Part shown: positions 1-64,000 of the stretch, piece by piece
How the letters are laid out: every line of letters begins with the position of its first letter
Numbering within the stretch: the stretch's first letter is position 1
NCBI RefSeq assembly: GCF_009695875.1
Contig: NZ_VUNC01000001.1
Location: forward strand, 186,001-250,000
Direction: 5' to 3'
Source: Olsenella porci
GTDB taxonomy: Bacteria; Actinomycetota; Coriobacteriia; Coriobacteriales; Atopobiaceae
DNA length: 64,000 nt
Notes under the pieces: generated by a model
Told to the model about the DNA's origin: nothing
Databases searched by the model: none
The model's input: the letters and a program-made list of their open reading frames with translations, nothing else
Program-made: the position numbers and the translations under genes

Positions 1-779
1 TCGATCTTCTCACCCATAGCTGGTGGCTCTACGCCCAGTCCTTCTCGGACGGCGTCCTCTCGGGCAAGGCGACGACGCTCTGGAAGGCGGACTCTAACTA
101 CGATCCGCCCAAGCTCTGTGTGACTGGGTCCACCGTCATCTGGCTGGTGATGCCCTCGACATCGGGCAAGAAGACCTCCGAGAGCTCGTACTGCTACCTG
201 TGGAATTCGGGAGACTCAAAGGCGAAGGCCGTCGTTGAGTCGCCTGGAAGGTTTGCGACGGAGCCCTCGGTGAGCAACGGAACCGTGACCCTCGTCCCCC
301 GCGTGGGAAGTTCCTCCAGCGTCTACTATGGCATCACCTCCTACAAGCTCTCGGACGAGCTTGGCACCCAGGTCGACCAGCTCGTGCTCCCTCAGAGCGT
401 CAAGCCCATGAACGCCACGCGCATAGGGGACAAGTTCGCCTTCTCCATCGAGTCGACCTACTCCTCCGGTGGCGTCCTGGGGACCATGGGAACCTATATT
501 GGTACGACCGATGGCCCGTTCCTCGCACTGTCGCGAGAGCCGTTTGCGACCGTCTCGGGCAAGGATGGCCTGTACATCATCAAGAGCACCTCATCCTACT
601 TTGTCGTTGACGGCAGCGCCCAGACCTATGCGGTCCTCGCTGCGACGAACCGCTGCGTGGACTACGGGGAGTATCCGGCGACGCAAGGGCAGAGTGACAG
701 CTTTGTGACCTTTGCGACCGTCAAGAGTCAGGAGACTGGCTATCCCTCCGCCGTCTCGGTCAGACTGTTCACCCTTTAG
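1..779 (+). CDS. C-terminal part of an unknown protein (5' end outside window)
   Basis: The reading frame is open from the first bases of the window (codons in phase with position 3) to a TAG at 777-779, so the start lies upstream and about 258 residues are visible. The GTG at 120 is internal to the open frame and there is no reason to prefer it. The sequence is rich in Ser, Thr, Gly and aromatic residues, with short alternating hydrophobic stretches. This suggests a beta-strand-rich extracytoplasmic domain, possibly propeller-like, but I recognise no family motif. It lies about 100 bp upstream of a two-component system on the same strand, with no clear terminator between them. Function unknown. 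Confidence 0.6.
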   Translation, partial: DLLTHSWWLYAQSFSDGVLSGKATTLWKADSNYDPPKLCVTGSTVIWLVMPSTSGKKTSESSYCYLWNSGDSKAKAVVESPGRFATEPSVSNGTVTLVPRVGSSSSVYYGITSYKLSDELGTQVDQLVLPQSVKPMNATRIGDKFAFSIESTYSSGGVLGTMGTYIGTTDGPFLALSREPFATVSGKDGLYIIKSTSSYFVVDGSAQTYAVLAATNRCVDYGEYPATQGQSDSFVTFATVKSQETGYPSAVSVRLFTL

Positions 780-828
780 GGCGAATGGAAAATCGCTCGC
801 TGCGGTAAAATATGGAGAGACTTTACAT

Positions 829-850
829 TTGCACAGCAAAGAGGGTGCAA
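829..850. promoter_or_regulatory. Inverted repeat in the promoter region of the response regulator
   Basis: Arms TTGCAC (829-834) and GTGCAA (845-850) are separated by 10 bp, one helical turn centre to centre. They lie just downstream of a -10-like TAAAAT at 806-811 and about 30 bp before the response-regulator start. The position suits an operator, perhaps autoregulatory. That role is inferred only from symmetry and place. Confidence 0.35.
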
Positions 851-881
851 CTTCCCTCATAGCTAGGTTGGGAGGCCGCTC

Positions 882-1613
882 ATGGCTTCGGAAGAGAAGA
901 AGATTCTGCTGGTTGAGGACGAGAAGACCATTCGCGACGCGGTGGCCGCCTACCTCGAGCGCGAGGGCTACATCGTCCGTGGCGTCGGTGACGGCCAGAG
1001 CGCGTTGGAGGAGTTCGAGAAGCACTCGTTTGACCTCATCATCCTCGACCTCATGCTCCCTAAGCTCTCGGGCGAGCGCGTGTGCCGTGCCATCCGCGAG
1101 ACCTCCAACGTGCCCATCATCATGCTTACGGCCAAGGGCGAGGTCGAGGACCGTATCATCGGCCTCGAACTCGGTGCGGACGACTACCTGATCAAGCCCT
1201 TCTCTCCCCGCGAGCTCGTCGCACGCGTCCGCGCCCTGCTCCGCCGCGCCCACACCGAGAGCGAGCCGCAGCTCGAGGTCCTCGACTTTGGGGACCTGGT
1301 CATCGATATCTCCGGCCACAAGGTGATGGTCGAGGGCAAGGAGGTCGACCTCACTGCGTCCGAGTTCAAGCTCCTGACCACGCTGGCCCGCTACCCCGGC
1401 CGCGTCTACACGCGCATGGAGCTGGTCGAGAAGGTCCTGGGCTACGACTTCGAGGGCTACGAGCGTACGATCGACAGCCATGTCAAGAACCTCCGCGCAA
1501 AGCTTGGCGACGACCCGCGCAATCCGCGCTGGCTGTACACCGTTCACGGAGTGGGATATCGGTTCGAGGCGTCGCAGAAGCCCGCCGACTCCGACGGTAA
1601 GGACAAGAAGTAG
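882..1613 (+). CDS. OmpR/PhoB-family response regulator
   Basis: This 243-residue cytoplasmic regulator has an N-terminal receiver domain (about 7-120) and a C-terminal winged-helix DNA-binding domain (about 135-235). Visible receiver residues are the acidic pair near 12-14, the phospho-acceptor Asp56 in LIILDLMLP, the conserved Thr in MLTAKG and Lys105 in DYLIKPF. The ATG at 882 is preceded by GGGAGG at a good distance. The histidine kinase gene begins 3 bp after its stop, so the two form one operon and surely a cognate pair. The closest architectures are MtrA/PhoP/RegX-type regulators of envelope or nutrient responses, but the target regulon cannot be read from the sequence. Confidence 0.93.
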   Translation: MASEEKKILLVEDEKTIRDAVAAYLEREGYIVRGVGDGQSALEEFEKHSFDLIILDLMLPKLSGERVCRAIRETSNVPIIMLTAKGEVEDRIIGLELGADDYLIKPFSPRELVARVRALLRRAHTESEPQLEVLDFGDLVIDISGHKVMVEGKEVDLTASEFKLLTTLARYPGRVYTRMELVEKVLGYDFEGYERTIDSHVKNLRAKLGDDPRNPRWLYTVHGVGYRFEASQKPADSDGKDKK

Positions 1614-1616
1614 CCT

Positions 1617-3185
1617 ATGGGCGACCTTCTTGACGACGGAGGAGTGACAAGGGGGTATGAGGAGGAGGCCCAAGCGGCCTCCGACTCTTCTTCCAAGGCA
1701 TCGTTCAACACCATGCCCCACGACACAAAGCGGCAGCGACCAGAGAAGACCTTCACCGCTCGCATGGCCTTCTACTTCGCGTTTACGGCAATCATGACCG
1801 CCGCAATCCTCTCCGCAGTCCTTGCCGTGGTGTGGGAGGGGCAGTTCAAGGAGTACGCGAGGGATAACATGCAGGCCCTCGCGGAGCGCACTGCAAACAA
1901 CCTCTCGACGCAGTATCGCTATGCGGGCGAGTGGAACGACGATGTGCTGAAGTACGCCGACTATGCCACCAACGCAACGTCCAGCGTCGTGGTGCAGGTG
2001 GTTGATTCAGCCGGAGACATCATCTACGACGACACCTGGGATGACTCCAAGCGGACCGTCGACTCGTCTCAGCACATCTCCGCAAAGTCCGAGGAGCCGG
2101 AGGACTCGGAGTCTGTCGTTACCGCCGATGTCATCAGCGACGGCGTCAAGGTGGGGGAAGTCCGCATCTGGAGCGTCGGGTCAAGCCCCTTGCTCACCAA
2201 GAACGATGCGGCATTTAGGCTCAACTCGTACGGCGCCATCCTGGGTGCCGCGGGTGTGGCGGTGATACTCGCCTGCGTGGTGGGCTATCTCGCCTCGAGG
2301 GCGCTCACCAAGCCCATCAAGGTCATCACCTCCACGGCGGCTCAGATACGCAATGGTGACCTTACGGCTCGAACCAACCTCACTGGTGACGACGAGATTG
2401 GCAGGTTGGGCGAGACCTTCGACAGCATGGCTTCCGAGCTCGAGCGTGACATCAAGTTCGAGCACCGCCTCACCAGCGACGTCGCCCACGAGCTCCGTAC
2501 CCCGCTCATGGCAATGCAGGCGACCGTGGAGGCAATGCAGGACGGCGTTCTCCCCACGGACGACGAGCACTTTGAGATTGTCGCAGGCGAGGTGAGGCGC
2601 CTCTCTCGCCTGGTCGACGCAATGCTGCACCTGTCTCGTATCGAGAACGGGACGCGTGAGCTCAAGATCGAGCGGGCGGACGTGGTCTACCTGGTGAAGA
2701 GCCTCGTCTCCATGCAGGCGCAGCTCTTTGCCGACAAGGGGCTTGCGCTGCGGTTCGACGATAAGACGACCAATCACGAGTGCTATGCGGACGTTGACCC
2801 CGACCTCATTCGCGAGGCCGTTACCAACCTTATGTCCAACGCCATGAGGTACACGCCTGATGGCGGCTGGGTCGTGGTCTCCGTCGCTCGTGACCGCACC
2901 AAGAACGAGGTCCTCATTTCGGTGCAGGACACGGGCATCGGCATCGCCAAGGAGGACATCCCCAGGGTGTTCTCGCGTTTCTGGCGCTCTGATGCAAGCC
3001 GCGAGCGCGTGAGCGGGGGGTTGGGGGTCGGCCTATCGCTTACCAAGGAGATCATCGAGAAGCACAACGGATCCATCTCGGTTGAGTCCGAATTGGGTAA
3101 GGGAACCACCTTCGCCCTTCACATCCCCATCGACCACGGCCACAAGAGCATCAAGCAGCAGATACAGGAAGCCCAAGACCGATAG
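1617..3185 (+). CDS. Membrane sensor histidine kinase (HAMP-HisKA-HATPase)
   Basis: This 522-residue kinase is the partner of the preceding regulator. An acidic N-terminal tail is followed by a first membrane helix near residues 45-68, an extracytoplasmic sensor region of about 130 residues, a second helix near 203-226 and a HAMP linker. The HisKA motif VAHELRTPL has the phospho-accepting His near 291. The HATPase domain carries an N box (NLMSNAMRYTPDG), a G1 box (DTGIGIAKED) and a G2 box (GGLGVGLSL). I keep the ATG at 1617, 3 bp after the upstream stop. An internal ATG near 1713 would remove 32 residues and still keep the first helix. The sensed signal is unknown. Confidence 0.93.
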   Translation: MGDLLDDGGVTRGYEEEAQAASDSSSKASFNTMPHDTKRQRPEKTFTARMAFYFAFTAIMTAAILSAVLAVVWEGQFKEYARDNMQALAERTANNLSTQYRYAGEWNDDVLKYADYATNATSSVVVQVVDSAGDIIYDDTWDDSKRTVDSSQHISAKSEEPEDSESVVTADVISDGVKVGEVRIWSVGSSPLLTKNDAAFRLNSYGAILGAAGVAVILACVVGYLASRALTKPIKVITSTAAQIRNGDLTARTNLTGDDEIGRLGETFDSMASELERDIKFEHRLTSDVAHELRTPLMAMQATVEAMQDGVLPTDDEHFEIVAGEVRRLSRLVDAMLHLSRIENGTRELKIERADVVYLVKSLVSMQAQLFADKGLALRFDDKTTNHECYADVDPDLIREAVTNLMSNAMRYTPDGGWVVVSVARDRTKNEVLISVQDTGIGIAKEDIPRVFSRFWRSDASRERVSGGLGVGLSLTKEIIEKHNGSISVESELGKGTTFALHIPIDHGHKSIKQQIQEAQDR

Positions 3186-3308
3186 TTTGGGCTTGGTGCA
3201 CGTCCTCTGCACGTGCGCGAGGCGCGCTGCGTTTGGGGGGGCAATCAACTACAATCGAGAGGTCACTGTCTCGATGTGACGCTGATAAACTCATCGATGG
3301 GAGACCTA

Positions 3309-4205
3309 ATGGGAGCCATGGAGCTTCGTCCGGATTCACACGGCAAGGTGCGCGACATCTATGACTGCGGAGACAGCCTGCTCATGGTCGCAAGCGACCG
3401 CATCAGTGCGTTCGACTATATCCTGCCCGACGAGATTCCCTACAAGGGCGAGATCCTGACGCGCATCTCAGCCTTCTGGTTTGAGAAGTTCGCCGACCTC
3501 ATGCCCAACCACATGCTGAGCATGGACGTGAAGGACTACCCGGAGGAGTTTCAGAAGTACTCCGACTACCTTGCCGGGCGCTCCATGCTGGTGAAGAAGG
3601 CCAAGACGGTTCCCATCGAGGCCATTGTTCGCGGCTACCTCACGGGTTCGGGTAAGAAGACGTACGACCAGGATGGCACCGTCTGCGGCATCAGCCTCCC
3701 GGCCGGCTTGGTTGAGGCATCCAAGCTTCCCGAGCCGCTCTTCACCCCCTCCACCAAGGCCGAGCTCGGCGATCACGACGAGAACATCTCGTTTGATCGC
3801 ATGGAGGAGCTGGTGGGGGATAGTGTCGGCCAGCAGATTCGTAGCGCGGCGCTCAAGATCTACAGCGCTGCCGCAGAGTATGCCTCTACCCGCGGGATTA
3901 TCATCGCGGACACCAAGTTCGAGTTTGGCTACATCGATGGTCAGCTCACCCTTATCGACGAGTGCCTGACCCCCGACTCCAGCCGCTTCTGGCCCGCCGA
4001 GGGCTATGAGCCCGGCAAGGTCCAGCCAAGCTACGACAAGCAGTATGTGCGCGACTGGCTCAAGGCCAACTGGGACATGCAGGGCGAGCCGCCCCACCTT
4101 CCCGCAGAGGTGATCGAGGGAACCTCCAAGCGCTATCAGGAGGCATACCAGATCATTACCGGAACCGAGTTCAAGCCCGCAAAGGAGTCCAATGTCACTG
4201 CGTGA
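3309..4205 (+). CDS. purC: Phosphoribosylaminoimidazole-succinocarboxamide synthase
   Basis: SAICAR synthetase of de novo purine synthesis joins CAIR and aspartate with ATP hydrolysis. The protein has the family N-terminus (GKVRDIYDCGDSLLMVASDRISAFD), the segment VEAIVRGYLTGSG and the C-terminal LIDECLTPDSSRFW. At about 298 residues it is the longer, yeast Ade1-like form rather than the roughly 240-residue E. coli form. I choose ATG 3309 because GGGAG at 3299-3303 lies 5 nt upstream. ATG 3297 would add four residues and ATG 3318 would remove three. The frame stays open upstream to 3213 without a good ribosome-binding site. No other purine genes are adjacent. The next gene overlaps its 3' end by 14 bp. 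Confidence 0.95.
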   Translation: MGAMELRPDSHGKVRDIYDCGDSLLMVASDRISAFDYILPDEIPYKGEILTRISAFWFEKFADLMPNHMLSMDVKDYPEEFQKYSDYLAGRSMLVKKAKTVPIEAIVRGYLTGSGKKTYDQDGTVCGISLPAGLVEASKLPEPLFTPSTKAELGDHDENISFDRMEELVGDSVGQQIRSAALKIYSAAAEYASTRGIIIADTKFEFGYIDGQLTLIDECLTPDSSRFWPAEGYEPGKVQPSYDKQYVRDWLKANWDMQGEPPHLPAEVIEGTSKRYQEAYQIITGTEFKPAKESNVTA

Positions 4206-4908
4206 TACCATCCGCGGCGCCCGCGAGGAGGCCGAGCAGGCAAACAGCGAAGCACCGGAGCCAAAGACCGCACAGCAGAAGGCGGTCGAGAAGATCATGT
4301 CCTCCGACGAGCCCAAGGCAGGCTTTAGCAAGAGGTCGGTCTCCCGTGCGCGCCCCGCGAGAGAGGCCGCTGCTGGTGTTCGAGTGGTGAAGTCCAGCGA
4401 GGTCGCAGCGGGGAAGATGACCAGCACCGGCAAGCGCGAGGAGGAGATGACCAAGGAGGAGAAGAAGCAGGCCCGCGAGGCCAGGCGAGACTCCGAGGAC
4501 CGGCGTGCGGCTGCGTCCAGGATCATCCTCAGCTCAAAGCCGGGATACAAGAGTGGTCAGCGCATGTGGTGGATACTCCTCGGCGTGGGGATGGCATGCA
4601 CGCTCCTGAGCTTTGCCCTCTCCAACATCTACTCCGCCGATCAGGCCACCGGTCTTGCCGGCCTGATCATGCTTATCCTGATCATCCTGGCCTACGGATG
4701 CATCATCGTGGCGTTTATCTACGACTGGCGCAACGTGAGGCCACTGCGTAAGGCAGCCGATCGCGAGGTTGCGTCCCTCTCCGAGAAGCGCGTCATGCAG
4801 ATTATCGAAGAGGACTACAAGGCGGCGCAGCGCGAAGAGGCCGCTCGGGCAGAGGCAAAGGAGGCCCGCAAGGCCAAGAGAGCCCATCGTCACGAGCAGC
4901 ACAGGTAA
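4192..4908 (+). CDS. Unknown two-helix membrane protein with charged tails
   Basis: This 238-residue protein starts inside the end of purC, with AAAGGAG just before its ATG, so the two are probably translated together. The first 120 residues are very charged and likely disordered, rich in Lys, Glu, Arg and Ala. Two membrane helices follow (about 124-146 and 153-178), then a cytoplasmic tail of about 60 residues dominated by Glu, Lys, Arg and Ala that may form a coiled coil. No catalytic motif is visible. The topology resembles small actinobacterial integral membrane proteins of unknown function. The overlap with purC is probably organisational and says little about its job. Confidence 0.75.
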   Translation: MSLRDTIRGAREEAEQANSEAPEPKTAQQKAVEKIMSSDEPKAGFSKRSVSRARPAREAAAGVRVVKSSEVAAGKMTSTGKREEEMTKEEKKQAREARRDSEDRRAAASRIILSSKPGYKSGQRMWWILLGVGMACTLLSFALSNIYSADQATGLAGLIMLILIILAYGCIIVAFIYDWRNVRPLRKAADREVASLSEKRVMQIIEEDYKAAQREEAARAEAKEARKAKRAHRHEQHR

Positions 4909-4960
4909 GGGTCATTTGTCCCCCAACTGGTGACTACTTGATGCTAGAATAGTCAGGCAC

Positions 4961-5036
4961 GGCCCCGTAGCTCAGGGGATAGAGCACAGGTTTCCTAAAC
5001 CTGGTGTCGTTGGTTCGAATCCGACCGGGGTCACCA
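4961..5036 (+). tRNA. tRNA-Arg (anticodon CCU), CCA encoded
   Basis: The acceptor arms GGCCCCG and CGGGGTC pair with one G-U. The anticodon stem CAGGT/ACCTG holds the loop TTCCTAA, giving anticodon CCT (DNA), and the T-loop TTCGAAT is standard. The discriminator A and an encoded CCA follow. It reads AGG codons. A strong terminator follows directly. Confidence 0.97.
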
Positions 5037-5045
5037 CGAGAAAGC

Positions 5046-5090
5046 GCAGGTCACAGCCTATGTTTTGCTGTGACCTGCTTTCTTTTTTTT
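5046..5090 (+). terminator. Rho-independent terminator after tRNA-Arg(CCU)
   Basis: Perfect 12-bp stem 5046-5057/5067-5078 with a 9-nt loop, followed by a run of T at 5079-5090 interrupted once by C. This is one of the strongest terminators in the window. Confidence 0.95.
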
Positions 5091-5345
5091 CAAATTTACA
5101 TGCCGTTGCGGACCAACTACTGGCCAAACTGTGCGAATGAACGAGCGGTTACCTCAATCACAAATGGCTTGACCGCTTCAATGAATGTGAGGTCGCGGCG
5201 GCAGGATCGCGTCGATGCAGCGCTTACGCTTCTGCGCGTGATGCCCCATGCCTGGGTAAGCGACGGTACATGTTGCGTAAGAAAATGCGAGGGACCTCGT
5301 TACGAGGCCCCTCGCCAAATCCAGCCGAATGCTTGGGAGACGAGC
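5091..5345. other. Intergenic stretch without a recognisable gene
   Basis: Between the tRNA-Arg terminator and the end of the PASTA kinase gene I see no convincing coding frame. The plus-strand frame running from inside the tRNA through this stretch has no ribosome-binding site and no family resemblance. The only structure is the hairpin at 5289-5313. The stretch is somewhat less GC-rich than its surroundings. A tRNA 3' end is a common integration site, but no integrase or repeated tRNA end is present here. Confidence 0.5.
5289..5313 (-). terminator. Terminator of the cell-wall kinase operon
   Basis: Arms 5289-5299 and 5303-5313 form an 11-bp stem with one A-C mismatch and a 3-nt loop. On the minus strand it is followed by GCATTTTC, a short T-run. 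It lies 33 bp after the stop of the PASTA kinase gene, the last gene of the operon. Confidence 0.7.
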
Positions 5346-7355
5346 CTAGTTACCGCTCGTTGTGCTGCTTCCCGACGTTCCGCTGGTCCCCGAAGTCGTG
5401 TTGCTCCCGCTTGAGGACGTGCTGGAGCTTCCGTTGTCCGTCGTGCTGCTCTGGGGGCCATTCGAGATGACCAGCGTGATTGTGTCACCCTTCTTGGCGC
5501 TTCCGGTGGGCGACTGGCTAATGACCTGGTTCACGGGCGTGCTGTCATCGTACCGGTACTGCGGATCGTACTTAAAGCCGGCGTTTGCAAGCGTCGACTG
5601 TGCGGTGTCCTTGTCCATCCCTACGACGCTGGGGACCGAGACGGTCTCGGAACCTGTCGAAACGGTAATGGTGATGGTGGCACCCTTGGTTGCCGTGCCG
5701 GTGGGCGACTGGCTGATGACGAGGCCCTTCTCCACGCTATCGCTCGATGTGGATTGGACATCGACCTCAAAGCCTGCCGCCTGGAGCGCACTGGTCGCGT
5801 CCGACTGCGACTGGCCGGTCACATCAGGTACATCGACGCTCTCGGGGCCCTTGGACAGCTGGTAGGTGATGGTGTCACCCGCCTTGGCGCTCGAGCCGCC
5901 CGCGACGGACTGTGCGGCGACCTTGCCCACCTCGACCGTGTCGCTGTAAACGGAGTCTCCTGCCTTGGCTACCAGGCCGACCTTGCTCAGCGCCTCCTCT
6001 GCCTCCGAAGGGGACATCCCAGACAGGTCGGGGACGGTCACGGTTGCGGCAGGCTTGGCGCCCTTCGAGACAACGATGTTTATCTGCGTGCCCTTTGGGG
6101 CGGTGGTCCCTGCGTCGGGGTCCTGGTCCATGACCAGGCCTTCGGCAACCGTGTCGCTGTACTGCTCCTTAACCGAGCCCTTGCTGAAGAACCCGTTGCT
6201 GTTCTCGATCTGCTGGAGCGCCTCGTCCTCGGTTAGGTTGAGCAGGTTGGGTACCGACTCGGTCTGCGAGGAGTTGAAGTACGTGACAGCGGCGACAATG
6301 GCCGCGATGAGGGCGATTGCACCAACGACTGCGAGTATGGCCGTCCGCTTCTTGTGCTTCTTGGTCTTTTCGGCCTCCTGCTCCTTGGCCCGTTCTGTAG
6401 CGGTCTGCCCCTTAGGCCGCGAGATGGTGTTGATGCGGCTCATGGCGGCAGTGGATGCCTCGGCAGCGGAGAGGGGCGCGGTTACGGTCTGGGTAGCGCC
6501 CAGGTTGGTGAGCGCCGTTGCGTTGCTGACAGCGGCCATGCGTCCGGCGAGGTAGTCGCGCAGGACGTGGTAGAGCTCGTCCGCCGTCTGGAAGCGGTCC
6601 GCCGGGTCCTTCTGCATGCACTTGAGGATGATGCTCTCGAGCGCCGCATCCACGTTGGGGTTGATCTGACTGGGGGGCTTGGGCTGCTCCTTCACCTGCT
6701 TGAGGGCGACGGTGATCGCATCGTCGCCGTCGAAGGGAACCTGGCCGGTGGCAGCCTCGTACATGACGATGCCGAGGGAGTATATGTCGGTGGTGGGGCC
6801 AAGCTCCTTGCCCTGCGTCTGCTCGGGGGAAACGTAGTGGGCCGTGCCCAAGACCGAGTTGTCGGTCGTCAGGTGGCTGTTCTTGGCGCGGGCGATGCCA
6901 AAGTCCATGACCTTGATGTTGCCATCGGGCTGGACCATGATGTTCTGCGGCTTGATGTCGCGGTGAATGATGTCGTGCCTGTGTGCGACGGAGAGCGCCT
7001 GGGCAATCTGCGAGCCAATCTGCGCGACCTTCTTGCAGTCGAGTGCGCCGTGCTTGCGAATCCCCGTCTTGAGGTCGGTTCCGCGCAGGTACTCCATCAC
7101 GATGTAATAAGTATCGCCGTCCTTGCCCCAGTCGTACACCGAGACGATGTACGGGCTCTGGAGCGCCGCGGCTGCCTGTGCCTCCTGTTTGAAGCGTGCG
7201 GCAAACGAGGGGTCGGCAGCGTACTGGGGAAGCATGGTCTTGATCGCAACCATCCTCCCAAGAACCTCGTCCAGGCCACGGTAGACCACTGCCATCCCAC
7301 CGGTGCCGATCTTGTCCTGTACCGTGTATCGCCCGCCGAGAACTCTATCTGACAT
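5346..7355 (-). CDS. pknB: PASTA-domain serine/threonine protein kinase
   Basis: This 669-residue membrane kinase senses the cell wall and phosphorylates division and wall-synthesis proteins. The Hanks kinase domain spans about 10-270 (glycine loop GTGGMAVVY, catalytic HRDIKPQN, DFGIARA, APE-like SPEQTQG). A juxtamembrane region precedes one membrane helix near 340-363. Four extracellular PASTA repeats (about 370-645) each open with V-P-x-(L/V), and a Ser/Thr/Gly-rich tail ends the protein. I choose ATG 7355 because GGGAGAGA lies just upstream of it; ATG 7367 adds four residues. It is the last gene of a six-gene operon with its likely phosphatase and FHA partners, matching the mycobacterial pknB locus. 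Confidence 0.95.
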   Translation of the reverse strand: MSDRVLGGRYTVQDKIGTGGMAVVYRGLDEVLGRMVAIKTMLPQYAADPSFAARFKQEAQAAAALQSPYIVSVYDWGKDGDTYYIVMEYLRGTDLKTGIRKHGALDCKKVAQIGSQIAQALSVAHRHDIIHRDIKPQNIMVQPDGNIKVMDFGIARAKNSHLTTDNSVLGTAHYVSPEQTQGKELGPTTDIYSLGIVMYEAATGQVPFDGDDAITVALKQVKEQPKPPSQINPNVDAALESIILKCMQKDPADRFQTADELYHVLRDYLAGRMAAVSNATALTNLGATQTVTAPLSAAEASTAAMSRINTISRPKGQTATERAKEQEAEKTKKHKKRTAILAVVGAIALIAAIVAAVTYFNSSQTESVPNLLNLTEDEALQQIENSNGFFSKGSVKEQYSDTVAEGLVMDQDPDAGTTAPKGTQINIVVSKGAKPAATVTVPDLSGMSPSEAEEALSKVGLVAKAGDSVYSDTVEVGKVAAQSVAGGSSAKAGDTITYQLSKGPESVDVPDVTGQSQSDATSALQAAGFEVDVQSTSSDSVEKGLVISQSPTGTATKGATITITVSTGSETVSVPSVVGMDKDTAQSTLANAGFKYDPQYRYDDSTPVNQVISQSPTGSAKKGDTITLVISNGPQSSTTDNGSSSTSSSGSNTTSGTSGTSGSSTTSGN

Positions 7356-7430
7356 CGTCTCTCCCATCTGAGGCGTGTTGTGACTCGCGCCGAAGTTCCT
7401 CGTACCCCATAGCCAAATCCGCTAGTGACC

Positions 7431-10307
7431 TCATGAGCTCGCCCCCAGGGATTGAATGTTGAGGCAGGCGGCCAGCACCCGACCGGCGACAGCCGCTGCC
7501 TGCCCATTGACGTCGTTGCTCTCCGAACCCTCCAGGCAGACGGAGATTGCCAGGGTCGGAGAGTCATAGGGTGCAAAGCCAACGAAGAGCGAGTTGGAGA
7601 CCGAATCACTTACCTGGGCGGTACCGGTCTTGCCGGCCACCTGGACCCCGCTCACCTGGGCTGCCGTGCCCGTGCCGCTCTCCACGACGTCGAGCATGGC
7701 CTTCTTGACCTCCGAGGCGGCCTGGCTCGAGACGGCCTGTCCCAAGGATTTGGGTTGCGTCGTCGAGGTGGTAGCACCCTCGGGCGAGAGAATGTGGTCC
7801 ACAACGTAGGGGTTCATCACGATGCCGCCGTTTGCAATCGCAGCAACCATGACCGCGTTCTGCATGACGGTGGTCTGGGGACCGGCAGGACTCTCGTGGA
7901 CGCCCACAGGTTGCCCGATGGCGGACCAGGCGGTCTCCCATTTGCTCATCTCGGAGGGCTTGGGCATGAGGGAGGCGGTCGTGGTGAAGTCGAGTCCCAG
8001 CCTGGTGCCATACCCAAAGGCATCGGCGTAGCTCACGAGCTTGTCGGCTCCAAGGGCAACTCCCAGCTGGCCAAAGACGGTGTTGGCGGACTCGGCATAG
8101 GCCTCCTGAAGGGTCAGGGAGTCCCATGCCTCTCCGTTGTTGTTGGTCACCTGGCCCCCGCCGATCTCCATGGATGACGGTGCCTCGTAGGCGGTGCTGA
8201 GCGAGGCGACGCCCGAGTCGAGTGCGGCGGCAAGCGAGATGGTCTTGAAGGTCGAGCCCGGGGTGTAGAGCGTCTGGGTGGCTCGGTTGACGAGTTCGCC
8301 CTGCCCCGCACCAGAGGCCATGACCGTGTCAAGGCTGTCGTAGGTGTAGCTGGGCGAGGAAGCCTCTGCCAGCACTGCCCCGGTCGAGGGGTTGAGGACG
8401 ACTATGGCGCCCGTGTACCCCTGCAGTGCCTGTTCGGCAGCCTGCTGCATCTGCGAGTTGATGGTGAGGACCACCGACGAGCCCGCGCTCTCGACCCCTG
8501 CGAGCGAGTAAAGGGCAGACGTCCAGGACGAGTAGTCGGAACGACCGGTGAGGGTCTCGTTGAAGGTGGATTCGACTCCGGAGGTCCCATACTGCGTAGA
8601 GACGTATCCAACGGTCAGCGCAGCGAGCGACCCCATCGGGTGCTGCCTCACGTAGGTCCCGTCAGTCTGCTGCACCGACTCGGCGAGGGTCTGCCCGTCG
8701 GCGGTGATGATGGAACCACGCTTGATCTTGGAAGACTTCGCGATGGTGTGGTTGTTGGTCGGGAGGTTTTGGTAGGAGTCCGCCTTCACCACCTGGATGT
8801 AGGTGAGGTTGCCGATGAGCAGCGTGAACATCACTGCAAACACCGTTATGAGGGCAGTAAGGCGCTTGCCCAGGGCGACCCTGCCCAGCACGCCGGACTC
8901 GGGGGTCTGGAGCCCAAAGCTGCCGCGGGCGTGGGATCCGTGCACCACCGAGTCGGTGGGTGACGTTGCCCTGGCCGCCGTGCCTCGCATGGTCTGGGCG
9001 GGGCTGTGCGTGTTGGCCGCCTCGATCTGCGTCATGTGCCCGGTTCCCTCGTCGCCCGCCTTTAGGAGCAAGCCGACGATGATGAAGCTCGAGAGAAGTG
9101 AGCTGCCACCCTGGCTCATGAAGGGCAGGGTCACGCCCGTGAGGGGGAGCAGCTTGGTGACGCCGCCCACGATGAGGAACGCCTGGACCACGATTGCCGA
9201 GGTCAGGCCAACCGCCGTGAAAGCCGAGACGTCGCTCTTTGCCCTGCCGGCGGTGGTGAGGCCCCTCACGCTGAAGAGCAGGAACGCGATGAGGACGGCA
9301 GAGGCACCGAGGAGGCCCATCTCTTCTCCTATGGCGGAGAAGATGAAGTCGGACTCGACCACGGGGATGAGGGTGGGGAGGCCCTTACCGATGCCAGAAC
9401 CCACCAGTCCGCCATCTGCAAGGGAGTAGAGCGACTGGACGATCTGGAGGCCCTTGTTCGAAGGGTCCGCAAAGGGGTTGAGCCAAATCTGGATACGGGT
9501 CTGAACATGCGAGAACAGGTGATAGCAGCCCACCCCACCGATGGCGAGGAGCAGGGCGGAGAAGATGACATAGCTCACTCGCCCGGTGCACACGTAGAGC
9601 ATGATCACGAAGAAGGTGTAGAAGAGCAGGGCGCTGCCGAGGTCGCGCTCGAAGATGACGACGAGCAGCGAGACGCCCCACATGACCAGCAGTGGGAGCA
9701 GCATCCTGGGGCGAGGCAGTGCGAGCGGGCCGATGTGGCGGGTGGAGGCGGAGAGCATCTCGCGGTTCTCGGCCAGGTATGAGGCCAGGAACAGGACGAT
9801 GAGGATCTTAGCGAGCTCGCCCGGCTGGAACGAGAATGGTCCGATGACGAGCCAGAGCTTGGAGCCCCCACGCTCGGTGCCGATGAGCATGGGAAGGAGG
9901 AGAAGCACCACACCCGCAATGCCCATGGAATACTTGTACTGGGCGAGCGACTCGATGCTGGGGACGGCCACCAGGACGGCGATCATCGCTGCCACGGAGA
10001 CGAACAGCCACATGACCTGGCCCTCCGCCAAGGTAGGCGCGAGTCTCGTCACAAATGCTATGCCTATTCCCGAGAGCAGGAACACGATGGGCAGAATAGC
10101 CGGGTCGGCGCCTGGGGCAAACTTTCGCACGGCGAGGTGCGCCACGGTGAAGGCGGCAAACAGCCCGAGTGGGACCGAGAGGGACGAGAATGATATCGCC
10201 ACGTTCATGTTCACGAGGTACATCGCATAGAGCAACGTCACGGGGAGGGCTGCCAGGACAAGGAGCATGAGCTCGGTGTTCCTGCGCGTATTCTGGCGCT
10301 TTGGCAT
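7431..10307 (-). CDS. SEDS glycosyltransferase fused to class B penicillin-binding protein (RodA-PbpA type)
   Basis: A single 958-residue frame carries two enzymes that are normally separate. Residues about 10-415 are a multi-helix SEDS (FtsW/RodA/SpoVE) polymerase with [19 protein letters not shown] and [12 protein letters not shown] linker of about 65 residues leads to a new membrane helix near 482-505. A transpeptidase domain follows with the active-site STFK near 686, SAN near 739 and KTG near 893. The fused protein would polymerise and crosslink peptidoglycan as one complex. In mycobacteria the same operon position holds separate rodA and pbpA genes. The start ATG 10307 follows the phosphatase stop by 1 bp. 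The frame is uninterrupted, so a sequencing error is unlikely to explain the fusion. Confidence 0.93.
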
Positions 10308-10308
10308 G

Positions 10309-11592
10309 CTAGTCGCCCCCGTTCTGCTTTGTCGCCGAGCTCGAGGAGTCGGCGGTATCGGAGCTGCCGCTCGTGGTGGTCCTGTCTGCGGTCACTGCGG
10401 CGGAGCTCTTGTCGGCGTCAATCTGGTCGCGGTAGCTCTCGACCGTCTTCTTGGCCTCCTCCTCACTCCCCACGCGAAGCCCGCCTATCAGGCTCTGTTG
10501 CGTGGCGTCGGGAAGGTCCGAGATCTGCACCGACGTGGTCTCTTCCAAGTGGGAGAGGGGAATGCCCATGAAGCTCCCGGTTATCCCCTGGTAAATGCCG
10601 ACCGTCCCCTCGTTGTTGGCGAGGTACCAGGATGAGTTGACGAAGACCAGGCCCGCGGCAATCATCGCGGCGAGGAGGCACCCTCCGAAGATGAGAAGGC
10701 GACGGATGAGTCGCTTCCTCATCGTGCGGTGGGCCTCGATGGCGCCGTCGTCGCTCACGTCGACGACAATGACGGTGATGTTGTCGTGCCCGCCGGCGCT
10801 CAGCGCGGCCGAGGTAAGGTTGTCCGCCGCCGACTGCGGCGTGACCGACGAGACGGCAATGGCCTCTATCTCGGAGTCCTCAACCATGGAAGACAGGCCG
10901 TCGGAACAGACGATGAGGCGGTCTCCAGTCGAGACGTCGAGCGTGAAGTGGTCTGCGTACATGTCGGGGTCAGACCCGAGTGCGCGTGTGATGATGGAGC
11001 GGGATGGGTGGACCCTCGCCTCGTCGGCGGTGATCTCTCCCGCGTCCACGAGCTCCTCGACGTACGAGTGGTCGTGCGTCAGCCTCACGAGCGTGCCGTG
11101 GTGGAGGAGGTAGATGCGGGAGTCACCCACATGGGCGATGGCCATCTTGTTGTTCTCGATGAGGACGCACGAGGCGGTGCAGCCCATCCCGGGCTTGCCC
11201 TTTCCGGTGGCGGCACCCTCGATCACGGCGGCGTTTGCCGCCTCGACTGCCGCCCCGAGGAGGATGTCGTCTGCGTGGATCGGAGCCTGGGCCCCTATCG
11301 TCTGCACGGCAATCGAGCTTGCCACCTCTCCTGCCGCATGCCCGCCCATCCCGTCGCAGACGGCAAAGAGCGGGGGCTGGACGAGAAACGAGTCCTCGTT
11401 GTGCCCGCGAACCAGGCCGATGTCGGTCCGGGCGCCCCATGACAGACGCTCGGTTTGGCCGTTGCGCGTCTCGGCACCCTCACGGTTCTCTACGGGAATC
11501 GTGTCGTGGCCCGGGCTATTGACCGGCTCCTCCTGAGGGTGCCTGGGCAGCATGCCGGCAAGGTTCACCCTGTGTGGCTGGCGCCAAATCAT
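10309..11592 (-). CDS. PP2C-family serine/threonine phosphatase (PstP-like)
   Basis: This 427-residue metal-dependent phosphatase is the expected antagonist of the operon's kinases. The catalytic domain (about 50-285) shows the metal-binding motifs [30 protein letters not shown] and [10 protein letters not shown]. One membrane helix near 303-325 is followed by an extracytoplasmic Ser/Thr/Asp-rich tail of about 100 residues, the same arrangement as mycobacterial PstP. The ATG at 11592 overlaps the stop of the upstream FHA gene in a 4-bp ATGA, implying translational coupling. The N-terminal extension of about 45 residues before the domain has no recognisable motif. It should dephosphorylate the kinases and their substrates. 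Confidence 0.93.
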
Positions 11593-12002
11593 CTACGACT
11601 CACTCGCATGATCGCATCACCCACCTGGACCTCGTCCCCGTCACGGAGCGTGACGGGCTGCGAGATGGGGTGGCCGTTCACCAGGGTTCCGTTGGTGGAG
11701 TCCAGGTCTTCGAGGACCAGGGCGGGACCCTGGAGCGTAAAGCGCGCGTGCATCGCCGAGACAAACGGCTCGTCGATGACGATGTCCGACGACGGGGCGC
11801 GCCCGACCACGACGGGACCGAGCATGTCCACGTGAAGCCCCCTGAGCGACTTGGAGCCCTTCTCAACGTCGATGGACCATATTGCCCCGTCACGTCGCTG
11901 CCCGCGAACCAGGCCTACCCCGGTCTTCATGACCGCGAAGAGGAACACGTAGAGCAGGATCACCAGGACTATGCGTCCCGCAAAGAGTACAAGCTCTATC
12001 AT
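11589..12002 (-). CDS. fhaB: Membrane-anchored FHA-domain protein (FhaB/FipA-like)
   Basis: A 137-residue protein with an N-terminal membrane helix (about 3-25) and a cytoplasmic forkhead-associated domain (about 55-135) that binds phosphothreonine. The FHA signature GRAPSSDIVID, then SAMHARF and STNGTLVNG, is intact. In mycobacteria the equivalent protein links PASTA-kinase phosphorylation to division proteins such as FtsZ. That role here is family knowledge plus operon position. It overlaps both neighbours by 4 bp (its ATG with the upstream TGA, its TGA with the phosphatase ATG), so the three genes are coupled. Confidence 0.92.
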   Translation of the reverse strand: MIELVLFAGRIVLVILLYVFLFAVMKTGVGLVRGQRRDGAIWSIDVEKGSKSLRGLHVDMLGPVVVGRAPSSDIVIDEPFVSAMHARFTLQGPALVLEDLDSTNGTLVNGHPISQPVTLRDGDEVQVGDAIMRVSRR

Positions 12003-13144
12003 GCCCTGCTCTCCCTGAACTCGAGGTTGGTCAGCCCAACCGTGATGAGGTCACCGTCCCTCAGGATGCAGCTGTCAACGTCGACGTCGTTCACGAGCGT
12101 GCCGTTGGTCGAGTTGAGGTCGGTTATGCGCCAGTCCCGGCCGTCGTAGGTGATCTCGGCGTGGCGGCGCGAGACGTTGGGGTCGTGAATCACGATGCCG
12201 CCCTGGGAGCGCTCGCGCCCCAGCAGCGTCGCGGGGGCGGTGGCGTTGTAGGTACGGCCGGTCTGGTGGTCGATGAGAAGGCAGGTGGGCGCCTCCGAGC
12301 TCTCCCTCGAGCTCCTCGCGCGCTGCGGATTCACCAGGGGGACGTTCTTGCGCTGGGTGGCGGGGACCGTCTGGGGCTGAGGTGCCCCCTGCATGTCTGC
12401 GCCCTCGTCGACGGCGGGAACGTGACGTGCCGCGTGCCGCGCCGCCTGCTCGGCCTCGGCCTCCTCGATCGAGTCCTGGACAAAGTCCTCGGGCAGGACC
12501 CTGAGCCCCGCGGAGGCATCCTCGCCCTGGGGGGAGACGAGTGGGGCGAACTCCTGCTCCTGAAGGTTCTCCAGGCCCTGGTCGAGAGGGTCGGCGACTG
12601 GCGCGGGCGCCGGCGTGGGCTGGACCGCCGCGAGCGGCTGCTCGCCTCGGCCGCGACCCTGCCTATTCCCGCGGCCCTTGTGCGCGCGTGACGCCTGCAT
12701 CGGTGCGGCGGCGCCGCCGGAACCCTGAGAGGCACCGAGGAACGCCTCCTCTTCGTCACGAAGGCGCGCGAGCGTGCGTGCATCGACGTTCTCGGCAAAC
12801 ACGGCAAACTTGCCGCTGCGGAGCGTAGGGTCGACCATAAAACGAGCCAGGGGCTTGCCCACAAACACGTAGCCCTTGGAGTTTGCCTGTGCCTCGACGA
12901 ATGAGACGATCTCTTGCGTGAGTTGGGCGTACAGGGAGCGCATCATCGAGTCGTCAGCCGACGAGATGAGGATGGTGAAGAGCGCGGGGGCGGTGTCGAC
13001 CCCATCGATCTCGTACGTCTCACGCTGCATCTCGCGCGCGGCCTGCTTGGCGAGCTTCTTGAAGGAGAAGGGCTCCACCTGGCCCTGCGGAGAGGCGCCA
13101 AAGGCGTCGTTCACGCGACTCTCAAACGTCTTGAGCAGGTTCAT
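11999..13144 (-). CDS. fhaA: FHA-domain protein with N-terminal DUF3662-type domain (FhaA-like)
   Basis: This 381-residue protein begins with a conserved domain of about 120 residues (MNLLKTFESRVNDAF onward), the type found in mycobacterial FhaA. A disordered Pro/Ala/Gln/Glu-rich linker (about 140-270) follows, then a C-terminal FHA domain with GRERSQGGIVIHD, VSRRHAEI and STNGTLVND. FhaA binds phosphorylated partners such as the lipid II flippase MurJ in mycobacteria; here that is inference. The gene begins directly after the membrane kinase stop (13145-13147) and overlaps fhaB by 4 bp. Confidence 0.92.
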   Translation of the reverse strand: MNLLKTFESRVNDAFGASPQGQVEPFSFKKLAKQAAREMQRETYEIDGVDTAPALFTILISSADDSMMRSLYAQLTQEIVSFVEAQANSKGYVFVGKPLARFMVDPTLRSGKFAVFAENVDARTLARLRDEEEAFLGASQGSGGAAAPMQASRAHKGRGNRQGRGRGEQPLAAVQPTPAPAPVADPLDQGLENLQEQEFAPLVSPQGEDASAGLRVLPEDFVQDSIEEAEAEQAARHAARHVPAVDEGADMQGAPQPQTVPATQRKNVPLVNPQRARSSRESSEAPTCLLIDHQTGRTYNATAPATLLGRERSQGGIVIHDPNVSRRHAEITYDGRDWRITDLNSTNGTLVNDVDVDSCILRDGDLITVGLTNLEFRESRA

Positions 13145-14965
13145 CTATTCCTCCACCCCTCCGTCCACCTGTCGTGGACCCCTCAGGCTGGTTGCGATAC
13201 ACATAAGCACACCACAGAGTACAGCAATGCCCAACGCCACCGCCGTGGAGGCGGTCCATATGTCACCATTCTCCACTCGTGCGCGAAGTGCCTGCGTCCC
13301 AAGGATGAGCAGGCAACATACCATCTGACCTGCATAACCCCAGCCCGTGGCGACCCCATGCCGAGAGACTGCCGCCCCCGCCCACGCGGCGCAGGCGCAT
13401 CCGGCGACAGTCGCCCACGTTCCGGGCGAGAGGAGCGTGGAGAGGAGGCCGGTGGCAGTCGGGTAAGCCGCGAACCCCGTTGCCCGCGCCTGACTCGCGA
13501 GCAGCGAGAGGAGCAGGCCAACCACGGAGGATGCGGTGGCCCTCGCGGGAGGCATGCAGAACGCTGCGAGGGGGGCTGACGCCATGGGGCAGGGAAGCAG
13601 GCACGGGGCCAGGACGACGAGGCCCGAGGCCCCGTCACTCCTGCCGCTTGACCACCACCAGGCGATGAAAGCGATCAGGGAGAGCGCCGGGAGCATGACC
13701 CCGGCGGTGCCCTCACCAAAGAGTGCCACGACGAGAAGGGCCACAAACGCCATGCTGCCGGAAGCGGGGACCAGTGCAGAGATGGCTGCACAGCCAACGA
13801 GCACGGGGGCGACCCAGCCCGGGTGAGCCGCGAGTGCGGCGTTCGCGAGGGGCACGGCCGAGCCCGCGCAGGCGACGGCGGTGCCGCCCCTGAGGGCGAG
13901 CCCCTGGAGCCAGGGATATCGATAGATGACGGGGAGGTAGCGACCCTCCCTGGTCTGTGGCTCGTCTCCGTCGTCACTTGTCGTTTGCGAGAGGAGGTCG
14001 CGCATGGACTCAGCTCCCGCCCGCACGTCCCCGGCGAGTCCGAAGACCAGCTCGTCGACAAACGTTCCCACGCTGGCGATCCTCCTGGTCGGATCGGGGT
14101 CGAGCGCCTGTGACATGACCTCCTCCGCCATTCCGGCGAGGCTGGGGTCGATCTTCGAGAGGGCGCGCCTGGGGCCAGCCTCCATGAGCTTGAGCGACCT
14201 CTCGGCGGTGTCTGCCGCAAAGGGGTTTGCTCCCGTGAGGGTCTGCCATACCACGACGGCGAGCGAGAACACGTCAGTGCGCTCGTCGACGAGCCCGCCC
14301 GTGATTTGTTCGGGGGGCATGTAGCCCACGGTGCCCCCTCGCGCGCCACCAAACCCTGTGGCGGAGGCGAGCGTGGCCATGCCAAAGTCACAGAGCTTCA
14401 CCGTCCCCGACCTGTCGACCATTATGTTGGTGGGCTTGATGTCCAGGTGCAGCACGCCGTTCTCGTGTGCGAACGAGAGCGCCTTTGCCACGCTCGTCAT
14501 GAGGTAGGAGCACTCGTCGTTGGTGAGGGTGCCGCCCTCGACCCTCGAGAGGAGCTCCGCGAGGTTGAGCCCGTCGACGTACTCCGTCACCAGGTAGGCC
14601 CAGCTGCCCTCCACCTCAAAGTCGTAGACCGTCACGATGTTGGGGTGCGCCAGCATGCTTGCCGTGCGCGCCTCCTGGAGCGCCTCGCGGATGGTTGATG
14701 CCCCGCCCGCTCCGGCAGCCTGCGGGCTCAGGGGAATCTTCTTGATGGCGACACGGCGCTGGAGCCTGGTGTCCCAGCAGGTGAGGACCGTGCCAAAGCC
14801 TCCCCTGATGCCCGCGCGCATGACGCGATATCGGTTGAGGAGGAGACTGGGCTCGCTTCCGCCCGTCGATGCGGGCGAAGGAGAATCCAGACGCTGCGTT
14901 ATGGTGGGGTCTTCTCTCACGGCCGTCCTCGTCTTCGGTTCAGCTGCGGTTTTGTTGATGGCCAC
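13145..14965 (-). CDS. Serine/threonine kinase with polytopic membrane C-terminus
   Basis: First gene of the cell-wall signalling operon, 606 residues. The kinase domain covers about 45-310 (glycine loop GIRGGFGTVL, VAIKKI, DFGMATL, GYMPPEQITGG). The catalytic loop reads HLDIKPTN, so the Arg of the usual HRD is Leu, which makes it a non-RD kinase; the catalytic Asp and Lys are present. Instead of one helix and PASTA repeats, residues about 345-600 contain several hydrophobic segments, roughly seven or eight helices. It may play the PknA part in this operon but is not obviously orthologous, because PknA has one membrane helix and lies next to pknB. The start is the first ATG, in a low-GC promoter region. 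Confidence 0.88.
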   Translation of the reverse strand: MAINKTAAEPKTRTAVREDPTITQRLDSPSPASTGGSEPSLLLNRYRVMRAGIRGGFGTVLTCWDTRLQRRVAIKKIPLSPQAAGAGGASTIREALQEARTASMLAHPNIVTVYDFEVEGSWAYLVTEYVDGLNLAELLSRVEGGTLTNDECSYLMTSVAKALSFAHENGVLHLDIKPTNIMVDRSGTVKLCDFGMATLASATGFGGARGGTVGYMPPEQITGGLVDERTDVFSLAVVVWQTLTGANPFAADTAERSLKLMEAGPRRALSKIDPSLAGMAEEVMSQALDPDPTRRIASVGTFVDELVFGLAGDVRAGAESMRDLLSQTTSDDGDEPQTREGRYLPVIYRYPWLQGLALRGGTAVACAGSAVPLANAALAAHPGWVAPVLVGCAAISALVPASGSMAFVALLVVALFGEGTAGVMLPALSLIAFIAWWWSSGRSDGASGLVVLAPCLLPCPMASAPLAAFCMPPARATASSVVGLLLSLLASQARATGFAAYPTATGLLSTLLSPGTWATVAGCACAAWAGAAVSRHGVATGWGYAGQMVCCLLILGTQALRARVENGDIWTASTAVALGIAVLCGVLMCIATSLRGPRQVDGGVEE

Positions 14966-15109
14966 GCCCTATAGTAGCCCGTAGGGCGTCAATGCCCTTC
15001 CCGGTCCGCGCCGAAGGAGAGAAATACGCATCCAACTTCATCTCCCTGCATGAAGTCCAAATAATTTACCGTTGCAGAGTGTGAGAATAGTAGTATTATG
15101 GTGACCTAC

Positions 15110-15196
15110 GCGGGCGTGGCGGAATTGGCAGACGCGTACGGTTCAGGTCCGTATGAGAGCAATCTCATGAAGGTTCAAGTCCTTTCGCCCGCACCA
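15110..15196 (+). tRNA. tRNA-Leu (anticodon CAG), CCA encoded
   Basis: A class II tRNA with acceptor GCGGGCG/CGCCCGC, anticodon stem TACGG/CCGTA around loop TTCAGGT (anticodon CAG), and a long variable arm (GAGAGCAATCTC region). T-loop TTCAAGT, discriminator A and encoded CCA are present. A strong terminator follows at once. Confidence 0.97.
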
Positions 15197-15204
15197 TGGA
15201 TTGC

Positions 15205-15240
15205 AAGCCCCGTCAGCACAGGCTGACGGGGCTTTTATTG
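15205..15240 (+). terminator. Terminator after tRNA-Leu
   Basis: Perfect 13-bp stem 15205-15217/15222-15234 with a 4-nt loop and a T-rich tail. It ends the tRNA-Leu unit. Confidence 0.93.
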
Positions 15241-15357
15241 TGCGGGACGGGCAGGGGCCTTCCCCAACTCCGCATGCGATGCGGCGGCAAAATGCCAGGG
15301 CGCCTCCCCACGTGAAGGAAAGCGCCCCATTCCAAAGTAAAGTTTGCGCGACGGGCT

Positions 15358-15567
15358 CTACTTGTTGTCGTCGTCGAAGTCGGACCAGCCGCTCTCCGAG
15401 TCGTCATCGAAGAGGTCCCAGTCCTCGGGTGACTTCTCGTGGTTCTTGTAGATCGCCCGCGTCTTCCTCTCTAGGACGACTGCGATGATGAGGAACAGGA
15501 GAATGCCGCCCAGGACGAGGGCGATGACCCCCTGGCGCGTGTTGAAGAGCCAGTTGATAAAGTCCAT
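15358..15567 (-). CDS. Small single-helix membrane protein with acidic tail
   Basis: This 69-residue protein has a membrane helix at about 14-36 (QGVIALVLGGILLFLIIAVV), then a basic segment (ERKTRAIYK) and a strongly acidic C-terminus rich in Asp, Glu, Ser and Trp (DLFDDDSESG). I choose the ATG at 15567 because AAGGGCG precedes it. The open frame runs on upstream antisense to serS, but that part is a shadow. The positive residues after the helix put the acidic tail in the cytoplasm. It is transcribed divergently from serS across a 160-bp region. Function unknown; it looks like a conserved small membrane protein and not chance, because of its RBS, helix and sharp tail composition. Confidence 0.72.
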   Translation of the reverse strand: MDFINWLFNTRQGVIALVLGGILLFLIIAVVLERKTRAIYKNHEKSPEDWDLFDDDSESGWSDFDDDNK

Positions 15568-15630
15568 TGGTCGCCCTTTCCATACGAGACGCGCACCGGG
15601 TGCGCGGCCTGTTCGGGGAATAGTCGCCAC

Positions 15631-15684
15631 AAGTATATACTTGGGATTCGCGCGGACGCGTCCGCGCAGGCAGTAAGGCCAACC
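15631..15684. promoter_or_regulatory. Divergent promoter region with two palindromes and a hairpin before serS
   Basis: AAGTATATACTT at 15631-15642 is a perfect palindrome that presents a -10-like TATACT on both strands. It is followed by a perfect 18-bp GC-rich palindrome at 15650-15667 and a CCAACC/GGTTGG hairpin starting at 15679. The region separates serS from the small membrane gene, so a shared divergent promoter or operator is plausible. No T-box signature was seen. Confidence 0.45.
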
Positions 15685-15729
15685 AAACGGTTGGCGTGGC
15701 CAAGCCATCCAAGCACGAGGGGAAGCAGC

Positions 15730-17016
15730 ATGCTTGACATCAAGTTCGTCAGGGAGAACCCCGACGTCGTCGACAAGGCCTGCGAGTCCAGGCAGAACGC
15801 CCACTGGGACCGCCAGAGGTTCTTCGAGCTGGACGAGGAGCGTCGCAGCACCATCACCGAGGTCGAGGCGCTCCAGGCGCAGCGCAATGCCGTCTCCAAG
15901 CAGATCGGCCAGCTCATGAGGGAGGGCCGCCGAGACGAGGCGGAGCAGGCCAAGGCGCAGGTGAGCGCAAACAAGGAGCGCATCTCCCAGCTTGACGACA
16001 GGCGCGCCGAGGTCGAGAAGGAGCTCTTTGACCTTGTCGCGGCAATCCCTAACATCCCCCACGAGTCCGTTCCCTACGGCGTCGACGACTCCGACAATCC
16101 CGAGGTCCGCAAGTGGGGCGAGCCGACGAAGTTTGACTTTGAGCCCAAGGCACACTGGGACCTGGGTCCCTCCACGGGAATGATCGACTTCGACCGTGGC
16201 GTGAAGCTTGCGGGCACGCGCTTCTACCTCCTGGGAGGCGCCGGCGCCCTCATGGAGCGTGCCCTCATCAACTTCTTCATCGACGAGCACGTGAAGGCCG
16301 GGTTCAAGGAGTGGTGGCCCCCTGTCATCACCAACTACGACTCCCTCTTTGGCACGGGACAGCTCCCCAAGTTTGACGAGGATTTGTTCCATGTGAGCGG
16401 CGGCATGTACCTTATCCCGACCGCCGAGGTCATGCTCACTAACATCCACCGCGGCGAGGTGCTTGACGGCGACAAGCTCCCCCTGTGGTACACCGCGTTC
16501 ACCCCTTGCTTCCGCGAGGAGGCCGGCTCTGCTGGCCGCGACACACGCGGCATCATCCGCGTCCACGAGTTCGACAAGGTTGAGATGGTCAAGTTTGCCA
16601 AGCCCGACGACTCCATGAACCAGCTCGAGTCCATGGTCGCCGAGGCCGAGCACTGCCTTCAGAAGCTCGGTCTGCCGTACCACGTGGTCTCGCTCTGCAC
16701 GGGCGACCTTGGGTTCTCTGCCACCAAGTGCTACGACCTCGAGGTGTGGCTGCCCAGCTACAACAACTACAAGGAGATCTCGAGCTGCTCCAACTGCTGG
16801 GACTTCCAGGCCCGTCGTGCCAACATCAAGTACCGCGACCCCTCCGAGTTCAAGGGGACGCGTCTTGTCCACACGCTCAACGGCTCTGGTCTTGCGGTGG
16901 GGCGTACCATGGCGGCAATCATGGAGAACTACCAGAACGCAGACGGCTCCATCACCGTCCCCGAGGCCCTGCGTCCGTACATGCGTGACATGGAGGTCAT
17001 CAAGCCCCAGGCGTAG
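15730..17016 (+). CDS. serS: Seryl-tRNA synthetase
   Basis: A cytoplasmic class II synthetase of 428 residues that charges tRNA-Ser, as expected for a full-length bacterial SerRS. The N-terminal coiled-coil arm (about 30-105) that grips the long variable arm of tRNA-Ser is clear. Motif 2 is FREEAGSAGRDTRGIIRVHEF, starting near residue 262, and motif 3 is LAVGRTMAAIMENYQ. The serine-binding PTAEV is present. I choose ATG 15730, which follows AGGGGAAG; the frame extends 13 codons upstream without an RBS. A tRNA-Ser gene lies about 1 kb downstream on the other strand. A terminator follows at 17074. Confidence 0.97.
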   Translation: MLDIKFVRENPDVVDKACESRQNAHWDRQRFFELDEERRSTITEVEALQAQRNAVSKQIGQLMREGRRDEAEQAKAQVSANKERISQLDDRRAEVEKELFDLVAAIPNIPHESVPYGVDDSDNPEVRKWGEPTKFDFEPKAHWDLGPSTGMIDFDRGVKLAGTRFYLLGGAGALMERALINFFIDEHVKAGFKEWWPPVITNYDSLFGTGQLPKFDEDLFHVSGGMYLIPTAEVMLTNIHRGEVLDGDKLPLWYTAFTPCFREEAGSAGRDTRGIIRVHEFDKVEMVKFAKPDDSMNQLESMVAEAEHCLQKLGLPYHVVSLCTGDLGFSATKCYDLEVWLPSYNNYKEISSCSNCWDFQARRANIKYRDPSEFKGTRLVHTLNGSGLAVGRTMAAIMENYQNADGSITVPEALRPYMRDMEVIKPQA

Positions 17017-17073
17017 GTCATCGGGGCTTCCTGGAAGGCGTAAGGCGCCTCCCATACATATAGCAACTAAAAT

Positions 17074-17107
17074 GGGGTGTCCCGCCTGTGCGGGGTACCC
17101 CTTTTCT
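17074..17107 (+). terminator. Terminator after serS
   Basis: Stem 17074-17078/17097-17101 plus inner stem 17081-17085/17090-17094 around a CTGT loop, then TTTTC. It isolates serS from the following SOS-box gene. Confidence 0.8.
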
Positions 17108-17123
17108 ATAAAGTCTGATACGA

Positions 17124-17139
17124 TAGAACAAATGTTCTA
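17124..17139. promoter_or_regulatory. LexA-type SOS box
   Basis: A perfect 16-bp inverted repeat, TAGAACA-AA-TGTTCTA, containing GAAC-N4-GTTC (17126-17137), the core of the LexA operator in Gram-positive bacteria and actinobacteria. It lies 20 bp before the ATG at 17159 and after the serS terminator, so it should control only that gene. Confidence 0.7.
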
Positions 17140-17158
17140 CTACGGAGAGGAGACGAGC

Positions 17159-17536
17159 ATGGCGGGCAAGTGGGAAGAGGTCCTGAGAGATGGTGGGGAT
17201 GACGAGCTCAGGGTCATAACCGCCAAGATGGAGGGTGACACCCTCTTTGTAGAGGAGAGGACCGAAGGAAACGCGACCAGACTGGTCTACGAGGAGGACT
17301 GCCACAAGCACATGGTGCGCGTCCGCGGGGATTCCCTCCGTGCCCTGAAGGCGTCCCTGGAGGCAGAGATGGAGGTCCCCCCTGCGCCAATGCTCCAGGT
17401 GCTCCGTATGTTCCTTTCTGAGCATCGCAGCATGCTCGACCTTCAGGACAGGTTGGACAGGGCGGCCGTTCCATACGACTACATCTCGCGCGAGGGCGTG
17501 TGTGAGATCTATCGCCCGGGCGTCACCTTTAGGTAA
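17159..17536 (+). CDS. Unknown 125-residue protein, probably SOS-regulated
   Basis: The ATG at 17159 is preceded by GGAGAGGAGA. The frame is open upstream into serS, but an ATG at 17132 would sit inside the SOS box, so the downstream start is better. The protein is soluble, acidic and has no signal peptide. It contains a Glu/Asp-rich first half, a helix-rich middle and the C-terminal segment YDYISREGVCEIYRPG. Cysteines are few. I recognise no domain. The LexA-like box and separate terminator make a monocistronic damage-inducible gene likely, for example a division inhibitor, a repair accessory factor or a LexA-regulated modulator, but the sequence does not choose among these. Confidence 0.72.
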   Translation: MAGKWEEVLRDGGDDELRVITAKMEGDTLFVEERTEGNATRLVYEEDCHKHMVRVRGDSLRALKASLEAEMEVPPAPMLQVLRMFLSEHRSMLDLQDRLDRAAVPYDYISREGVCEIYRPGVTFR

Positions 17537-17586
17537 GGGGTGCCTTCCTTCACTGATGGCTTACGTCACAGGGAGGGCGATGCGCA

Positions 17587-17616
17587 ATAAAAAAGAGGAC
17601 CTCTTTCGAGGTCCTC
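17587..17616 (-). terminator. Terminator after tRNA-Arg(ACG)
   Basis: Perfect 9-bp stem GAGGACCTC/GAGGTCCTC (17595-17603/17608-17616) with a 4-nt loop. On the minus strand it is followed by a run of T (complement of A at 17589-17594). It ends the minus-strand tRNA-Arg. Confidence 0.9.
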
Positions 17617-17626
17617 TTGCATTCGC

Positions 17627-17703
17627 TGGTGCGGCGTATAGGATTCGAACCTATGACGTTCTGATTCGTAGTCAGACCCTCTATCCAGCTGAGGTAACGC
17701 CGC
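17627..17703 (-). tRNA. tRNA-Arg (anticodon ACG), CCA encoded
   Basis: Read on the minus strand: acceptor GCGGCGT/ACGCCGC, anticodon stem TCTGA/TCAGA with loop CTACGAA (anticodon ACG, wobble A normally edited to inosine), T-loop TTCGAAT, discriminator A and CCA. It decodes CGN codons. Confidence 0.97.
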
Positions 17704-17862
17704 GTTGCGGGTATTAATATGCTCCCAAACCCCTGGAGTGTCAAGGAGAAATCTCAACTTTCTCGACTGAAAACCCGTTTTCGCAGGTAGCCACAGGAAA
17801 AAAGATTTGGGCGAGACAGGCAATCGTTTGGGGGGTGTCGAAACCTCCTGACGCCTCGAGAG

Positions 17863-17896
17863 TAAAAAGAAACCCGACACCAAGCGGTGCCGGGTT
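17863..17896 (-). terminator. Terminator after tRNA-Ser
   Basis: Arms 17871-17881/17886-17896 form an 11-bp stem with one G-U pair and a 4-nt loop. On the minus strand it is followed by TCTTTTTACT. It closes the tRNA-Ser gene. Confidence 0.85.
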
Positions 17897-17904
17897 GCGT
17901 GTTC

Positions 17905-17996
17905 TGGCGGAGAGCTGGGGATTCGAACCCCAGATAGGGTTTGCGCCCTATACTCGCTTAGCAGGCGAGCACCTTCGGCCTCTCGGTCAGCTCTCC
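17905..17996 (-). tRNA. tRNA-Ser (anticodon GCU), CCA encoded
   Basis: A class II tRNA on the minus strand: acceptor GGAGAGC/GCTCTCC, anticodon stem CTCGC/GCGAG around CTGCTAA (anticodon GCT), a long variable arm, T-loop TTCGAAT, discriminator G and CCA. It reads AGC/AGU and would be a substrate of the nearby serS product. Confidence 0.97.
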
Positions 17997-18144
17997 AATC
18001 AGTGATGCCGTTGCATCATACCCCACATTATCGAACGTCACAACATCGACTTCCATGGAGTCCAAGAATCTGCGGCAGCAGCGGCGGCCACGGAGGGCTT
18101 TTGGTCGGGGGAGAGGGGCCACTGGGCAAGGCCTGTCGTCCGCG

Positions 18145-19146
18145 TCATCTGGGTAGCAGGGCGGATGCGTCCGCTTGGATGTCGTCCCTGTGCGAGCGAA
18201 TGGCATCCCAGGAGAAGCGCCGCTCAAAATCGGCGGCGTCAATCTCCTCTCCCCCCTCTGCAAGGCCGATGTACGAGGCGAGAAGTCCCACCACCACCTT
18301 GGGGGAGACGTTCTCCTCCCGTAGCGCCTGGAGGCTCAGGTCATGGTCCCGCTTCGAGAGACGCCTGCCGTCAGGGGCGACGAGGAGTGGTACATGGCCG
18401 TAGCGCGGCGGCGTCATCCCCAGAAGCCCGGCGAGGTAGATTTGGCGGGCGGAGGAGGGGAGAAGGTCGCGGCCCCTCACGACCTCCGTCACGCCCATCT
18501 GGCAGTCGTCCACGACCACGGCAAGCTGGTACGCCACGACCCCGTCGCTTCTCCGTATGAGAAAGTCGCCGCACTCATGTGCCAGGCACTCCTCGTGCGC
18601 GCCGTATCCCAGGTCCTCGAACACGATGGTGCCATTGGGGTCGTCCTCCGCAGGGACCATGAGTCGCGTCGCAGGCCTTCTCTTCCTGCTCCTCTCGGCA
18701 ACCTCCCGGGGAGAAAGGCCACGGCACGTGCCGGGATAGAGGTAGGTTCCGTCCGAGGCATGCGGTGCCGTTGCGGCGTGGAGCTCGGAACGGGTGCAGA
18801 AGCAGGGATATGTAATGCCCTTCTGGGCGAGGGCATCGATCTGTTGCAGGTAGACGTCCGTTCGGTCGCTTTGGTAGACGGGACCCTCGTCCCAGTCGAT
18901 TCCCAGCCATCGAAGGTCGTCCACGAGCATCTGTGCGTTCTGGGGGTCCTGAGCACGTGGGTCGAGGTCCTCGATCCTCAGGATGACCCTTCCTCCTTGC
19001 GAGCGGGCGGATGCCCACGCAACGAGTGCCGAGAACGCGTTTCCCAGGTGCATGCGGCCAGACGGCGTTGGGGCGAGGCGCCCTACGGCGGGGGGCTTTG
19101 GGGCTCCCTCTTGGGGCGTGGCGTCTTGTGGAAGAGAGGTAGTCAT
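18145..19146 (-). CDS. gluQ: Glutamyl-Q tRNA(Asp) synthetase
   Basis: This 333-residue paralogue of the GluRS catalytic core lacks an anticodon-binding domain. It attaches glutamate to queuosine in tRNA-Asp. The HIGH-like motif is HLGN in PTPSGRMHLGNAFSAL. Zinc-ligand candidates are the Cys pair in YPCFCTRSEL plus the Tyr and Cys of YLYPGTC. The KMSKS-like motif reads RLSKRD, and RIEDLD is present. The C-terminal half follows GluQRS order without the tRNA anticodon domain. The window also holds tRNA-Asp(GUC), its predicted substrate, and queT, a queuosine-precursor transporter, so queuosine salvage is a common thread. Confidence 0.93.
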   Translation of the reverse strand: MTTSLPQDATPQEGAPKPPAVGRLAPTPSGRMHLGNAFSALVAWASARSQGGRVILRIEDLDPRAQDPQNAQMLVDDLRWLGIDWDEGPVYQSDRTDVYLQQIDALAQKGITYPCFCTRSELHAATAPHASDGTYLYPGTCRGLSPREVAERSRKRRPATRLMVPAEDDPNGTIVFEDLGYGAHEECLAHECGDFLIRRSDGVVAYQLAVVVDDCQMGVTEVVRGRDLLPSSARQIYLAGLLGMTPPRYGHVPLLVAPDGRRLSKRDHDLSLQALREENVSPKVVVGLLASYIGLAEGGEEIDAADFERRFSWDAIRSHRDDIQADASALLPR

Positions 19147-19239
19147 GGCCCTATATCGTATCGCCTCCCCGGTGCCGTGCCTTTTGCGGGCCTATATGTT
19201 TGCGGTGAATACATGGTATTGCATTAATGGAAAAAAGTA

Positions 19240-19262
19240 TGCGTTACGTAATGATTAACGCA
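19240..19262. promoter_or_regulatory. Inverted repeat in the AT-rich region upstream of arcC
   Basis: Arms TGCGTTA (19240-19246) and TAACGCA (19256-19262) enclose 9 bp that include TACGTA. A second palindrome, CATTAATG, lies about 15 bp upstream. The block from about 19200 to 19370 is the most AT-rich stretch near a gene start in the window, as expected for a regulated promoter. ArgR or a CRP/FNR-type ArcR is a candidate binder, but the site matches neither consensus exactly. Confidence 0.4.
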
Positions 19263-19411
19263 AGTAGATACCTCTAATTCCCAAAATGGTACCGTTCACA
19301 GAATCCAATATTTTCACGACAAAATACTGATATCGAAGTTATAGTAATAATTCTGGACGGTTCGTCTGCAGGCCTGGCATGGTGCCTTGGCCCAACACAC
19401 AGGAGGAAGAC

Positions 19412-20374
19412 ATGGCAAGCATTGGCAAGCCCAACCGCGTCGTCATCGCCCTGGGCGGCAACGCGCTCGGCAACACCCCCGAGGAGCAGATTGCCCGCGT
19501 CCGCGCGGCTGCCCCCACGCTGCTCAAGGTCATCGAGCAGGGCAACGAGATCATCATCACCCACGGCAACGGCCCGCAGGTTGGCATGATCCAGAAGTCC
19601 TTTGCCCTCGCCCACGAGGACGACCCCTCCGTTCCCGCCATGGACCTGCCCGAGTGCGGCGCCATGTCCCAGGGCTATATCGGCTACCACCTGCAGCAGG
19701 CCATCGGTGCCGCCATGCACAAGGCCTACAAGCGTTGGCACGTGGCCACCGTCGTCACCCAGATCGAGGTCGACCCCGACGATCCCGCGTTCCAGAATCC
19801 CACCAAGCCCATCGGGCAGTTCCTCACCAAGGAGCAGGCGGACGAGGAAAAGGCCGCTCACCCCGAGATGACCTTCGTCGAGGACTCCGGCCGCGGCTAT
19901 CGTCGCGTCGTCGCCTCCCCGCAGCCCAAGAAGATCGTCGAGTACGAGAGCATCCTCAACCTCCTCGACAACGAGTTCATCGTCATCGCCTGCGGCGGCG
20001 GCGGAATCCCCGTTGTGCGCGACTACAACGACAAGGGCGCCTACAAGGGCATCGCGGCCGTCATTGACAAGGACATGGGCGGCGAGCTGCTGGCAGAGGA
20101 CTGCCACGCGGACATGCTCGTCCTGCTGACCGCCGTCGACCACGTCGCCATCAACTTTGGCAAGCCCAACCAGGAGGAGCTCACCGACATCGACACCCAG
20201 CAGGCCAAGGAGTACCTGGCCCAGGGCCAGTTTGGCAAGGGCTCCATGGAGCCCAAGGTGCGCGCCGCCGTCAAGTTCGCGGAGTCCCGCCCCGGCCGCG
20301 TCTGCATCATCGGCTCGCTCGACAAGGCGGCCGAGGCCATGGCAGGCCTCTCCGGCACCCGCATCCACGCGTAG
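19412..20374 (+). CDS. arcC: Carbamate kinase
   Basis: This 320-residue cytoplasmic enzyme of the amino acid kinase family makes ATP from ADP and carbamoyl phosphate, the last step of the arginine deiminase and related fermentations. Family motifs are VVIALGGNALG, ITHGNGPQVG, CGGGGIPV and AAVIDKDMGGELLA. Length is normal for ArcC. ATG 19412 follows AGGAGGA at an ideal distance. No arcA or arcB is next to it, so the carbamoyl phosphate source is encoded elsewhere or differs (agmatine, creatinine or allantoin pathways). A long AT-rich upstream region with inverted repeats suggests regulation by oxygen or amino acids. A strong terminator follows. Confidence 0.96.
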   Translation: MASIGKPNRVVIALGGNALGNTPEEQIARVRAAAPTLLKVIEQGNEIIITHGNGPQVGMIQKSFALAHEDDPSVPAMDLPECGAMSQGYIGYHLQQAIGAAMHKAYKRWHVATVVTQIEVDPDDPAFQNPTKPIGQFLTKEQADEEKAAHPEMTFVEDSGRGYRRVVASPQPKKIVEYESILNLLDNEFIVIACGGGGIPVVRDYNDKGAYKGIAAVIDKDMGGELLAEDCHADMLVLLTAVDHVAINFGKPNQEELTDIDTQQAKEYLAQGQFGKGSMEPKVRAAVKFAESRPGRVCIIGSLDKAAEAMAGLSGTRIHA

Positions 20375-20394
20375 TCCGAGAAAATAGGCCTCAA

Positions 20395-20427
20395 GGGGGT
20401 CGCGACTCGGGTCGCGACCCCCTTTTT
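20395..20427 (+). terminator. Terminator after arcC
   Basis: Perfect 11-bp GC-rich stem 20395-20405/20412-20422 with a short loop, then TTTTT. Confidence 0.95.
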
Positions 20428-20434
20428 CGTATGT

Positions 20435-21091
20435 CTATCTCTCCTGCCGGAACGTTTGCCCATAGATATAGATGCCAGGAAGCTTGACCTCTCTCCCCTC
20501 GCCCTCTGCGCCGGGTACGGTCTGGCTCTCATACGACGCGAGGCGGCTCAGCCCCTTGTGGTCATAAAACGCGAAGTCGCATTCGTCGTCGGTCATGAGG
20601 AAGAACCCGTCGGCACCCTCCGCGTCCAGCTTTCGCCGCATGAGGTCGAACAGCCTGCCCCCTACGCCCAGCCCCTTTGTGTCCGGGTCGACCATAAGAA
20701 GGTTGAGCTCGGCGGAGGTGCAGTCGTCGTCGCTCTGCAGATAGGTTGCGGCCACATCAAGCTCGCGCCGATCCACGAGCAGCTGGTCGTGCATCCGCCT
20801 TGAGAGCTCAGGGTAAAAGGCCCTGGCGGCTTTGATGAGGAGGTTTCGGTGCCACCGCCACTGGCTGGGGGAGGCCTCTCCCGCCACGCGTCCCAGGGCG
20901 CAGCCAATTGCCCGGCCATCGTGCTCCGCCACGATAGAGTGGGGCGAGATGGAGAGGTAGGTGGCGACGGCGACCGCGCCAAAGAGGCGCATCTCGTCCT
21001 CCCTCCTCGCATCGCACCACAGGCGACCATAGATGTCGGACAGGGACTCGAAGTCGTCGTCCGCGAACGGCCGGAACTTCACCGAAGGCAT
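20435..21091 (-). CDS. GNAT-family N-acetyltransferase
   Basis: A 218-residue acetyltransferase with the GNAT fold. An N-terminal substrate region (MPSVKFRPFADDDFESLSDI) is followed by motif A, where LNLLMVDPDTKGLGVGGRLFD supplies the acetyl-CoA pyrophosphate loop (GLGVGG), and a C-terminal motif B around DFAFYDHKGLSRL. I choose ATG 21091, preceded by GAAAGGCG, although the frame is open about 80 codons further upstream. The acceptor (amine, peptide or antibiotic) cannot be read from the sequence. It ends next to the arcC terminator and stands alone. Confidence 0.85.
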   Translation of the reverse strand: MPSVKFRPFADDDFESLSDIYGRLWCDARREDEMRLFGAVAVATYLSISPHSIVAEHDGRAIGCALGRVAGEASPSQWRWHRNLLIKAARAFYPELSRRMHDQLLVDRRELDVAATYLQSDDDCTSAELNLLMVDPDTKGLGVGGRLFDLMRRKLDAEGADGFFLMTDDECDFAFYDHKGLSRLASYESQTVPGAEGEGREVKLPGIYIYGQTFRQER

Positions 21092-21326
21092 TGTCTCACG
21101 CCTTTCGCAACAAAAGATTTCCCGATTGATGCCTACCGTATCACGTACCCCATCTTGTGCGAGGTAGACGCGCGGAAGGTGTAGTCGGCTCTGCCTCCGC
21201 AGGGAAGACGTTGTGCGGGGCAGATTCCGTGCCCCACGTCCGCCCGGGCGCGAGGCACCCGCGTCAGCCTCCCGCATATGGGTACGATACGGAAGACGTA
21301 CGCTCTCGACCCACGGAGGCACGGGC

Positions 21327-21989
21327 ATGGCCTATGCAGAGGAGACACAACCATCGTTCACGCTGGGCGACCCCGCCATCGTCTGCCGGTGGCGCCTGTG
21401 CCAGGGGCGGCTACCCATGGAGAACCGGCACCTGAGGGCGCTCTCCCGACGCAAGGTCGGGGGCGAGCCGGTGAGCAGGGAGCTCATCGCCTGGGCCAAG
21501 CAGCACATAGAGTGGACGCTCGAGGACGGCTCAGCGGAGCATCCCGACGGCGTCCTCATGCTCGTCATCGACTCCGCGGGCAAGGCAGCCATGACCGTGG
21601 GCCCCTACACCGAACTGCCGGCAGCCAGTCTCGCCGACCTGGTGGGCAGGGCAACCGTGTCGAGTCGCGAGGCGGACGAGACGGGCGTGGGGCCCGAGTC
21701 GCTTTGGATCGCCCGGGACGGCGCGTTCTACTGGGGCATCGAGCCAGGCTGCGCGCCATCGGGTGCTGCTACGCTGGTGGAGGACCTTGCCAAGACTTTG
21801 GGCCTTCCCGTGAGGCGCGTTGACGGGCTGCCGCGCAAGGTCGCGTCCGGCGAGGTCGAGTACGACGAGGCGTTTCTCGTATCCGATGAGCACGGAGTGG
21901 TTCTCGCGACTGATGCCGCGGGAGAGCAGGGCGAGAGGTTCCGCAGCGGCTACGACAAGCTCATGGAGAGCTACAGGCGCAAGCACTAG
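21327..21989 (+). CDS. Unknown protein resembling a class IV aminotransferase C-terminal domain
   Basis: A 220-residue soluble protein whose ATG at 21327 follows GGAGGC. The segment from about residue 135 onward (AFYWGIEPGCAPSGAATLVE, then GLPVRR and YDEAFLVSDEHGVVLATD) resembles the second half of class IV PLP enzymes such as aminodeoxychorismate lyase. There the phrase DEAFLTNS-x-G-V contacts the cofactor phosphate. The first half shows no recognisable PLP-lysine region. It may be a diverged or non-catalytic relative. This resemblance is by eye only, so treat the function as unknown. It stands alone between a GNAT gene and a convergent YitT gene. Confidence 0.6.
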   Translation: MAYAEETQPSFTLGDPAIVCRWRLCQGRLPMENRHLRALSRRKVGGEPVSRELIAWAKQHIEWTLEDGSAEHPDGVLMLVIDSAGKAAMTVGPYTELPAASLADLVGRATVSSREADETGVGPESLWIARDGAFYWGIEPGCAPSGAATLVEDLAKTLGLPVRRVDGLPRKVASGEVEYDEAFLVSDEHGVVLATDAAGEQGERFRSGYDKLMESYRRKH

Positions 21990-22017
21990 CCCGCGCGTGC
22001 CGTGGGGTGCGACGGCA

Positions 22018-22935
22018 CTACATCCCGCGGAACCCACGTCCGACGATTTCGGAGCTGTTCACCATGGTCATGAAGGCGTGCGGGTCCGTCTCGCGGAGGT
22101 AGATCCTTAGGCGCGTGGCCTCGCGCCGCGAGAGCACGGTCACCAGGACCGTCTCGGGTCGTCCCGTGAACGCGCCCCTCTCCTCGCGCACCGTCGCGGT
22201 GCGATGCAGCTCGCTCACCAAAAAGCCGACCACGTCGTTTGGCCTGCTGCAGATGACGGTGCACACCTTCTGGGTGTTCACGTTCTCTATGAACGAGTCG
22301 ACCACAAAGGACTTTGAGATCAGGCCTAGGATGCAGTACAGGCCCGTCCTCGGCCCATAGAGCGCCGCTGCGGTGGCGACGATGGCTGCATCCACCAGCA
22401 GGAGCGCCTTGCCTATCTGGAGCGACGAGTACTTCTTGAGGATCATCGCGAGGATGTCGGTGCCTCCTGTCGAGGCGCCGATATTGAAGACGATCGCGCT
22501 CCCCACTGCGGGGAGTCCCACCGCGAAGATGAGCTCGAGCAGCGTGTCGTTGGTAAGTGGTGCCGAGAGCGGGATCAGCCTCTCGAGGATCGAGACGTAG
22601 AACGAGAGGGCGAACGAGGAGAACACGGTCCAGCCCATGGTCCGGCGGTCGAGGAATGCGAGGCCTAGGAGCACGAGGGCGAGGTTGACCAGCCACATGA
22701 AGGCGCTCACGGGGTACTTGGGGAAGAGCGTCGAGAGGATGATGGACAGGCCCGACGTCCCTCCCAGGGCAAAGTGGTTGGGGGCCTTGAAGACCTCGAT
22801 GCCAATGGCCGTGAGGAAGAGCCCGAGGTTGAGCGTGAGGAAGAACTGGATGCGGCCCGGCTCCTCTCGCCTGCGGGCGGCTCTCTCGCCCTCCTCGATC
22901 TCGGTGCGGGAGAGTTGCTCCTGTGGGACGTACAT
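22018..22935 (-). CDS. YitT-family membrane protein (DUF161-DUF2179)
   Basis: A 305-residue protein with five or six membrane helices (about 30-215), containing the family pattern GGTSGLSIILS and IGASTGGTDILAMILKKY. A cytoplasmic C-terminal domain of about 80 residues (CTVICSRPNDVVGFLVSEL to FMTMVNSSEIVGRGF) is of the DUF2179 type. I choose ATG 22935, ten codons inside the longest frame, because CAGGAGGAG lies 6 nt upstream. YitT proteins are widespread in Gram-positive bacteria and have no firmly established transport substrate. It is monocistronic. Confidence 0.9.
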   Translation of the reverse strand: MYVPQEQLSRTEIEEGERAARRREEPGRIQFFLTLNLGLFLTAIGIEVFKAPNHFALGGTSGLSIILSTLFPKYPVSAFMWLVNLALVLLGLAFLDRRTMGWTVFSSFALSFYVSILERLIPLSAPLTNDTLLELIFAVGLPAVGSAIVFNIGASTGGTDILAMILKKYSSLQIGKALLLVDAAIVATAAALYGPRTGLYCILGLISKSFVVDSFIENVNTQKVCTVICSRPNDVVGFLVSELHRTATVREERGAFTGRPETVLVTVLSRREATRLRIYLRETDPHAFMTMVNSSEIVGRGFRGM

Positions 22936-23054
22936 GCCGTGCTCCTCCTGTTTCCCGTGCGCCATCGACGGTCGCGAGCATGCCCCCGTCCCATCTATTT
23001 GTCAATCGTCCCCTCGACCCCCTGTCGCAAGTCGCCCCATGAGCGGCAGGGGTT

Positions 23055-23114
23055 TAGAATGTGATGACCCTGCGGAGTGCAGGGAAAGTCAATCGGCCGA
23101 AGGAGGCCCCTACG
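23055..23114 (+). promoter_or_regulatory. Compact structured leader of queT, possible riboswitch
   Basis: A -10-like TAGAAT (23055-23060) would start a transcript near 23067. The leader then holds a perfect CCCTGC/GCAGGG hairpin (23068-23073/23079-23084), an A-rich tail and a GGCC-GAAGGA-GGCC element (23095-23108) that can bury the AAGGAGG ribosome-binding site. Only about 45 nt separate the presumed start and the TTG. queT genes elsewhere often carry preQ1 riboswitches, but this does not match the preQ1-I or -II consensus as I know them. Confidence 0.4.
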
Positions 23115-23735
23115 TTGTTCGCTTCTCCCAACTCAACTAAGAAGCACCTGTCCACCACCAGAATCGCCCGCATCTCGACCATTGCCGGCTTGTATGCGGC
23201 ACTCTCGCTCGTCTGCATACTGTTCCTGGGCGGCCTCGCGTGGGGGCCGGTTCAGTTCCGCCTCTCCGAGGCCGTCTGCGTCCTCGCCCTCTTCACCCCC
23301 GATGCGGTGCCGGGTCTCGCGCTCGGGTGCGCAATCGCCAACCTCGCGAACATCGCTCTTGGGGGAACCGGCATGCTCGGCATGCTCGACGTCGTGTTTG
23401 GCTCCCTTGCCACGGCGCTCGGTGCCCTTGCGAGCTGGAGGCTTCGCGACCGGCCCCGACTCGCCCTCCTCGGGCCGGTCATCGCCAACGCGCTCATAGT
23501 CCCCGCCTACCTGCCCATCATGCTCCAGGGCCTGGGCTTCTACGCCATCCCGTTCACATCCATCTCGCTGGACGGGGCATATCTGCCCATGTACCTCTTT
23601 GGCCTCGTCGCGACGGGTCTGGGCGAGGCGGCCGTGATGTACGTGCTCGGCCTGCCCCTCTACAGGGCGCTGAGCGACAGCCCGCTTCCCGAGCGCCTGG
23701 CGCGGGATGCGGGGGTGCAGACGGAAGGAGCGTAA
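23115..23735 (+). CDS. queT: QueT-type queuosine-precursor transporter
   Basis: A 206-residue membrane protein with five or six helices, matching the substrate-binding (S) component QueT of ECF-type transporters for preQ1 or related precursors. The helix sequence WGPVQFRLSEAVCVLALF and the TPDAVPGLALGCAIANLAN segment are typical. I choose the TTG at 23115, because AAGGAGG ends 8 nt before it. Two upstream ATGs at 23061-23066 lie within the presumed promoter and leader hairpin and would add 18 residues with no RBS. The ECF energising subunits must be elsewhere. gluQ and tRNA-Asp in this window fit with queuosine use. Confidence 0.85.
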   Translation: MFASPNSTKKHLSTTRIARISTIAGLYAALSLVCILFLGGLAWGPVQFRLSEAVCVLALFTPDAVPGLALGCAIANLANIALGGTGMLGMLDVVFGSLATALGALASWRLRDRPRLALLGPVIANALIVPAYLPIMLQGLGFYAIPFTSISLDGAYLPMYLFGLVATGLGEAAVMYVLGLPLYRALSDSPLPERLARDAGVQTEGA

Positions 23736-23741
23736 GCCACA

Positions 23742-24968
23742 GTGAATCCCGTCGTGGTCATACCGTCGTACTGGACCGGTCATGACGAGCCCTCCACCTT
23801 GGGGGAGGTGGGGGTCTACGACTATGCCACCCCCATAACCAAGCCCGTGCCCGAGCTCCAGACCTGCCTGGAGTCCCTGGAGGGTGTCCGTGGCGTCCTT
23901 CGCGTCATCGTCCTCGTGATAAGCGAGGCGTCCTGCGCGGAGGGCGCCCGTGCGCGGGTCAATGCTGTGTGCCGCATGCACCCGGACCTCAACCCCCTTG
24001 TCATTGGCGCTCGCGAGGCCGACCTCATGGCGCGCGCCATCTCGCGTGTCTCGCCTACCATGATGGGCGACGTGGTGTCTCTCCGCGGCTACGGGGCGAT
24101 TCGCAACATGGGGCTTGCAGTGGCAGCGGCGCTTGGCCACGACGTGGTTGTGTTCATGGACGATGACGAGGTTGTTGCCGACGAGAACTTTCTCATCAAC
24201 GCCGCCTACGGGCTTGGCCTGGCGACCAGGCAGGGTCTTCCAATCGCCGTGAAGAGCGGCTGCTACCACAACTCGGAGGGCTCGGCCTATGCAACGGAGG
24301 AGAAGCCCCGCTGGTACGACCGCAGGTGGTCCAAGAGGGTGGAGTTCAACCAGATGATGCACCGCCTTCAGGGCGGCACGCGCATCTCCCGCTCGAGCTA
24401 CGCCTGCGGCGGGTGCCTGGCAGTGGGCGCAAGGGCCTTCTGCAGCGTCCCGTTTGATCCCTTCATCACCAGGGGAGAGGACCTGGACTACGTGCTCGAC
24501 CTCCGCATCTATGGGTATGACGTTTGGTTTGACCAGGATTGGTGGGTGTGGCGGAAGGTCCCTCCCATGCGAGAGGGCGTGGACCTGTTCCGCCAGGACG
24601 TGTACCGCTGGGAGTACGAGGCGAGCAAGCTCCAGGTTGCCAACCGGTCCATTGGCCTGCATCCCGTAAGGCCCGAGTCGCTGAGGCCATACCCCGCGGA
24701 ATGGGTCTCGCCAGGCGTGAGCCGGCGCATCTCCACCACCGCCTTCCTGCGTACGATTGGCTGCAAGGAGCACCGCAGGTACCTCCAGATTTGGAGGCAC
24801 GGGCACGCGGAGGCGCGCGAGTGGGCGGCCAGGGAGGGCGAGAGCTACTTCAGGCTCCAGACGTACTGGTCAAAGATGATGGGTGCCATCTGGGCAAACC
24901 CGGTCCTTGCCCAGGAGCTCCAGCGACTGGGCGGCGTGGTGCAGGCGGGGGAGGAGAGGCATGGTTAG
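23742..24968 (+). CDS. Glycosyltransferase family 2-like protein
   Basis: This 408-residue protein begins at a GTG with GGAAGGAG upstream. It opens with a Rossmann-like strand (NPVVVIPSYW) and carries VVVFMDDDEVV near residues 130-140, the DxD-type metal and nucleotide-sugar site of GT-A enzymes. A later TRGEDLDYVLDLRIYG resembles the ED motif of the acceptor side. No membrane helix is evident, so the enzyme is cytoplasmic. The donor and acceptor are unknown. It lies 6 bp after queT and overlaps the following sensor kinase by 8 bp, so queT, this gene and the kinase look co-transcribed although their roles differ. Confidence 0.8.
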   Translation: MNPVVVIPSYWTGHDEPSTLGEVGVYDYATPITKPVPELQTCLESLEGVRGVLRVIVLVISEASCAEGARARVNAVCRMHPDLNPLVIGAREADLMARAISRVSPTMMGDVVSLRGYGAIRNMGLAVAAALGHDVVVFMDDDEVVADENFLINAAYGLGLATRQGLPIAVKSGCYHNSEGSAYATEEKPRWYDRRWSKRVEFNQMMHRLQGGTRISRSSYACGGCLAVGARAFCSVPFDPFITRGEDLDYVLDLRIYGYDVWFDQDWWVWRKVPPMREGVDLFRQDVYRWEYEASKLQVANRSIGLHPVRPESLRPYPAEWVSPGVSRRISTTAFLRTIGCKEHRRYLQIWRHGHAEAREWAAREGESYFRLQTYWSKMMGAIWANPVLAQELQRLGGVVQAGEERHG

Positions 24969-26331
24969 CCAAACGTACTCACGGCGCGGCGTTGTGCTGC
25001 GTGCCGCCGTGGCGGTGGGGGCGGTGCTGCTCCTGTCGCTCGTGGGCCTGCTCGCTTCCGCAAACTCTGGCCCCGTCCGTGGCGGCATCGTCATCGCCCT
25101 TGCCGCGGGCGCGCTTCTCGCCTTGGTCATCGTGCTTGTGTCCGCCCGCATGCTTGAGCCGGAGGACCTCCGCTCGCGTGCCACCGAGCGTACCCTGCGT
25201 GTTGCCTCCGGTACCCTCAAGTACATGTCGGAGGGGCTCACGGAGGAGGACTGCAAGGCGGTGTGCCAGCTCCTGCTGCCCGAGACGGCAGCCTCCGCCA
25301 TTGCGATCACGGACCTCACCAAGCTTCTCGCCTACGTTGGCGTGGAGATGCAGGGGCCTGCCGTCGGAACCCCCAACAGCGTTCCAACCATGCAGGTCAT
25401 ACAGAGCGGCCGCATGCAGACCTTCAGCAACATGGACGTGCAGGAGGACCCCCGCGTCGCCGAGGAGGGTACCCGCGGCGACCTGGACCCCGTACCCTAT
25501 CCCATGGGCATCATCGCGCCGCTCACCGTTCGCGACCATGTGGTGGGTACCATCAAGCTGTATTACGCGCGGGGCAGCGAGGTCGACCGCACCCAGCTGG
25601 CCATCGCCCGAGGCCTCGCGGAGCTCCTTTCCACCCAGCTTTCGGCATACGAGCTCGACCGCCAGGCGGAGCTCACGGCGAGGGCCGAGGTCAAGGCGCT
25701 GCAGGCCCAGATTAACCCGCACTTCCTCTTCAACACGCTCAACACCATCGCCTCCCTCACCCGCACCGACCCCGCCAAGGCGCGCGACCTGCTGCGCGAG
25801 TTTGCCGTGTTCTACCGCAAGACGCTTCAGAGCTCTCAGCAGACCATTCCGCTCTCGGAGGAGCTGGCGCAGACCCGCCGCTACCTCAAGATCGAGAAGG
25901 CGCGCTTTGGCGAGGACCGCATCATCGAGACCGAGAACGTCGAGACGGGCTGTGACGACGTGCTTGTTCCCGGGTTCATCGTGCAGCCCATCGTGGAGAA
26001 CGCAGTTCGCCACGCCATGAGAGACGACGGGCCGCTGCACATCGACGTCCAGGCGGTTGTGGACGGGGGAGACATCATGATCGCCGTGGCAGACGACGGC
26101 CTTGGCATGGACGAGTCGGTTGCCGAGCGCCTGCTGAGCGGATCCTCGCAGGAGTCGTCGGACAGCTCGAAGGGCACGGGAATCGCGCTAAAGAACGTTG
26201 CCGAGCGCCTTGAGCGATTCTATGGCGCCGGCTCGGGCGTGGAGATCATGAGCAAGGTGGGCGAGGGGACCTGCGTCACCCTCCGCCTCGTGGGTGCCGC
26301 CCCTGCATCGCAGCAGCATGCGGAGGCCTGA
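24961..26331 (+). CDS. LytS/BtsS-type sensor histidine kinase
   Basis: A 456-residue sensor with two N-terminal membrane helices (about 12-34 and 41-64), a GAF-like cytoplasmic domain (about 95-235) and a HisKA_3-like kinase core. In this core the motif QINPHFLFNTLNTI places the phospho-His near 254. ATP-binding motifs are VENAVRHAM and ADDGLGMDE, followed by GTGIALKNVAERL. ATG 24961 overlaps the glycosyltransferase end. Two hydrophobic helices are fewer than in true LytS or BtsS (six or more), so the signal may be sensed by the GAF domain. The LytTR regulator 110 bp downstream is its obvious partner. Confidence 0.92.
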   Translation: MVSQTYSRRGVVLRAAVAVGAVLLLSLVGLLASANSGPVRGGIVIALAAGALLALVIVLVSARMLEPEDLRSRATERTLRVASGTLKYMSEGLTEEDCKAVCQLLLPETAASAIAITDLTKLLAYVGVEMQGPAVGTPNSVPTMQVIQSGRMQTFSNMDVQEDPRVAEEGTRGDLDPVPYPMGIIAPLTVRDHVVGTIKLYYARGSEVDRTQLAIARGLAELLSTQLSAYELDRQAELTARAEVKALQAQINPHFLFNTLNTIASLTRTDPAKARDLLREFAVFYRKTLQSSQQTIPLSEELAQTRRYLKIEKARFGEDRIIETENVETGCDDVLVPGFIVQPIVENAVRHAMRDDGPLHIDVQAVVDGGDIMIAVADDGLGMDESVAERLLSGSSQESSDSSKGTGIALKNVAERLERFYGAGSGVEIMSKVGEGTCVTLRLVGAAPASQQHAEA

Positions 26332-26440
26332 CCTGGGACAAGAGCCACCAATTGTGGGGCTTGTGCCAAGGGGTTAAGATGGGGAGAGGCACCGACGGGC
26401 CGCCCTGGGGCGTTCCGCTATTCGAAAGGTTGTGTGTTGC

Positions 26441-27178
26441 ATGCTTAACGCGTTGATCGTGGACGACGAGGCCCCGGCTCGCTCCGAGCTGCGCTACCTC
26501 CTCGAGGAGACCGGTCGAGTCGACAACATCGAGGAGGCATGCAACGCCCGCGAGGCGGTCGAGGCCCTGGTGAAGGGCAAGGAGGGTTCCGACCACCGTA
26601 CCGACGTCATGTTCCTGGACATCTCCATGCCGCGCACGTCGGGCATGGAGCTGGCGCAGGCGCTCCAGAAGCTCAAGAACCCGCCGGCGGTCGTCTTTGT
26701 CACGGCGTACAGCGAGTATGCGCTCGAGGCCTTTGACGTCGATGCCGTGGACTACCTCATGAAGCCCGTGGAGACCGACCGTCTGATGCGCGCACTCGAT
26801 AAGGTGGAGTCGCGCGTCAAGCCCGCCGCTCCGTCGCACGCGTCGGTCGAGCGCATTCCCGTGGAGAAGGGCGGCAGGAAGGTCCTCGTCCCGGTCAACC
26901 AGATTCGCTACATCGAGGCAAAGGACGACTACTCCTGCATCTACACTGACGACGACAGGTTCCTCTCTACCATCTCGCTCGCCAAGCTCGAGCAAAAGCT
27001 CACTCCGCACGGCTTCTTCCGCGTTCACCGTGGCTACATCGTCAACCTCGAGCACGTGGAGGACGTCGAGGTCATCTCCAGCGGCATCCTCCAGCTTGGC
27101 CTCAAGGGCGTGGAGGACAAGAAGATTCCCGTCTCGCGACGTCGCGTGGTCTCGCTCAAGCGCGCGCTGGGGCTGTAG
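26441..27178 (+). CDS. LytR/AlgR-family response regulator (receiver + LytTR)
   Basis: A 245-residue regulator. The receiver domain (about 1-125) has the acidic pair DDE at 8-10, Asp60 in VMFLDISMP, Thr in FVTAYSEYA and Lys in DYLMKPV. The C-terminal LytTR DNA-binding domain (about 145-245) has the usual IRYIEAKDDYSCIYT and FFRVHRGYIVNLEHV. I choose ATG 26441 with AAAGG 11 nt upstream; a GTG at 26432 is possible but too close to it. With the preceding sensor it forms a LytS/LytR-like pair, a class that controls carbon uptake, autolysis or bacteriocins; the target here is unknown. Confidence 0.93.
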   Translation: MLNALIVDDEAPARSELRYLLEETGRVDNIEEACNAREAVEALVKGKEGSDHRTDVMFLDISMPRTSGMELAQALQKLKNPPAVVFVTAYSEYALEAFDVDAVDYLMKPVETDRLMRALDKVESRVKPAAPSHASVERIPVEKGGRKVLVPVNQIRYIEAKDDYSCIYTDDDRFLSTISLAKLEQKLTPHGFFRVHRGYIVNLEHVEDVEVISSGILQLGLKGVEDKKIPVSRRRVVSLKRALGL

Positions 27179-27194
27179 GGGCTGACTGCGACAC

Positions 27195-27665
27195 ATGCGC
27201 TACGACATCGTCTCCGACACCCACGGGTATCTCTCCCAGCAGCTCCTCGATGCCCTGAGCGGCGCCGACATGATTCTCCATGCGGGGGACATGTGCTCAA
27301 ACTCCGACCTGAGCACGCTCGAAGGCATCGCACCGGTGCGCATGTGCCTGGGCAACAACGACTACGGGTACTCGTACGGCCCCAGCGTCCGCAACCTCAC
27401 CAGGGTCTTCTCCGATGGCCTGCGGTGGGAGATCTGCCACTACCGCGACCGCCTTGACCTCGAGACCTGCGACATCGCAATCTGTGGCCATACGCATAGG
27501 CCTTACGTGGAGAGGGACGCCCGCACCGGCGTGCTTGTCATGAACCCGGGGAGCCCCACCTATCCCCGTGCGGGTGGGCCGACCATCGGGCGCATTGTCT
27601 GCGAGGACGGAAAGCTCCTCTCCGCCCGCATCATCAAACTGTCGGGGACGGGCTCCACCAGGTAG
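27195..27665 (+). CDS. YfcE/MJ0936-type metallophosphoesterase
   Basis: A 156-residue calcineurin-like phosphodiesterase with metal-binding motifs SDTHG (7-11), LHAGDMC, LGNND and CGHTHRPY, plus the terminal NPGSPTYPR typical of the YfcE subfamily. It would hydrolyse small phosphodiesters in the cytoplasm; the physiological substrate of the family is not established. The start lies 17 bp after the response regulator, so it probably belongs to that operon. It converges with the NTF2-LytTR gene. Confidence 0.93.
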   Translation: MRYDIVSDTHGYLSQQLLDALSGADMILHAGDMCSNSDLSTLEGIAPVRMCLGNNDYGYSYGPSVRNLTRVFSDGLRWEICHYRDRLDLETCDIAICGHTHRPYVERDARTGVLVMNPGSPTYPRAGGPTIGRIVCEDGKLLSARIIKLSGTGSTR

Positions 27666-27690
27666 CAGGCTGCCTGGGCGTTGGTTCGCG

Positions 27691-28500
27691 TTAGGAGAGG
27701 CTCTCCTCGTGCAATGCCGACTCGGCCGCCGCCGCTTGGAGTGCCTCGCGCATCTCCTTGGTCCGCTTGGCGGGAACTCGGACGGTGCTGCCGTCCACCA
27801 GCTGGACCTCCGGCCCCTTCATTCCCGCCACGAGACGCGCGTTCACGGCATAGCTGCGATGGACGCGAACAAAGAATGGCGGGAGCCCCTCGAGGACCGT
27901 GGTGAGGGGGTTGCGAACCCTGAACGACGTACCCGGTAGGTGAACGATCGTGTACTGGTGCGACGCCTCCAGATAGAGGGTCTCGTCGTAGTTGAGAACG
28001 TGGCGGACGCCGCTCGCATCGCGCAGCGCCACGGGGCGCGCGCCGCGATAGCCCCAGGCGGGCTGCGCTGTCGTTGTCTGCGGAATGGCGGAGAACTCCT
28101 GAAGGTCGTTGCCGGTCTTCTGAAGTGTTGGCATCGAGGCGTGCATGTGCACGAGCTGAGGTTCTTGGTCCCTCTCGCCCATATGCCACACGAGGGTGGA
28201 GCGGGAGCTTGCCACGTGCTTGCCGGACTTGGAGATGACGTCCTCGAGAAGGAGGACGACCTCGCAGCGCTCGCCGCGCCACACGAGCCTGACGGTGCGG
28301 GTCTTTGTGTCCAGCATCTTGAGCGCACCGCGAATGCGGTCGAGGTAGTGGATGAACTCGTCTGGCCCAAATCCCGTGCCGTTGTTGAAGGGCCCCACAA
28401 AGGAGAAGTCGGCGGCGAGATAGGGGAGACATGACTTGCCGTCACCATCCCATGCCGCTCGAGAGATTCGCTCGGAGAGCGCAAGGGTACCTTGTCTCAT
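27691..28500 (-). CDS. NTF2-like/LytTR transcription regulator
   Basis: A 269-residue protein joining two domains. The N-terminal 130 residues have the pattern of a SnoaL/NTF2-like alpha-beta cone (LSERISRAAWDGDGKSCLPY, then FVGPFNNGTGFGPDEF and TLVWHMG). The C-terminal 100 residues form a LytTR DNA-binding domain (ETLYLEASHQYTIVHLPG, FFVRVHRSYAVNARLV, VPAKRTKEM). There is no receiver domain, so the NTF2-like pocket is likely to sense a small ligand or mediate dimerisation. Single-component LytTR regulators are common in Coriobacteriia. It faces the intergenic region before the sortase, which it may control. Confidence 0.82.
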   Translation of the reverse strand: MRQGTLALSERISRAAWDGDGKSCLPYLAADFSFVGPFNNGTGFGPDEFIHYLDRIRGALKMLDTKTRTVRLVWRGERCEVVLLLEDVISKSGKHVASSRSTLVWHMGERDQEPQLVHMHASMPTLQKTGNDLQEFSAIPQTTTAQPAWGYRGARPVALRDASGVRHVLNYDETLYLEASHQYTIVHLPGTSFRVRNPLTTVLEGLPPFFVRVHRSYAVNARLVAGMKGPEVQLVDGSTVRVPAKRTKEMREALQAAAAESALHEESLS

Positions 28501-28861
28501 GCTGCCACCCCCCTTGTGCGCTCGCGTCTAGATGGCGTCTTGAGTTGCGGGCCTTTTGCCCCTTGGTGCTGGGATGCTTCTCGCACTCTTTAAGCTGAAT
28601 ATATCCAATGTCCCAAATGATTGAACGAGAATCGGACGAGACGTTTTGCCAGATGGCGGCTGGGACATCTTTTGGCAACCTTCAGACCAATGGATGGTTT
28701 GAGCGTGTCGTCCAGGCTCCGCCGCCGCACTCCGCGCAGTTCATGCCTCCTAGAATTACTCTGAAGGAAGGTGCCGGGCTGACCGGGTGGTCCTGGCGAG
28801 GGATCGAAAGTGGGGAGACGTGGAGCGGGGAAGGCATCTTTTAAACGGCGAGAACGCTGGA
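28501..28861. other. Divergent intergenic region between the NTF2-LytTR gene and the sortase
   Basis: No convincing gene lies here. A plus-strand frame from 28608 to 28844 lacks a ribosome-binding site and any family resemblance. The part around 28560-28680 is the least GC-rich and probably holds promoters for both flanking genes. Upstream TTG or GTG starts for the sortase (GTG 28787, GTG 28820) lie within it. Confidence 0.5.
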
Positions 28862-29812
28862 ATGCACGCCCGACCGCACCGCCGCCACGGCATCCTCGGG
28901 ACGATTGCGCTCATGGCCGTTCTGGCGGTTGGCATGACCCTCCTGGCGTGGCCTCGCGTCTCGAATCTGAGGGCGCGGGGGAGGATGGACCAGGCCATCA
29001 AGGTGGTGGACGACCTGCACGCAGGATCCTCCGAGGTGACAGGGGAGGGGCACGTTGACCTTGATGCCGCCTGGCAGTATCTGAGCCAGTACAACCAGGA
29101 CGTTCGCGACGGAAGGGTCCCGCAGGTCAACGACCCCTGGGGCTTCTCGGCCTCATCAGCGGGCTTCCCCGCGACCGAGCTTCCCGACGGCTTGGTGGGA
29201 AGCATCAGGATTCCCGCGATGGACGTGAGTCTGCCCCTGTACCTCGGCTCCACCGAGCAGAACATGCTCAAGGGCGCAACCGTCATGTACGGGTCAAGCG
29301 CGCCTCTGGGCGAGACGGACTCCAACTGCGTCGTGGCGGCGCACCGTGGCTTCTCCAGTGGCTACATGTTCAACTACATAGAGCGCCTGATGGTGGGCGA
29401 CCACGTCTACATAAGCACGCCCTGGCAGAATCTGGACTATGTGGTGACCGCATTCAAGGTGGTGGACCCCGACGACGTGGAGTCCGTGAGGATTCAGCCG
29501 GGCAGGGACATGGTGACTCTCCTGACCTGTCACCCGCACCCCCAGCACACGCACCGTCTGCTGGTCTACTGCGATCGTGCGGGAACGAGAGCCGCTGACG
29601 CAGCGTTCTCGAGCGGCTCTCCCCAGGCAACTGAGGGGTCGTCCGCCAGCTCGACCGTGCCAAAGACGCCCGACGAGACGACCATTCTGGGGATGGACGT
29701 GCTTCAGTTTCAGGACGTTGCCACCAACGTGGGCCTTGCTGCCGGTGCCGTGCTGATGGTCGTGCTCGTGGTGCGCCTTTCGAAGGCGACCGGGAAACGT
29801 CGGCGTGGGTAG
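28862..29812 (+). CDS. Class C-like sortase
   Basis: A membrane transpeptidase that cleaves LPXTG-type proteins and joins them to pilus subunits or the wall. From ATG 28862 it has 316 residues. The first helix is near 12-30, the catalytic domain carries His (VVAAHRGF), Cys (TLLTCHPH) and Arg (THRLLVYCDR), and a second helix near 288-308 is followed by a basic tail. Two helices and the TLLTC motif fit class C. The start is uncertain: GTG 28787 and GTG 28820 also fit, and the RBS before 28862 is weak. No pilin is adjacent; the LPQTG carboxypeptidase at 59.8 kb is a possible substrate. Confidence 0.88.
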   Translation: MHARPHRRHGILGTIALMAVLAVGMTLLAWPRVSNLRARGRMDQAIKVVDDLHAGSSEVTGEGHVDLDAAWQYLSQYNQDVRDGRVPQVNDPWGFSASSAGFPATELPDGLVGSIRIPAMDVSLPLYLGSTEQNMLKGATVMYGSSAPLGETDSNCVVAAHRGFSSGYMFNYIERLMVGDHVYISTPWQNLDYVVTAFKVVDPDDVESVRIQPGRDMVTLLTCHPHPQHTHRLLVYCDRAGTRAADAAFSSGSPQATEGSSASSTVPKTPDETTILGMDVLQFQDVATNVGLAAGAVLMVVLVVRLSKATGKRRRG

Positions 29813-29817
29813 CGTGC

Positions 29818-30474
29818 TCAGTCCGCCTGCCCTTCGCCCCTCTCGGGCAGGAAGAGCGGCGCAAACACTCGCGTGTAGACGACGAGCCACGCAATGGACA
29901 CGCAGAAGCCGGCGATGACGTCTGATGCATAGTGCACGCCCAGGTAGATGCGGCTTAGGCCCACGGCCACGATTACCAGGCAGAAGCCGGTGACGCAGAG
30001 CCACTTCACAAAGCGGTCCTTCTCGTAGTGCCAAACCATCCAGGCCAGCAGCCCATAGAATGCCATCGCGACCATCGAGTGTCCCGACGGAAAGCTGTAA
30101 CCCGTCTCGGCGATGAGGCGGAATCCCTCGGGGCGGGGGCGTTGCACTATCTGCTTGAGGAGGGCGTTGAGGCCGACCGCACAGAGGAGGTTCACCGCGG
30201 CGCACAGCCCGGGGCGCCTCCCCGGGGCAAACGCCTCGACTACCAGGAGCATCACGAGCAGGACGACGGGGAGGGCCAGCTCGCTGATCGCCTCCATGAT
30301 GGGGGTGAGCCAAGGCTGCCGCATCTTGACCACAAACAGCTGGTACGCGGCCAGGTCGAGCCTCATGATGTCACCCTCGTGGACGTCCTCGAGGAGGGCG
30401 ATGAACACGATGACGGCGACTCCCAGCACGATGAGCCGCAAGTTCTTTCTGACGAGACGCGCGAGCCGTGACAT
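29818..30474 (-). CDS. PAP2-family membrane phosphatase
   Basis: A 218-residue protein with five or six helices carrying the three PAP2 motifs: KQIVQRPRP, SFPSGHSM and SRIYLGVHYASDV. It would remove phosphate from undecaprenyl pyrophosphate, phosphatidylglycerol phosphate or a similar lipid at the outer face of the membrane. I choose ATG 30474, preceded by AAAGGTGAGG; the frame runs 24 codons further upstream into the trxA terminator. It converges with the sortase gene, 5 bp apart. BcrC-like recycling of the lipid carrier would suit the wall-synthesis genes nearby, but the substrate is not determined by sequence. Confidence 0.92.
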   Translation of the reverse strand: MSRLARLVRKNLRLIVLGVAVIVFIALLEDVHEGDIMRLDLAAYQLFVVKMRQPWLTPIMEAISELALPVVLLVMLLVVEAFAPGRRPGLCAAVNLLCAVGLNALLKQIVQRPRPEGFRLIAETGYSFPSGHSMVAMAFYGLLAWMVWHYEKDRFVKWLCVTGFCLVIVAVGLSRIYLGVHYASDVIAGFCVSIAWLVVYTRVFAPLFLPERGEGQAD

Positions 30475-30507
30475 TGAGGCCTCACCTTTCGGGTTCCTAG
30501 CGCTGCG

Positions 30508-30543
30508 AAAAAGCGAGGATGCCCGTACGTGGGGCATCCTCGC
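30508..30543 (-). terminator. Terminator after trxA
   Basis: Perfect 12-bp stem 30513-30524/30532-30543 with a 7-nt loop, followed on the minus strand by TTTTT (complement of 30508-30512). Confidence 0.93.
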
Positions 30544-30582
30544 CATCAGTTTGACGCATGCGGCCGATGAATGTGGTGGAGC

Positions 30583-30900
30583 CTAGAGGTTGGCGTTGAT
30601 CTCTGCCACGAGGTCTGCCTTGGGCATGTTGCCGACCATGGTGTGGACCGGCTTGCCGCCCTTGAAGAGGATGAGCGTGGGAATCGAGACGATCTGGAAG
30701 CGCTGGGCAAGCTCCGGCTCGTCGTCCACGTTGCACTTGTAGAGCGTAAACTTGTCGGACATCTCGTTTGCCACCTGTTCGATGACGGGGCCGAGTGCGC
30801 GGCAGGGGCCGCACCAAGAGGCCCAGAAGTCTACCAGGACCGGCTTGGGGGAGGCGGCGACCTTCTCTTCGAAGTCCTGTGCGGTGATTGCGTTGGCCAT
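30583..30900 (-). CDS. trxA: Thioredoxin
   Basis: A 105-residue thioredoxin with the active site WASWCGPCRAL, the cis-proline in VSIPTLILF and the usual length. It reduces protein disulfides using thioredoxin reductase, which is not in this window. ATG 30900 follows AGAGGAG. The open frame extends further upstream but is not supported. Monocistronic, with its own terminator. Confidence 0.96.
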   Translation of the reverse strand: MANAITAQDFEEKVAASPKPVLVDFWASWCGPCRALGPVIEQVANEMSDKFTLYKCNVDDEPELAQRFQIVSIPTLILFKGGKPVHTMVGNMPKADLVAEINANL

Positions 30901-31116
30901 GAGAACTCCTCTGCTTTGCCTGTGGGCTTTGGACCCACGGCGATCCTGGGAGGCCGCGCTCCGACGTCCCGGGTGCCCGACGATGATGGCGGCGGGCACC
31001 TTGCCGGCAGCTTGTCTCCCTCTTCTTGTCTTGCTGCGCTTATACCCAACGGCTTGCAGGCGTGGCGTAAGATTTGCCTTGTCGGCACAGTTTGGACAAA
31101 AAAGGTTGGTAATAAG

Positions 31117-31671
31117 GTGGCATATAACCGGCGCGACAGGAACGAGGCGTATCTACGCAAGGCGCGCCACGACCTGGCCTCCCTGGCAGAGAGGGGGGTC
31201 ATCATGGGAGGCAATGCGTTTAGCAGCTACGTCTTCGCCAAGGGCGAGCTGTCGGACGAGGAGGTAGCGGGGGGTGCCCTCCTGGGCGGTCCCGACGGAC
31301 GGGCCCTAAGGGCGTCGCTGGAGCACCTGGGATATGCCCCGGAGGACTGGGCGGCGCTCTCCACCACGTCGGCTGCTGGGGAGGACCTCGACCCCATGCT
31401 GCTGCGGGAGGCCGTGTGTGCGCTGGATCCCTCGACGCTCGTGGCGTGCGACGAGGCCGCCGCTCATGTGATGAGGGCCGCGTACGCGGACGAGCTCTCC
31501 CGTCTCCCCGACTTCCCCGTTGCCATGTTGGAGCCCGGCTACGTGGCACCCATCCTGGGCATGCGCGTCATGAACCTGGGGGGCTTCTCCGCTGCGCTGT
31601 CCGATCCTCGCAAGAAGCAGCTCATGTGGGCGCGCCTGAAGCAGCTGCCCCCGCTCGGCGAGCCCTATTGA
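31117..31671 (+). CDS. Unknown protein resembling family-4 uracil-DNA glycosylases
   Basis: A 184-residue protein with a GTG start at 31117, an RBS-like AAAGG about 10 nt upstream, and translation beginning MAYNRRDRNEAYL. The stretch LLGGPDGRALRASLEHLGY, followed by EDWA, resembles the region after the first catalytic motif of family 4/5 uracil-DNA glycosylases (G-x-(A/D)-G-x-x-L-x-x-L-L-x-x-x-G). Later, LDPSTLVACDEAAAHVMRAAY resembles their (R/D)P-x-x-(I/L)-V-x-L-G-x-x-A-A-x-x-L. The cysteines of the 4Fe-4S cluster and the GEAPG motif are missing. It may be a UDG-fold protein without that activity. This is a by-eye resemblance. Confidence 0.65.
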   Translation: MAYNRRDRNEAYLRKARHDLASLAERGVIMGGNAFSSYVFAKGELSDEEVAGGALLGGPDGRALRASLEHLGYAPEDWAALSTTSAAGEDLDPMLLREAVCALDPSTLVACDEAAAHVMRAAYADELSRLPDFPVAMLEPGYVAPILGMRVMNLGGFSAALSDPRKKQLMWARLKQLPPLGEPY

Positions 31672-31763
31672 TCGTCCCTAGTCCTGCAGTCTGCGCAGAC
31701 GTCGTCTCTAAGTGACAAAATAGAGGGTGGCAGGTTATCCATTGGGCTAGCTAAGGAGCAACG

Positions 31764-33458
31764 ATGGCAGACATCCCCGCACCAATCGACGCAACGAAGA
31801 CCCCCGAATGGAAGGCGCTCCAGGAGCACTACGACCACCTCCAGGACGTGGGGATCAGCCTGAAGCAGTGGTTCGCGAGCGACCCCCAGCGAGTCGACAA
31901 GCTCTCCTTTGACACCTCCGACCTCCACTTTGATCTCTCGAAGAACCTGGTGGACGACCAGACCGTCAAGCTCCTCGTGGGCCTGGCGAAGGCAGTGCAC
32001 CTTGAGGAGCGCCGCGACGCCATGTACCGGGGCGTGCACATCAACACCACCGAGGACCGTGCGGTGCTCCACACGGCGCTACGCCGTCCCAAGTCGGACG
32101 TGGGCAAGTACGTGGTTGACGGCCAGGACACCGTTGCGGACGTCCACGAGGTCCTCGACCGCATGTACGCCTTCGCCAAACGCGTGCGCTCGGGCGAGTG
32201 GAAGGGCGTCACGGGCAAGCCCATCAAGAACGTCATGTCCATTGGCATCGGTGGGTCCGACCTAGGGCCGGTCATGGTCTACGAGGCGCTCAAGCCCTAC
32301 GCGGACGCGGGCATCTCGGTGCGTTACGTCAGCAACATCGACCCCAATGACATGGCCGAGAAGGTCAAGGGCCTCGACCCCGAGACCACTCTCGTCATCA
32401 TCGTCTCGAAGACGTTCACCACGCTGGAGACGCTGACCAACGCCCGCGAGGCGCGCGCATGGCTCCTCGCCGGGCTTAAGGCGCAGGGTGCCATCGATGA
32501 CTCTGACGATTCCGTGGCCGAGGCCATCCGCCACCACTTCGTCGCCGTGTCGACCAATGCGGAGAAGGTCGCGGAGTTTGGCATCGACACCCAGAACATG
32601 TTCGGTTTCTGGAACTGGGTCGGCGGCCGCTACTCGGTGGACGCTGCGGTGGGCCTCTCGCTCATCATCGCCTTTGGCCCCGAGCGGTTCCAGGAGTTCC
32701 TCGCGGGCTTCCATGACCTGGACGAGTACTTTGCCAACACCCCGCTCGAGAAGAACGTCGTTGCGCTGATGGGGCTCATCAACGTGTGGTACGTCAACTT
32801 CTTCCACGCCGCGAGCCACGCGGTTCTCCCCTACGACCAGTACCTGCACCGCTTCCCCGCCTACCTGCAGCAGCTCACGATGGAGTCTAACGGCAAGAGC
32901 GTCCGCTGGGACGGCACCCCTGTGACCTCCGATACCGGCGAGATCTTCTGGGGCGAGCCCGGCACCAATGGCCAGCACGCGTTCTACCAGCTCATCCACC
33001 AGGGCACAAGGCTGGTTCCCGCCGACTTCATCGCCTTTGCAAACACACCCAACCCCACCAAGGATGGCGAACAGGACGTGCACGAGCTGTTCCTCGGCAA
33101 CTTCCTGGCGCAGACCAAGGCCCTGGCGTTTGGCAAGACGGCAGACGAGGTCCGTGCGGAGGGCACGCCCGAGTGGATGGTCCCCGCCCGCGTCTTTACG
33201 GGCAACCGGCCCACGACCTCGATCTTTGGCGAGGCGCTGACCCCGCACGCCCTGGGCGAACTTATCGCCCTGTACGAGCACATCACCTTTGTGGAGGGGA
33301 CGGTCTGGGGCCTCGACTCCTACGACCAGTGGGGCGTTGAGCTTGGCAAGCAGCTTGCCAAACAGATCACGCCCGCCTTCCACGACGATCAGGCGCTCGC
33401 CGGGCAGGACGCCTCGACCAAGGCGCTCATCGCCTACTATCGCGCCCATCGCAAGTAG
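31764..33458 (+). CDS. pgi: Glucose-6-phosphate isomerase
   Basis: A 564-residue cytoplasmic glycolytic enzyme that interconverts glucose-6-phosphate and fructose-6-phosphate. Signatures are [16 protein letters not shown], the phosphate-binding [33 protein letters not shown] and [18 protein letters not shown] with the catalytic His. The length matches the long PGI form of Proteobacteria and eukaryotes rather than the roughly 450-residue Gram-positive form. The ATG follows TAAGGAG at an ideal distance. A GC-rich hairpin (33481-33515) without a T-run lies just downstream. Confidence 0.97.
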
Positions 33459-33552
33459 TCGCCTTTCGGGCATCGTCCAGGCGGGGCCGTCGCGGTTAGT
33501 CCATGGCGGCCCCGCTCGCCAACTGTCCGGCACGAATTCGGCATGGATGGAG

Positions 33553-33584
33553 TGCCTCTGGGCGAGAGGCGCGTCCCTCTCGCC
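33553..33584 (-). other. Hairpin directly downstream of the radical SAM gene
   Basis: GGCGAGAGG (33561-33569) and CCTCTCGCC (33576-33584) form a perfect 9-bp stem that includes the first base of the radical SAM stop codon. No T-run follows on the minus strand, so it is a weak or Rho-assisted end, or a transcript-stabilising hairpin. Confidence 0.4.
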
Positions 33585-34447
33585 TAGCAGTTGCCCACGA
33601 AGACGTGTGGGAGCCTCCTGCGAGCGACCTCCGCGAGGTGCCGGACCGTTGGCACGGGCGTGGGGCTTGCGTCGGACATGCGCCAGTTGGGGAAGAAGCG
33701 GGTCACGTGCAGGGTGATGTCACCTGGCAGTGACGCAAGCCATCCCGCGAGGTCGTCCATCTCCCCTGCCTCGTCGTTCATGCCGGGGACGACGAGGGTC
33801 GTGACCTCCAGGTGACACGTGCGCTCCTCGCTCAGGCGCCGTATAGTCTTCCTCACGGCGTCGAGGTCGCCCCCGCACCGCTTGTAGAAATCGGGGGAGA
33901 AGGACTTAAGGTCTATGTTGGCGGCATCCAACAGGGGTGCAAGCTCGTCTACCACGCGTGGCTCGGCGTAGCCGTTGGAGACCAGGACGGTCTTGAGCCC
34001 CGAGCGATGCGCCAGGCGGGAGCAGTCCCGCACGTACTCCCAACACACCAGAGGCTCGTTGTAGGTGAAGGCGATGCCCACCATGTGGGGGTCGAGGTCC
34101 CTCTCGCGCATGGCCAGGGAAACGAGTTCGTCCGGCCCAACCTCCCGCCAGCGGACGTCATCGCTTCCCGCCTGCGAGATCCGCCAGTTCTGGCAGAACG
34201 GGCAGTGCAGGTTGCAGCCATACCCTCCCACCGACAGGACGCGGCTGCCAGGCATCCACCGGGCGAGGGGCTTCTTCTCCACCGGGTCGATGGCGATGGA
34301 GGTCAGGCGCCCGTACGCTTCGCATGCGACCGAGCTGCCAACGTTGCGCCGTGCCTGGCAGGCACCGAGGGCGCCGGGCTCCAGCCGGCAGTGGTGCGGG
34401 CACACGTCGCACGTCGCGATGCCGCTCGCGGCCCCCTCGCCCGTCAT
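33584..34447 (-). CDS. AmmeMemoRadiSam system radical SAM enzyme
   Basis: A 287-residue radical SAM protein. The 4Fe-4S motif is GYGCNLHCPFCQNW (CxxxCxxC) near residues 75-88. Four N-terminal cysteines (CDVCPHHC, then ACQAR) form the extra motif typical of this subgroup, once annotated as PflA-like. GIAFTYNEPLVCWEYV and the NIDLKSF segment also fit. The ATG overlaps the upstream stop in a 4-bp ATGA. It always travels with Memo and AMMECR1 genes, and here the neighbour carries both. The reaction of this three-part system is not firmly established; it is thought to modify a substrate by radical chemistry. Confidence 0.9.
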   Translation of the reverse strand: MTGEGAASGIATCDVCPHHCRLEPGALGACQARRNVGSSVACEAYGRLTSIAIDPVEKKPLARWMPGSRVLSVGGYGCNLHCPFCQNWRISQAGSDDVRWREVGPDELVSLAMRERDLDPHMVGIAFTYNEPLVCWEYVRDCSRLAHRSGLKTVLVSNGYAEPRVVDELAPLLDAANIDLKSFSPDFYKRCGGDLDAVRKTIRRLSEERTCHLEVTTLVVPGMNDEAGEMDDLAGWLASLPGDITLHVTRFFPNWRMSDASPTPVPTVRHLAEVARRRLPHVFVGNC

Positions 34448-35844
34448 GCGTGCCTCGCCACCTCAAAGCGTTCGAGCGACCACTCGTCGTGGTCCAGGTC
34501 TATCCCGCCCTTCCGCGCAGCGATGGAGACCTGCTCCTGTACCGTGTCCACGCCGTCGAGGTCGGGGAGAAGGACGCCGCGCCTTCCGTCGGGGGCGCTC
34601 ACCACCACGCCGTAGCGTCTGACGTCGAGCTGGTCGGTCGACTCGATTGCCTCGGGGTCGCCCAGCACGTCCACGTCGTACACCAGCTCGGGCAGCTCCT
34701 CCGGTCGCACGGGTGGAAAGCGAGGATCGCTCGAGCAGGCGCTGATGGCGTTGGACGCGATCTCGTCCGCCAGGCAGTCGCGCATAGGGCGAATGGTCCC
34801 GATGCAACCGCGCAGCTCGCCGTTCTCCTTCAGCGAGACGAAACATCCCGCCCTCCTGGAGGTCATCTCTTCCGGCAGCCCCCTCGGTCGCATCGGCCTC
34901 GCGCCGTTCTCCACGAAGGCTTCGACCGTGGAACGGGCGAGGTGCACGTATGAATCCTCCCCCTCGCGGCGGGCTTCCATCTCCCTGCGGTGGCATGCCT
35001 CGTATGCCTCGAGGAACTTGCGCTTGGGATCCGCTCCCTCGTCGCCTACGGGGGTGAACGCTGCGACGGCGTAGCCCACGCCAAACGGGCCCTCGTGCGA
35101 CAGAAGCTCGGGTCGAACGTCCGTGCCGTCGAGTGCACCCGCCATGATCTGGAAGCTGCGAAGCCCGCACTCCGCCGCCCGGTCGGCGAAGCCGCGGTCC
35201 ATGGTGAGGAGCGGGAGGAAGTCGCCCGTCTCAAACGCCCTCTCAACGCGCTCGTCAAACCGAGGGCCCTCCGGGGCAAAGCCGTACGGGCCGTCCTCGG
35301 ACAGCTTGTGGGAAAGGTCCCCCGAGGCGACGTAGACCACCTGACGGCCGAGGACGCTCGCGACCCGCTGGACCAAGGCACCCAAACGATAGTGGGCGGA
35401 AGGGGAGAGGCCCGAGAGTCCTATGCGTACAATCTTATAATCACGGTAGTATTTTTGGATAAAGTGTATGGGAATCATAGTCGCGTGGTCGAGGGAGGGG
35501 TCCCTCTCGCCCTGCGTTCCGGCGGAGAGGCCCTCGGCTTCGCAGGCGGCGGCGAGCGCGCTCACAAACTGGGTGTCGTAGGTTGCCTCATAGCGAGTTT
35601 GCGGTGCGCCAAATTGCGCGAAGCTTCCCGACGCCCCCGCTCCCGGCGAGATGTGGTTGTAGTTGCGGTACATGACCGAGTGGGGGGTCGAGACCACGAT
35701 GGTGTCTGGCGCAACGGCGGCGACCCTCCTGCCAACCTCATCGTATGCGTCGATGGTCGACTGGATGCCCCTCTCCCTCCCATGTCCAACCGTAGGGATG
35801 ATGAGTGGTGGGTGAGGTACGGCAAACGCGGCGAGAATGGCCAT
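34444..35844 (-). CDS. Fused Memo-like and AMMECR1 protein of the AmmeMemoRadiSam system
   Basis: A 466-residue protein. Residues about 1-270 are a Memo/LigB-type dioxygenase-like domain with potential metal ligands His (FAVPHPPLI, SLDHATMIPIH, ASGDLSHKL). Residues about 285-460 are an AMMECR1 domain with the signature NGELRGCIGTI. The two are often separate genes (AmmeMemoRadiSam system proteins A and B). The ATG at 35844 follows AAGGGGGAC. Together with the overlapping radical SAM gene it forms a compact two-gene operon. Substrate and product are unknown. Confidence 0.9.
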   Translation of the reverse strand: MAILAAFAVPHPPLIIPTVGHGRERGIQSTIDAYDEVGRRVAAVAPDTIVVSTPHSVMYRNYNHISPGAGASGSFAQFGAPQTRYEATYDTQFVSALAAACEAEGLSAGTQGERDPSLDHATMIPIHFIQKYYRDYKIVRIGLSGLSPSAHYRLGALVQRVASVLGRQVVYVASGDLSHKLSEDGPYGFAPEGPRFDERVERAFETGDFLPLLTMDRGFADRAAECGLRSFQIMAGALDGTDVRPELLSHEGPFGVGYAVAAFTPVGDEGADPKRKFLEAYEACHRREMEARREGEDSYVHLARSTVEAFVENGARPMRPRGLPEEMTSRRAGCFVSLKENGELRGCIGTIRPMRDCLADEIASNAISACSSDPRFPPVRPEELPELVYDVDVLGDPEAIESTDQLDVRRYGVVVSAPDGRRGVLLPDLDGVDTVQEQVSIAARKGGIDLDHDEWSLERFEVARHA

Positions 35845-35984
35845 GGCAGTCCCCCTTAGACGCTGTTCAAGGATGGTATCCCCCGTGCCGGTGGTCCTTA
35901 TGCGCCTTGGGAGAGGGTGACTTTGCCACGTCTGTGCTGACGTTTTCAGATTCCTGCCATGCGTGAACGGAATGTTACAGACCA

Positions 35985-36001
35985 GTTATCGGAAAAATAA
36001 C
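35985..36001. promoter_or_regulatory. Inverted repeat in the promoter region of the C69 peptidase
   Basis: GTTAT (35985-35989) and ATAAC (35997-36001) flank 7 bp in an AT-rich region about 130 bp before the peptidase start. A similar GTTATC motif appears in the metY promoter. No regulator can be named. Confidence 0.3.
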
Positions 36002-36133
36002 GACGTTCAACCATTCAGACAAGTTTCATCAACCTCGCGGCAACACAAAGGTCGTACATTCAAACATGTTCGTTTCTTATAGGTTGGCCATGGCTCGCAG
36101 ATTGAACGTGGCCGAGTGGAAAGGGGTACGCCC

Positions 36134-38473
36134 ATGCGTAGACATGGACTCGTTGCCAAGACGGTCGCTGCCTCTGCGGTTACCGCCGCTCTTGCGTTCG
36201 CAGCTCCCATCGAGGCCCTGGCATGCACCCAGGTCTATGTGGGCTCGCAGCTCACCGCCAGCGGCGACACCATCTATGGTCGCGAGGAGGACTACGCCTC
36301 CCGCCACGTCAAGGTGTTTGGCGTCCAGGACGAGACCGATGGTCGCACCTACATCTCCGGCGAGAGTAACTTCAACCGTACCGTCGGCCACACCTATCGC
36401 TACACCTACGTGCGCGACACCGAGGCCGACTGGGGCATGGATTTCCCGCCCTACTCCGAGGCCGGCATCAACGAGAATGGCGTGACCTGCTCCGCAACGC
36501 TCACGACCGATGCCAATGACAAGGTCATGGCGGTTGATCCCGCGACCGACAACGGTATTGGCGAGTACAACCTCGCCGACGTGGTGCTGGGCGAGGCAAC
36601 CTCCGCGCGCGACGGCGTGGAGAAGCTCGGCAAGGTGATGGACGAGTACGGCACCGCCGAGCACAACCAGATCTGGATTGGCGACAACAACGAGGTCTGG
36701 AACTTCCAGCAGCTCTCCGGCCACCAGTGGATTGCTATCAAGGTTGCGGACAACGTCGCCTCCGTCAACCCCAACATCGGCTACCTGCGCTACAAGGTCA
36801 ACCTGGACGACCAGGGCACCTGCCTGCACTCCGAGGGCATCGAGGACGTTGCCAAGAAGGCCGATAGCTACGCGACCTTCGACGATGGCAGCTTCGACGT
36901 TGCCACCTCCTACGGCGACACCAACCCCGGCGTCCACCAGATGACCCGCTACGCCCAGGGTCGCGCCTACCTCGGAGCCGCACTTGGCGACAGCGATTTC
37001 ACCGTCGACGGCTCCGGTCGCGTGGACTCGCTCTCCATGGATGCCCGTCAGCTGTTCTTCACGCCCGGGCGCAGCGATTACTCCCTGTACGACGTCCAGC
37101 GCCTGCTTGCCGCCCGCGGCGAGGGCACGCAGTTTGATGCCAACAAGAACACCAAGCTCTACGCCATCGGTAACAACCGCGGTGTGGAGTCCCACCTGTT
37201 CCAGACCCGTAAGGGCATGAGCGCGGACATCGCGACCATTCAGTGGGAGGCCCTCTCGAGGACCGAGTTCAGCATCTACGTGCCGTCTTACTCGGCACTG
37301 CTGACCGAGGTCCCCACCGACGTGTACAGCACGTACGACGGCATCGACCAGAGCCACACGGGCAAGAGCGAGCGCAACGACGACGTCAAGGCAGCCATGG
37401 ATACCACCACCAACGGTGACAACATGGACTACGTGATGATGGATCTCAACACCCTGGCGTACAACAACCGCGACAAGGTGGGCTCCGGCGTCGCTGCATA
37501 CCTCAAGGCCCTGCAGACCGAGGTCAACAGCCAGCAGGAGGTCGTGGACGCCTACATGCAGTCCCTGCCCTCCGATCAGCGCACGGACGCCGCGAACAAG
37601 GCCTTTGACGCCGTCTCGCACGGTGTATACGAGAAGGCGAAGGCCCTGCGCACCGAGGTCCGCGAGTACCTGAAGGGTGACCAGTCCAAGGAGTTCGCGG
37701 CCAGCGACCTCAGCTCCGACGGCACGCTCAAGGACCCGCTGCAGTACGCCGCCAAGGTCGTCCCGCCGACCATCACCGGCCAGCCCGCGAGCGCCAGCTA
37801 CGTGCAGAAGGACGCCGCGACCGCCCTGTCCGTCGACGCCACCGACCCCGCCGGCACGAGCCTCTCGTACCAGTGGATGAAGTCCACCGACGGCGGCAAG
37901 ACCTGGAAGAAGGTCGCCACCTCCGACACCTACACCCCCGCCACCACCGACGAGGGAGAGGCGCAGTACAAGGTCGTCGTGACCAACGAGGGAGGCCTCA
38001 CCGCCGAGTCCCAGGTCGCCACGATCTCGGTTTCCAAGCCCGTCGTCCCGGCCCCTGCGGGCTCGATGTACCGCCTGTACAACCCCAACTCCGGCGAGCA
38101 CTTCTACACCGCCAGCGCCTACGAGGCGGGCTCGCTCGTGAAGGCCGGCTGGAGGTACGAGGGCATCGGCTGGATGGCGCCCAAGACGTCCAAGACCCCG
38201 GTCTACCGCCTGTACAACCCCAACGCGGGCGACCACCACTACACCACCAGCGCGGGCGAGAAGGACTCGCTGGTCAAGGCCGGCTGGAACTACGAGGGCA
38301 TCGGCTGGTACTCGGACGACGCGCAGACCGTGCCGGTGTACCGCGAGTACAACCCCAACGCCAAGTCCGGCGCGCACAACTTCACGACCAACAAGGACGA
38401 GGACACGATGCTCGCCAACGCCGGCTGGAACCAGGAGGGCATCGCCTGGTACGGCGTGAAGGCTCAGAACTAG
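36134..38473 (+). CDS. pepD: Secreted C69-family dipeptidase with Ig-like and DUF5648-type modules
   Basis: A 779-residue exported peptidase. The signal peptide (MRRHGLVAKTVAASAVTAA to EALA) ends directly before Cys31 in ACTQVYVG, the N-terminal nucleophile of C69 Ntn-hydrolases, so signal cleavage may itself generate the active enzyme. The catalytic domain runs to about 540. An Ig-like fold follows (about 545-640), then three repeats of Y-R-(L/E)-Y-N-P-N-(S/A)-G-x-H (about 642-779) of the DUF5648 type, shared with the next gene. I choose ATG 36134 with AAGGGG 7 nt upstream; ATG 36116 adds six residues. It would cleave dipeptides at the cell surface. Confidence 0.92.
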   Translation: MRRHGLVAKTVAASAVTAALAFAAPIEALACTQVYVGSQLTASGDTIYGREEDYASRHVKVFGVQDETDGRTYISGESNFNRTVGHTYRYTYVRDTEADWGMDFPPYSEAGINENGVTCSATLTTDANDKVMAVDPATDNGIGEYNLADVVLGEATSARDGVEKLGKVMDEYGTAEHNQIWIGDNNEVWNFQQLSGHQWIAIKVADNVASVNPNIGYLRYKVNLDDQGTCLHSEGIEDVAKKADSYATFDDGSFDVATSYGDTNPGVHQMTRYAQGRAYLGAALGDSDFTVDGSGRVDSLSMDARQLFFTPGRSDYSLYDVQRLLAARGEGTQFDANKNTKLYAIGNNRGVESHLFQTRKGMSADIATIQWEALSRTEFSIYVPSYSALLTEVPTDVYSTYDGIDQSHTGKSERNDDVKAAMDTTTNGDNMDYVMMDLNTLAYNNRDKVGSGVAAYLKALQTEVNSQQEVVDAYMQSLPSDQRTDAANKAFDAVSHGVYEKAKALRTEVREYLKGDQSKEFAASDLSSDGTLKDPLQYAAKVVPPTITGQPASASYVQKDAATALSVDATDPAGTSLSYQWMKSTDGGKTWKKVATSDTYTPATTDEGEAQYKVVVTNEGGLTAESQVATISVSKPVVPAPAGSMYRLYNPNSGEHFYTASAYEAGSLVKAGWRYEGIGWMAPKTSKTPVYRLYNPNAGDHHYTTSAGEKDSLVKAGWNYEGIGWYSDDAQTVPVYREYNPNAKSGAHNFTTNKDEDTMLANAGWNQEGIAWYGVKAQN
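38057..38470 (+). repeat. DUF5648-type module, copy in the C69 peptidase
   Basis: Three tandem repeats of about 45 codons encode Y-R-x-Y-N-P-N-x-G-x-H-x-(Y/F)-T with a G-W-x-Y-E-G-I-(G/A)-W end. The module shows long runs of near-identical DNA with 41232-41635, for example from 38076 against 41253. Confidence 0.85.
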
Positions 38474-38496
38474 TGACCAAAGTGGCCTGATTCAAA

Positions 38497-38539
38497 CCTT
38501 CCGGCGGGCGTGGGTCGTCCGCCCGTCGGAAGGACTTTT
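38497..38539 (+). terminator. Terminator after the C69 peptidase
   Basis: A 14- to 15-bp GC-rich stem (38497-38510 with 38519-38533, one mismatch) and then ACTTTTAC. It lies about 190 bp before the M6 peptidase start and separates the two secreted peptidases into different transcripts. Confidence 0.85.
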
Positions 38540-38725
38540 ACAGCATGGGAGGGTTTTTGCCGCCGTTGTCGGAGGCCCTCCCTTTCTCTTACCCCTCAAC
38601 AACGTTCCTTGTCTCCCGTCGGGGGACGAGTCTGCTCCTGTTACCTGAAAGAAAACCCAATCATTGTCGCAAGTAGGTTCGCGCGCCGCCGCACGGCTGG
38701 CGTGCGAGGAGAGAAGGGAGTGGGA

Positions 38726-41638
38726 ATGCGTCAGGAAGTGGAGAATCCGTTTGGGGTGCTGCGCCCGCGGGCGCAGCTCAGGCGGAGGATCGCAAAGGGA
38801 GCTGCCGCGGTGGTGATGACCATCGCCCTCACGCTTCCCGGGGTTGCCATGGCCAACCCGGCGAGTGGGGCGACTGTAACGCTTACACAGCCGGACGGAG
38901 CATCCTTTGAGTCCACGATCAGCGGAGACGAGTACTTTAACTATCGGCTCATGGACAATGGCGCAATTGTCGAGCTCGACCCATCAGATGGCGTCTACAA
39001 GCAGGTCGTGAGGGGCTCCGATGGTAGCGTCGCCTTTGGGAGCCCGGCTCAGGCGGAGAGGGACTCCGGTGCAATCGGGAAGTCAGACCTTTCCGACGAG
39101 GCCACACGCAAGGCGATTTACGCGCTTATGGGCAGCGAATACCGCGAGTCCACCACGAGCAATCCGTCGTCGCCCGTGACCGCCGACAAGATCACGGCGA
39201 AGCAGCGCAAGGACGTGAATGAGAGGGAGGGCGCGGAGAAGACCCTGCCGCTCCTCACGGTCATCGTCGAGTTTAACGACGAGAAGTACCGTGACGACTA
39301 CAACTGGGGCGACCAGTTCTTCACAGGCGAGTGGAGCATCGAGAAGTACTACAACATCGCCTCAAACGGCAAGTTCACCTGGCGTCCCATCGAGGAGACG
39401 AGTGCGACAGGCGTCGATGGCAACCACAATCCCTATGACACGGCCAACGACGGCGTGGTTCACGTGACTCTCGACCGCGATCACGGCAAGCTCGACTATG
39501 GTCAGAACTACATCGAAACCCTCGAGGCGACCTTCGATGCCGTGAGCAAGTACGTCGACCTTGCCAAGTACGACACTAACCACGATGGCAAGCTGGACAA
39601 GACCGAGATCGGCATCGGCCTCGTGTTTGCAGGCTATGACGAGTCGGCAGGCTATGTCCCCTCGGGCCACGGCTGCATCTGGCCGCACCAGTGGACCTTC
39701 TCCGACGCGGCGAGCCAGAACGGCATGGACGCCAAACCCTACGAGGTGACCACGACAAGCGGCAAGGTCGGGATCGACTCCTACGTCACCCAGGCGGAGA
39801 CGGAGTCCACGGGAGCATCCGAGGAGCACCAGAGCGGCATCGGGGCCCTTGGGCACGAGCTCGGCCACTACATCGGCCTGCCCGACCTGTACGACACCTC
39901 TGACGGCTCCGATCCCGGCCCGTGGGCCGACTACTCCTTCTCGGGCCTCTCGATGATGGATGGCGGCTCCTGGGGCGTGGTCCAGACCGGCAAGGATGCG
40001 GGCATTTACCGTCCTGGGTTCTTTGACGCCTGGTCTAGGTACTTCCTTGGCTACATCGAGCCCGAGGAGATCACCCACGACGGCGTGTACACCGCGAGCT
40101 CCCAGATGAGCGAGGCGGGCTTCAAGAGCTTCATCGTCAGGGCGAGCGACGGCGAGTACTACATGATCGAGAACCGTCAGTACGAGTCCTTTGACCAAGG
40201 CATGGAGAAGTTCTACCTCAAGGGGAAGAGGAGCGGGTACTCCTACGACAACCCCACCGGCGGCATCGTGGTGTACCACATCGACCAGGGCATCGTGGAT
40301 GAGGACGGCATCCTCACGGGCGACAACACCGTCAACGTGAGCACTCACCGCCCTGGAGCTATGCCCGCGTACTTTGAGCTGGCCGACTTCAACGGCGGCA
40401 AGCCGCTCATCCGGATGCCGTTCCTCAACAGCCACACGCAGGATCAGTTGGGCACCAGCACCACGCCCGTCCTCCTGTACAACGGCAAGGACACTCCCGC
40501 GGAGCGCGTTGACACCGGAATCAAGATCTCCTCGACCGCCAAGGGAGCCGCATCCCAGGCGTTCGTCGTCGACTTCCCGGCATCCCTCGCGTCTCTCGAC
40601 GGAAAGGCGGAGCTCTCTGCCGATGGCGGCAGCGTCAAGTACACTGCCAAGCTCAACAACCTTAACGTGGACCAGAAGGCAGAGCTTGTGGTCCTCGACG
40701 CCGACGGCAACAAGGTCGACGCCGACTGGGCGCATGCGTGGCTCGCTGGTGGCGCGGCAGACGAGAATGCAGTGAGCACGCTCTCTGCAAGCATCGACGT
40801 GCCGGCCAACGAGACGACCAAGGCGCAGGGCTACCAGGTCGCGGTGTTCCTGGACGGCAAGCAGCTGGGCGAGGCGGTCAAGCTCACCGTGGCGGCGCAT
40901 CCCGTGACGCTCACCTCGATCAAGCCCGCCGAGAGCACGCTCGATTCCAACGGCGCTGACGTGAGTTTCTCCGCCGACCTCAAGTACGTGCCCGAGGGCA
41001 AGAGCACGCAGCTTCGCGTGTACGACGCCAGCGGAAGCGCCATCGACCGCGCATGGGCAACGGTGGACCTCCACAAGGGCGAGGACGGAGGCTATGCGGC
41101 TTCCATAAGCTTCCCCGGCAACCTTGAGAAGGCTGACGCTAGGTATGAGGTCGCCGTTCTGGTGGATGGCCAGGAGGTCAACCCCAACGCGCGTGCGACC
41201 GTGACCGTGAAGGCGGTTCCCAAGGTCGAGGTTGGGACGATGTTCCGCATGTACAACCCCAACTCCGGCGAGCACTTCTACACCCAGAGCAAGCTCGAGG
41301 CGGGGTCGCTGGTAAAGGCGGGCTGGACGTACGAGGGCGTTGCGTGGAAGGCTCCTAAGACGTCCAACACCCCGGTGTATCGCCTGTACAACCCCAATGC
41401 GGGCGACCACCACTACACCACCAATGCGGACGAGCGGGACATGCTCGTCAACGCGGGCTGGAACGACGAGGGCATTGGCTGGTACTCCGACGACGAGCAG
41501 GGCGTGCCCGTCTATCGCCAGTACAACCCCAACGCCAAGGCAGGCGCCCACAACTTCACCACGAGCAAGGCTGAGAACGACCATCTGGTGAAGGTCGGCT
41601 GGAATGCAGAGGGCATCGCCTGGTACGGCGTGAAGTAG
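38726..41638 (+). CDS. Secreted M6-family metallopeptidase with DUF5648-type repeats
   Basis: A 970-residue exported zinc protease. The signal peptide (about 1-45) ends near VAMANPAS. The M6 catalytic motif LGHELGHYIGLPDLYD (HExxHxxGxxD, first His near 377) matches immune inhibitor A-type enzymes. A GHGCIWPHQWTF segment precedes it. The region from about 620 to 830 looks like Ig-like beta domains, and residues about 836-970 are three DUF5648-type repeats closely matching those of the C69 peptidase. I choose ATG 38726 (GAGAAGGGAG upstream); the frame runs 72 codons upstream through the previous terminator, so the longer start is wrong. It lacks an LPXTG motif. Confidence 0.92.
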   Translation: MRQEVENPFGVLRPRAQLRRRIAKGAAAVVMTIALTLPGVAMANPASGATVTLTQPDGASFESTISGDEYFNYRLMDNGAIVELDPSDGVYKQVVRGSDGSVAFGSPAQAERDSGAIGKSDLSDEATRKAIYALMGSEYRESTTSNPSSPVTADKITAKQRKDVNEREGAEKTLPLLTVIVEFNDEKYRDDYNWGDQFFTGEWSIEKYYNIASNGKFTWRPIEETSATGVDGNHNPYDTANDGVVHVTLDRDHGKLDYGQNYIETLEATFDAVSKYVDLAKYDTNHDGKLDKTEIGIGLVFAGYDESAGYVPSGHGCIWPHQWTFSDAASQNGMDAKPYEVTTTSGKVGIDSYVTQAETESTGASEEHQSGIGALGHELGHYIGLPDLYDTSDGSDPGPWADYSFSGLSMMDGGSWGVVQTGKDAGIYRPGFFDAWSRYFLGYIEPEEITHDGVYTASSQMSEAGFKSFIVRASDGEYYMIENRQYESFDQGMEKFYLKGKRSGYSYDNPTGGIVVYHIDQGIVDEDGILTGDNTVNVSTHRPGAMPAYFELADFNGGKPLIRMPFLNSHTQDQLGTSTTPVLLYNGKDTPAERVDTGIKISSTAKGAASQAFVVDFPASLASLDGKAELSADGGSVKYTAKLNNLNVDQKAELVVLDADGNKVDADWAHAWLAGGAADENAVSTLSASIDVPANETTKAQGYQVAVFLDGKQLGEAVKLTVAAHPVTLTSIKPAESTLDSNGADVSFSADLKYVPEGKSTQLRVYDASGSAIDRAWATVDLHKGEDGGYAASISFPGNLEKADARYEVAVLVDGQEVNPNARATVTVKAVPKVEVGTMFRMYNPNSGEHFYTQSKLEAGSLVKAGWTYEGVAWKAPKTSNTPVYRLYNPNAGDHHYTTNADERDMLVNAGWNDEGIGWYSDDEQGVPVYRQYNPNAKAGAHNFTTSKAENDHLVKVGWNAEGIAWYGVK
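41232..41635 (+). repeat. DUF5648-type module, copy in the M6 peptidase
   Basis: The second copy of the three-repeat module, ending like the first in AWYGVK. DNA similarity to the first copy is high, which suggests recent duplication or gene conversion between the neighbouring genes. Confidence 0.85.
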
Positions 41639-41660
41639 CCCAGTCAGGCATCCGATAGGG

Positions 41661-41696
41661 GAGAGGGGGCGGGCCCATCCGGGTTCGCCCCCTCTC
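41661..41696. terminator. Hairpin between convergent M6 peptidase and adenine deaminase genes
   Basis: An 11-bp perfect stem GAGAGGGGGCG/CGCCCCCTCTC (41661-41671/41686-41696), extendable inside, sits 22 bp after the peptidase stop and 30 bp beyond the deaminase stop. Neither strand has a good T-run, so it may work as a bidirectional but inefficient terminator. Confidence 0.55.
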
Positions 41697-41725
41697 GTCG
41701 GTGGAAACGCGTCTCTCGCCCGTGC

Positions 41726-43537
41726 CTACTCTGCCAGCAGGGACTCCATCTTGAAGCTGACGCAGTTGACGTAGCCGCGGTTGGTCAGCCTGAGCTCTGG
41801 CACGCACGCGAGCGACATGACGCCCATGGTCATGAACGGAGAGGGGAGCGTGCACCCCATCTGCCGCCACGCTGCCTCGATGGCGCTCACCTTGCGGGAG
41901 ACGACCTCCACGCGCTCCGTGCTCATGAGGCCGCATACGGGGAGCTCGACCAGCGCGAGCACCCTCCCGTCCTGGACGGCGACCTCCCCGCCGCCACACT
42001 CCTCGAGTGTCTTTGCGGCAAGGAGCATGTCGGCGTCGTTGTCGCCCATGACCAGGAGGTTGTGTGCGTCGTGCGAGACGGTCTGCGCCAGCGCGCCATG
42101 GATGCCGAAGCCCTTTGCAAAGCCACGCGAATGGGTTCCCGCGCTGCCGTGGTGGCGGTCGAAGACGCAGACCTTGAGCACGTCGTTCTCGCCGTCAGCC
42201 TGCAGCTTGCCGTCACGGACGGGGACGTCCACGATGATGTCATGCGTGATCGTGTCGCCGGGGGTGATGCCCATGGCGCGTACCTTGCAACGCCCGTCCT
42301 GCCGATCGACGGGGAACTCGAAGGCCTGAGGGGTGAGGGTGTCGCCCAGCTCCATGGTGTGGGTCATGAAATCGGGCCAGGGGAAGGGCTCGACCTCGAA
42401 GAGCGCCCTGCCGTCCCGGGCGACCAGGTCGCCGTCGATCCACACGTACCGCGCGCGGAAGTCCTTGAGGTCATCCATGAGGACGACGTCGGCGCACTTG
42501 CCGGGCGTGATTGAGCCCATGTCTTGACCAACGCCAAAGTAGGTTGCGCAGTTAATGGTGCACATCTGAATCGCCGTCACGGGGTCGAGCCCGAGCGAGA
42601 CCGCGGTGCGGAGCACGCGATCCATGTGGCCGTCGTCCACGATGGTGTGCGGGTGGGAGTCATCGGTGCACAGGAGACACAGGCGGGTGTCGATGCCGCT
42701 CTCCACGAGCTGCGGGAGGTAGCCGGGCAGGTTGAGCCAGGCAGACCCCTGCCTGAGCTGCGCGTACATCCCCATGCGGAGCTTCGCAATCACATCGTCG
42801 AAGGTTCCCGACTCGTGGCAGGACGAGACGCCCGCGGAGATGTAGGCGTTAAGCCCCCTGTCGTCGTCGGGGCTCACATAGTGGCCGGTCACAACCTTGT
42901 CAGCCTTGAGGGTCTCCGCAACCTCGCCCGTTGCGTTCTCCTCGCCCGAGAGGATGCCCGGGAAGTTCATCATCTCGCCGAGCGCGACGGTCTGGTCCCA
43001 CGTCATGGTCTGCGCAACCTGGGACGCGTCGATTGACGAGCCGGTGTCCTCCACCCCCAGGACGGCGGGTACGCAGGAGGGAGTTGTAAGCATGGTCTTG
43101 AGCGGAGTGCGGGCCGCGTCCTCCCACATCACCCTGACGCCCTCGAGGCCGCGCACGTTGGCAACCTCGTGCGGGTCGGCGTATATCCCGGTGGTCCCGT
43201 GCGGGACGACCGCCCGGGCATACTCGCTCGGCCCCACCATCGACGACTCGATGTGGATGTGGCTGTCCATGAGGCCAGGGACCGCATAGAGGCCCGTCGC
43301 GTCGACGACCCTGGTGTCTGGCCCGACGCAGTGCTCCGCAGTGTGCCCGCCAATGCCCAGGTAGGCGACTCGGCCATGGCTGATGGCGATGTCCGTGTCG
43401 TCTAGAATCTCGTGCGTTGTCACGCTCACGAGCCGTGCATGGCGAATGACCGTGTCGGCTGGACGCTTGCCCAAGGCTACCTCAGCCAGCGCATTGTGGC
43501 ATTCCCAGAGCGGCTCCTTGCAAAAGTGGTTGATCAT
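41726..43537 (-). CDS. ade: Adenine deaminase
   Basis: A 603-residue metallo-dependent amidohydrolase that converts adenine to hypoxanthine for purine salvage. Metal-binding motifs HIHIESSM, TGIYADPHEVANV and the late DDSHPHTIVDDGHMDRVLR are intact, as is the C-terminal domain (DAHNLLVMG). I choose ATG 43537 (MINHF...) with GAAAGGCAGG upstream. The frame is open a further 155 codons but that part reads as noncoding. The length matches the family. It is convergent with the M6 peptidase and preceded by an unusual noncoding stretch. Confidence 0.96.
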   Translation of the reverse strand: MINHFCKEPLWECHNALAEVALGKRPADTVIRHARLVSVTTHEILDDTDIAISHGRVAYLGIGGHTAEHCVGPDTRVVDATGLYAVPGLMDSHIHIESSMVGPSEYARAVVPHGTTGIYADPHEVANVRGLEGVRVMWEDAARTPLKTMLTTPSCVPAVLGVEDTGSSIDASQVAQTMTWDQTVALGEMMNFPGILSGEENATGEVAETLKADKVVTGHYVSPDDDRGLNAYISAGVSSCHESGTFDDVIAKLRMGMYAQLRQGSAWLNLPGYLPQLVESGIDTRLCLLCTDDSHPHTIVDDGHMDRVLRTAVSLGLDPVTAIQMCTINCATYFGVGQDMGSITPGKCADVVLMDDLKDFRARYVWIDGDLVARDGRALFEVEPFPWPDFMTHTMELGDTLTPQAFEFPVDRQDGRCKVRAMGITPGDTITHDIIVDVPVRDGKLQADGENDVLKVCVFDRHHGSAGTHSRGFAKGFGIHGALAQTVSHDAHNLLVMGDNDADMLLAAKTLEECGGGEVAVQDGRVLALVELPVCGLMSTERVEVVSRKVSAIEAAWRQMGCTLPSPFMTMGVMSLACVPELRLTNRGYVNCVSFKMESLLAE

Positions 43538-43761
43538 ATCGCACGACCTGCCTTTCCAGGGCCTGACCTGCCCTCCCGCGATGGCACTCTGCGTTCTGGG
43601 GCTAGGGTAGCGCAAGAGGGGCAGTTGCGCCTTGCGGGGCGGTTTGGCTACCTGTATCCAGCGCTCGGGTTCAGGACTACGACGGTCACGGCGGGAAACC
43701 GGCGGGCAAAGAAGGGAGAGGGGCTCCTCCGCGCGGACTTTCTGGCGAGAAACGACTGGCG

Positions 43762-43953
43762 TGAGTGCTTGCTTCGGGCTTCGCCTGCTTGGAGGTGTTT
43801 CGGGGTCGAGTTTCCCCAGTTGGATATTCATCACCAATGCAACCATGTCAGCTGAATCCCGATATGAGTGCTCACTTCGGGAGTCCGCTGCCATCCGTAC
43901 CTGGAACGGGAGTTGTTTGGCAGCAAGCTCCTGACATGAGTACTCACACCGGG
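43762..43953. repeat. Three dispersed copies of a TGAGT-N-CT-type motif
   Basis: Copies at 43762-43778 (TGAGTGCTTGCTTCGGG), 43865-43881 (TGAGTGCTCACTTCGGG) and 43937-43953 (TGAGTACTCACACCGGG) are spaced 103 and 72 bp start to start. The core TGAGTACTCA of the third copy is a perfect palindrome. Sequence after each copy is also partly alike (ctttgg or cttcgcc, then TGCC). They may be operators or pieces of an intergenic repeat family. Confidence 0.55.
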
Positions 43954-44316
43954 CTTTGGTTGCCATTGGAGGGCGTCCTGCCGGTTGATGCGCGGTTTCC
44001 AACGATTCGACTTCCGAGTTATGGCGGCAAGCCTCTCGTGTGAGGCGCTTGTTGCTAGGGGCTAGGGGGCGGTCCGTCTTTCACGAGTAGCCTCGTGGAA
44101 TCGCTCGTCTCTGGGCGAAACGTACGTGGGGGAGGAGGGGGCCGGTGCCCGCGGAAATGGTGGCCGGCACGGGTTGGGCACAACCTCACCATCCTGAGGC
44201 CATCGGTATTCCTTTCGAAAGAGGCATGTTTTGGGCCAAAAGGGGTGGGTGAGGGTGGAGTCTGACCCGCAGATGCCAGAGGCTATGTACACCTGACCGT
44301 AGCGAATGGCGACACG

Positions 44317-44344
44317 AAAAAGGCCGAGGCGAGAAGCCCCGGCC
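44317..44344 (-). terminator. Terminator after the DUF2798-like gene
   Basis: Stem 44322-44330/44336-44344 (9 bp with one mismatch) followed on the minus strand by TTTTTCG. It lies 31 bp after the stop of the membrane gene at 44375. Confidence 0.85.
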
Positions 44345-44374
44345 CACGACTCGCGATAAGTGTCTAGCTTCGTC

Positions 44375-44929
44375 CTAGTCGATTGCCTCGGCGGAACCCC
44401 GGGGCACCGAATCCTCGCCCTTCTCGCCCACGTGGGCAAAGAAGGTCCTGAATACGAGACGGGACACGGGGCCGGCTGCGAACAGGTTCCAGAGGAGCGC
44501 CATGGGGAAGTTCTTGATGAGCGTCCCCACCCAGATCGCCGGAAGCTGAGCCGCGGGCATGCCGCCGAGAATAACGTTGAAGAGGATCGCCGCGACGAGG
44601 CTCATGGTGGGGCACATCACGAGCACCGTGCAGCAGGACCTGATGGTGCCGCGCACCAAGGAGCTGTCGCGCTCCTTGTCGATGCAGCGAGAGGCGAGGG
44701 CCATTCCCAGGCGATTTCCCCAGAGGTTGGAGAACAGGAACACGAAGAGCCACATGTACGCGGCTTCGAGCAGCGCGTCCCAGAAGACGACGTTCGTCAT
44801 GTTGGAGAACCCGCCCGCGGCGGTGGGGATTCCCATCTTCCATGCGACGTTGTAGACCTCCATCCCATAGGCCATGGTCACCGACATGAGGATTCCGAAG
44901 ATGATCCCCTGGGTCCTATTCTTGGGCAT
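44375..44929 (-). CDS. DUF2798-like membrane protein
   Basis: A 184-residue protein with about four membrane helices in two similar halves. The halves begin QGIIFGILMSVTMAYGMEVYN and VRGTIRSCCTVLVMCPTMSL and end in short amphipathic pieces (AYMWLFVFLFSNLWG, FPMALLWNLFAAGP). This fits the duplicated DUF2798 family, small membrane proteins of unknown function. I choose ATG 44929 with GGGAGAGAG before it; the frame is open 69 codons further upstream but passes through a terminator. That leader terminator makes regulated read-through likely. Divergent from an MFS transporter. Confidence 0.82.
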   Translation of the reverse strand: MPKNRTQGIIFGILMSVTMAYGMEVYNVAWKMGIPTAAGGFSNMTNVVFWDALLEAAYMWLFVFLFSNLWGNRLGMALASRCIDKERDSSLVRGTIRSCCTVLVMCPTMSLVAAILFNVILGGMPAAQLPAIWVGTLIKNFPMALLWNLFAAGPVSRLVFRTFFAHVGEKGEDSVPRGSAEAID

Positions 44930-44956
44930 GCTCTCTCCCTCCGCGGCAGTGCCGCA

Positions 44957-44998
44957 ACAAAAAAGCGTGCGAGCGGTCGTGGGACCGTCGCACGCTTT
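44957..44998 (-). terminator. Leader terminator upstream of the DUF2798-like gene
   Basis: A perfect 11-bp stem 44962-44972/44988-44998 with an inner 5-bp stem (44974-44978/44983-44987) is followed on the minus strand by TTTTTTGTT. It ends only about 30 nt before the start codon at 44929, downstream of a likely promoter, so it looks like an attenuator and not the end of another gene. Confidence 0.75.
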
Positions 44999-45164
44999 GC
45001 CAACTACGCTGTCTCGCTGCTCCTGGTGACGTTGTGGGGCACCCGGTTGCAGCAGCTTTGCGCTACACGCAGGTACTGACGATAGCATGTGACGCATGCG
45101 GCGCGACAAAATCATCATGTTGCGGGAGAGGACCAAACGCCCGGAGTCGACAATGGCCTAGGCT

Positions 45165-45240
45165 ATAATCTCATCCGTCAATGAGCGGCCCCACGGGCGT
45201 AAGTCCAATTGATCCATCAGGCCGCTCGCCGTGGGTGCCC
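45165..45240 (+). promoter_or_regulatory. Promoter and two mutually exclusive helices in the MFS gene leader
   Basis: A TATAAT at 45165-45170 lies about 130 bp before the MFS start. Just after the presumed transcription start, GAGCGGCC (45183-45190) can pair perfectly with GGCCGCTC (45220-45227). The next segment CCACGGGCG (45191-45199) can pair with CGCCGTGG (45227-45234) with one bulged G. Both helices cannot form fully at once because the arms abut with no connecting loop. This is the arrangement of a two-state leader RNA. Confidence 0.45.
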
Positions 45241-45296
45241 AAGCCCCCTGCGTCCCTCGCGTGCGGCCAAACGCCGTCTCGTCGAAGGGAAATCGC

Positions 45297-46511
45297 ATGG
45301 CTCAAACCGCACCGGAAGGGCGCTCCAGATCCGCCCAGCCAAAGCTCTGGACCAAGGACCTCGTCCTCATCATCCTGGTGAACCTCTGCGTCTTCACCAA
45401 CCACATCATGTCGCTGTCCACGTTCCCGTTCTTCATCAAGAGCCTGGGTGGCACCGAGGCGATCGCGGGCGTGTGCGCCGCGGCCTTCTCGTTCGTGGCC
45501 GTCATCATCCGCCCGTTCGTGGGCTGGTGGCTGGACAACGGCGTTCGCCGCACGGCACTGGTGATCGGCCTGCTCCTCATGGCGCTCTCGCCGTTGGGGT
45601 ACGTGACCGTCCCCGTTCTCTCCATCGCGATCTTCTTCCGCATGGTCCACGGCGTGGGCCTCTCGTTCTCCAACTCCACGACCGCGACCGTGGCGTCAGA
45701 CGTTATCTGCAAGCCGCGCTTTGCCGAGGGCATGGGCTACTTTGGCATGGCAACCGCGCTTGCCTCCGCGATCGCGCCCGCCCTGGGCCTCTCGCTGATG
45801 GAGGGCTTTGGCTTCAAGGTGCTCTACATCGTGGCCACCTGCATCGCGCTTCTGGGCCTCCTGCTGTTCTCGTTTGTCCATGCCCCGCGCGTCGAGGTGC
45901 CCCACAAGCCCCTTGACCTCAGGACGATCATCAATCGCGACTCCCTGCCCGCGACGGTGACCATGCTCGTGTTCATGTTCACCTTTGGCGCGCTCGAGAA
46001 CTTCGTCGCCATCTACGCATCCGACAAGGGCCTGCCCTCCGGCTCCATCTACTTCCTGATCATGAGCGTCATGCTCCTGCTGGTCCGCGTGTTCCTGGGC
46101 CGCCTGGTGGACGAGAAGGGCGAGGCGTTCTTCGTCTATGCGTGCAACGCCTCGATGCTCGTGGCCTTCCTGCTCCTCGCCTTCGTGCCCAACGTGGTGA
46201 CGTTCATCCTGTCCGCGGCACTCGCCGGCTTCGCGTTTGGCGGGCTGGAGCCCTCGCTCCAGTCCATGGCAGTCCACACGTCCAGCGACGAGACCAGGGG
46301 CTCGGCAAACTCCACGTTCCTCTGTGGGTACGACATCGGCTACGGCCTGGGCGGCGGCGTTGCCGGCTCGCTCATCACCGCGATGGGCTACTCGGCCATG
46401 TGGGCGATCGTCTCGCTCGCCTGCGTGGTTTCTGTGCTGGTCTACGTGCTCTGGGCGCGCCACAGCGATACGAGTTTTAGCAAGGCGCTCAAGGCCGAGA
46501 GGAGGGGGTAG
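45297..46511 (+). CDS. MFS transporter
   Basis: A 404-residue member of the major facilitator superfamily with 12 predicted helices. The first cytoplasmic loop reads VGWWLDNGVRRTAL, a variant of the MFS motif A. A second such motif (LGRLVDEKGEAFFV) sits after helix 8, as in the drug:H+ antiporter families. ATG 45297 follows GAAGGGAAA. The substrate is not evident; efflux of a drug or metabolite is most likely. It is divergent from the DUF2798-like gene, and both have structured leaders. Confidence 0.9.
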   Translation: MAQTAPEGRSRSAQPKLWTKDLVLIILVNLCVFTNHIMSLSTFPFFIKSLGGTEAIAGVCAAAFSFVAVIIRPFVGWWLDNGVRRTALVIGLLLMALSPLGYVTVPVLSIAIFFRMVHGVGLSFSNSTTATVASDVICKPRFAEGMGYFGMATALASAIAPALGLSLMEGFGFKVLYIVATCIALLGLLLFSFVHAPRVEVPHKPLDLRTIINRDSLPATVTMLVFMFTFGALENFVAIYASDKGLPSGSIYFLIMSVMLLLVRVFLGRLVDEKGEAFFVYACNASMLVAFLLLAFVPNVVTFILSAALAGFAFGGLEPSLQSMAVHTSSDETRGSANSTFLCGYDIGYGLGGGVAGSLITAMGYSAMWAIVSLACVVSVLVYVLWARHSDTSFSKALKAERRG

Positions 46512-46602
46512 CCCCCGGGGCGCCGTTGCCGGAGACGCTGGCGCGGCGCCCTCCCATGGCGTTTTGGTGGTCGCCGTGCTTCTTTGCTAGAGTACTCTCC
46601 GT

Positions 46603-46711
<109 letters not shown>

Positions 46712-46805
46712 GTACGCCCCCTGTGACCAGCGAGAGGTTGGCCGCGGGGGCGTTTTCTATGACGGCGGCGCCTGCCGCCCCAGCCGACCTTTTGGAGAGT
46801 CGCCA

Positions 46806-47474
46806 ATGGGCTTCGTCAACATGATCGCCGAGCTTCTCAGGGACCCGAGGACCGCCATCGCAGGCTGGATTGCCGCCGGCCCCATGGTTGCCTACGGCCT
46901 GGTCTTCCTCATCGTGTTCATCGAGACGGGCGTGGTGTTCTTCCCGTTCCTGCCGGGCGACTCGCTGCTCTTTGCATCGGGCTTCTTCGCGCACAACGGC
47001 GGGTTCAACATCTTTGCGCTCCTCGGAGTTGCGTGGGCCGCCGCCATCATCGGCGACCAGTGCAACTTCATGATCGGGCACTTCTTTGGCCAGCGCATCG
47101 TGAGGAGCGGCAAGGTCAAGGCCATGACCCCCGAGCGCGTGGAGAAGACCGAGGCCTTTCTGGACAAGTGGGGACGCCTGGCCATCTTCCTGGGCCGATT
47201 CTTCCCGTTCATCCGCACCTTCGTGCCGTTCCTCGCGGGTATGGGCGGCATGGCCTGGCACCACTTCGTGGTGTTCAACATCCTGGGCGGCGTTACCTGG
47301 TCCACGCTGTTCACGCTGCTGGGGTACTTCTTTGGCGGGATCCCTGCCGTCCAGGAGCACTTCGAGCTCGTGGTCGTGGGCATCATCCTGGTCTCGGTCA
47401 TCCCGGCCGTGGTCGGCGCGATCAAGGCCAAGCTCTCCTCCAAGAAGGGCGCCGCCCCCAAGCACGCCGCATAG
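46806..47474 (+). CDS. DedA-family membrane protein
   Basis: A 222-residue protein with five or six membrane segments. Family marks are the FLPGDSLLFASGFFA segment, the conserved GRFFPFIRTFVPFLAGMGGM and the W-x-x-x-x-x-LGYFFG that follows. DedA/VTT proteins help translocate undecaprenyl phosphate and phospholipids across the membrane. ATG 46806 is preceded by TGGAGAG. It begins about 90 bp after the SRP RNA. A terminator follows at 47501. Confidence 0.93.
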   Translation: MGFVNMIAELLRDPRTAIAGWIAAGPMVAYGLVFLIVFIETGVVFFPFLPGDSLLFASGFFAHNGGFNIFALLGVAWAAAIIGDQCNFMIGHFFGQRIVRSGKVKAMTPERVEKTEAFLDKWGRLAIFLGRFFPFIRTFVPFLAGMGGMAWHHFVVFNILGGVTWSTLFTLLGYFFGGIPAVQEHFELVVVGIILVSVIPAVVGAIKAKLSSKKGAAPKHAA

Positions 47475-47500
47475 CCGCCCCACACAGCCTGCCATCTTGA

Positions 47501-47535
47501 TGCCACGCCCTGCGAGGGGCGTGGCATTCTTGTCT
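47501..47535 (+). terminator. Terminator after the DedA gene
   Basis: Perfect 10-bp stem TGCCACGCCC/GGGCGTGGCA (47501-47510/47517-47526), 6-nt loop, then TTCTTGTCTT. Confidence 0.88.
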
Positions 47536-47644
47536 TCGTGCAGCATCCCTGCGTTTGGGTGACCCCAAACGTGGAAAACAACGTACGATGGCCCGATTAG
47601 GAATCGGGCTCGGCTCGGTCTGCCAGGCGAGAGGGGCGATGCAA

Positions 47645-50206
47645 ATGGACGTCGAGGGCATCCTGAGGGCAATGACGCTGGAGCAGAAGTGTGCGCTCCT
47701 CTCCGGAGGGAAGCCCTTCTCCACCAGGGCGTTCCCCTCCCTGGGCATTCCCAGCCTGGAGTTCTCCGACGGCCCGCACGGGCTTCGCCATCAAAGCTCC
47801 GATGCGGATAACCTAGGGCTTGGCGCCTCGGACCCAGCCACCTGCTTCCCCACCGCCGCGACCATGGCGCAGACGTGGGACACGGATCTTGCGGAGGAGA
47901 TTGGCGAGGCGCTTGCGGAGGAGGCCGCCTCCATGGGCATCAACGTGGTGTTGGGGCCCGGCCTCAACATCAAGCGCAACCCGCTCTGCGGGCGCAACTT
48001 TGAGTACTTCTCCGAGGACCCCCTCGTCTCGGGTCGCATGGCGGCGGCGTACGTGAGGGGCATCCAGTCGCGTGGGCTCGGCGCGTGCCCAAAGCACTTT
48101 GCCGTCAACAGTCAAGAGACGCGCCGGCAGTCATCCGACTCGGTGGTGGACGAGAGGACCCTGCGCGAGGTGTACCTTGCCGGCTTTGAGGAGTGCGTGC
48201 GCGCCTCGCACCCCATGGCAATCATGAGCAGCTACAACATGGTCAACGGCACCTACGCGAGCGAGAACCGCCACCTCCTGAGGGACGTCCTCAGGGACGA
48301 GTGGGGCTTCGATGGAGCCGTGGTCACCGACTGGGGGGCCTCGAACGACCACCCCGCGGGGGTCTCGGCGGGATGCACCATCGAGATGCCAGCCCCCAAC
48401 GACTGCTCCATCCGCGAGCTCGTGCTTGCCGTGAGGGCCGGTCGCGTGAGCCAGGCGGACCTCGACGACCGCGTGCGAGAGGCGCTCACGCTCATCCTTC
48501 GGACCGATCGGGCAAAGTCAAACTACCACGGCGGCTACGACGCGGACGCCCACCACCGCCTTGCACGGCGCGCCGCGGAGGAGGGCATCGTCCTCCTCAA
48601 GAACGACGCCCCAGCCGACGCGTGGGAGGGGGACGCCCCCACGGCGGCAGAGGCCGACGGGACGGCTTCTGGGCGCGTTTCCCCGCGCACCTCTCCCCTG
48701 CTGCCCCTTGCCCCGCACACCAAGGTCGCGCTCGTTGGCGACTTTGCCCGGGCACCGCGCTACCAGGGGGCGGGCTCGTCGCTGGTCAATGCGACGCGGG
48801 TAGAGAGCCTCCTCGATATCATGCGCGCCGACGACCGTCTTGACCTCGTGGGCTACGAGCCGGGCTTTGAGCGCTCGGGGAGGGCGAACCCCCAGAAGGC
48901 CGCCGCGGCGGTCGACCTCGCCCGACGCGCGGAGGTCGTGATCCTCTGCCTTGGCCTGGACGAGTCCAGGGAGGTGGAGGGCCTCGACCGCACCAACATG
49001 CGGGTGAGCTCCAACCAGGTGAGCCTTCTGCGCGCCGTCTTTGCCGCCAACCCCAACGTGGTCGTGCTTCTCTCCGCGGGAAGCTGCGTGGAGGTCCCCT
49101 GGCAGACCCATGCACCAGCGATCCTGTACCTGGCGCTGGGCGGGCAGGCGGGTGCCTCGGCCGCGCTCGAGGTTGTCACCGGCGCCGTCAGCCCGTCCGG
49201 AAGGCTTGCGGAGACCTGGCCCGTCAGACTGGAGGACGTCCCCAGCTTTGGCAACTTCCCCAGCCTGCAGCGCACGGCGGAGTACCGCGAGGGGCCGTAC
49301 GTGGGCTATCGCTACTACCAGACCGCCCACGTGCCCGTTGCCTACCCCTTTGGGTACGGGCTGGGGTACACCCGGTTTGAGTACTCCGACCTTGTCGTCT
49401 CCAAGGACGAAGCGAGCTTCGTCGTGGCCAACGTGGGCCGGCGCGAGGGCACCGACGTCGCGCAGGTGTACGTGGGGCTGCCTGGTGCCGCGGTGTTTGC
49501 CCCCCAGGTACAGCTGCGGGGATGGGCCCGCGTGAGCCTGGCGGCGGGCGAGTCGCGACGCGTGGCCGTCCCCCTCGGCCCGCGTGCTTTCCAGTACTTT
49601 AACGTCGAGACCAACGCGTGGGAGACCGAGGGAGGGTCCTATCTCGTCTCGGTGGGGGCAAGCGCGGCAGACCTCCGGCTCCAGGCGGAGGTCGAGGTCG
49701 CGGGCAGCGGCGCCCCCAATCCCTACGCGGGGCTCCGGCTCTCCGCCTACCAGTCCGGAAGGGTGGCTGGCGTTGACGACGCGCAGTTCTCCGCACTCCT
49801 GGGTCGTGTCATCCCGTCCCCGCGCATCCCCATAGACGCCAACCTGACGCTTCGCGACCTCACCAGGACGCACAGCCCGGTCATGTGGGCGGCGGGAAAG
49901 GTTGCCGACACGTACTGCGGCAGGCAGCTTGCGAGGGACTCCTTTGACCCCAACGTGGCCTTTGCCTACAACATGCCCCTGCGCGCCCTCCCCAAGATGG
50001 GGCTTCCCGTCACCAAGGCGGCGATTGACGCCCTGGTGCTCGAGGCGCGTGGCGCTTGGGTGGTGGGCGCCGCAGTCGCCCTCGCCAAGAGGAGGCGCTG
50101 GCCCCTTGGAGTCTGCCTCTACCTTGCCGCCGCTGCCGAGGTGGGCGGCCTAGTTGCCAACGGAGCGTTCGAGGCGCTCCTAAAACGGCAGTCGGTCGAG
50201 GGCTAG
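47645..50206 (+). CDS. Glycoside hydrolase family 3 enzyme with C-terminal membrane segment
   Basis: An 853-residue beta-glycosidase, probably a beta-glucosidase. The N-terminal TIM barrel carries GPGLNIKRNPLCGRNFEYFSEDP and the KHFAVNSQETRR motif; the nucleophile is Asp229 in VVTDWGAS. The second domain has the catalytic-acid region VILCLGLDESREVEGLDR, and a fibronectin III-like domain follows (about 580-700). The last 150 residues are unusual for GH3: they include a hydrophobic segment (WVVGAAVALAKRR, LGVCLYLAAAAEVGGLVA) that looks like membrane helices. No signal peptide is seen. I choose ATG 47645, eight nt after AGGGGC; ATG 47639 and GTG 47555 are alternatives. Confidence 0.9.
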   Translation: MDVEGILRAMTLEQKCALLSGGKPFSTRAFPSLGIPSLEFSDGPHGLRHQSSDADNLGLGASDPATCFPTAATMAQTWDTDLAEEIGEALAEEAASMGINVVLGPGLNIKRNPLCGRNFEYFSEDPLVSGRMAAAYVRGIQSRGLGACPKHFAVNSQETRRQSSDSVVDERTLREVYLAGFEECVRASHPMAIMSSYNMVNGTYASENRHLLRDVLRDEWGFDGAVVTDWGASNDHPAGVSAGCTIEMPAPNDCSIRELVLAVRAGRVSQADLDDRVREALTLILRTDRAKSNYHGGYDADAHHRLARRAAEEGIVLLKNDAPADAWEGDAPTAAEADGTASGRVSPRTSPLLPLAPHTKVALVGDFARAPRYQGAGSSLVNATRVESLLDIMRADDRLDLVGYEPGFERSGRANPQKAAAAVDLARRAEVVILCLGLDESREVEGLDRTNMRVSSNQVSLLRAVFAANPNVVVLLSAGSCVEVPWQTHAPAILYLALGGQAGASAALEVVTGAVSPSGRLAETWPVRLEDVPSFGNFPSLQRTAEYREGPYVGYRYYQTAHVPVAYPFGYGLGYTRFEYSDLVVSKDEASFVVANVGRREGTDVAQVYVGLPGAAVFAPQVQLRGWARVSLAAGESRRVAVPLGPRAFQYFNVETNAWETEGGSYLVSVGASAADLRLQAEVEVAGSGAPNPYAGLRLSAYQSGRVAGVDDAQFSALLGRVIPSPRIPIDANLTLRDLTRTHSPVMWAAGKVADTYCGRQLARDSFDPNVAFAYNMPLRALPKMGLPVTKAAIDALVLEARGAWVVGAAVALAKRRRWPLGVCLYLAAAAEVGGLVANGAFEALLKRQSVEG

Positions 50207-50268
50207 GGGACGGGCGGGGGTCCGCCGCTATACTGGTAGGCCGAGTCATGCGAGGCGTCGGAGGCGCG

Positions 50269-52779
50269 ATGGAATCCCTTTACAGAAAGTACCGCCCCAA
50301 GACCTTCGAGGACGTCGTGGGCCAGCAGCACGTGGTGAGCACCCTTGAGCACGCGGTCCTCGAGGGAAAGACGAGCCACGCCTACCTGTTCTGCGGACCC
50401 CGCGGCACGGGCAAGACCACCATGGCCAGGATTCTCGCGAAGGCCCTGATGTGCGAGAAGGGGCCTGGCCACCTTCCCGACGGCACCTGCGAGCAATGCA
50501 CGCTCATAGCCGAGGGGGAGCACCCAGACGTCTACGAGCTCGACGCGGCCAGCCGCACCGGCGTGGACAACGTGCGCGAAGAGATCATCAGCAGGGTGGG
50601 TTATGCGCCCGTCCGAGGGAGCTACAAGGTCTACATCATCGACGAGGTCCACATGCTCACCACGGCGGCGTTCAACGCCCTCCTCAAGACCCTTGAGGAA
50701 CCGCCGTCGCACGTGGTGTTCGTGCTCTGCACCACCGATCCGCAGAAGGTTCCCGCGACGATTCTCAGCCGCGTCCAGCGGTTTGACTTCCACCCCATAG
50801 CCGCCGACGAGATGCTCGCCCATCTGGAGTCGGTGTGCGAGAGCGAGGGCTTCACCTACGAGCCCGCGGCCCTCGAGCTCGTTGTGCGCCACGCCCGCGG
50901 GGGCATGCGAGACGCCCTGAGCTCCCTCGAGCAGCTGAGCGTCTTTGGGAGCGGGTCCATCACGCTCGCCCTCACGCGCGACATGCTGGGCGAGGTGTCG
51001 TCGTCCACGCTCCACGTTACTGCCAAGGCGCTGGCGGAGAGGGACGTGCCCACGCTCTTCTCCACCGTAGCGTCGCTCGTCGACGCCGGCCGGGACCTGC
51101 TGCAGTTCACGCGCGAGCTCGCCGCGCACCTGAGGGACGTGTACGTGGTCGCCGCCGTTGGCCCCAAGCCCGGCGTGGTGACCGCGACGGCCGAGGAGCT
51201 CGAGGCGCTTGGATCGGAGGCGTCCGAGTTTGGCTCCGTTGACAGGCTGGCGCGCGCCCTCATGGTGATTGGCGACGCCTCGAGCGAGATGCGCACGGCG
51301 ACCAACCAGAGGCTCGTCCTCGAGATCGCCCTCACGAGGATCGCCCGCCCCAAGAGCGACCTCACGCTCGAGTCCCTTGCGGACCGCGTCTCGTCGCTCG
51401 AGGCGCGTCTCTCCTCGCTTGGCGAAGGCGTCCCCGTTGCGGCAGTTGCCCAACCCCTTGGGGCGCCGGGCCAGCAGGCATCGGCAGGGGAGCGGGGGCC
51501 TCAGGCTACCGCTCCCGCCAACCGCGCGTCGGCAGCCGCCCAAACCCCAGCGGCGCCCGAGGCCCGTCGAGTGGAGCACAGGGTCGCGCCCCCCTCGGCA
51601 CCGTATGCGCATCCCTGGGAGCGCGACCAGGAGGCGCCTGCGGGCGGGTCACCCGCGCCGCAGGTGCGACCTGCGAAGCCTGCCACCGTCCCCGCTGCGC
51701 CTACGAACCCGCAGCCGGCCGCGGCCAATGCGCCGCGAGCCCAGGCCCAGCGCGAGGCTCCCAGGCAGGTTCCTCCGGCGCCCGCCCCATCCCGCAAGCC
51801 CCAGGCTCCCAAGCCGCAGACTTCGAAGCCCAATGCAACGTCCTCCTCGTCTGCCTACCCTGCGGTCACCGACCCTGGCGAGCTCCAGCGCAGGTGGAAG
51901 CAGGTGGTCGAGGGGCTGCTGGCAAAGGACCCCCCGCGCGGCTCGCTGCTCATGCAGTCGACCGCCATGCAGGACGACGGGGAGCATCTGCTGGTCAACC
52001 TTCCCAAGGGCAGTGGCTTTGCGGTGAAGATGCTCGACCGCAAGGACGTTCGCACAGTGGTCGACCGCGCCGTCGCCGAGGTCTTTGGCTACCGCTCCAT
52101 CAACTACGTGGAGGCGAGCCTTGCGGGTGCGGACATCGCCCGGGCGCGCAGGTCTGCTCCCGCCGCCCCCAGAAAGACGCCCGTTGCGCCGCAGCCCCAG
52201 CAGGCGCCGCGTCCCGTGCCTTCCGTCCCGGCACCTGCTCCGGCACCCGCGCCGGTGCCCGTCGCGGCTCCCCCCGCGCAGGCGAGCGCGCCCGCGCAAT
52301 CGGGTTACGCCATGCCCTGGGACGACGAGGCGGTCCCCTACGATGACGCCTCGGCCGTCTCGTATGACGAGGAGGCTCAGGAGGCCGCCTTCGCAGCGCC
52401 CGTGGTCCCCGAGCCCTCGTCGAGTTCGGTCGGGGGAGCGACTGCTCCGAACCCGGCACCCGCTCCGCCCCGCCAGGAGGCGACACCCGTTCCGTCGCCC
52501 GCCCCCGCCCAGTCGGCGGCGCCCTCTCCAGCCCCCGCGCCTGCGGCGGACCCGGTGTCCCCGGCGGCCGCAACGGCGTCCCCCACGACGACGGCGAACG
52601 GGGAGCCCCTCCCCCAGGACGTTGACCGGTTGATGCAGATGCTCACCAACGTCTTTGGCGATGGGGTTACCGTGAGCGTGGAGCATCCGGACGGCGCCGG
52701 CGGCGACAGCGGCTCAGAATCGGGGAGCGATGCAGGTGGGGAAGGCCTCTCGCCCGACTCGTACGGAGACGAAGACTAG
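50269..52779 (+). CDS. dnaX: DNA polymerase III subunit gamma/tau
   Basis: The clamp-loader ATPase, 836 residues. AAA+ motifs are intact: Walker A (FCGPRGTGKTT), Walker B with sensor (VYIIDEVHMLT), arginine finger region (TILSRVQRFDF) and the zinc-binding cysteines (CEKG, then CEQC). The C-terminal half (about 395-830) is extremely Pro/Ala-rich and disordered; a small folded segment (ELQRRWKQVVEGLLAKDPPR to SINYVEASLAGADI) precedes the last part. I choose ATG 50269, five nt after GGAG. It starts the dnaX-ybaB-recR cluster found in many bacteria. Confidence 0.95.
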   Translation: MESLYRKYRPKTFEDVVGQQHVVSTLEHAVLEGKTSHAYLFCGPRGTGKTTMARILAKALMCEKGPGHLPDGTCEQCTLIAEGEHPDVYELDAASRTGVDNVREEIISRVGYAPVRGSYKVYIIDEVHMLTTAAFNALLKTLEEPPSHVVFVLCTTDPQKVPATILSRVQRFDFHPIAADEMLAHLESVCESEGFTYEPAALELVVRHARGGMRDALSSLEQLSVFGSGSITLALTRDMLGEVSSSTLHVTAKALAERDVPTLFSTVASLVDAGRDLLQFTRELAAHLRDVYVVAAVGPKPGVVTATAEELEALGSEASEFGSVDRLARALMVIGDASSEMRTATNQRLVLEIALTRIARPKSDLTLESLADRVSSLEARLSSLGEGVPVAAVAQPLGAPGQQASAGERGPQATAPANRASAAAQTPAAPEARRVEHRVAPPSAPYAHPWERDQEAPAGGSPAPQVRPAKPATVPAAPTNPQPAAANAPRAQAQREAPRQVPPAPAPSRKPQAPKPQTSKPNATSSSSAYPAVTDPGELQRRWKQVVEGLLAKDPPRGSLLMQSTAMQDDGEHLLVNLPKGSGFAVKMLDRKDVRTVVDRAVAEVFGYRSINYVEASLAGADIARARRSAPAAPRKTPVAPQPQQAPRPVPSVPAPAPAPAPVPVAAPPAQASAPAQSGYAMPWDDEAVPYDDASAVSYDEEAQEAAFAAPVVPEPSSSSVGGATAPNPAPAPPRQEATPVPSPAPAQSAAPSPAPAPAADPVSPAAATASPTTTANGEPLPQDVDRLMQMLTNVFGDGVTVSVEHPDGAGGDSGSESGSDAGGEGLSPDSYGDED

Positions 52780-52809
52780 GCGGGCGTGACCCGCAGGGAA
52801 GTGATTGAC

Positions 52810-53127
52810 ATGGATATGCAGCAGATGATGCGTCAGGCACAGAAGATGCAGCAGGAGCTTGCCAAGACGCAGGAGAAGCTCTCGCAGACGGAGGTGTCTG
52901 CGTCCGCCGGTGGCGGCATGGTCAAGGTGGCCGGGACCGCAGATGGCAAGATCACCTCCATCACGATCGACCCCGAGGCGCTTGACCCCGAGGACGTGGA
53001 CCTTCTTCAGGACACCATCCTCGCGGCCGTCAACGAATGCCTCGACAGCGCGCAGGACGTTGCCAACCAGCAGATGAGGGGCGTTGCGGGTGGGATGAAC
53101 CTCCCCAACATCCCTGGCCTCTTCTAA
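52810..53127 (+). CDS. YbaB/EbfC nucleoid-associated protein
   Basis: A 105-residue DNA-binding protein with the Met/Gln-rich N-terminus ([21 protein letters not shown]), the [25 protein letters not shown] core and a conserved end ([10 protein letters not shown]). It binds DNA as a dimer. ATG 52810 follows AGGGAAG; ATG 52816 is also possible. The stop of this gene overlaps the recR start by one base. Confidence 0.95.
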
Positions 53128-53732
53128 TGCCGGAGCCCAACGACGGAAGGGCGCTCCAGCGCCTGCTCGACGAGCTGGGGAGGCTTCCGGGCATCGGTCC
53201 CAAGTCTGCCCAGCGCATCGCCTACTACATCCTGGAGTCCGACGCCGAGACGGCGCGTCGGCTCTCGAGCGCGATTCTGGACGTGAAGCGGCAGGTCCAC
53301 TTCTGTCCCATCTGCTTTAGTTACGCAACCCGCGACACCTGCGACGTGTGCTCGGATGCCTCGCGCGACCGCAGTCGCATCTGCGTGGTGAGCGAGCCGC
53401 GCGACGTGAGCGCCATCGAGCGCACCGACTCCTACCACGGCTTGTACCACGTCTTGGGCGGCGTCATCTCGCCCATGGACAAGGTTGGGCCCGAGCAGCT
53501 CCACGTGCGCGAGCTCATGGGACGACTGGCCGACGGGGAAGTCAAGGAGGTCATCCTCGCCACTAACCCGGACGTCGAGGGAGAGACGACGGCGACGTAC
53601 CTCTCGCGCGTGATACGCCCACTGGGTGTCACGGTCACGCGCCTCGCGAGCGGGCTTCCCGTGGGAGGCGACCTCGAGTATGCGGACGAGGTGACGCTCG
53701 GGCGCGCCATCGAGGAGCGGCGGTCGCTCTAG
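53127..53732 (+). CDS. recR: Recombination mediator RecR
   Basis: A 201-residue protein of the RecFOR pathway. It has the helix-hairpin-helix ([16 protein letters not shown]), a C4 zinc finger ([16 protein letters not shown]), the Toprim domain with [25 protein letters not shown] and [13 protein letters not shown], and a C-terminal Walker-like [12 protein letters not shown]. Its ATG shares one base with the ybaB stop (TAATG), implying coupling. Length is normal. Confidence 0.96.
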
Positions 53733-53785
53733 GCACCACGCAGGTGGCGCCTCGCGCTACCATGCACACAGACAGGAGGTCTGTC

Positions 53786-54730
53786 ATGGCAGATAACGAG
53801 AGAAGGGACCGGAGGGGCGGGACCCCCCGCCGCGGCAGCCATGCTGGCGCAACGCCGCGCCGGCAGGTGTCCGGGGGCAGTGGATCGGGCGCCGCGCGGC
53901 ATGCCTCGCACCTCTCGCCCGTATCGGATCCCGCGTCGCAGGGGGCTCGACCCTCGAGGGACCGGTTGCGCAACCTTCCACAGATCGACACCGGCGGGTC
54001 CGAGCAGGACGCCCCCCGTCCTATCGGCGTGGATCCGGCGGTCACCGGGTCGTTCCGCCGCATCGACGTGGGGGAGGGCGCCAAGGTCGAGACGCGTGAC
54101 AACGTGAGGACCATCTCGCCCGACTCCACCTCGTCGTGGACCAGGACGGGCTTTGGCGAGGAGATGCAGCTGCAGGGGCGCAACAAGCCCCGTGTTCGCA
54201 ACCGCGAGACCAAGATCAAGACCAACAAGCGGCTGAACATTGGCATCGCCATCGCTGCCGCCGTAATCATCCTGCTTGCCATCCTCGCCTTCAACGGAAT
54301 CATCTCGCACCGCCCCAGCGCCGAGCAGACGGACAGCGGACAGGTCGAGCAGACTCAGACGGGTTCCGACGGCTCTATCAACTACAACGGCACGGTCTTC
54401 AGCATCAGGCAGGGTGATGACGGCAAGTACGCGCTCGTGGGTTCGCCCGAGGGCAGCTCTACCTCGAGCGTGAACACGTACTTTGAGTTCGAGGGCACGC
54501 CGGTTCAGCTCGTTCTGTACAACGGCGCGATCATCATCCCCGAGAACCTGGGGGACGGCTGGGACGTCCTCGCCTACACCATGGGTGCGGGATCGATGAG
54601 CACGCAGGTGACCGACTCGAACGGCAACGCGGTCACGGGAAGCGGCCAGATCACCGACGTCAAGCTCGACGGCTCCAACCTCCTGATCACGGACAGCACG
54701 GGTCAGACGACGACCATCGCCCTGGGCTGA
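53786..54730 (+). CDS. Unknown membrane-anchored protein with disordered N-terminus
   Basis: A 314-residue protein. Residues about 1-155 are charged and Gly/Ser/Arg-rich and look disordered. A single helix near 151-175 (NIGIAIAAAVIILLAILAF) spans the membrane. The external part (about 180-314) contains a short Gln/Thr-rich stretch and then a beta-rich domain (NTYFEFEGTPVQLVLYNGAI, WDVLAYTMGAGSMSTQV). ATG 53786 follows AGGAGG. It resembles actinobacterial one-helix proteins of unknown role. It may be a Ser/Thr-kinase substrate given its Thr- and Ser-rich cytoplasmic half; that is inference. Confidence 0.7.
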   Translation: MADNERRDRRGGTPRRGSHAGATPRRQVSGGSGSGAARHASHLSPVSDPASQGARPSRDRLRNLPQIDTGGSEQDAPRPIGVDPAVTGSFRRIDVGEGAKVETRDNVRTISPDSTSSWTRTGFGEEMQLQGRNKPRVRNRETKIKTNKRLNIGIAIAAAVIILLAILAFNGIISHRPSAEQTDSGQVEQTQTGSDGSINYNGTVFSIRQGDDGKYALVGSPEGSSTSSVNTYFEFEGTPVQLVLYNGAIIIPENLGDGWDVLAYTMGAGSMSTQVTDSNGNAVTGSGQITDVKLDGSNLLITDSTGQTTTIALG

Positions 54731-54753
54731 CGAGGGGGGGCAAAGGCATCTCT

Positions 54754-54785
54754 GACGGCCTCTCCGGTAGCGGAGGGGCCGTCTC
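54754..54785 (+). terminator. Probable terminator after the unknown membrane gene
   Basis: GACGGCC (54754-54760) and GGCCGTC (54777-54783) with an inner CTCC/GGAG. The T-run is weak (TCGTTA). Confidence 0.55.
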
Positions 54786-54876
54786 GTTATGAAGGACTCG
54801 TGGAGGGAAAGAAATCAAAATTCCCCCTAGACAAGGCTTCTGCCTTCCGTGTATTATTACTCCCGCACTGATGCAC

Positions 54877-54953
<77 letters not shown>

Positions 54954-54964
54954 TAGAATGCACG

Positions 54965-54994
54965 GAGCCTCGGTTCGCCGGGGCTCTTTTCTTA
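54965..54994 (+). terminator. Terminator after tRNA-Asp
   Basis: A 9-bp stem 54965-54973/54978-54986 (one U-G pair) capped by a TTCG tetraloop, then TTTTCTTA. Confidence 0.92.
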
Positions 54995-55094
54995 TGCCTT
55001 GGCATCGCCTCTGCGTGCCGCATTGAAATTGCGACAAATGGCATAATATTTGGGGTAATGGCATTCTTGGCGACGCGCATGGCGGAGGCGAGGT

Positions 55095-55793
55095 GTGGTG
55101 GGCCAACAAGGCGGGAGCGACCGCGGCAGGGCGAGACTTGCCGTGTTCGACCTAGACGGCACATCCATCAACGGGCAGAGTGGCATCCTCTTCTGTCGCT
55201 ACCTCTTCGAAAGCGGGCTCATCTCGCCCTCGCGGGCGTTGCGCCTCGGCTGGTGGGGCGCCCGGTACGCCCTTCACTTGCCCCAGCGGCAGGCGGAGTC
55301 CAGGGAGCTCATCTTCGACGCGCTCTCGGGCGAGGGCCAGGATGAGGTGGCCCGCAGGATGGGCGAGTTCCACGACCGGTACATCCTGCCGCGCTACCGT
55401 GCCGATGCCATTGCGGAGGTTGCCAGACGCAGGGAGCAAGGTTGCATCACCCTTCTGGTCTCGGCGACCTTCGAGGGCATAGCTACGCTCGCTGCCGACC
55501 ACCTTGGGGTTGACGGCCTGGTGGCGACGAGGATGAGGCGAGACGGCGAAGGCAACTTCACCGGTGAGGTTGACGGTCAGGTGGTGGCGGGACGAGGCAA
55601 GACGGAGGGCGTCGCCGCCTGGGCGGACGAGCACGTGGGGCAGGGCCGCTGGTACGTCCAGTGCGCATATGGCGACCACCTGTCGGACCGCTTCCTGCTT
55701 GAATCGGCGGTCGAGGCGTTTGCCGTGCGTCCTGACCCCACCCTGAGGCTCGAGGCCCACAGGCGCGGTTGGACGGTGCTCGACTGGAGGTAG
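55095..55793 (+). CDS. HAD-IB family phosphatase
   Basis: A 232-residue haloacid dehalogenase-type enzyme. Motif I is AVFDLDGTSI (nucleophile Asp), motif II TLLVSATFEG, and motif IV YGDHLSDRFLL. The large helical cap (about 35-90) is typical of SerB/HAD-IB enzymes of lipid or amino acid phosphates. The start is one of two adjacent GTG codons (55095, 55098), with GGAGGCGAGG upstream. The substrate is unknown. It is followed 66 bp later by the Rrf2 regulator. Confidence 0.85.
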   Translation: MVGQQGGSDRGRARLAVFDLDGTSINGQSGILFCRYLFESGLISPSRALRLGWWGARYALHLPQRQAESRELIFDALSGEGQDEVARRMGEFHDRYILPRYRADAIAEVARRREQGCITLLVSATFEGIATLAADHLGVDGLVATRMRRDGEGNFTGEVDGQVVAGRGKTEGVAAWADEHVGQGRWYVQCAYGDHLSDRFLLESAVEAFAVRPDPTLRLEAHRRGWTVLDWR

Positions 55794-55859
55794 GCCCTCG
55801 GGCCATAGGGTTACGAGTGGGAGGCGCGGAGATCGTCTCCCCGAAGGCATGGGAATGGC

Positions 55860-56345
55860 ATGGACATCTCTCGCAAGACAGACTACGCGCTGCGCATGCT
55901 CGCCGAGCTCATCCGTGCGGATGGGAACATCGTCTCGGTGCGCGTCGCGGCAGACAGGAATCGGATCCCCTACTCGTTTGCCAGGTCGATCCAGCACGAC
56001 CTCGTTCGCGCGGGGCTGGTCGAGAGCACCCGTGGGTCCAGGGGCGGCATGAGGCTTGCCGCCGACCCCAAGAAGGTGACGCTCCGGGAGGTCGTCGAGG
56101 CAATCCAGGGGCCCATCTACGTGTCTGGCTGTGCGACCGCCGGCGACGACGGCGGTCCGTGCCCCTACATGCCCCAGTGCCATTACAACCCCATCTGGTG
56201 CGAGGCGGAGCGAATGCTCAGGGACTACTTTGGGTCGGTCACGCTGTACCAGGTCGTGATCGAGGACAAGCATCCCGTGATGGGCGGCGGGCACCGCTTC
56301 GACGTCGTCGGCCGAGACGGCAGGCCTGACGGGCAGGGGGAGTAG
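55860..56345 (+). CDS. Rrf2-family transcription regulator
   Basis: A 161-residue winged-helix regulator. The N-terminal MDISRKTDYALRMLAELI and SRGGMRLAADPKKVTLREVV are characteristic. The region after residue 93 carries four cysteines (CATAGDDGGPC, PQC, IWC), more than the three that bind the Fe-S cluster in IscR and NsrR. It may therefore sense iron-sulfur status, nitric oxide or oxygen. It ends 1 bp before the MutY-like gene and so is probably co-transcribed with it. CymR-type Rrf2 proteins control sulfur genes; metY lies 2 kb away. Confidence 0.88.
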   Translation: MDISRKTDYALRMLAELIRADGNIVSVRVAADRNRIPYSFARSIQHDLVRAGLVESTRGSRGGMRLAADPKKVTLREVVEAIQGPIYVSGCATAGDDGGPCPYMPQCHYNPIWCEAERMLRDYFGSVTLYQVVIEDKHPVMGGGHRFDVVGRDGRPDGQGE

Positions 56346-56346
56346 G

Positions 56347-57222
56347 GTGCCCGACCTGCCCGCAGCCCCCTCCGACGAGCTTGCGCCGTTCAGGAAGAAG
56401 GTCCTCTCCCGTGGCCGCGAGCTCTACCGCGACCTCCCCTGGCGCCGCACGCGCGACCCCTACGCCATCTGGGTCTCTGAGGTGATGCTCCAGCAGACGC
56501 AGGTCAAGCGTGTCGACGGCAGGTGGCAGCGGTGGCTGGGGCGCTTTCCCAACGTCCGGGCGCTCGCGGATGCGCAGACCGCCGACGTGCTTGAGGAGTG
56601 GCAGGGCATGGGCTACAACAGGCGCGCGCTCTCGCTCCGCAACGCGGCGCGGGCGGTGTGCGACGGCGGGGGAGAGATGCCCCGCGAGTATGCGGACCTC
56701 GTCGCGCTGCCCGGCATCGGTCCTGCCACGGCGGCGGGCATACGGGCCTTCGCATACGACTTGCCAGGCGTGTATCTCGAGACCAACGTGCGTGCCGTCT
56801 TCCTCCACGAGCTCTTCCCCGATCGTGAGGGCGTAGGGGACCGTGAGATCGAGCCCTTGGTTTGGCAGTGCTGCCCTGCGGGCGACGATGACCCATCTGA
56901 TGACCCCAGGACGTGGTACTATGCCCTTCTCGACTACGGTGCGTACCTCAAGCAGACACTGCCCAACCCCTCGCGCCGCTCCAAGGGGCACGTGAGGCAG
57001 TCGAGGTTTGAGGGCTCCCACCGGCAGAAGCGTGCGGCGCTCGTGCGCCTGCTCCTCTCCCATAACGAGGGTGTGGATTCTGGGACGCTTGCGCGCGAGC
57101 TCTCGGCTTTGGAGGAAAAAGCGGGTAGAAGTGAGCTAGGCGACGGCGAGGTCGAGGCAATCCTTCTCGAGCTTGCCCGGGAGGGTTTCTGCCATCAACA
57201 AGGTGGCATTTGGCTTTCCTAG
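56347..57222 (+). CDS. MutY-like DNA glycosylase lacking the Fe-S motif
   Basis: A 291-residue HhH-GPD base-excision enzyme. Visible are [15 protein letters not shown], the helix-hairpin-helix [12 protein letters not shown], and the catalytic region [13 protein letters not shown]. In this region the catalytic Asp of MutY and EndoIII (D-G-N-V or D-T-N-V) aligns with Glu. The C-x6-C-x2-C-x5-C motif that follows in MutY is absent, as is the NUDIX-like 8-oxoguanine recognition domain. It most resembles a MutY side branch, so the adenine glycosylase activity is not certain. The GTG start at 56347 abuts the Rrf2 stop. A C-terminal winged-helix-like segment ends the protein. Confidence 0.82.
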
Positions 57223-57314
57223 GTGCTACCATGGGCCTGCCGCCAACGGCACACCTGCTGCAAGTGGTGCCCGCAGGAAAAGGGGCCTGCGGGCAAACGA
57301 GAGAGGAGCTTTTC

Positions 57315-57860
57315 ATGGCAGTCGACTTCGAGAACTCGCAGACCAAGAAGAACCTTGAGGCGGCATTTGCCGGTGAGTCTCAGGCAACCAACAAGTACTC
57401 CTACTACGCGAGCAAGGCCAAGAAGGAGGGCTACGTCCAGATCTCGAACATCTTCAGCGAGACCTCCGGCAACGAGCGCGAGCACGCCAAGCTCTGGTTC
57501 AAGTACCTGCACGATGGTGACGTTCCCGACACCCTGGCCAACCTCAAGGATGCCGCGGCAGGCGAGAACTACGAGTGGACCGACATGTATAAGGGCTTCG
57601 CCGAGACCGCGGATGCCGAGGGCTTCAAGGAGATCGCTGCCAAGTTCCGCCTGGTCGGCGAGGTCGAGAAGCACCACGAGGAGCGCTACAACAAGCTCGT
57701 CGAGCGCGTCGAGAAGGGCGAGGTCTTCAACCGCCCGGGCGTCAAGGTCTGGAAGTGCACCAACTGCGGCCACCTGCACGTGGGCCCCGAGGCCCCCAAG
57801 GTCTGCCCCGTCTGCAACCACCCGCAGAGCTACTTCGAGGAGCAGGCTATCAACTACTAG
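57315..57860 (+). CDS. Rubrerythrin
   Basis: A 181-residue non-haem iron peroxidase of anaerobes. The ferritin-like four-helix domain (about 8-140) carries E-x-x-H ligand motifs (EREHAKLW and EKHHEERY) with Glu at [10 protein letters not shown]. The rubredoxin-like C-terminus has two CxxC pairs ([19 protein letters not shown]). It reduces hydrogen peroxide with electrons from a rubredoxin or NAD(P)H pathway. ATG 57315 follows AGAGGAG. Its presence supports an anaerobic lifestyle. Confidence 0.96.
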
Positions 57861-57881
57861 CCTCTTGCAATAGCTCGCCTA

Positions 57882-57911
57882 GGGCCCCGACTTAGGTCGG
57901 GGCCCTTTTTT
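57882..57911 (+). terminator. Terminator after rubrerythrin
   Basis: Perfect 10-bp stem GGGCCCCGAC/GTCGGGGCCC (57882-57891/57896-57905) with loop TTAG and six T. Confidence 0.96.
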
Positions 57912-57915
57912 GTGC

Positions 57916-57957
57916 TTGGACCAGCATCGGAAGAAGTTATCAATAGAACCGATAACT
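57916..57957 (+). promoter_or_regulatory. metY promoter overlapped by an inverted repeat
   Basis: A -35-like TTGGAC (57916-57921) and a -10-like TATCAA (57938-57943) are 16 bp apart. The perfect repeat AGTTATC/GATAACT (57935-57941/57951-57957, 9-bp spacer) covers the -10, where a repressor would block RNA polymerase. Confidence 0.55.
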
Positions 57958-58022
57958 AGGTAGGCCAAGTCCGCATATCGATGAGACTGTTATCGGCGTC
58001 ATGAAGCGGTACTATGCAGGTC

Positions 58023-58073
58023 ATGGAAACGACGCAGACATACAACGAGCTATCGGGACGGCAGATGCCGTAG
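58023..58073 (+). CDS. Possible 16-codon leader peptide upstream of metY
   Basis: ATG 58023 opens a short frame of 16 codons that ends in Met-Pro before TAG at 58071. The predicted peptide is METTQTYNELSGRQMP. The ribosome-binding site is weak (GCAGGT). Its last codons lie inside hairpin A, so translation to the end would disturb that hairpin. Methionine near the stop makes a methionine-sensing role conceivable, but one Met is thin support. It may be chance. Confidence 0.3.
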   Translation: METTQTYNELSGRQMP

Positions 58074-58110
58074 CCCGAGTGCGGAGGAGAAACACGTCTC
58101 CGACTCGGGC
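58053..58110 (+). promoter_or_regulatory. Two competing hairpins in the metY leader
   Basis: Hairpin A pairs 58053-58062 (TCGGGACGGC) with 58067-58071 and 58074-58078. Hairpin B pairs 58073-58080 (GCCCGAGT) with 58103-58110 (ACTCGGGC), plus an inner 58082-58086/58098-58102. The segment CCCGA (58074-58078) is used by both, so they exclude each other, as in riboswitches and attenuators. No T-run follows hairpin B. Confidence 0.5.
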
Positions 58111-58173
58111 GCCCCCAGAGAACGCTCATCCACTCAAGGCAAAGGCCACCGCACAGGCACAAAGGAGAACATC

Positions 58174-59493
58174 ATGGCATTCGAACTCAACCCCGACTTC
58201 GCCAAGGACCCCGAGAAGCACTTCAACACCCTGCAGGTTCACGCCGGCTGGGCACCCGACCCCACCACCGGCTCCGCCGCGCTGCCCGTCTACGCCTCCG
58301 CTGCGTTCGAGTTCAAGGACGCCGAGGACGGTGCCGCCAAGTTCGCGCTCACCCGTCCGGGCAACGTGTACGGTCGCCTTACCAACACCACCACCGATGC
58401 CGTCGCGGCACGCATCGCCGCGGTCGAGGGTGGCACGGGCGCCGTTGCCGTTGCCTCCGGCCACGCGGCCGAGATCCTCGCCCTTACCAACTTGGTTGGC
58501 GCTGGCGACGAGATCGTCGCTTCCGACTCCCTGTACGGCGGCACCTGGAACATCTTCCTGCACACCCTTGGTGACCTCGGCGTCAAGACCACCTTCGTCG
58601 AGAACAACGACATCGACGCCTTCGTTGCGGCCACCACGCCCAAGACCAAGCTTTGGTACGTCGAGACCATCGGCAACCCCCTCGTAGACGTGGCCGACGT
58701 TCCGGCAATCGTCGAGGCGGCCAACTCCCTGCAGTCCCCCGTTCCCGTGTTCGTGGACAACACCTTCGCGACCCCGTACCTGTATCGTCCGGCAGAGGAT
58801 GGTGCGGCAGTCGTGATTGAGTCTCTCACCAAGTGGATCGGTGGGCACGGCGCGACCCTGGGCGGCGCCGTCGTCGACACGGGCAAGTTCGACTGGAAGC
58901 AGGATCCCGAGAAGTGGTCCACGCTTGCCAAGCCCGACCCCTCCTACCATGGCCTGGTCTTTGCGGATGCCGCGCCCGCCGCGCCCTTCGCCACGCGCGT
59001 CCTGGCAAACAAGCTGCGTGACTTTGGTCCGACCCTCTCGCCCTATGCGGCGCAGCTCATCGGCCTTGGCATTGAGGACCTCTCACTCCGCGTCCAGCGC
59101 CACTCCGACAACGCCCTTGCCGTCGCCAAGTACCTCCAGGACAACCCCAAGGTCAGCTGGGTCCGCTACTCCGGCCTTGAGGGAGACCCCTCGCACGAGG
59201 TCGCGTCGCGCATCCTCAAGCATGGCTTTGGCGGCGTGGTGGTCTTTGGCGTAAAGGGCGGCCGCGAGGCGGGTCTCAACGTCGTCAACAACGTCAAGCT
59301 GTTCACGCACCTCGCCAACGTGGGCGACGCAAAGTCCCTCATCATCCACCCTGCCTCCACCACCCACTCGCAGCTGACCCCCGAGCAGCTGAAGGCGGCG
59401 CACCTCTCCGAGGACCTCATTCGCCTCTCCATTGGCATCGAGGACGTGGATGACATCATTGCCGACCTCGACCAGGCGCTGGCCAAGGCGTAG
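58174..59493 (+). CDS. metY: O-acetylhomoserine sulfhydrylase
   Basis: A 439-residue PLP enzyme of the Cys/Met metabolism family that makes homocysteine from O-acetylhomoserine and sulfide. The PLP lysine is Lys220 in ESLTKWIGGHG, the conserved VDNTFATPYLYRP segment binds the cofactor, and the C-terminal LIIHPASTTHSQL is the usual substrate pocket. The length fits MetY, longer than MetB or MetC. ATG 58174 follows AAAGGAGA. It stands alone, behind a promoter with an inverted repeat and a structured leader, and ends in a terminator. Confidence 0.94.
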   Translation: MAFELNPDFAKDPEKHFNTLQVHAGWAPDPTTGSAALPVYASAAFEFKDAEDGAAKFALTRPGNVYGRLTNTTTDAVAARIAAVEGGTGAVAVASGHAAEILALTNLVGAGDEIVASDSLYGGTWNIFLHTLGDLGVKTTFVENNDIDAFVAATTPKTKLWYVETIGNPLVDVADVPAIVEAANSLQSPVPVFVDNTFATPYLYRPAEDGAAVVIESLTKWIGGHGATLGGAVVDTGKFDWKQDPEKWSTLAKPDPSYHGLVFADAAPAAPFATRVLANKLRDFGPTLSPYAAQLIGLGIEDLSLRVQRHSDNALAVAKYLQDNPKVSWVRYSGLEGDPSHEVASRILKHGFGGVVVFGVKGGREAGLNVVNNVKLFTHLANVGDAKSLIIHPASTTHSQLTPEQLKAAHLSEDLIRLSIGIEDVDDIIADLDQALAKA

Positions 59494-59522
59494 GAATCAC
59501 GCGACAAGAGCGACTCGTCCAT

Positions 59523-59555
59523 GGGGACGTCCGAGGGGTTTCGGGCGTCCCCTTT
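59523..59555 (+). terminator. Terminator after metY
   Basis: GGGGACG/CGTCCCC (59523-59529/59546-59552) with an inner CCGA/TCGG pair, then TTT. Confidence 0.75.
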
Positions 59556-59818
59556 GCGCGTCCGGGGAACTCGAGAGGGCTACTGAGTAGGAATTCAGGC
59601 GCCGCTCAGGAATTAAATATTTCGGTCGTGTTACAAGGTTGGCCCCAGTAAAATCTGCCCGTTTATGAAAAGTCAAACGAACAATCCCAGTGTCATTTGA
59701 TTGCCTATGCAAAAGAGGAAAGTTCCGTCCCCCGAAACAAAAAAAGCCAAGCTTTCGTTTAAGCCACTATTCAGATGTGGAATGTTCTATCTCTGATTGG
59801 CGAAGGGACGGGGAGTAC
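59556..59818. other. AT-rich upstream region of the LPQTG carboxypeptidase
   Basis: A 263-bp region, lower in GC than its surroundings, with several A- and T-runs. No gene or strong palindrome is seen. A frame open from 59690 lacks an RBS. The promoter of the carboxypeptidase should lie here. Confidence 0.5.
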
Positions 59819-62800
59819 ATGGCACAGAGGTGGACGCTAAGGATACTTGACGCAAAGTCCGCGCACCGAGCGTGGTCCAAGCGGCGGATGATGGTCGTGA
59901 TTGCTACCGCGGCAATCGCGGCGAGCGTCGCCGCGCCAGCAGTAGCCCGCGCAGAGGAGGTGCAGGCGCTGCCGGCGGAGCAGCCCGCGATAGTGGTGGC
60001 GGAGCAGGCGGCTCCGACCCCGGAAGCTGCGCCCGAGCAGCCGGCGGGGGCGGTCGTCCAGGAGGTGCCCGCAGGGGAGCCCTCGGCACCCGCAGACGTG
60101 ACGCCCGCAGAGGGGACCCAGAACCCCGCTGGATCGGCGCAGGGCGAGGACGACGCAGTGGCCCCTGCGGACGAGGCAAAGTCCGAGGAGACCCCCTCGG
60201 CGGGGGAGTCCGTGCAGACCGGCGAGGGTGCAGAAACGGCTGAGGAGCCCCAGGAGGCTGTCCCCTCCAAGCCCGCCCAGGGGGCGGAGGCGGCAGGCGA
60301 CAAGGTCGACGATGCCACTCAGGGCGAGACGCCCCAGCAGGTGGTTGACGCCAAGCTCGACGGCATCGAGTTCACGCGTACGGACGAGGGCTATGACCAG
60401 ACCACGGACCCCAAGATCTCGATGACCGAGAAGAGGGACTTCCAGGTTACCGTTGGGGTGGACGGCGTGGATGTGGACGCCCTGCAGAAGATGATCGACG
60501 AGGGGTCGGTGAAGTTCTCCCTCTCGCGCGACAAGGGCGCAATGGACCCCAAGACCTATCCCAAGCAGTATCTGGGAGGCGGACTCGAGGACTGGATGAC
60601 CGTCGCGGCGGTCGATAAGAGGAAGGGAGTCAACGCCCCGTCCATCCCGTTCTTCAGCAACGTGCTCATGAAGGCGGAGCTTGTCGACGGAAAGTCGAGC
60701 ATCGTCCTCAGGTTTGGCAACGAGCTGCTGTTTGGCGTCAATGGCATCGACGTGCGCGCACGCTCCCTCGTGCGCTCCGCGATGTACGACTACGTGGGCA
60801 CCTACAAGCTCGCCTGCACGCTTGCGAACGGCCAGACCGTTTCGACGGACGTGGAGCTGAGGCCCTACGACGAGTTTCACACGCAGGAAGAGATCGACGC
60901 CGCCCTGCCCAAGTTCGTGGAGGAGGCCCTGAAGAACGGAATCTACGCCAAGGTCGAGACCTTTGGCAAGTCCGCCGAGGGCCGCGACATGAAGGCGATC
61001 TTCGTCGCCGGGAGCGAGAGCGACCTCACCGACTACCAGAATCTGAAAAAGCTCATGGAGAGCAACCCCGCCGCCGTCCAAGAGCAGCTCAAGAGCGGGA
61101 AGCTGCAGTACAAGGTGCCCGTCTTCTACAGCAACGTCCATGCGGACGAGGTCGTTGCCGTTGACGCGGTCATGCAGTTCATCCGTGACCTCGTGGAGTG
61201 CGTGCCCATCGACTACACCCGCATCACCGGGTACACGGAGGCAGGTAAGGAGGAGCTCAAAAAGGAGATGGAGGCGGACGGCACCGTCTGGTCCGGCCTC
61301 TTCAAGGACGAGGTCACGGGCATTGGCTACATCCGCGGCAACGGCGGAGATGGCAACGGGGTCGAGCTTGGCGACAACAGGAGCAAGGGTGGCCACAACG
61401 ACGCCTCGTCGGACCTCTCGGATGCCGACTTTGACAAGTACTACACCAGCGTGCGCGAGAGCTTCAATCCCAAGGAGATCCTGAAGCACGTCTTCTTCAT
61501 CCTCGTGCCGAGCGAGAACGTGGACGCTCGCACGGACAACGTGCGCACCAACGGAAACGGCTTCGACCTCAACAGGGACAACACCTATCAGACTCAGCCC
61601 GAGACACAGGCGATGGCAGGGCTGATTGCCAAGTGGGACCCCATTTCGCTCCACGAGGTCCACGGGTATTACCAGCAGTTCCAGATCGAGCCGTGCTCCC
61701 CGGCCCATGACCCCAACAACGAGTACGACCTGTTCATCGACACCGCGCTGAAGCAGGGCGAGTACTTCGCGAGCACCGCCCTCGCCAACACGAAGACGAT
61801 CAACTCGGCGCAGATCCCCATCCGCGACTACCTCAAAAAACAGGACGACGGGTCGGTCGCCTGGGACGCACCCTTCGACGACATGTCCACGAGCTACACG
61901 CCCCAGTACGCGATGATGCACGGCACCAACGCGTACACGGTCGAGGTGCCGATTGGCAACAGTGACGCGCTTCACGCCCTGGAGTACGGCTTCATCGGCA
62001 ACGCGCAGTTCGTGATTAACAACAAGGACCGGATGTTCTGGAACATGCTTGAGCGGTTCCGCAGGGGCGTGGAGAACATCGACTCTCCTGACATCCGCAA
62101 GTACTACGTCAACCAGAAGGACGAGCCCGGTGCCGAGGCGGACATCTTCAGGCCGCAGGACAACGAGAACCACAACTTCTTCCCCGAGTACTACGTCATC
62201 CCCATGGACGCCCTCTCGCAGCAGGACCGTGCCGCTGCGGCCGAGACCGTTCAGTTCCTCCTCCACAACGGGGTGAGGGTCTCTCGCCTTACGCATGACG
62301 TCACGGTTGGAGGCAAGACCTACAAGGCAGGGGCCATCGTGGTCGACATGCACCAGGCAAAGAGGAACATGGCCAACTGCGCCCTGTATCCCAACCTCCT
62401 GATCAGCGACTGGACCCAGTACTCCCTCTACAGCGAGCCGCTCACCAACTTCTCGGCGCTGCGAGGCTACGACATGGACACCATCCGCAAGAAGGGCGCC
62501 TTTGCCAAGGAGTTCCTGGAGGACGTCACGGCGGTTCCCGACCCCAAGACCTACGTCCAGGGGTCTGGCCCGGTCACGATCATCCGCAACGACAGCCTCC
62601 AGTCCATCAGGGCGGTCAACGACCTCCTCAAGCAGGGCAAGAAGGTCGGCCTCATCAGGGAGGGTAGTCACGAGGGAAGCTATGTGGTCTCCACGGAGGA
62701 CTTCAACCTGGTGAAGGACAAGTACGTCCTCTATGCCATCCAGGGGAAGGCGACGCCCAAGGCGAGCACCATCCGCAACGACCTCAAGGTGTACGTGCCC

Positions 62801-63763
62801 AAGGCGTACACGGAGTTCGTCACGGACGCCGGTGGCAACGAGGTGGGCATGAGCGGCTACAACAACCGCCTCAACACCAATGGGAACTGGGACTTCTTCG
62901 CATTGGCGAAGCAGATGGGCTTCACACTGACCGATAACCTGGACGAGGCCACGATCATCGTGGGCAGCCAATACCCGTCTTCGGATGTGGCCGAGGAGAT
63001 TGCCAAGAAGATTGCCGAGGGTGTCCCCTACATCGGCTACACCTCCGATGCCCTGCAGTTCGTGAAGGACGCCGGGCTTGCCGACATCAGCTTCACGGGC
63101 GAGGACTGGGATTGGATGGGGTACGACGCGCTCGACACCGTCGTGTTCCCCGAGGACGACATCATCACGGCAACCTATCGCATTGAGGGCGACCGCATCA
63201 TGTACGGCTACGGCGGAAGCTACTTCGTCAGCATCCCGAAGGGTGCGAAGGTGCTCATCAGGACTACCGACGATCAGCCCATCGAGGGCTTCATGACAGC
63301 GGAGTTCCTCGAGAAGTACAAGGGTCAGATCCAGGCGATCAGCATCCTCGACGGCAAGGCCGACATGGTCCTCTTCGCCAACACCCTCACCAACAAGGCC
63401 CATCAGCAGGACGACTACCGCTACCTCACGGCATCCGTCTACAGCCGCTCCCTTGCAGGCGACTACGGCATCATTCCAGTGCCGGACGAGCCTGAGAAGC
63501 CGGCGGAGCCCGGCAACGCCGGAAGTGCGATCAAGCCGAGCGACAACTGGGCTCCCAGCGCGCCTGCTCCCGAGGACCGCGTGGAGCTCAACCGCGAGGG
63601 CGGCGTGAGCCTCCGCACCGCTGCCCAGCATCAGCGCGACTCCGTCCTCCCGCAGACCGGCGACTCCAGCCTGTCCGGCTCCGGCCTTGCGGCGATGGGA
63701 ATCGTCCTCCTCGCCTCCGGTGGCGCGATTGCCTTCTCGCGTCGGCAGGAGCACGACGAGTAG
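59819..63763 (+). CDS. LPQTG-anchored M14-family zinc carboxypeptidase
   Basis: A 1314-residue surface enzyme. The N-terminus (KSAHRAWSKRR then a hydrophobic signal helix ending AVARAEE) directs export. About 110 residues of Ala/Glu/Pro/Gln-rich spacer follow. The M14 domain has zinc and catalytic motifs: HADE near 441-444, FDLNRDN, LHEVHGYY near 612-617 and YTVEVPIG. A later part contains an IIVGSQYPSSDVAEEIAK region of a Rossmann-like domain. The end has LPQTGD (Leu1277), a hydrophobic helix and a basic tail, the sortase signal. ATG 59819 follows GGGGAG. It should trim C-terminal residues from proteins or peptides outside the cell. Confidence 0.93.
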   Translation: MAQRWTLRILDAKSAHRAWSKRRMMVVIATAAIAASVAAPAVARAEEVQALPAEQPAIVVAEQAAPTPEAAPEQPAGAVVQEVPAGEPSAPADVTPAEGTQNPAGSAQGEDDAVAPADEAKSEETPSAGESVQTGEGAETAEEPQEAVPSKPAQGAEAAGDKVDDATQGETPQQVVDAKLDGIEFTRTDEGYDQTTDPKISMTEKRDFQVTVGVDGVDVDALQKMIDEGSVKFSLSRDKGAMDPKTYPKQYLGGGLEDWMTVAAVDKRKGVNAPSIPFFSNVLMKAELVDGKSSIVLRFGNELLFGVNGIDVRARSLVRSAMYDYVGTYKLACTLANGQTVSTDVELRPYDEFHTQEEIDAALPKFVEEALKNGIYAKVETFGKSAEGRDMKAIFVAGSESDLTDYQNLKKLMESNPAAVQEQLKSGKLQYKVPVFYSNVHADEVVAVDAVMQFIRDLVECVPIDYTRITGYTEAGKEELKKEMEADGTVWSGLFKDEVTGIGYIRGNGGDGNGVELGDNRSKGGHNDASSDLSDADFDKYYTSVRESFNPKEILKHVFFILVPSENVDARTDNVRTNGNGFDLNRDNTYQTQPETQAMAGLIAKWDPISLHEVHGYYQQFQIEPCSPAHDPNNEYDLFIDTALKQGEYFASTALANTKTINSAQIPIRDYLKKQDDGSVAWDAPFDDMSTSYTPQYAMMHGTNAYTVEVPIGNSDALHALEYGFIGNAQFVINNKDRMFWNMLERFRRGVENIDSPDIRKYYVNQKDEPGAEADIFRPQDNENHNFFPEYYVIPMDALSQQDRAAAAETVQFLLHNGVRVSRLTHDVTVGGKTYKAGAIVVDMHQAKRNMANCALYPNLLISDWTQYSLYSEPLTNFSALRGYDMDTIRKKGAFAKEFLEDVTAVPDPKTYVQGSGPVTIIRNDSLQSIRAVNDLLKQGKKVGLIREGSHEGSYVVSTEDFNLVKDKYVLYAIQGKATPKASTIRNDLKVYVPKAYTEFVTDAGGNEVGMSGYNNRLNTNGNWDFFALAKQMGFTLTDNLDEATIIVGSQYPSSDVAEEIAKKIAEGVPYIGYTSDALQFVKDAGLADISFTGEDWDWMGYDALDTVVFPEDDIITATYRIEGDRIMYGYGGSYFVSIPKGAKVLIRTTDDQPIEGFMTAEFLEKYKGQIQAISILDGKADMVLFANTLTNKAHQQDDYRYLTASVYSRSLAGDYGIIPVPDEPEKPAEPGNAGSAIKPSDNWAPSAPAPEDRVELNREGGVSLRTAAQHQRDSVLPQTGDSSLSGSGLAAMGIVLLASGGAIAFSRRQEHDE

Positions 63764-63788
63764 TCCCAAAAGATCCTTGCTCTGAGCT

Positions 63789-63828
63789 GGGGCGGGGGCC
63801 CGAAGGTTCCCGGGTCCTCGCCCCTTGT
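63789..63828 (+). terminator. Hairpin after the LPQTG carboxypeptidase
   Basis: GGGGCGGGGGCCCG (63789-63802) pairs with CGGGTCCTCGCCCC (63811-63824) with mismatches. The tail TTGTGG is a poor T-run, so efficiency is uncertain. Confidence 0.5.
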
Positions 63829-63863
63829 GGTTGGTGCATCAATTTGACGACATGGGAGGAAGC

Positions 63864-64000
63864 ATGGAGAAGAAGTGGACCCTCAAGGTGCTCGATGCAA
63901 AGTCGGCACACCGCGCCTGGTCGAAGAGGAGGACGCTCGTCGCAATCGTCGCTGCGGCAATCGCGGCGAGCGTCGCCGCGCCAGCAGTAGCCCGCGCAGA
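63864..64000 (+). CDS. Start of a second surface protein with the same signal peptide (3' end outside window)
   Basis: ATG 63864 follows GGAGGAAGC. The 45 visible codons read KKWTLKVLDAKSAHRAWSK and then a hydrophobic signal core ending AVARA, nearly identical to the preceding gene's signal peptide. The last 47 bases of the window are identical to 59909-59955. It is probably a paralogous LPXTG protein; only the signal peptide is visible. Confidence 0.85.
   Translation, partial: MEKKWTLKVLDAKSAHRAWSKRRTLVAIVAAAIAASVAAPAVARA

Follow-up and report, generated by a model that had tools for sequence, protein, structure and literature searches.

What does a short gene do when it lies directly beneath a LexA-like box and belongs to no known protein family? 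The question arises in the window, a 64-kb stretch of the Olsenella porci genome, where a 125-residue protein is encoded behind serS (Table 1). The box has the core GAAC-AAAT-GTTC (GAACAAATGTTC), read from the sequence at 17126-17137, and both the core and the 125-codon ORF of the original prediction are present. The terminator boundary placed upstream of the gene is also there, since a 12-bp stem and T tail end serS. Two details change: the supposed 16-bp perfect palindrome pairs at only 14 of 16 positions, with 7-bp arms (TAGAACA and TGTTCTA) around two non-pairing central bases (AA), and the box does precede the gene, but with 21 rather than 20 nt before the ATG. No sigma-70-like promoter pair near the box passed a simple consensus scan. 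Taken alone, the box proves nothing, because the 12-mer GAACN4GTTC is found once in the 64-kb window and 0.79 times would be expected by chance.

Table 1. Features around the predicted operator in the window (positions counted from its first base)
Feature	Position	Strand	Basis
serS, conserved upstream neighbour, outside box control	15730..17016	+	
Intrinsic terminator of serS, stem-loop then TTTTCTAT	17074..17101	+	Scan: 12-bp stem, 9 G-C pairs, T tail
Possible extended -10 element (TG-A-TACGAT), immediately 5' of box	17119..17124	+	Inferred from reading the sequence
LexA operator (SOS box) TAGAACAAATGTTCTA, predicted	17124..17139	.	Motif shared with recA, ruvC, uvrB and lexA and kept in orthologues
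Ribosome binding site region (GGAGAGGAG)	17144..17152	+	5/6 match to AGGAGG
SOS gene, 125-residue protein, family outside Pfam/NCBIfam/PHROGs	17159..17536 (including stop)	+	ORF call; 125 codons from ATG at 17159, stop at 17534-17536
tRNA-Arg(ACG), conserved downstream neighbour	17627..17703 (approximate)	-	ARAGORN on homologous locus L034, with tRNA-Arg(acg) 94 bp past the match

The genome's own LexA motif gives the box its meaning. Across the 2.36 Mb of O. porci (15 contigs), GAACN4GTTC occurs at 16 sites, compared with 88 for the pattern read backwards, and the exact 16-mer TAGAACN4GTTCTA occurs in two places, at the SOS gene and at ruvC, with one further site carrying one mismatch. The check proposed with the original prediction, a search for the box before lexA, recA and known SOS genes, yields exact copies upstream of the single recA (GAACATGCGTTC) and of ruvC (TAGAACAGACGTTCTA), which is followed by an apparent ruvA; both ruv genes are identified from their translations. 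uvrB has a box with 7 of 8 fixed bases, 26 nt 5' of its start (GTACACTTGTTC), and the promoter of the single lexA holds three boxes at 7/8 (GAACACGTGTAC, GAACATATGTGC, GAACATTTGTTT). Across the Coriobacteriales, two to four boxes at 7/8 or better lie upstream of lexA in 18 of the 18 loci that a script could orient; 12 further loci were not orientable and were left out. The core is the same as in the Streptomyces LexA motif tCGAAC-N4-GNNCGa (PMC9380542) and in the search motif used for C. difficile, GAACnnnnGTTC (PMC4234289). GAACN4GTTC is therefore evidently the LexA motif of O. porci, as judged from sequence, and the suggestion that its LexA recognises something else fails against the same box at recA, ruvC, uvrB and lexA.

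Similar boxes mark three other genes of this genome. One, GAACACCTGTAC (G000:C12:149225-149236, L365), lies 14 nt upstream of a putative DNA-repair or DNA-modification radical SAM gene (TIGR03916), whose product is a candidate second little-known member of the SOS regulon. Another, TAGAACAAACGTTCTT (G000:C8:318061-318072, L013), precedes by 20 nt a minus-strand gene for a 124-residue RF-1-domain (GGQ) protein that resembles release factors, with an N-terminal part matching NCBIfam prfB, prfA and prfH; it is possibly a ribosome rescue factor under SOS control. An exact box, GAACAAGCGTTC (G000:C1:372240-372251, L006), is found 36 nt before a 79-residue ORF (MYGSGYERQRPRFQVGERVEV...).

Conservation in homologues carries the argument further. 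Scoring covered 127 copies, each from -220 to +25 relative to the start of the match, and six second, prophage-type or divergent copies, all box-less, were set aside to leave 121 chromosomal ones. GAACN4GTTC is exact in 100 of these, keeps 7 of its 8 fixed bases in 20, and falls to 6 in one, a primary copy (in genome G020) that has no box and sits at a different locus; equally long control windows elsewhere in the same loci give 0/895 exact matches and 39/895 at 7/8, and because related genomes contribute to these counts they are not independent trials. At the genus level, an exact copy is present in 27 of the 29 sampled, and every one of the 29 reaches 7/8. The consensus of the 121 exact boxes, a script count in which some copies contribute two, is GAACANNTGTTC; the median distance of exact boxes is 54 nt 5' of the start codon, and many Olsenella carry two boxes 15-17 bp apart. 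The box is kept while the proteins have fallen to about 25% identity. Orthologues thus retain the box, as the original prediction asked of them, and together with the genome's own motif this supports its candidate damage-response protein. LexA control of the SOS gene can be put forward with high confidence on these grounds, and the gene is almost certainly a DNA-damage gene.

The gene belongs to a family with a characteristic location. A search with the single protein matches 44 of the 140 genomes from its own taxonomic family, the Atopobiaceae, and a search of the genome-contig set finds no relatives, as the sequence is too divergent; a profile built from 28 members matches 177 of 397 Coriobacteriales genomes. 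These are mainly Atopobiaceae (Olsenella, Parafannyhessea, Thermophilibacter, Atopobium) and Coriobacteriaceae (Collinsella, Enorma), named from the neighbours in a serS search. Most loci run serS, box, gene and tRNA-Arg(ACG), with tRNA-Ser(GCT) and gluQ-rs frequently coming next; in some, a gene that reads in translation as patatin-like or dipeptidase-like separates serS from the SOS gene, and the box still adjoins the latter. About 20 of the 140 Atopobiaceae genomes, several of them nearly complete, give no match to the profile, so the gene is either dispensable there or diverged past detection. Scans of all family members against Pfam, NCBIfam and PHROGs return nothing credible, only scattered single-member matches near threshold, and a PDB sequence search with two profiles gives no match. 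Calling the gene an orphan is off in one respect, as it belongs to an order-wide family at a fixed location. Beyond the order, one weak profile match (E 5e-7) is a 114-residue protein at G630:C1:49413-49706 (L357), from a distantly related lineage within the phylum, near a prolyl-tRNA-synthetase-like gene, at a different site and without a LexA box; it is possibly a remote relative. A second profile (A2) collects shorter, box-less relatives, mostly of 101-103 residues, from some ten genomes and three IMG/VR viral contigs, and tblastn against annotated phages finds no family member.

Sequence and predicted structure suggest what kind of protein this is. Sequences in the alignment of 28 members share 22-36% identity with the window protein, and the median dN/dS among close homologues is 0.23 (66 pairs, dS < 2), which indicates a family under purifying selection yet fast-evolving. 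AlphaFold models of the window protein (a confident, compact fold; pLDDT 93.8, pTM 0.86) and of a 101-residue prophage-borne relative (pLDDT 92.9, pTM 0.83) have a beta-beta-beta-alpha-beta-alpha-alpha-beta core in common, and Foldseek returns no match at E <= 0.001 against the PDB and viral models. The top Foldseek match for the window model, the XRCC4-superfamily head domain of CCDC61 (PDB 6hxv; probability 0.96), was dropped: its E value is 0.008, its TM score 0.41 and its rmsd 12, and it is absent for the relative's model. Net charge has a median of -8 in chromosomal copies, a form that is only moderately acidic, and runs from -7 to -16 in prophage-borne copies, with those of about 101 aa mostly at -12 to -16. 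In the wide alignment, G37 is the sole invariant residue and Y106 is nearly invariant; polar residues that are near-invariant in Atopobiaceae are not kept there. Since only G37 is invariant across this range, a partner-binding protein appears likelier than an enzyme, and an enzyme with lineage-specific residues is the less likely reading.

These observations point to a simple scheme. LexA repression and its relief by RecA-stimulated self-cleavage are established. Here, a LexA dimer on the box, overlapping the promoter and start region, would keep the gene off; damage would give rise to RecA filaments and LexA self-cleavage, and the small protein would then be made alongside RecA, RuvC and UvrB. 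The product is predicted to be a soluble, mostly acidic single domain with the modelled beta-beta-beta-alpha-beta-alpha(s)-beta fold and no conserved catalytic residues, so that its role would be non-enzymatic. Most probably it would bind and modulate a single protein of the damage response, as SOS effectors of the DinI or SulA type do; candidate partners are the RecA filament, a nuclease and the replication machinery. The whole proposal, a core Coriobacteriales SOS gene that is repressed by LexA and whose product binds and modulates one damage-response protein, is the reading we favour, with moderate confidence. The setting is that of the Gram-positive and actinobacterial LexA regulon, with the same box core, a near-promoter position and recA, lexA, ruvC and uvrB as co-members, but the family of the 125-residue protein is no known member of it, and the box flanks, which are CG in Streptomyces (PMC9380542), prefer A/TA...T here.

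One form of this proposal would make the protein a feedback regulator of the SOS switch, acting on the RecA filament or on LexA cleavage as an analogue of DinI or PsiB. DinI is itself LexA-controlled, and DinI and PsiB, SOS modulators that bind RecA, are likewise small, acidic, single-domain proteins; the family is conserved in a core regulon with recA and lexA, and its prophage-borne relatives would gain from tuning SOS. Sequence searches and Foldseek return no detectable similarity to DinI or PsiB, however, and the acidity is only moderate; we rate this specific form as rather unlikely.

The protein could instead block septation, as SulA, SidA and YneA do, with its fast evolution tracking a divisome target. 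Those inhibitors are SOS-controlled, small and lineage-specific, and the window gene resembles them in being LexA-controlled, small, fast evolving and lineage-restricted. That place, however, seems already taken: a YneA-like LysM/transmembrane protein is encoded divergently from lexA in the window genome (NCBIfam YneA, E 4e-14, 52.3 bits, under the 60-bit cut-off) and in most Atopobiaceae and Coriobacteriaceae lexA loci read. Because this protein holds the place beside lexA, a second division inhibitor is less likely. Neither a membrane segment nor a LysM domain is evident in the window protein, searches give it no sequence or fold similarity to SulA, SidA or YneA and no structural match to SulA, and we regard this role as unlikely.

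Restriction alleviation, in which an anti-nuclease would shield the cell's DNA while it is damaged or temporarily lacks modification in the SOS response, draws on the prophage-borne relatives. On one flank these have an SPP1-type phage portal gene with a terminase nearby; on the opposite flank, restriction-modification or Ssp/BREX-like genes occur in all 10 loci with a readable flank. A precedent is the damage-linked restriction alleviation known for EcoKI (PMC4231737, PMC11109961). The guilt by association was nevertheless demoted, as comparable cargo is present at this site in related prophages without the gene: 18 control regions behind related portals contain no family member, and of the 17 long regions about 12 have methylase-type cargo, scored by simple motifs. 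The site is therefore a defence hotspot, and the restriction link, suggestive only, may be incidental. HSDR_N has no match in the window genome, and just 62 of the 140 Atopobiaceae genomes have one, which makes type I restriction far rarer than the chromosomal gene; the chromosomal form of the protein also has only moderate acidity. The family also has no similarity to a known ArdA/Ocr-type anti-restriction DNA mimic in Pfam, NCBIfam or PHROGs. This role is accordingly rated a little below division inhibition. The prophage type itself is widespread, with a portal match in 120 of 397 Coriobacteriales genomes, and the defence genes at the hotspot just behind its portal are exchangeable and include restriction-modification and Ssp/BREX-like cargo (L274-L276, L358-L360, L375-L380, L415-L432).

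A coincidental box, with the gene outside LexA control, would suit the roughly one such 12-mer that chance puts in a 64-kb window, but is highly improbable beside at least 7/8 fixed bases in 120 of 121 homologues and no exact match among the 895 controls.

A LexA-repressed protein that modulates a damage-response partner thus remains the preferred reading, and it has consequences beyond this locus. A damage function for this family is named in no database. The Coriobacteriales are a major bacterial group of the gut and mouth, and a literature search turned up nothing on their SOS response. A LexA operator kept through divergence to about 25% protein identity is strong evolutionary evidence for a function in damage, and the locus offers a defined entry point: one short gene, one operator and one fixed location. 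From the relatives carried by prophages, it seems that phages also make use of this protein. Tentatively, and with less assurance than the core proposal, the family may be a new class of SOS effector with an unassigned fold, whose box-less form prophages either took up or gave rise to at their defence hotspot, tuning RecA, restriction or phage induction. If true, it would represent a new way of tuning these processes during DNA damage, as part of a core response that spans the order.
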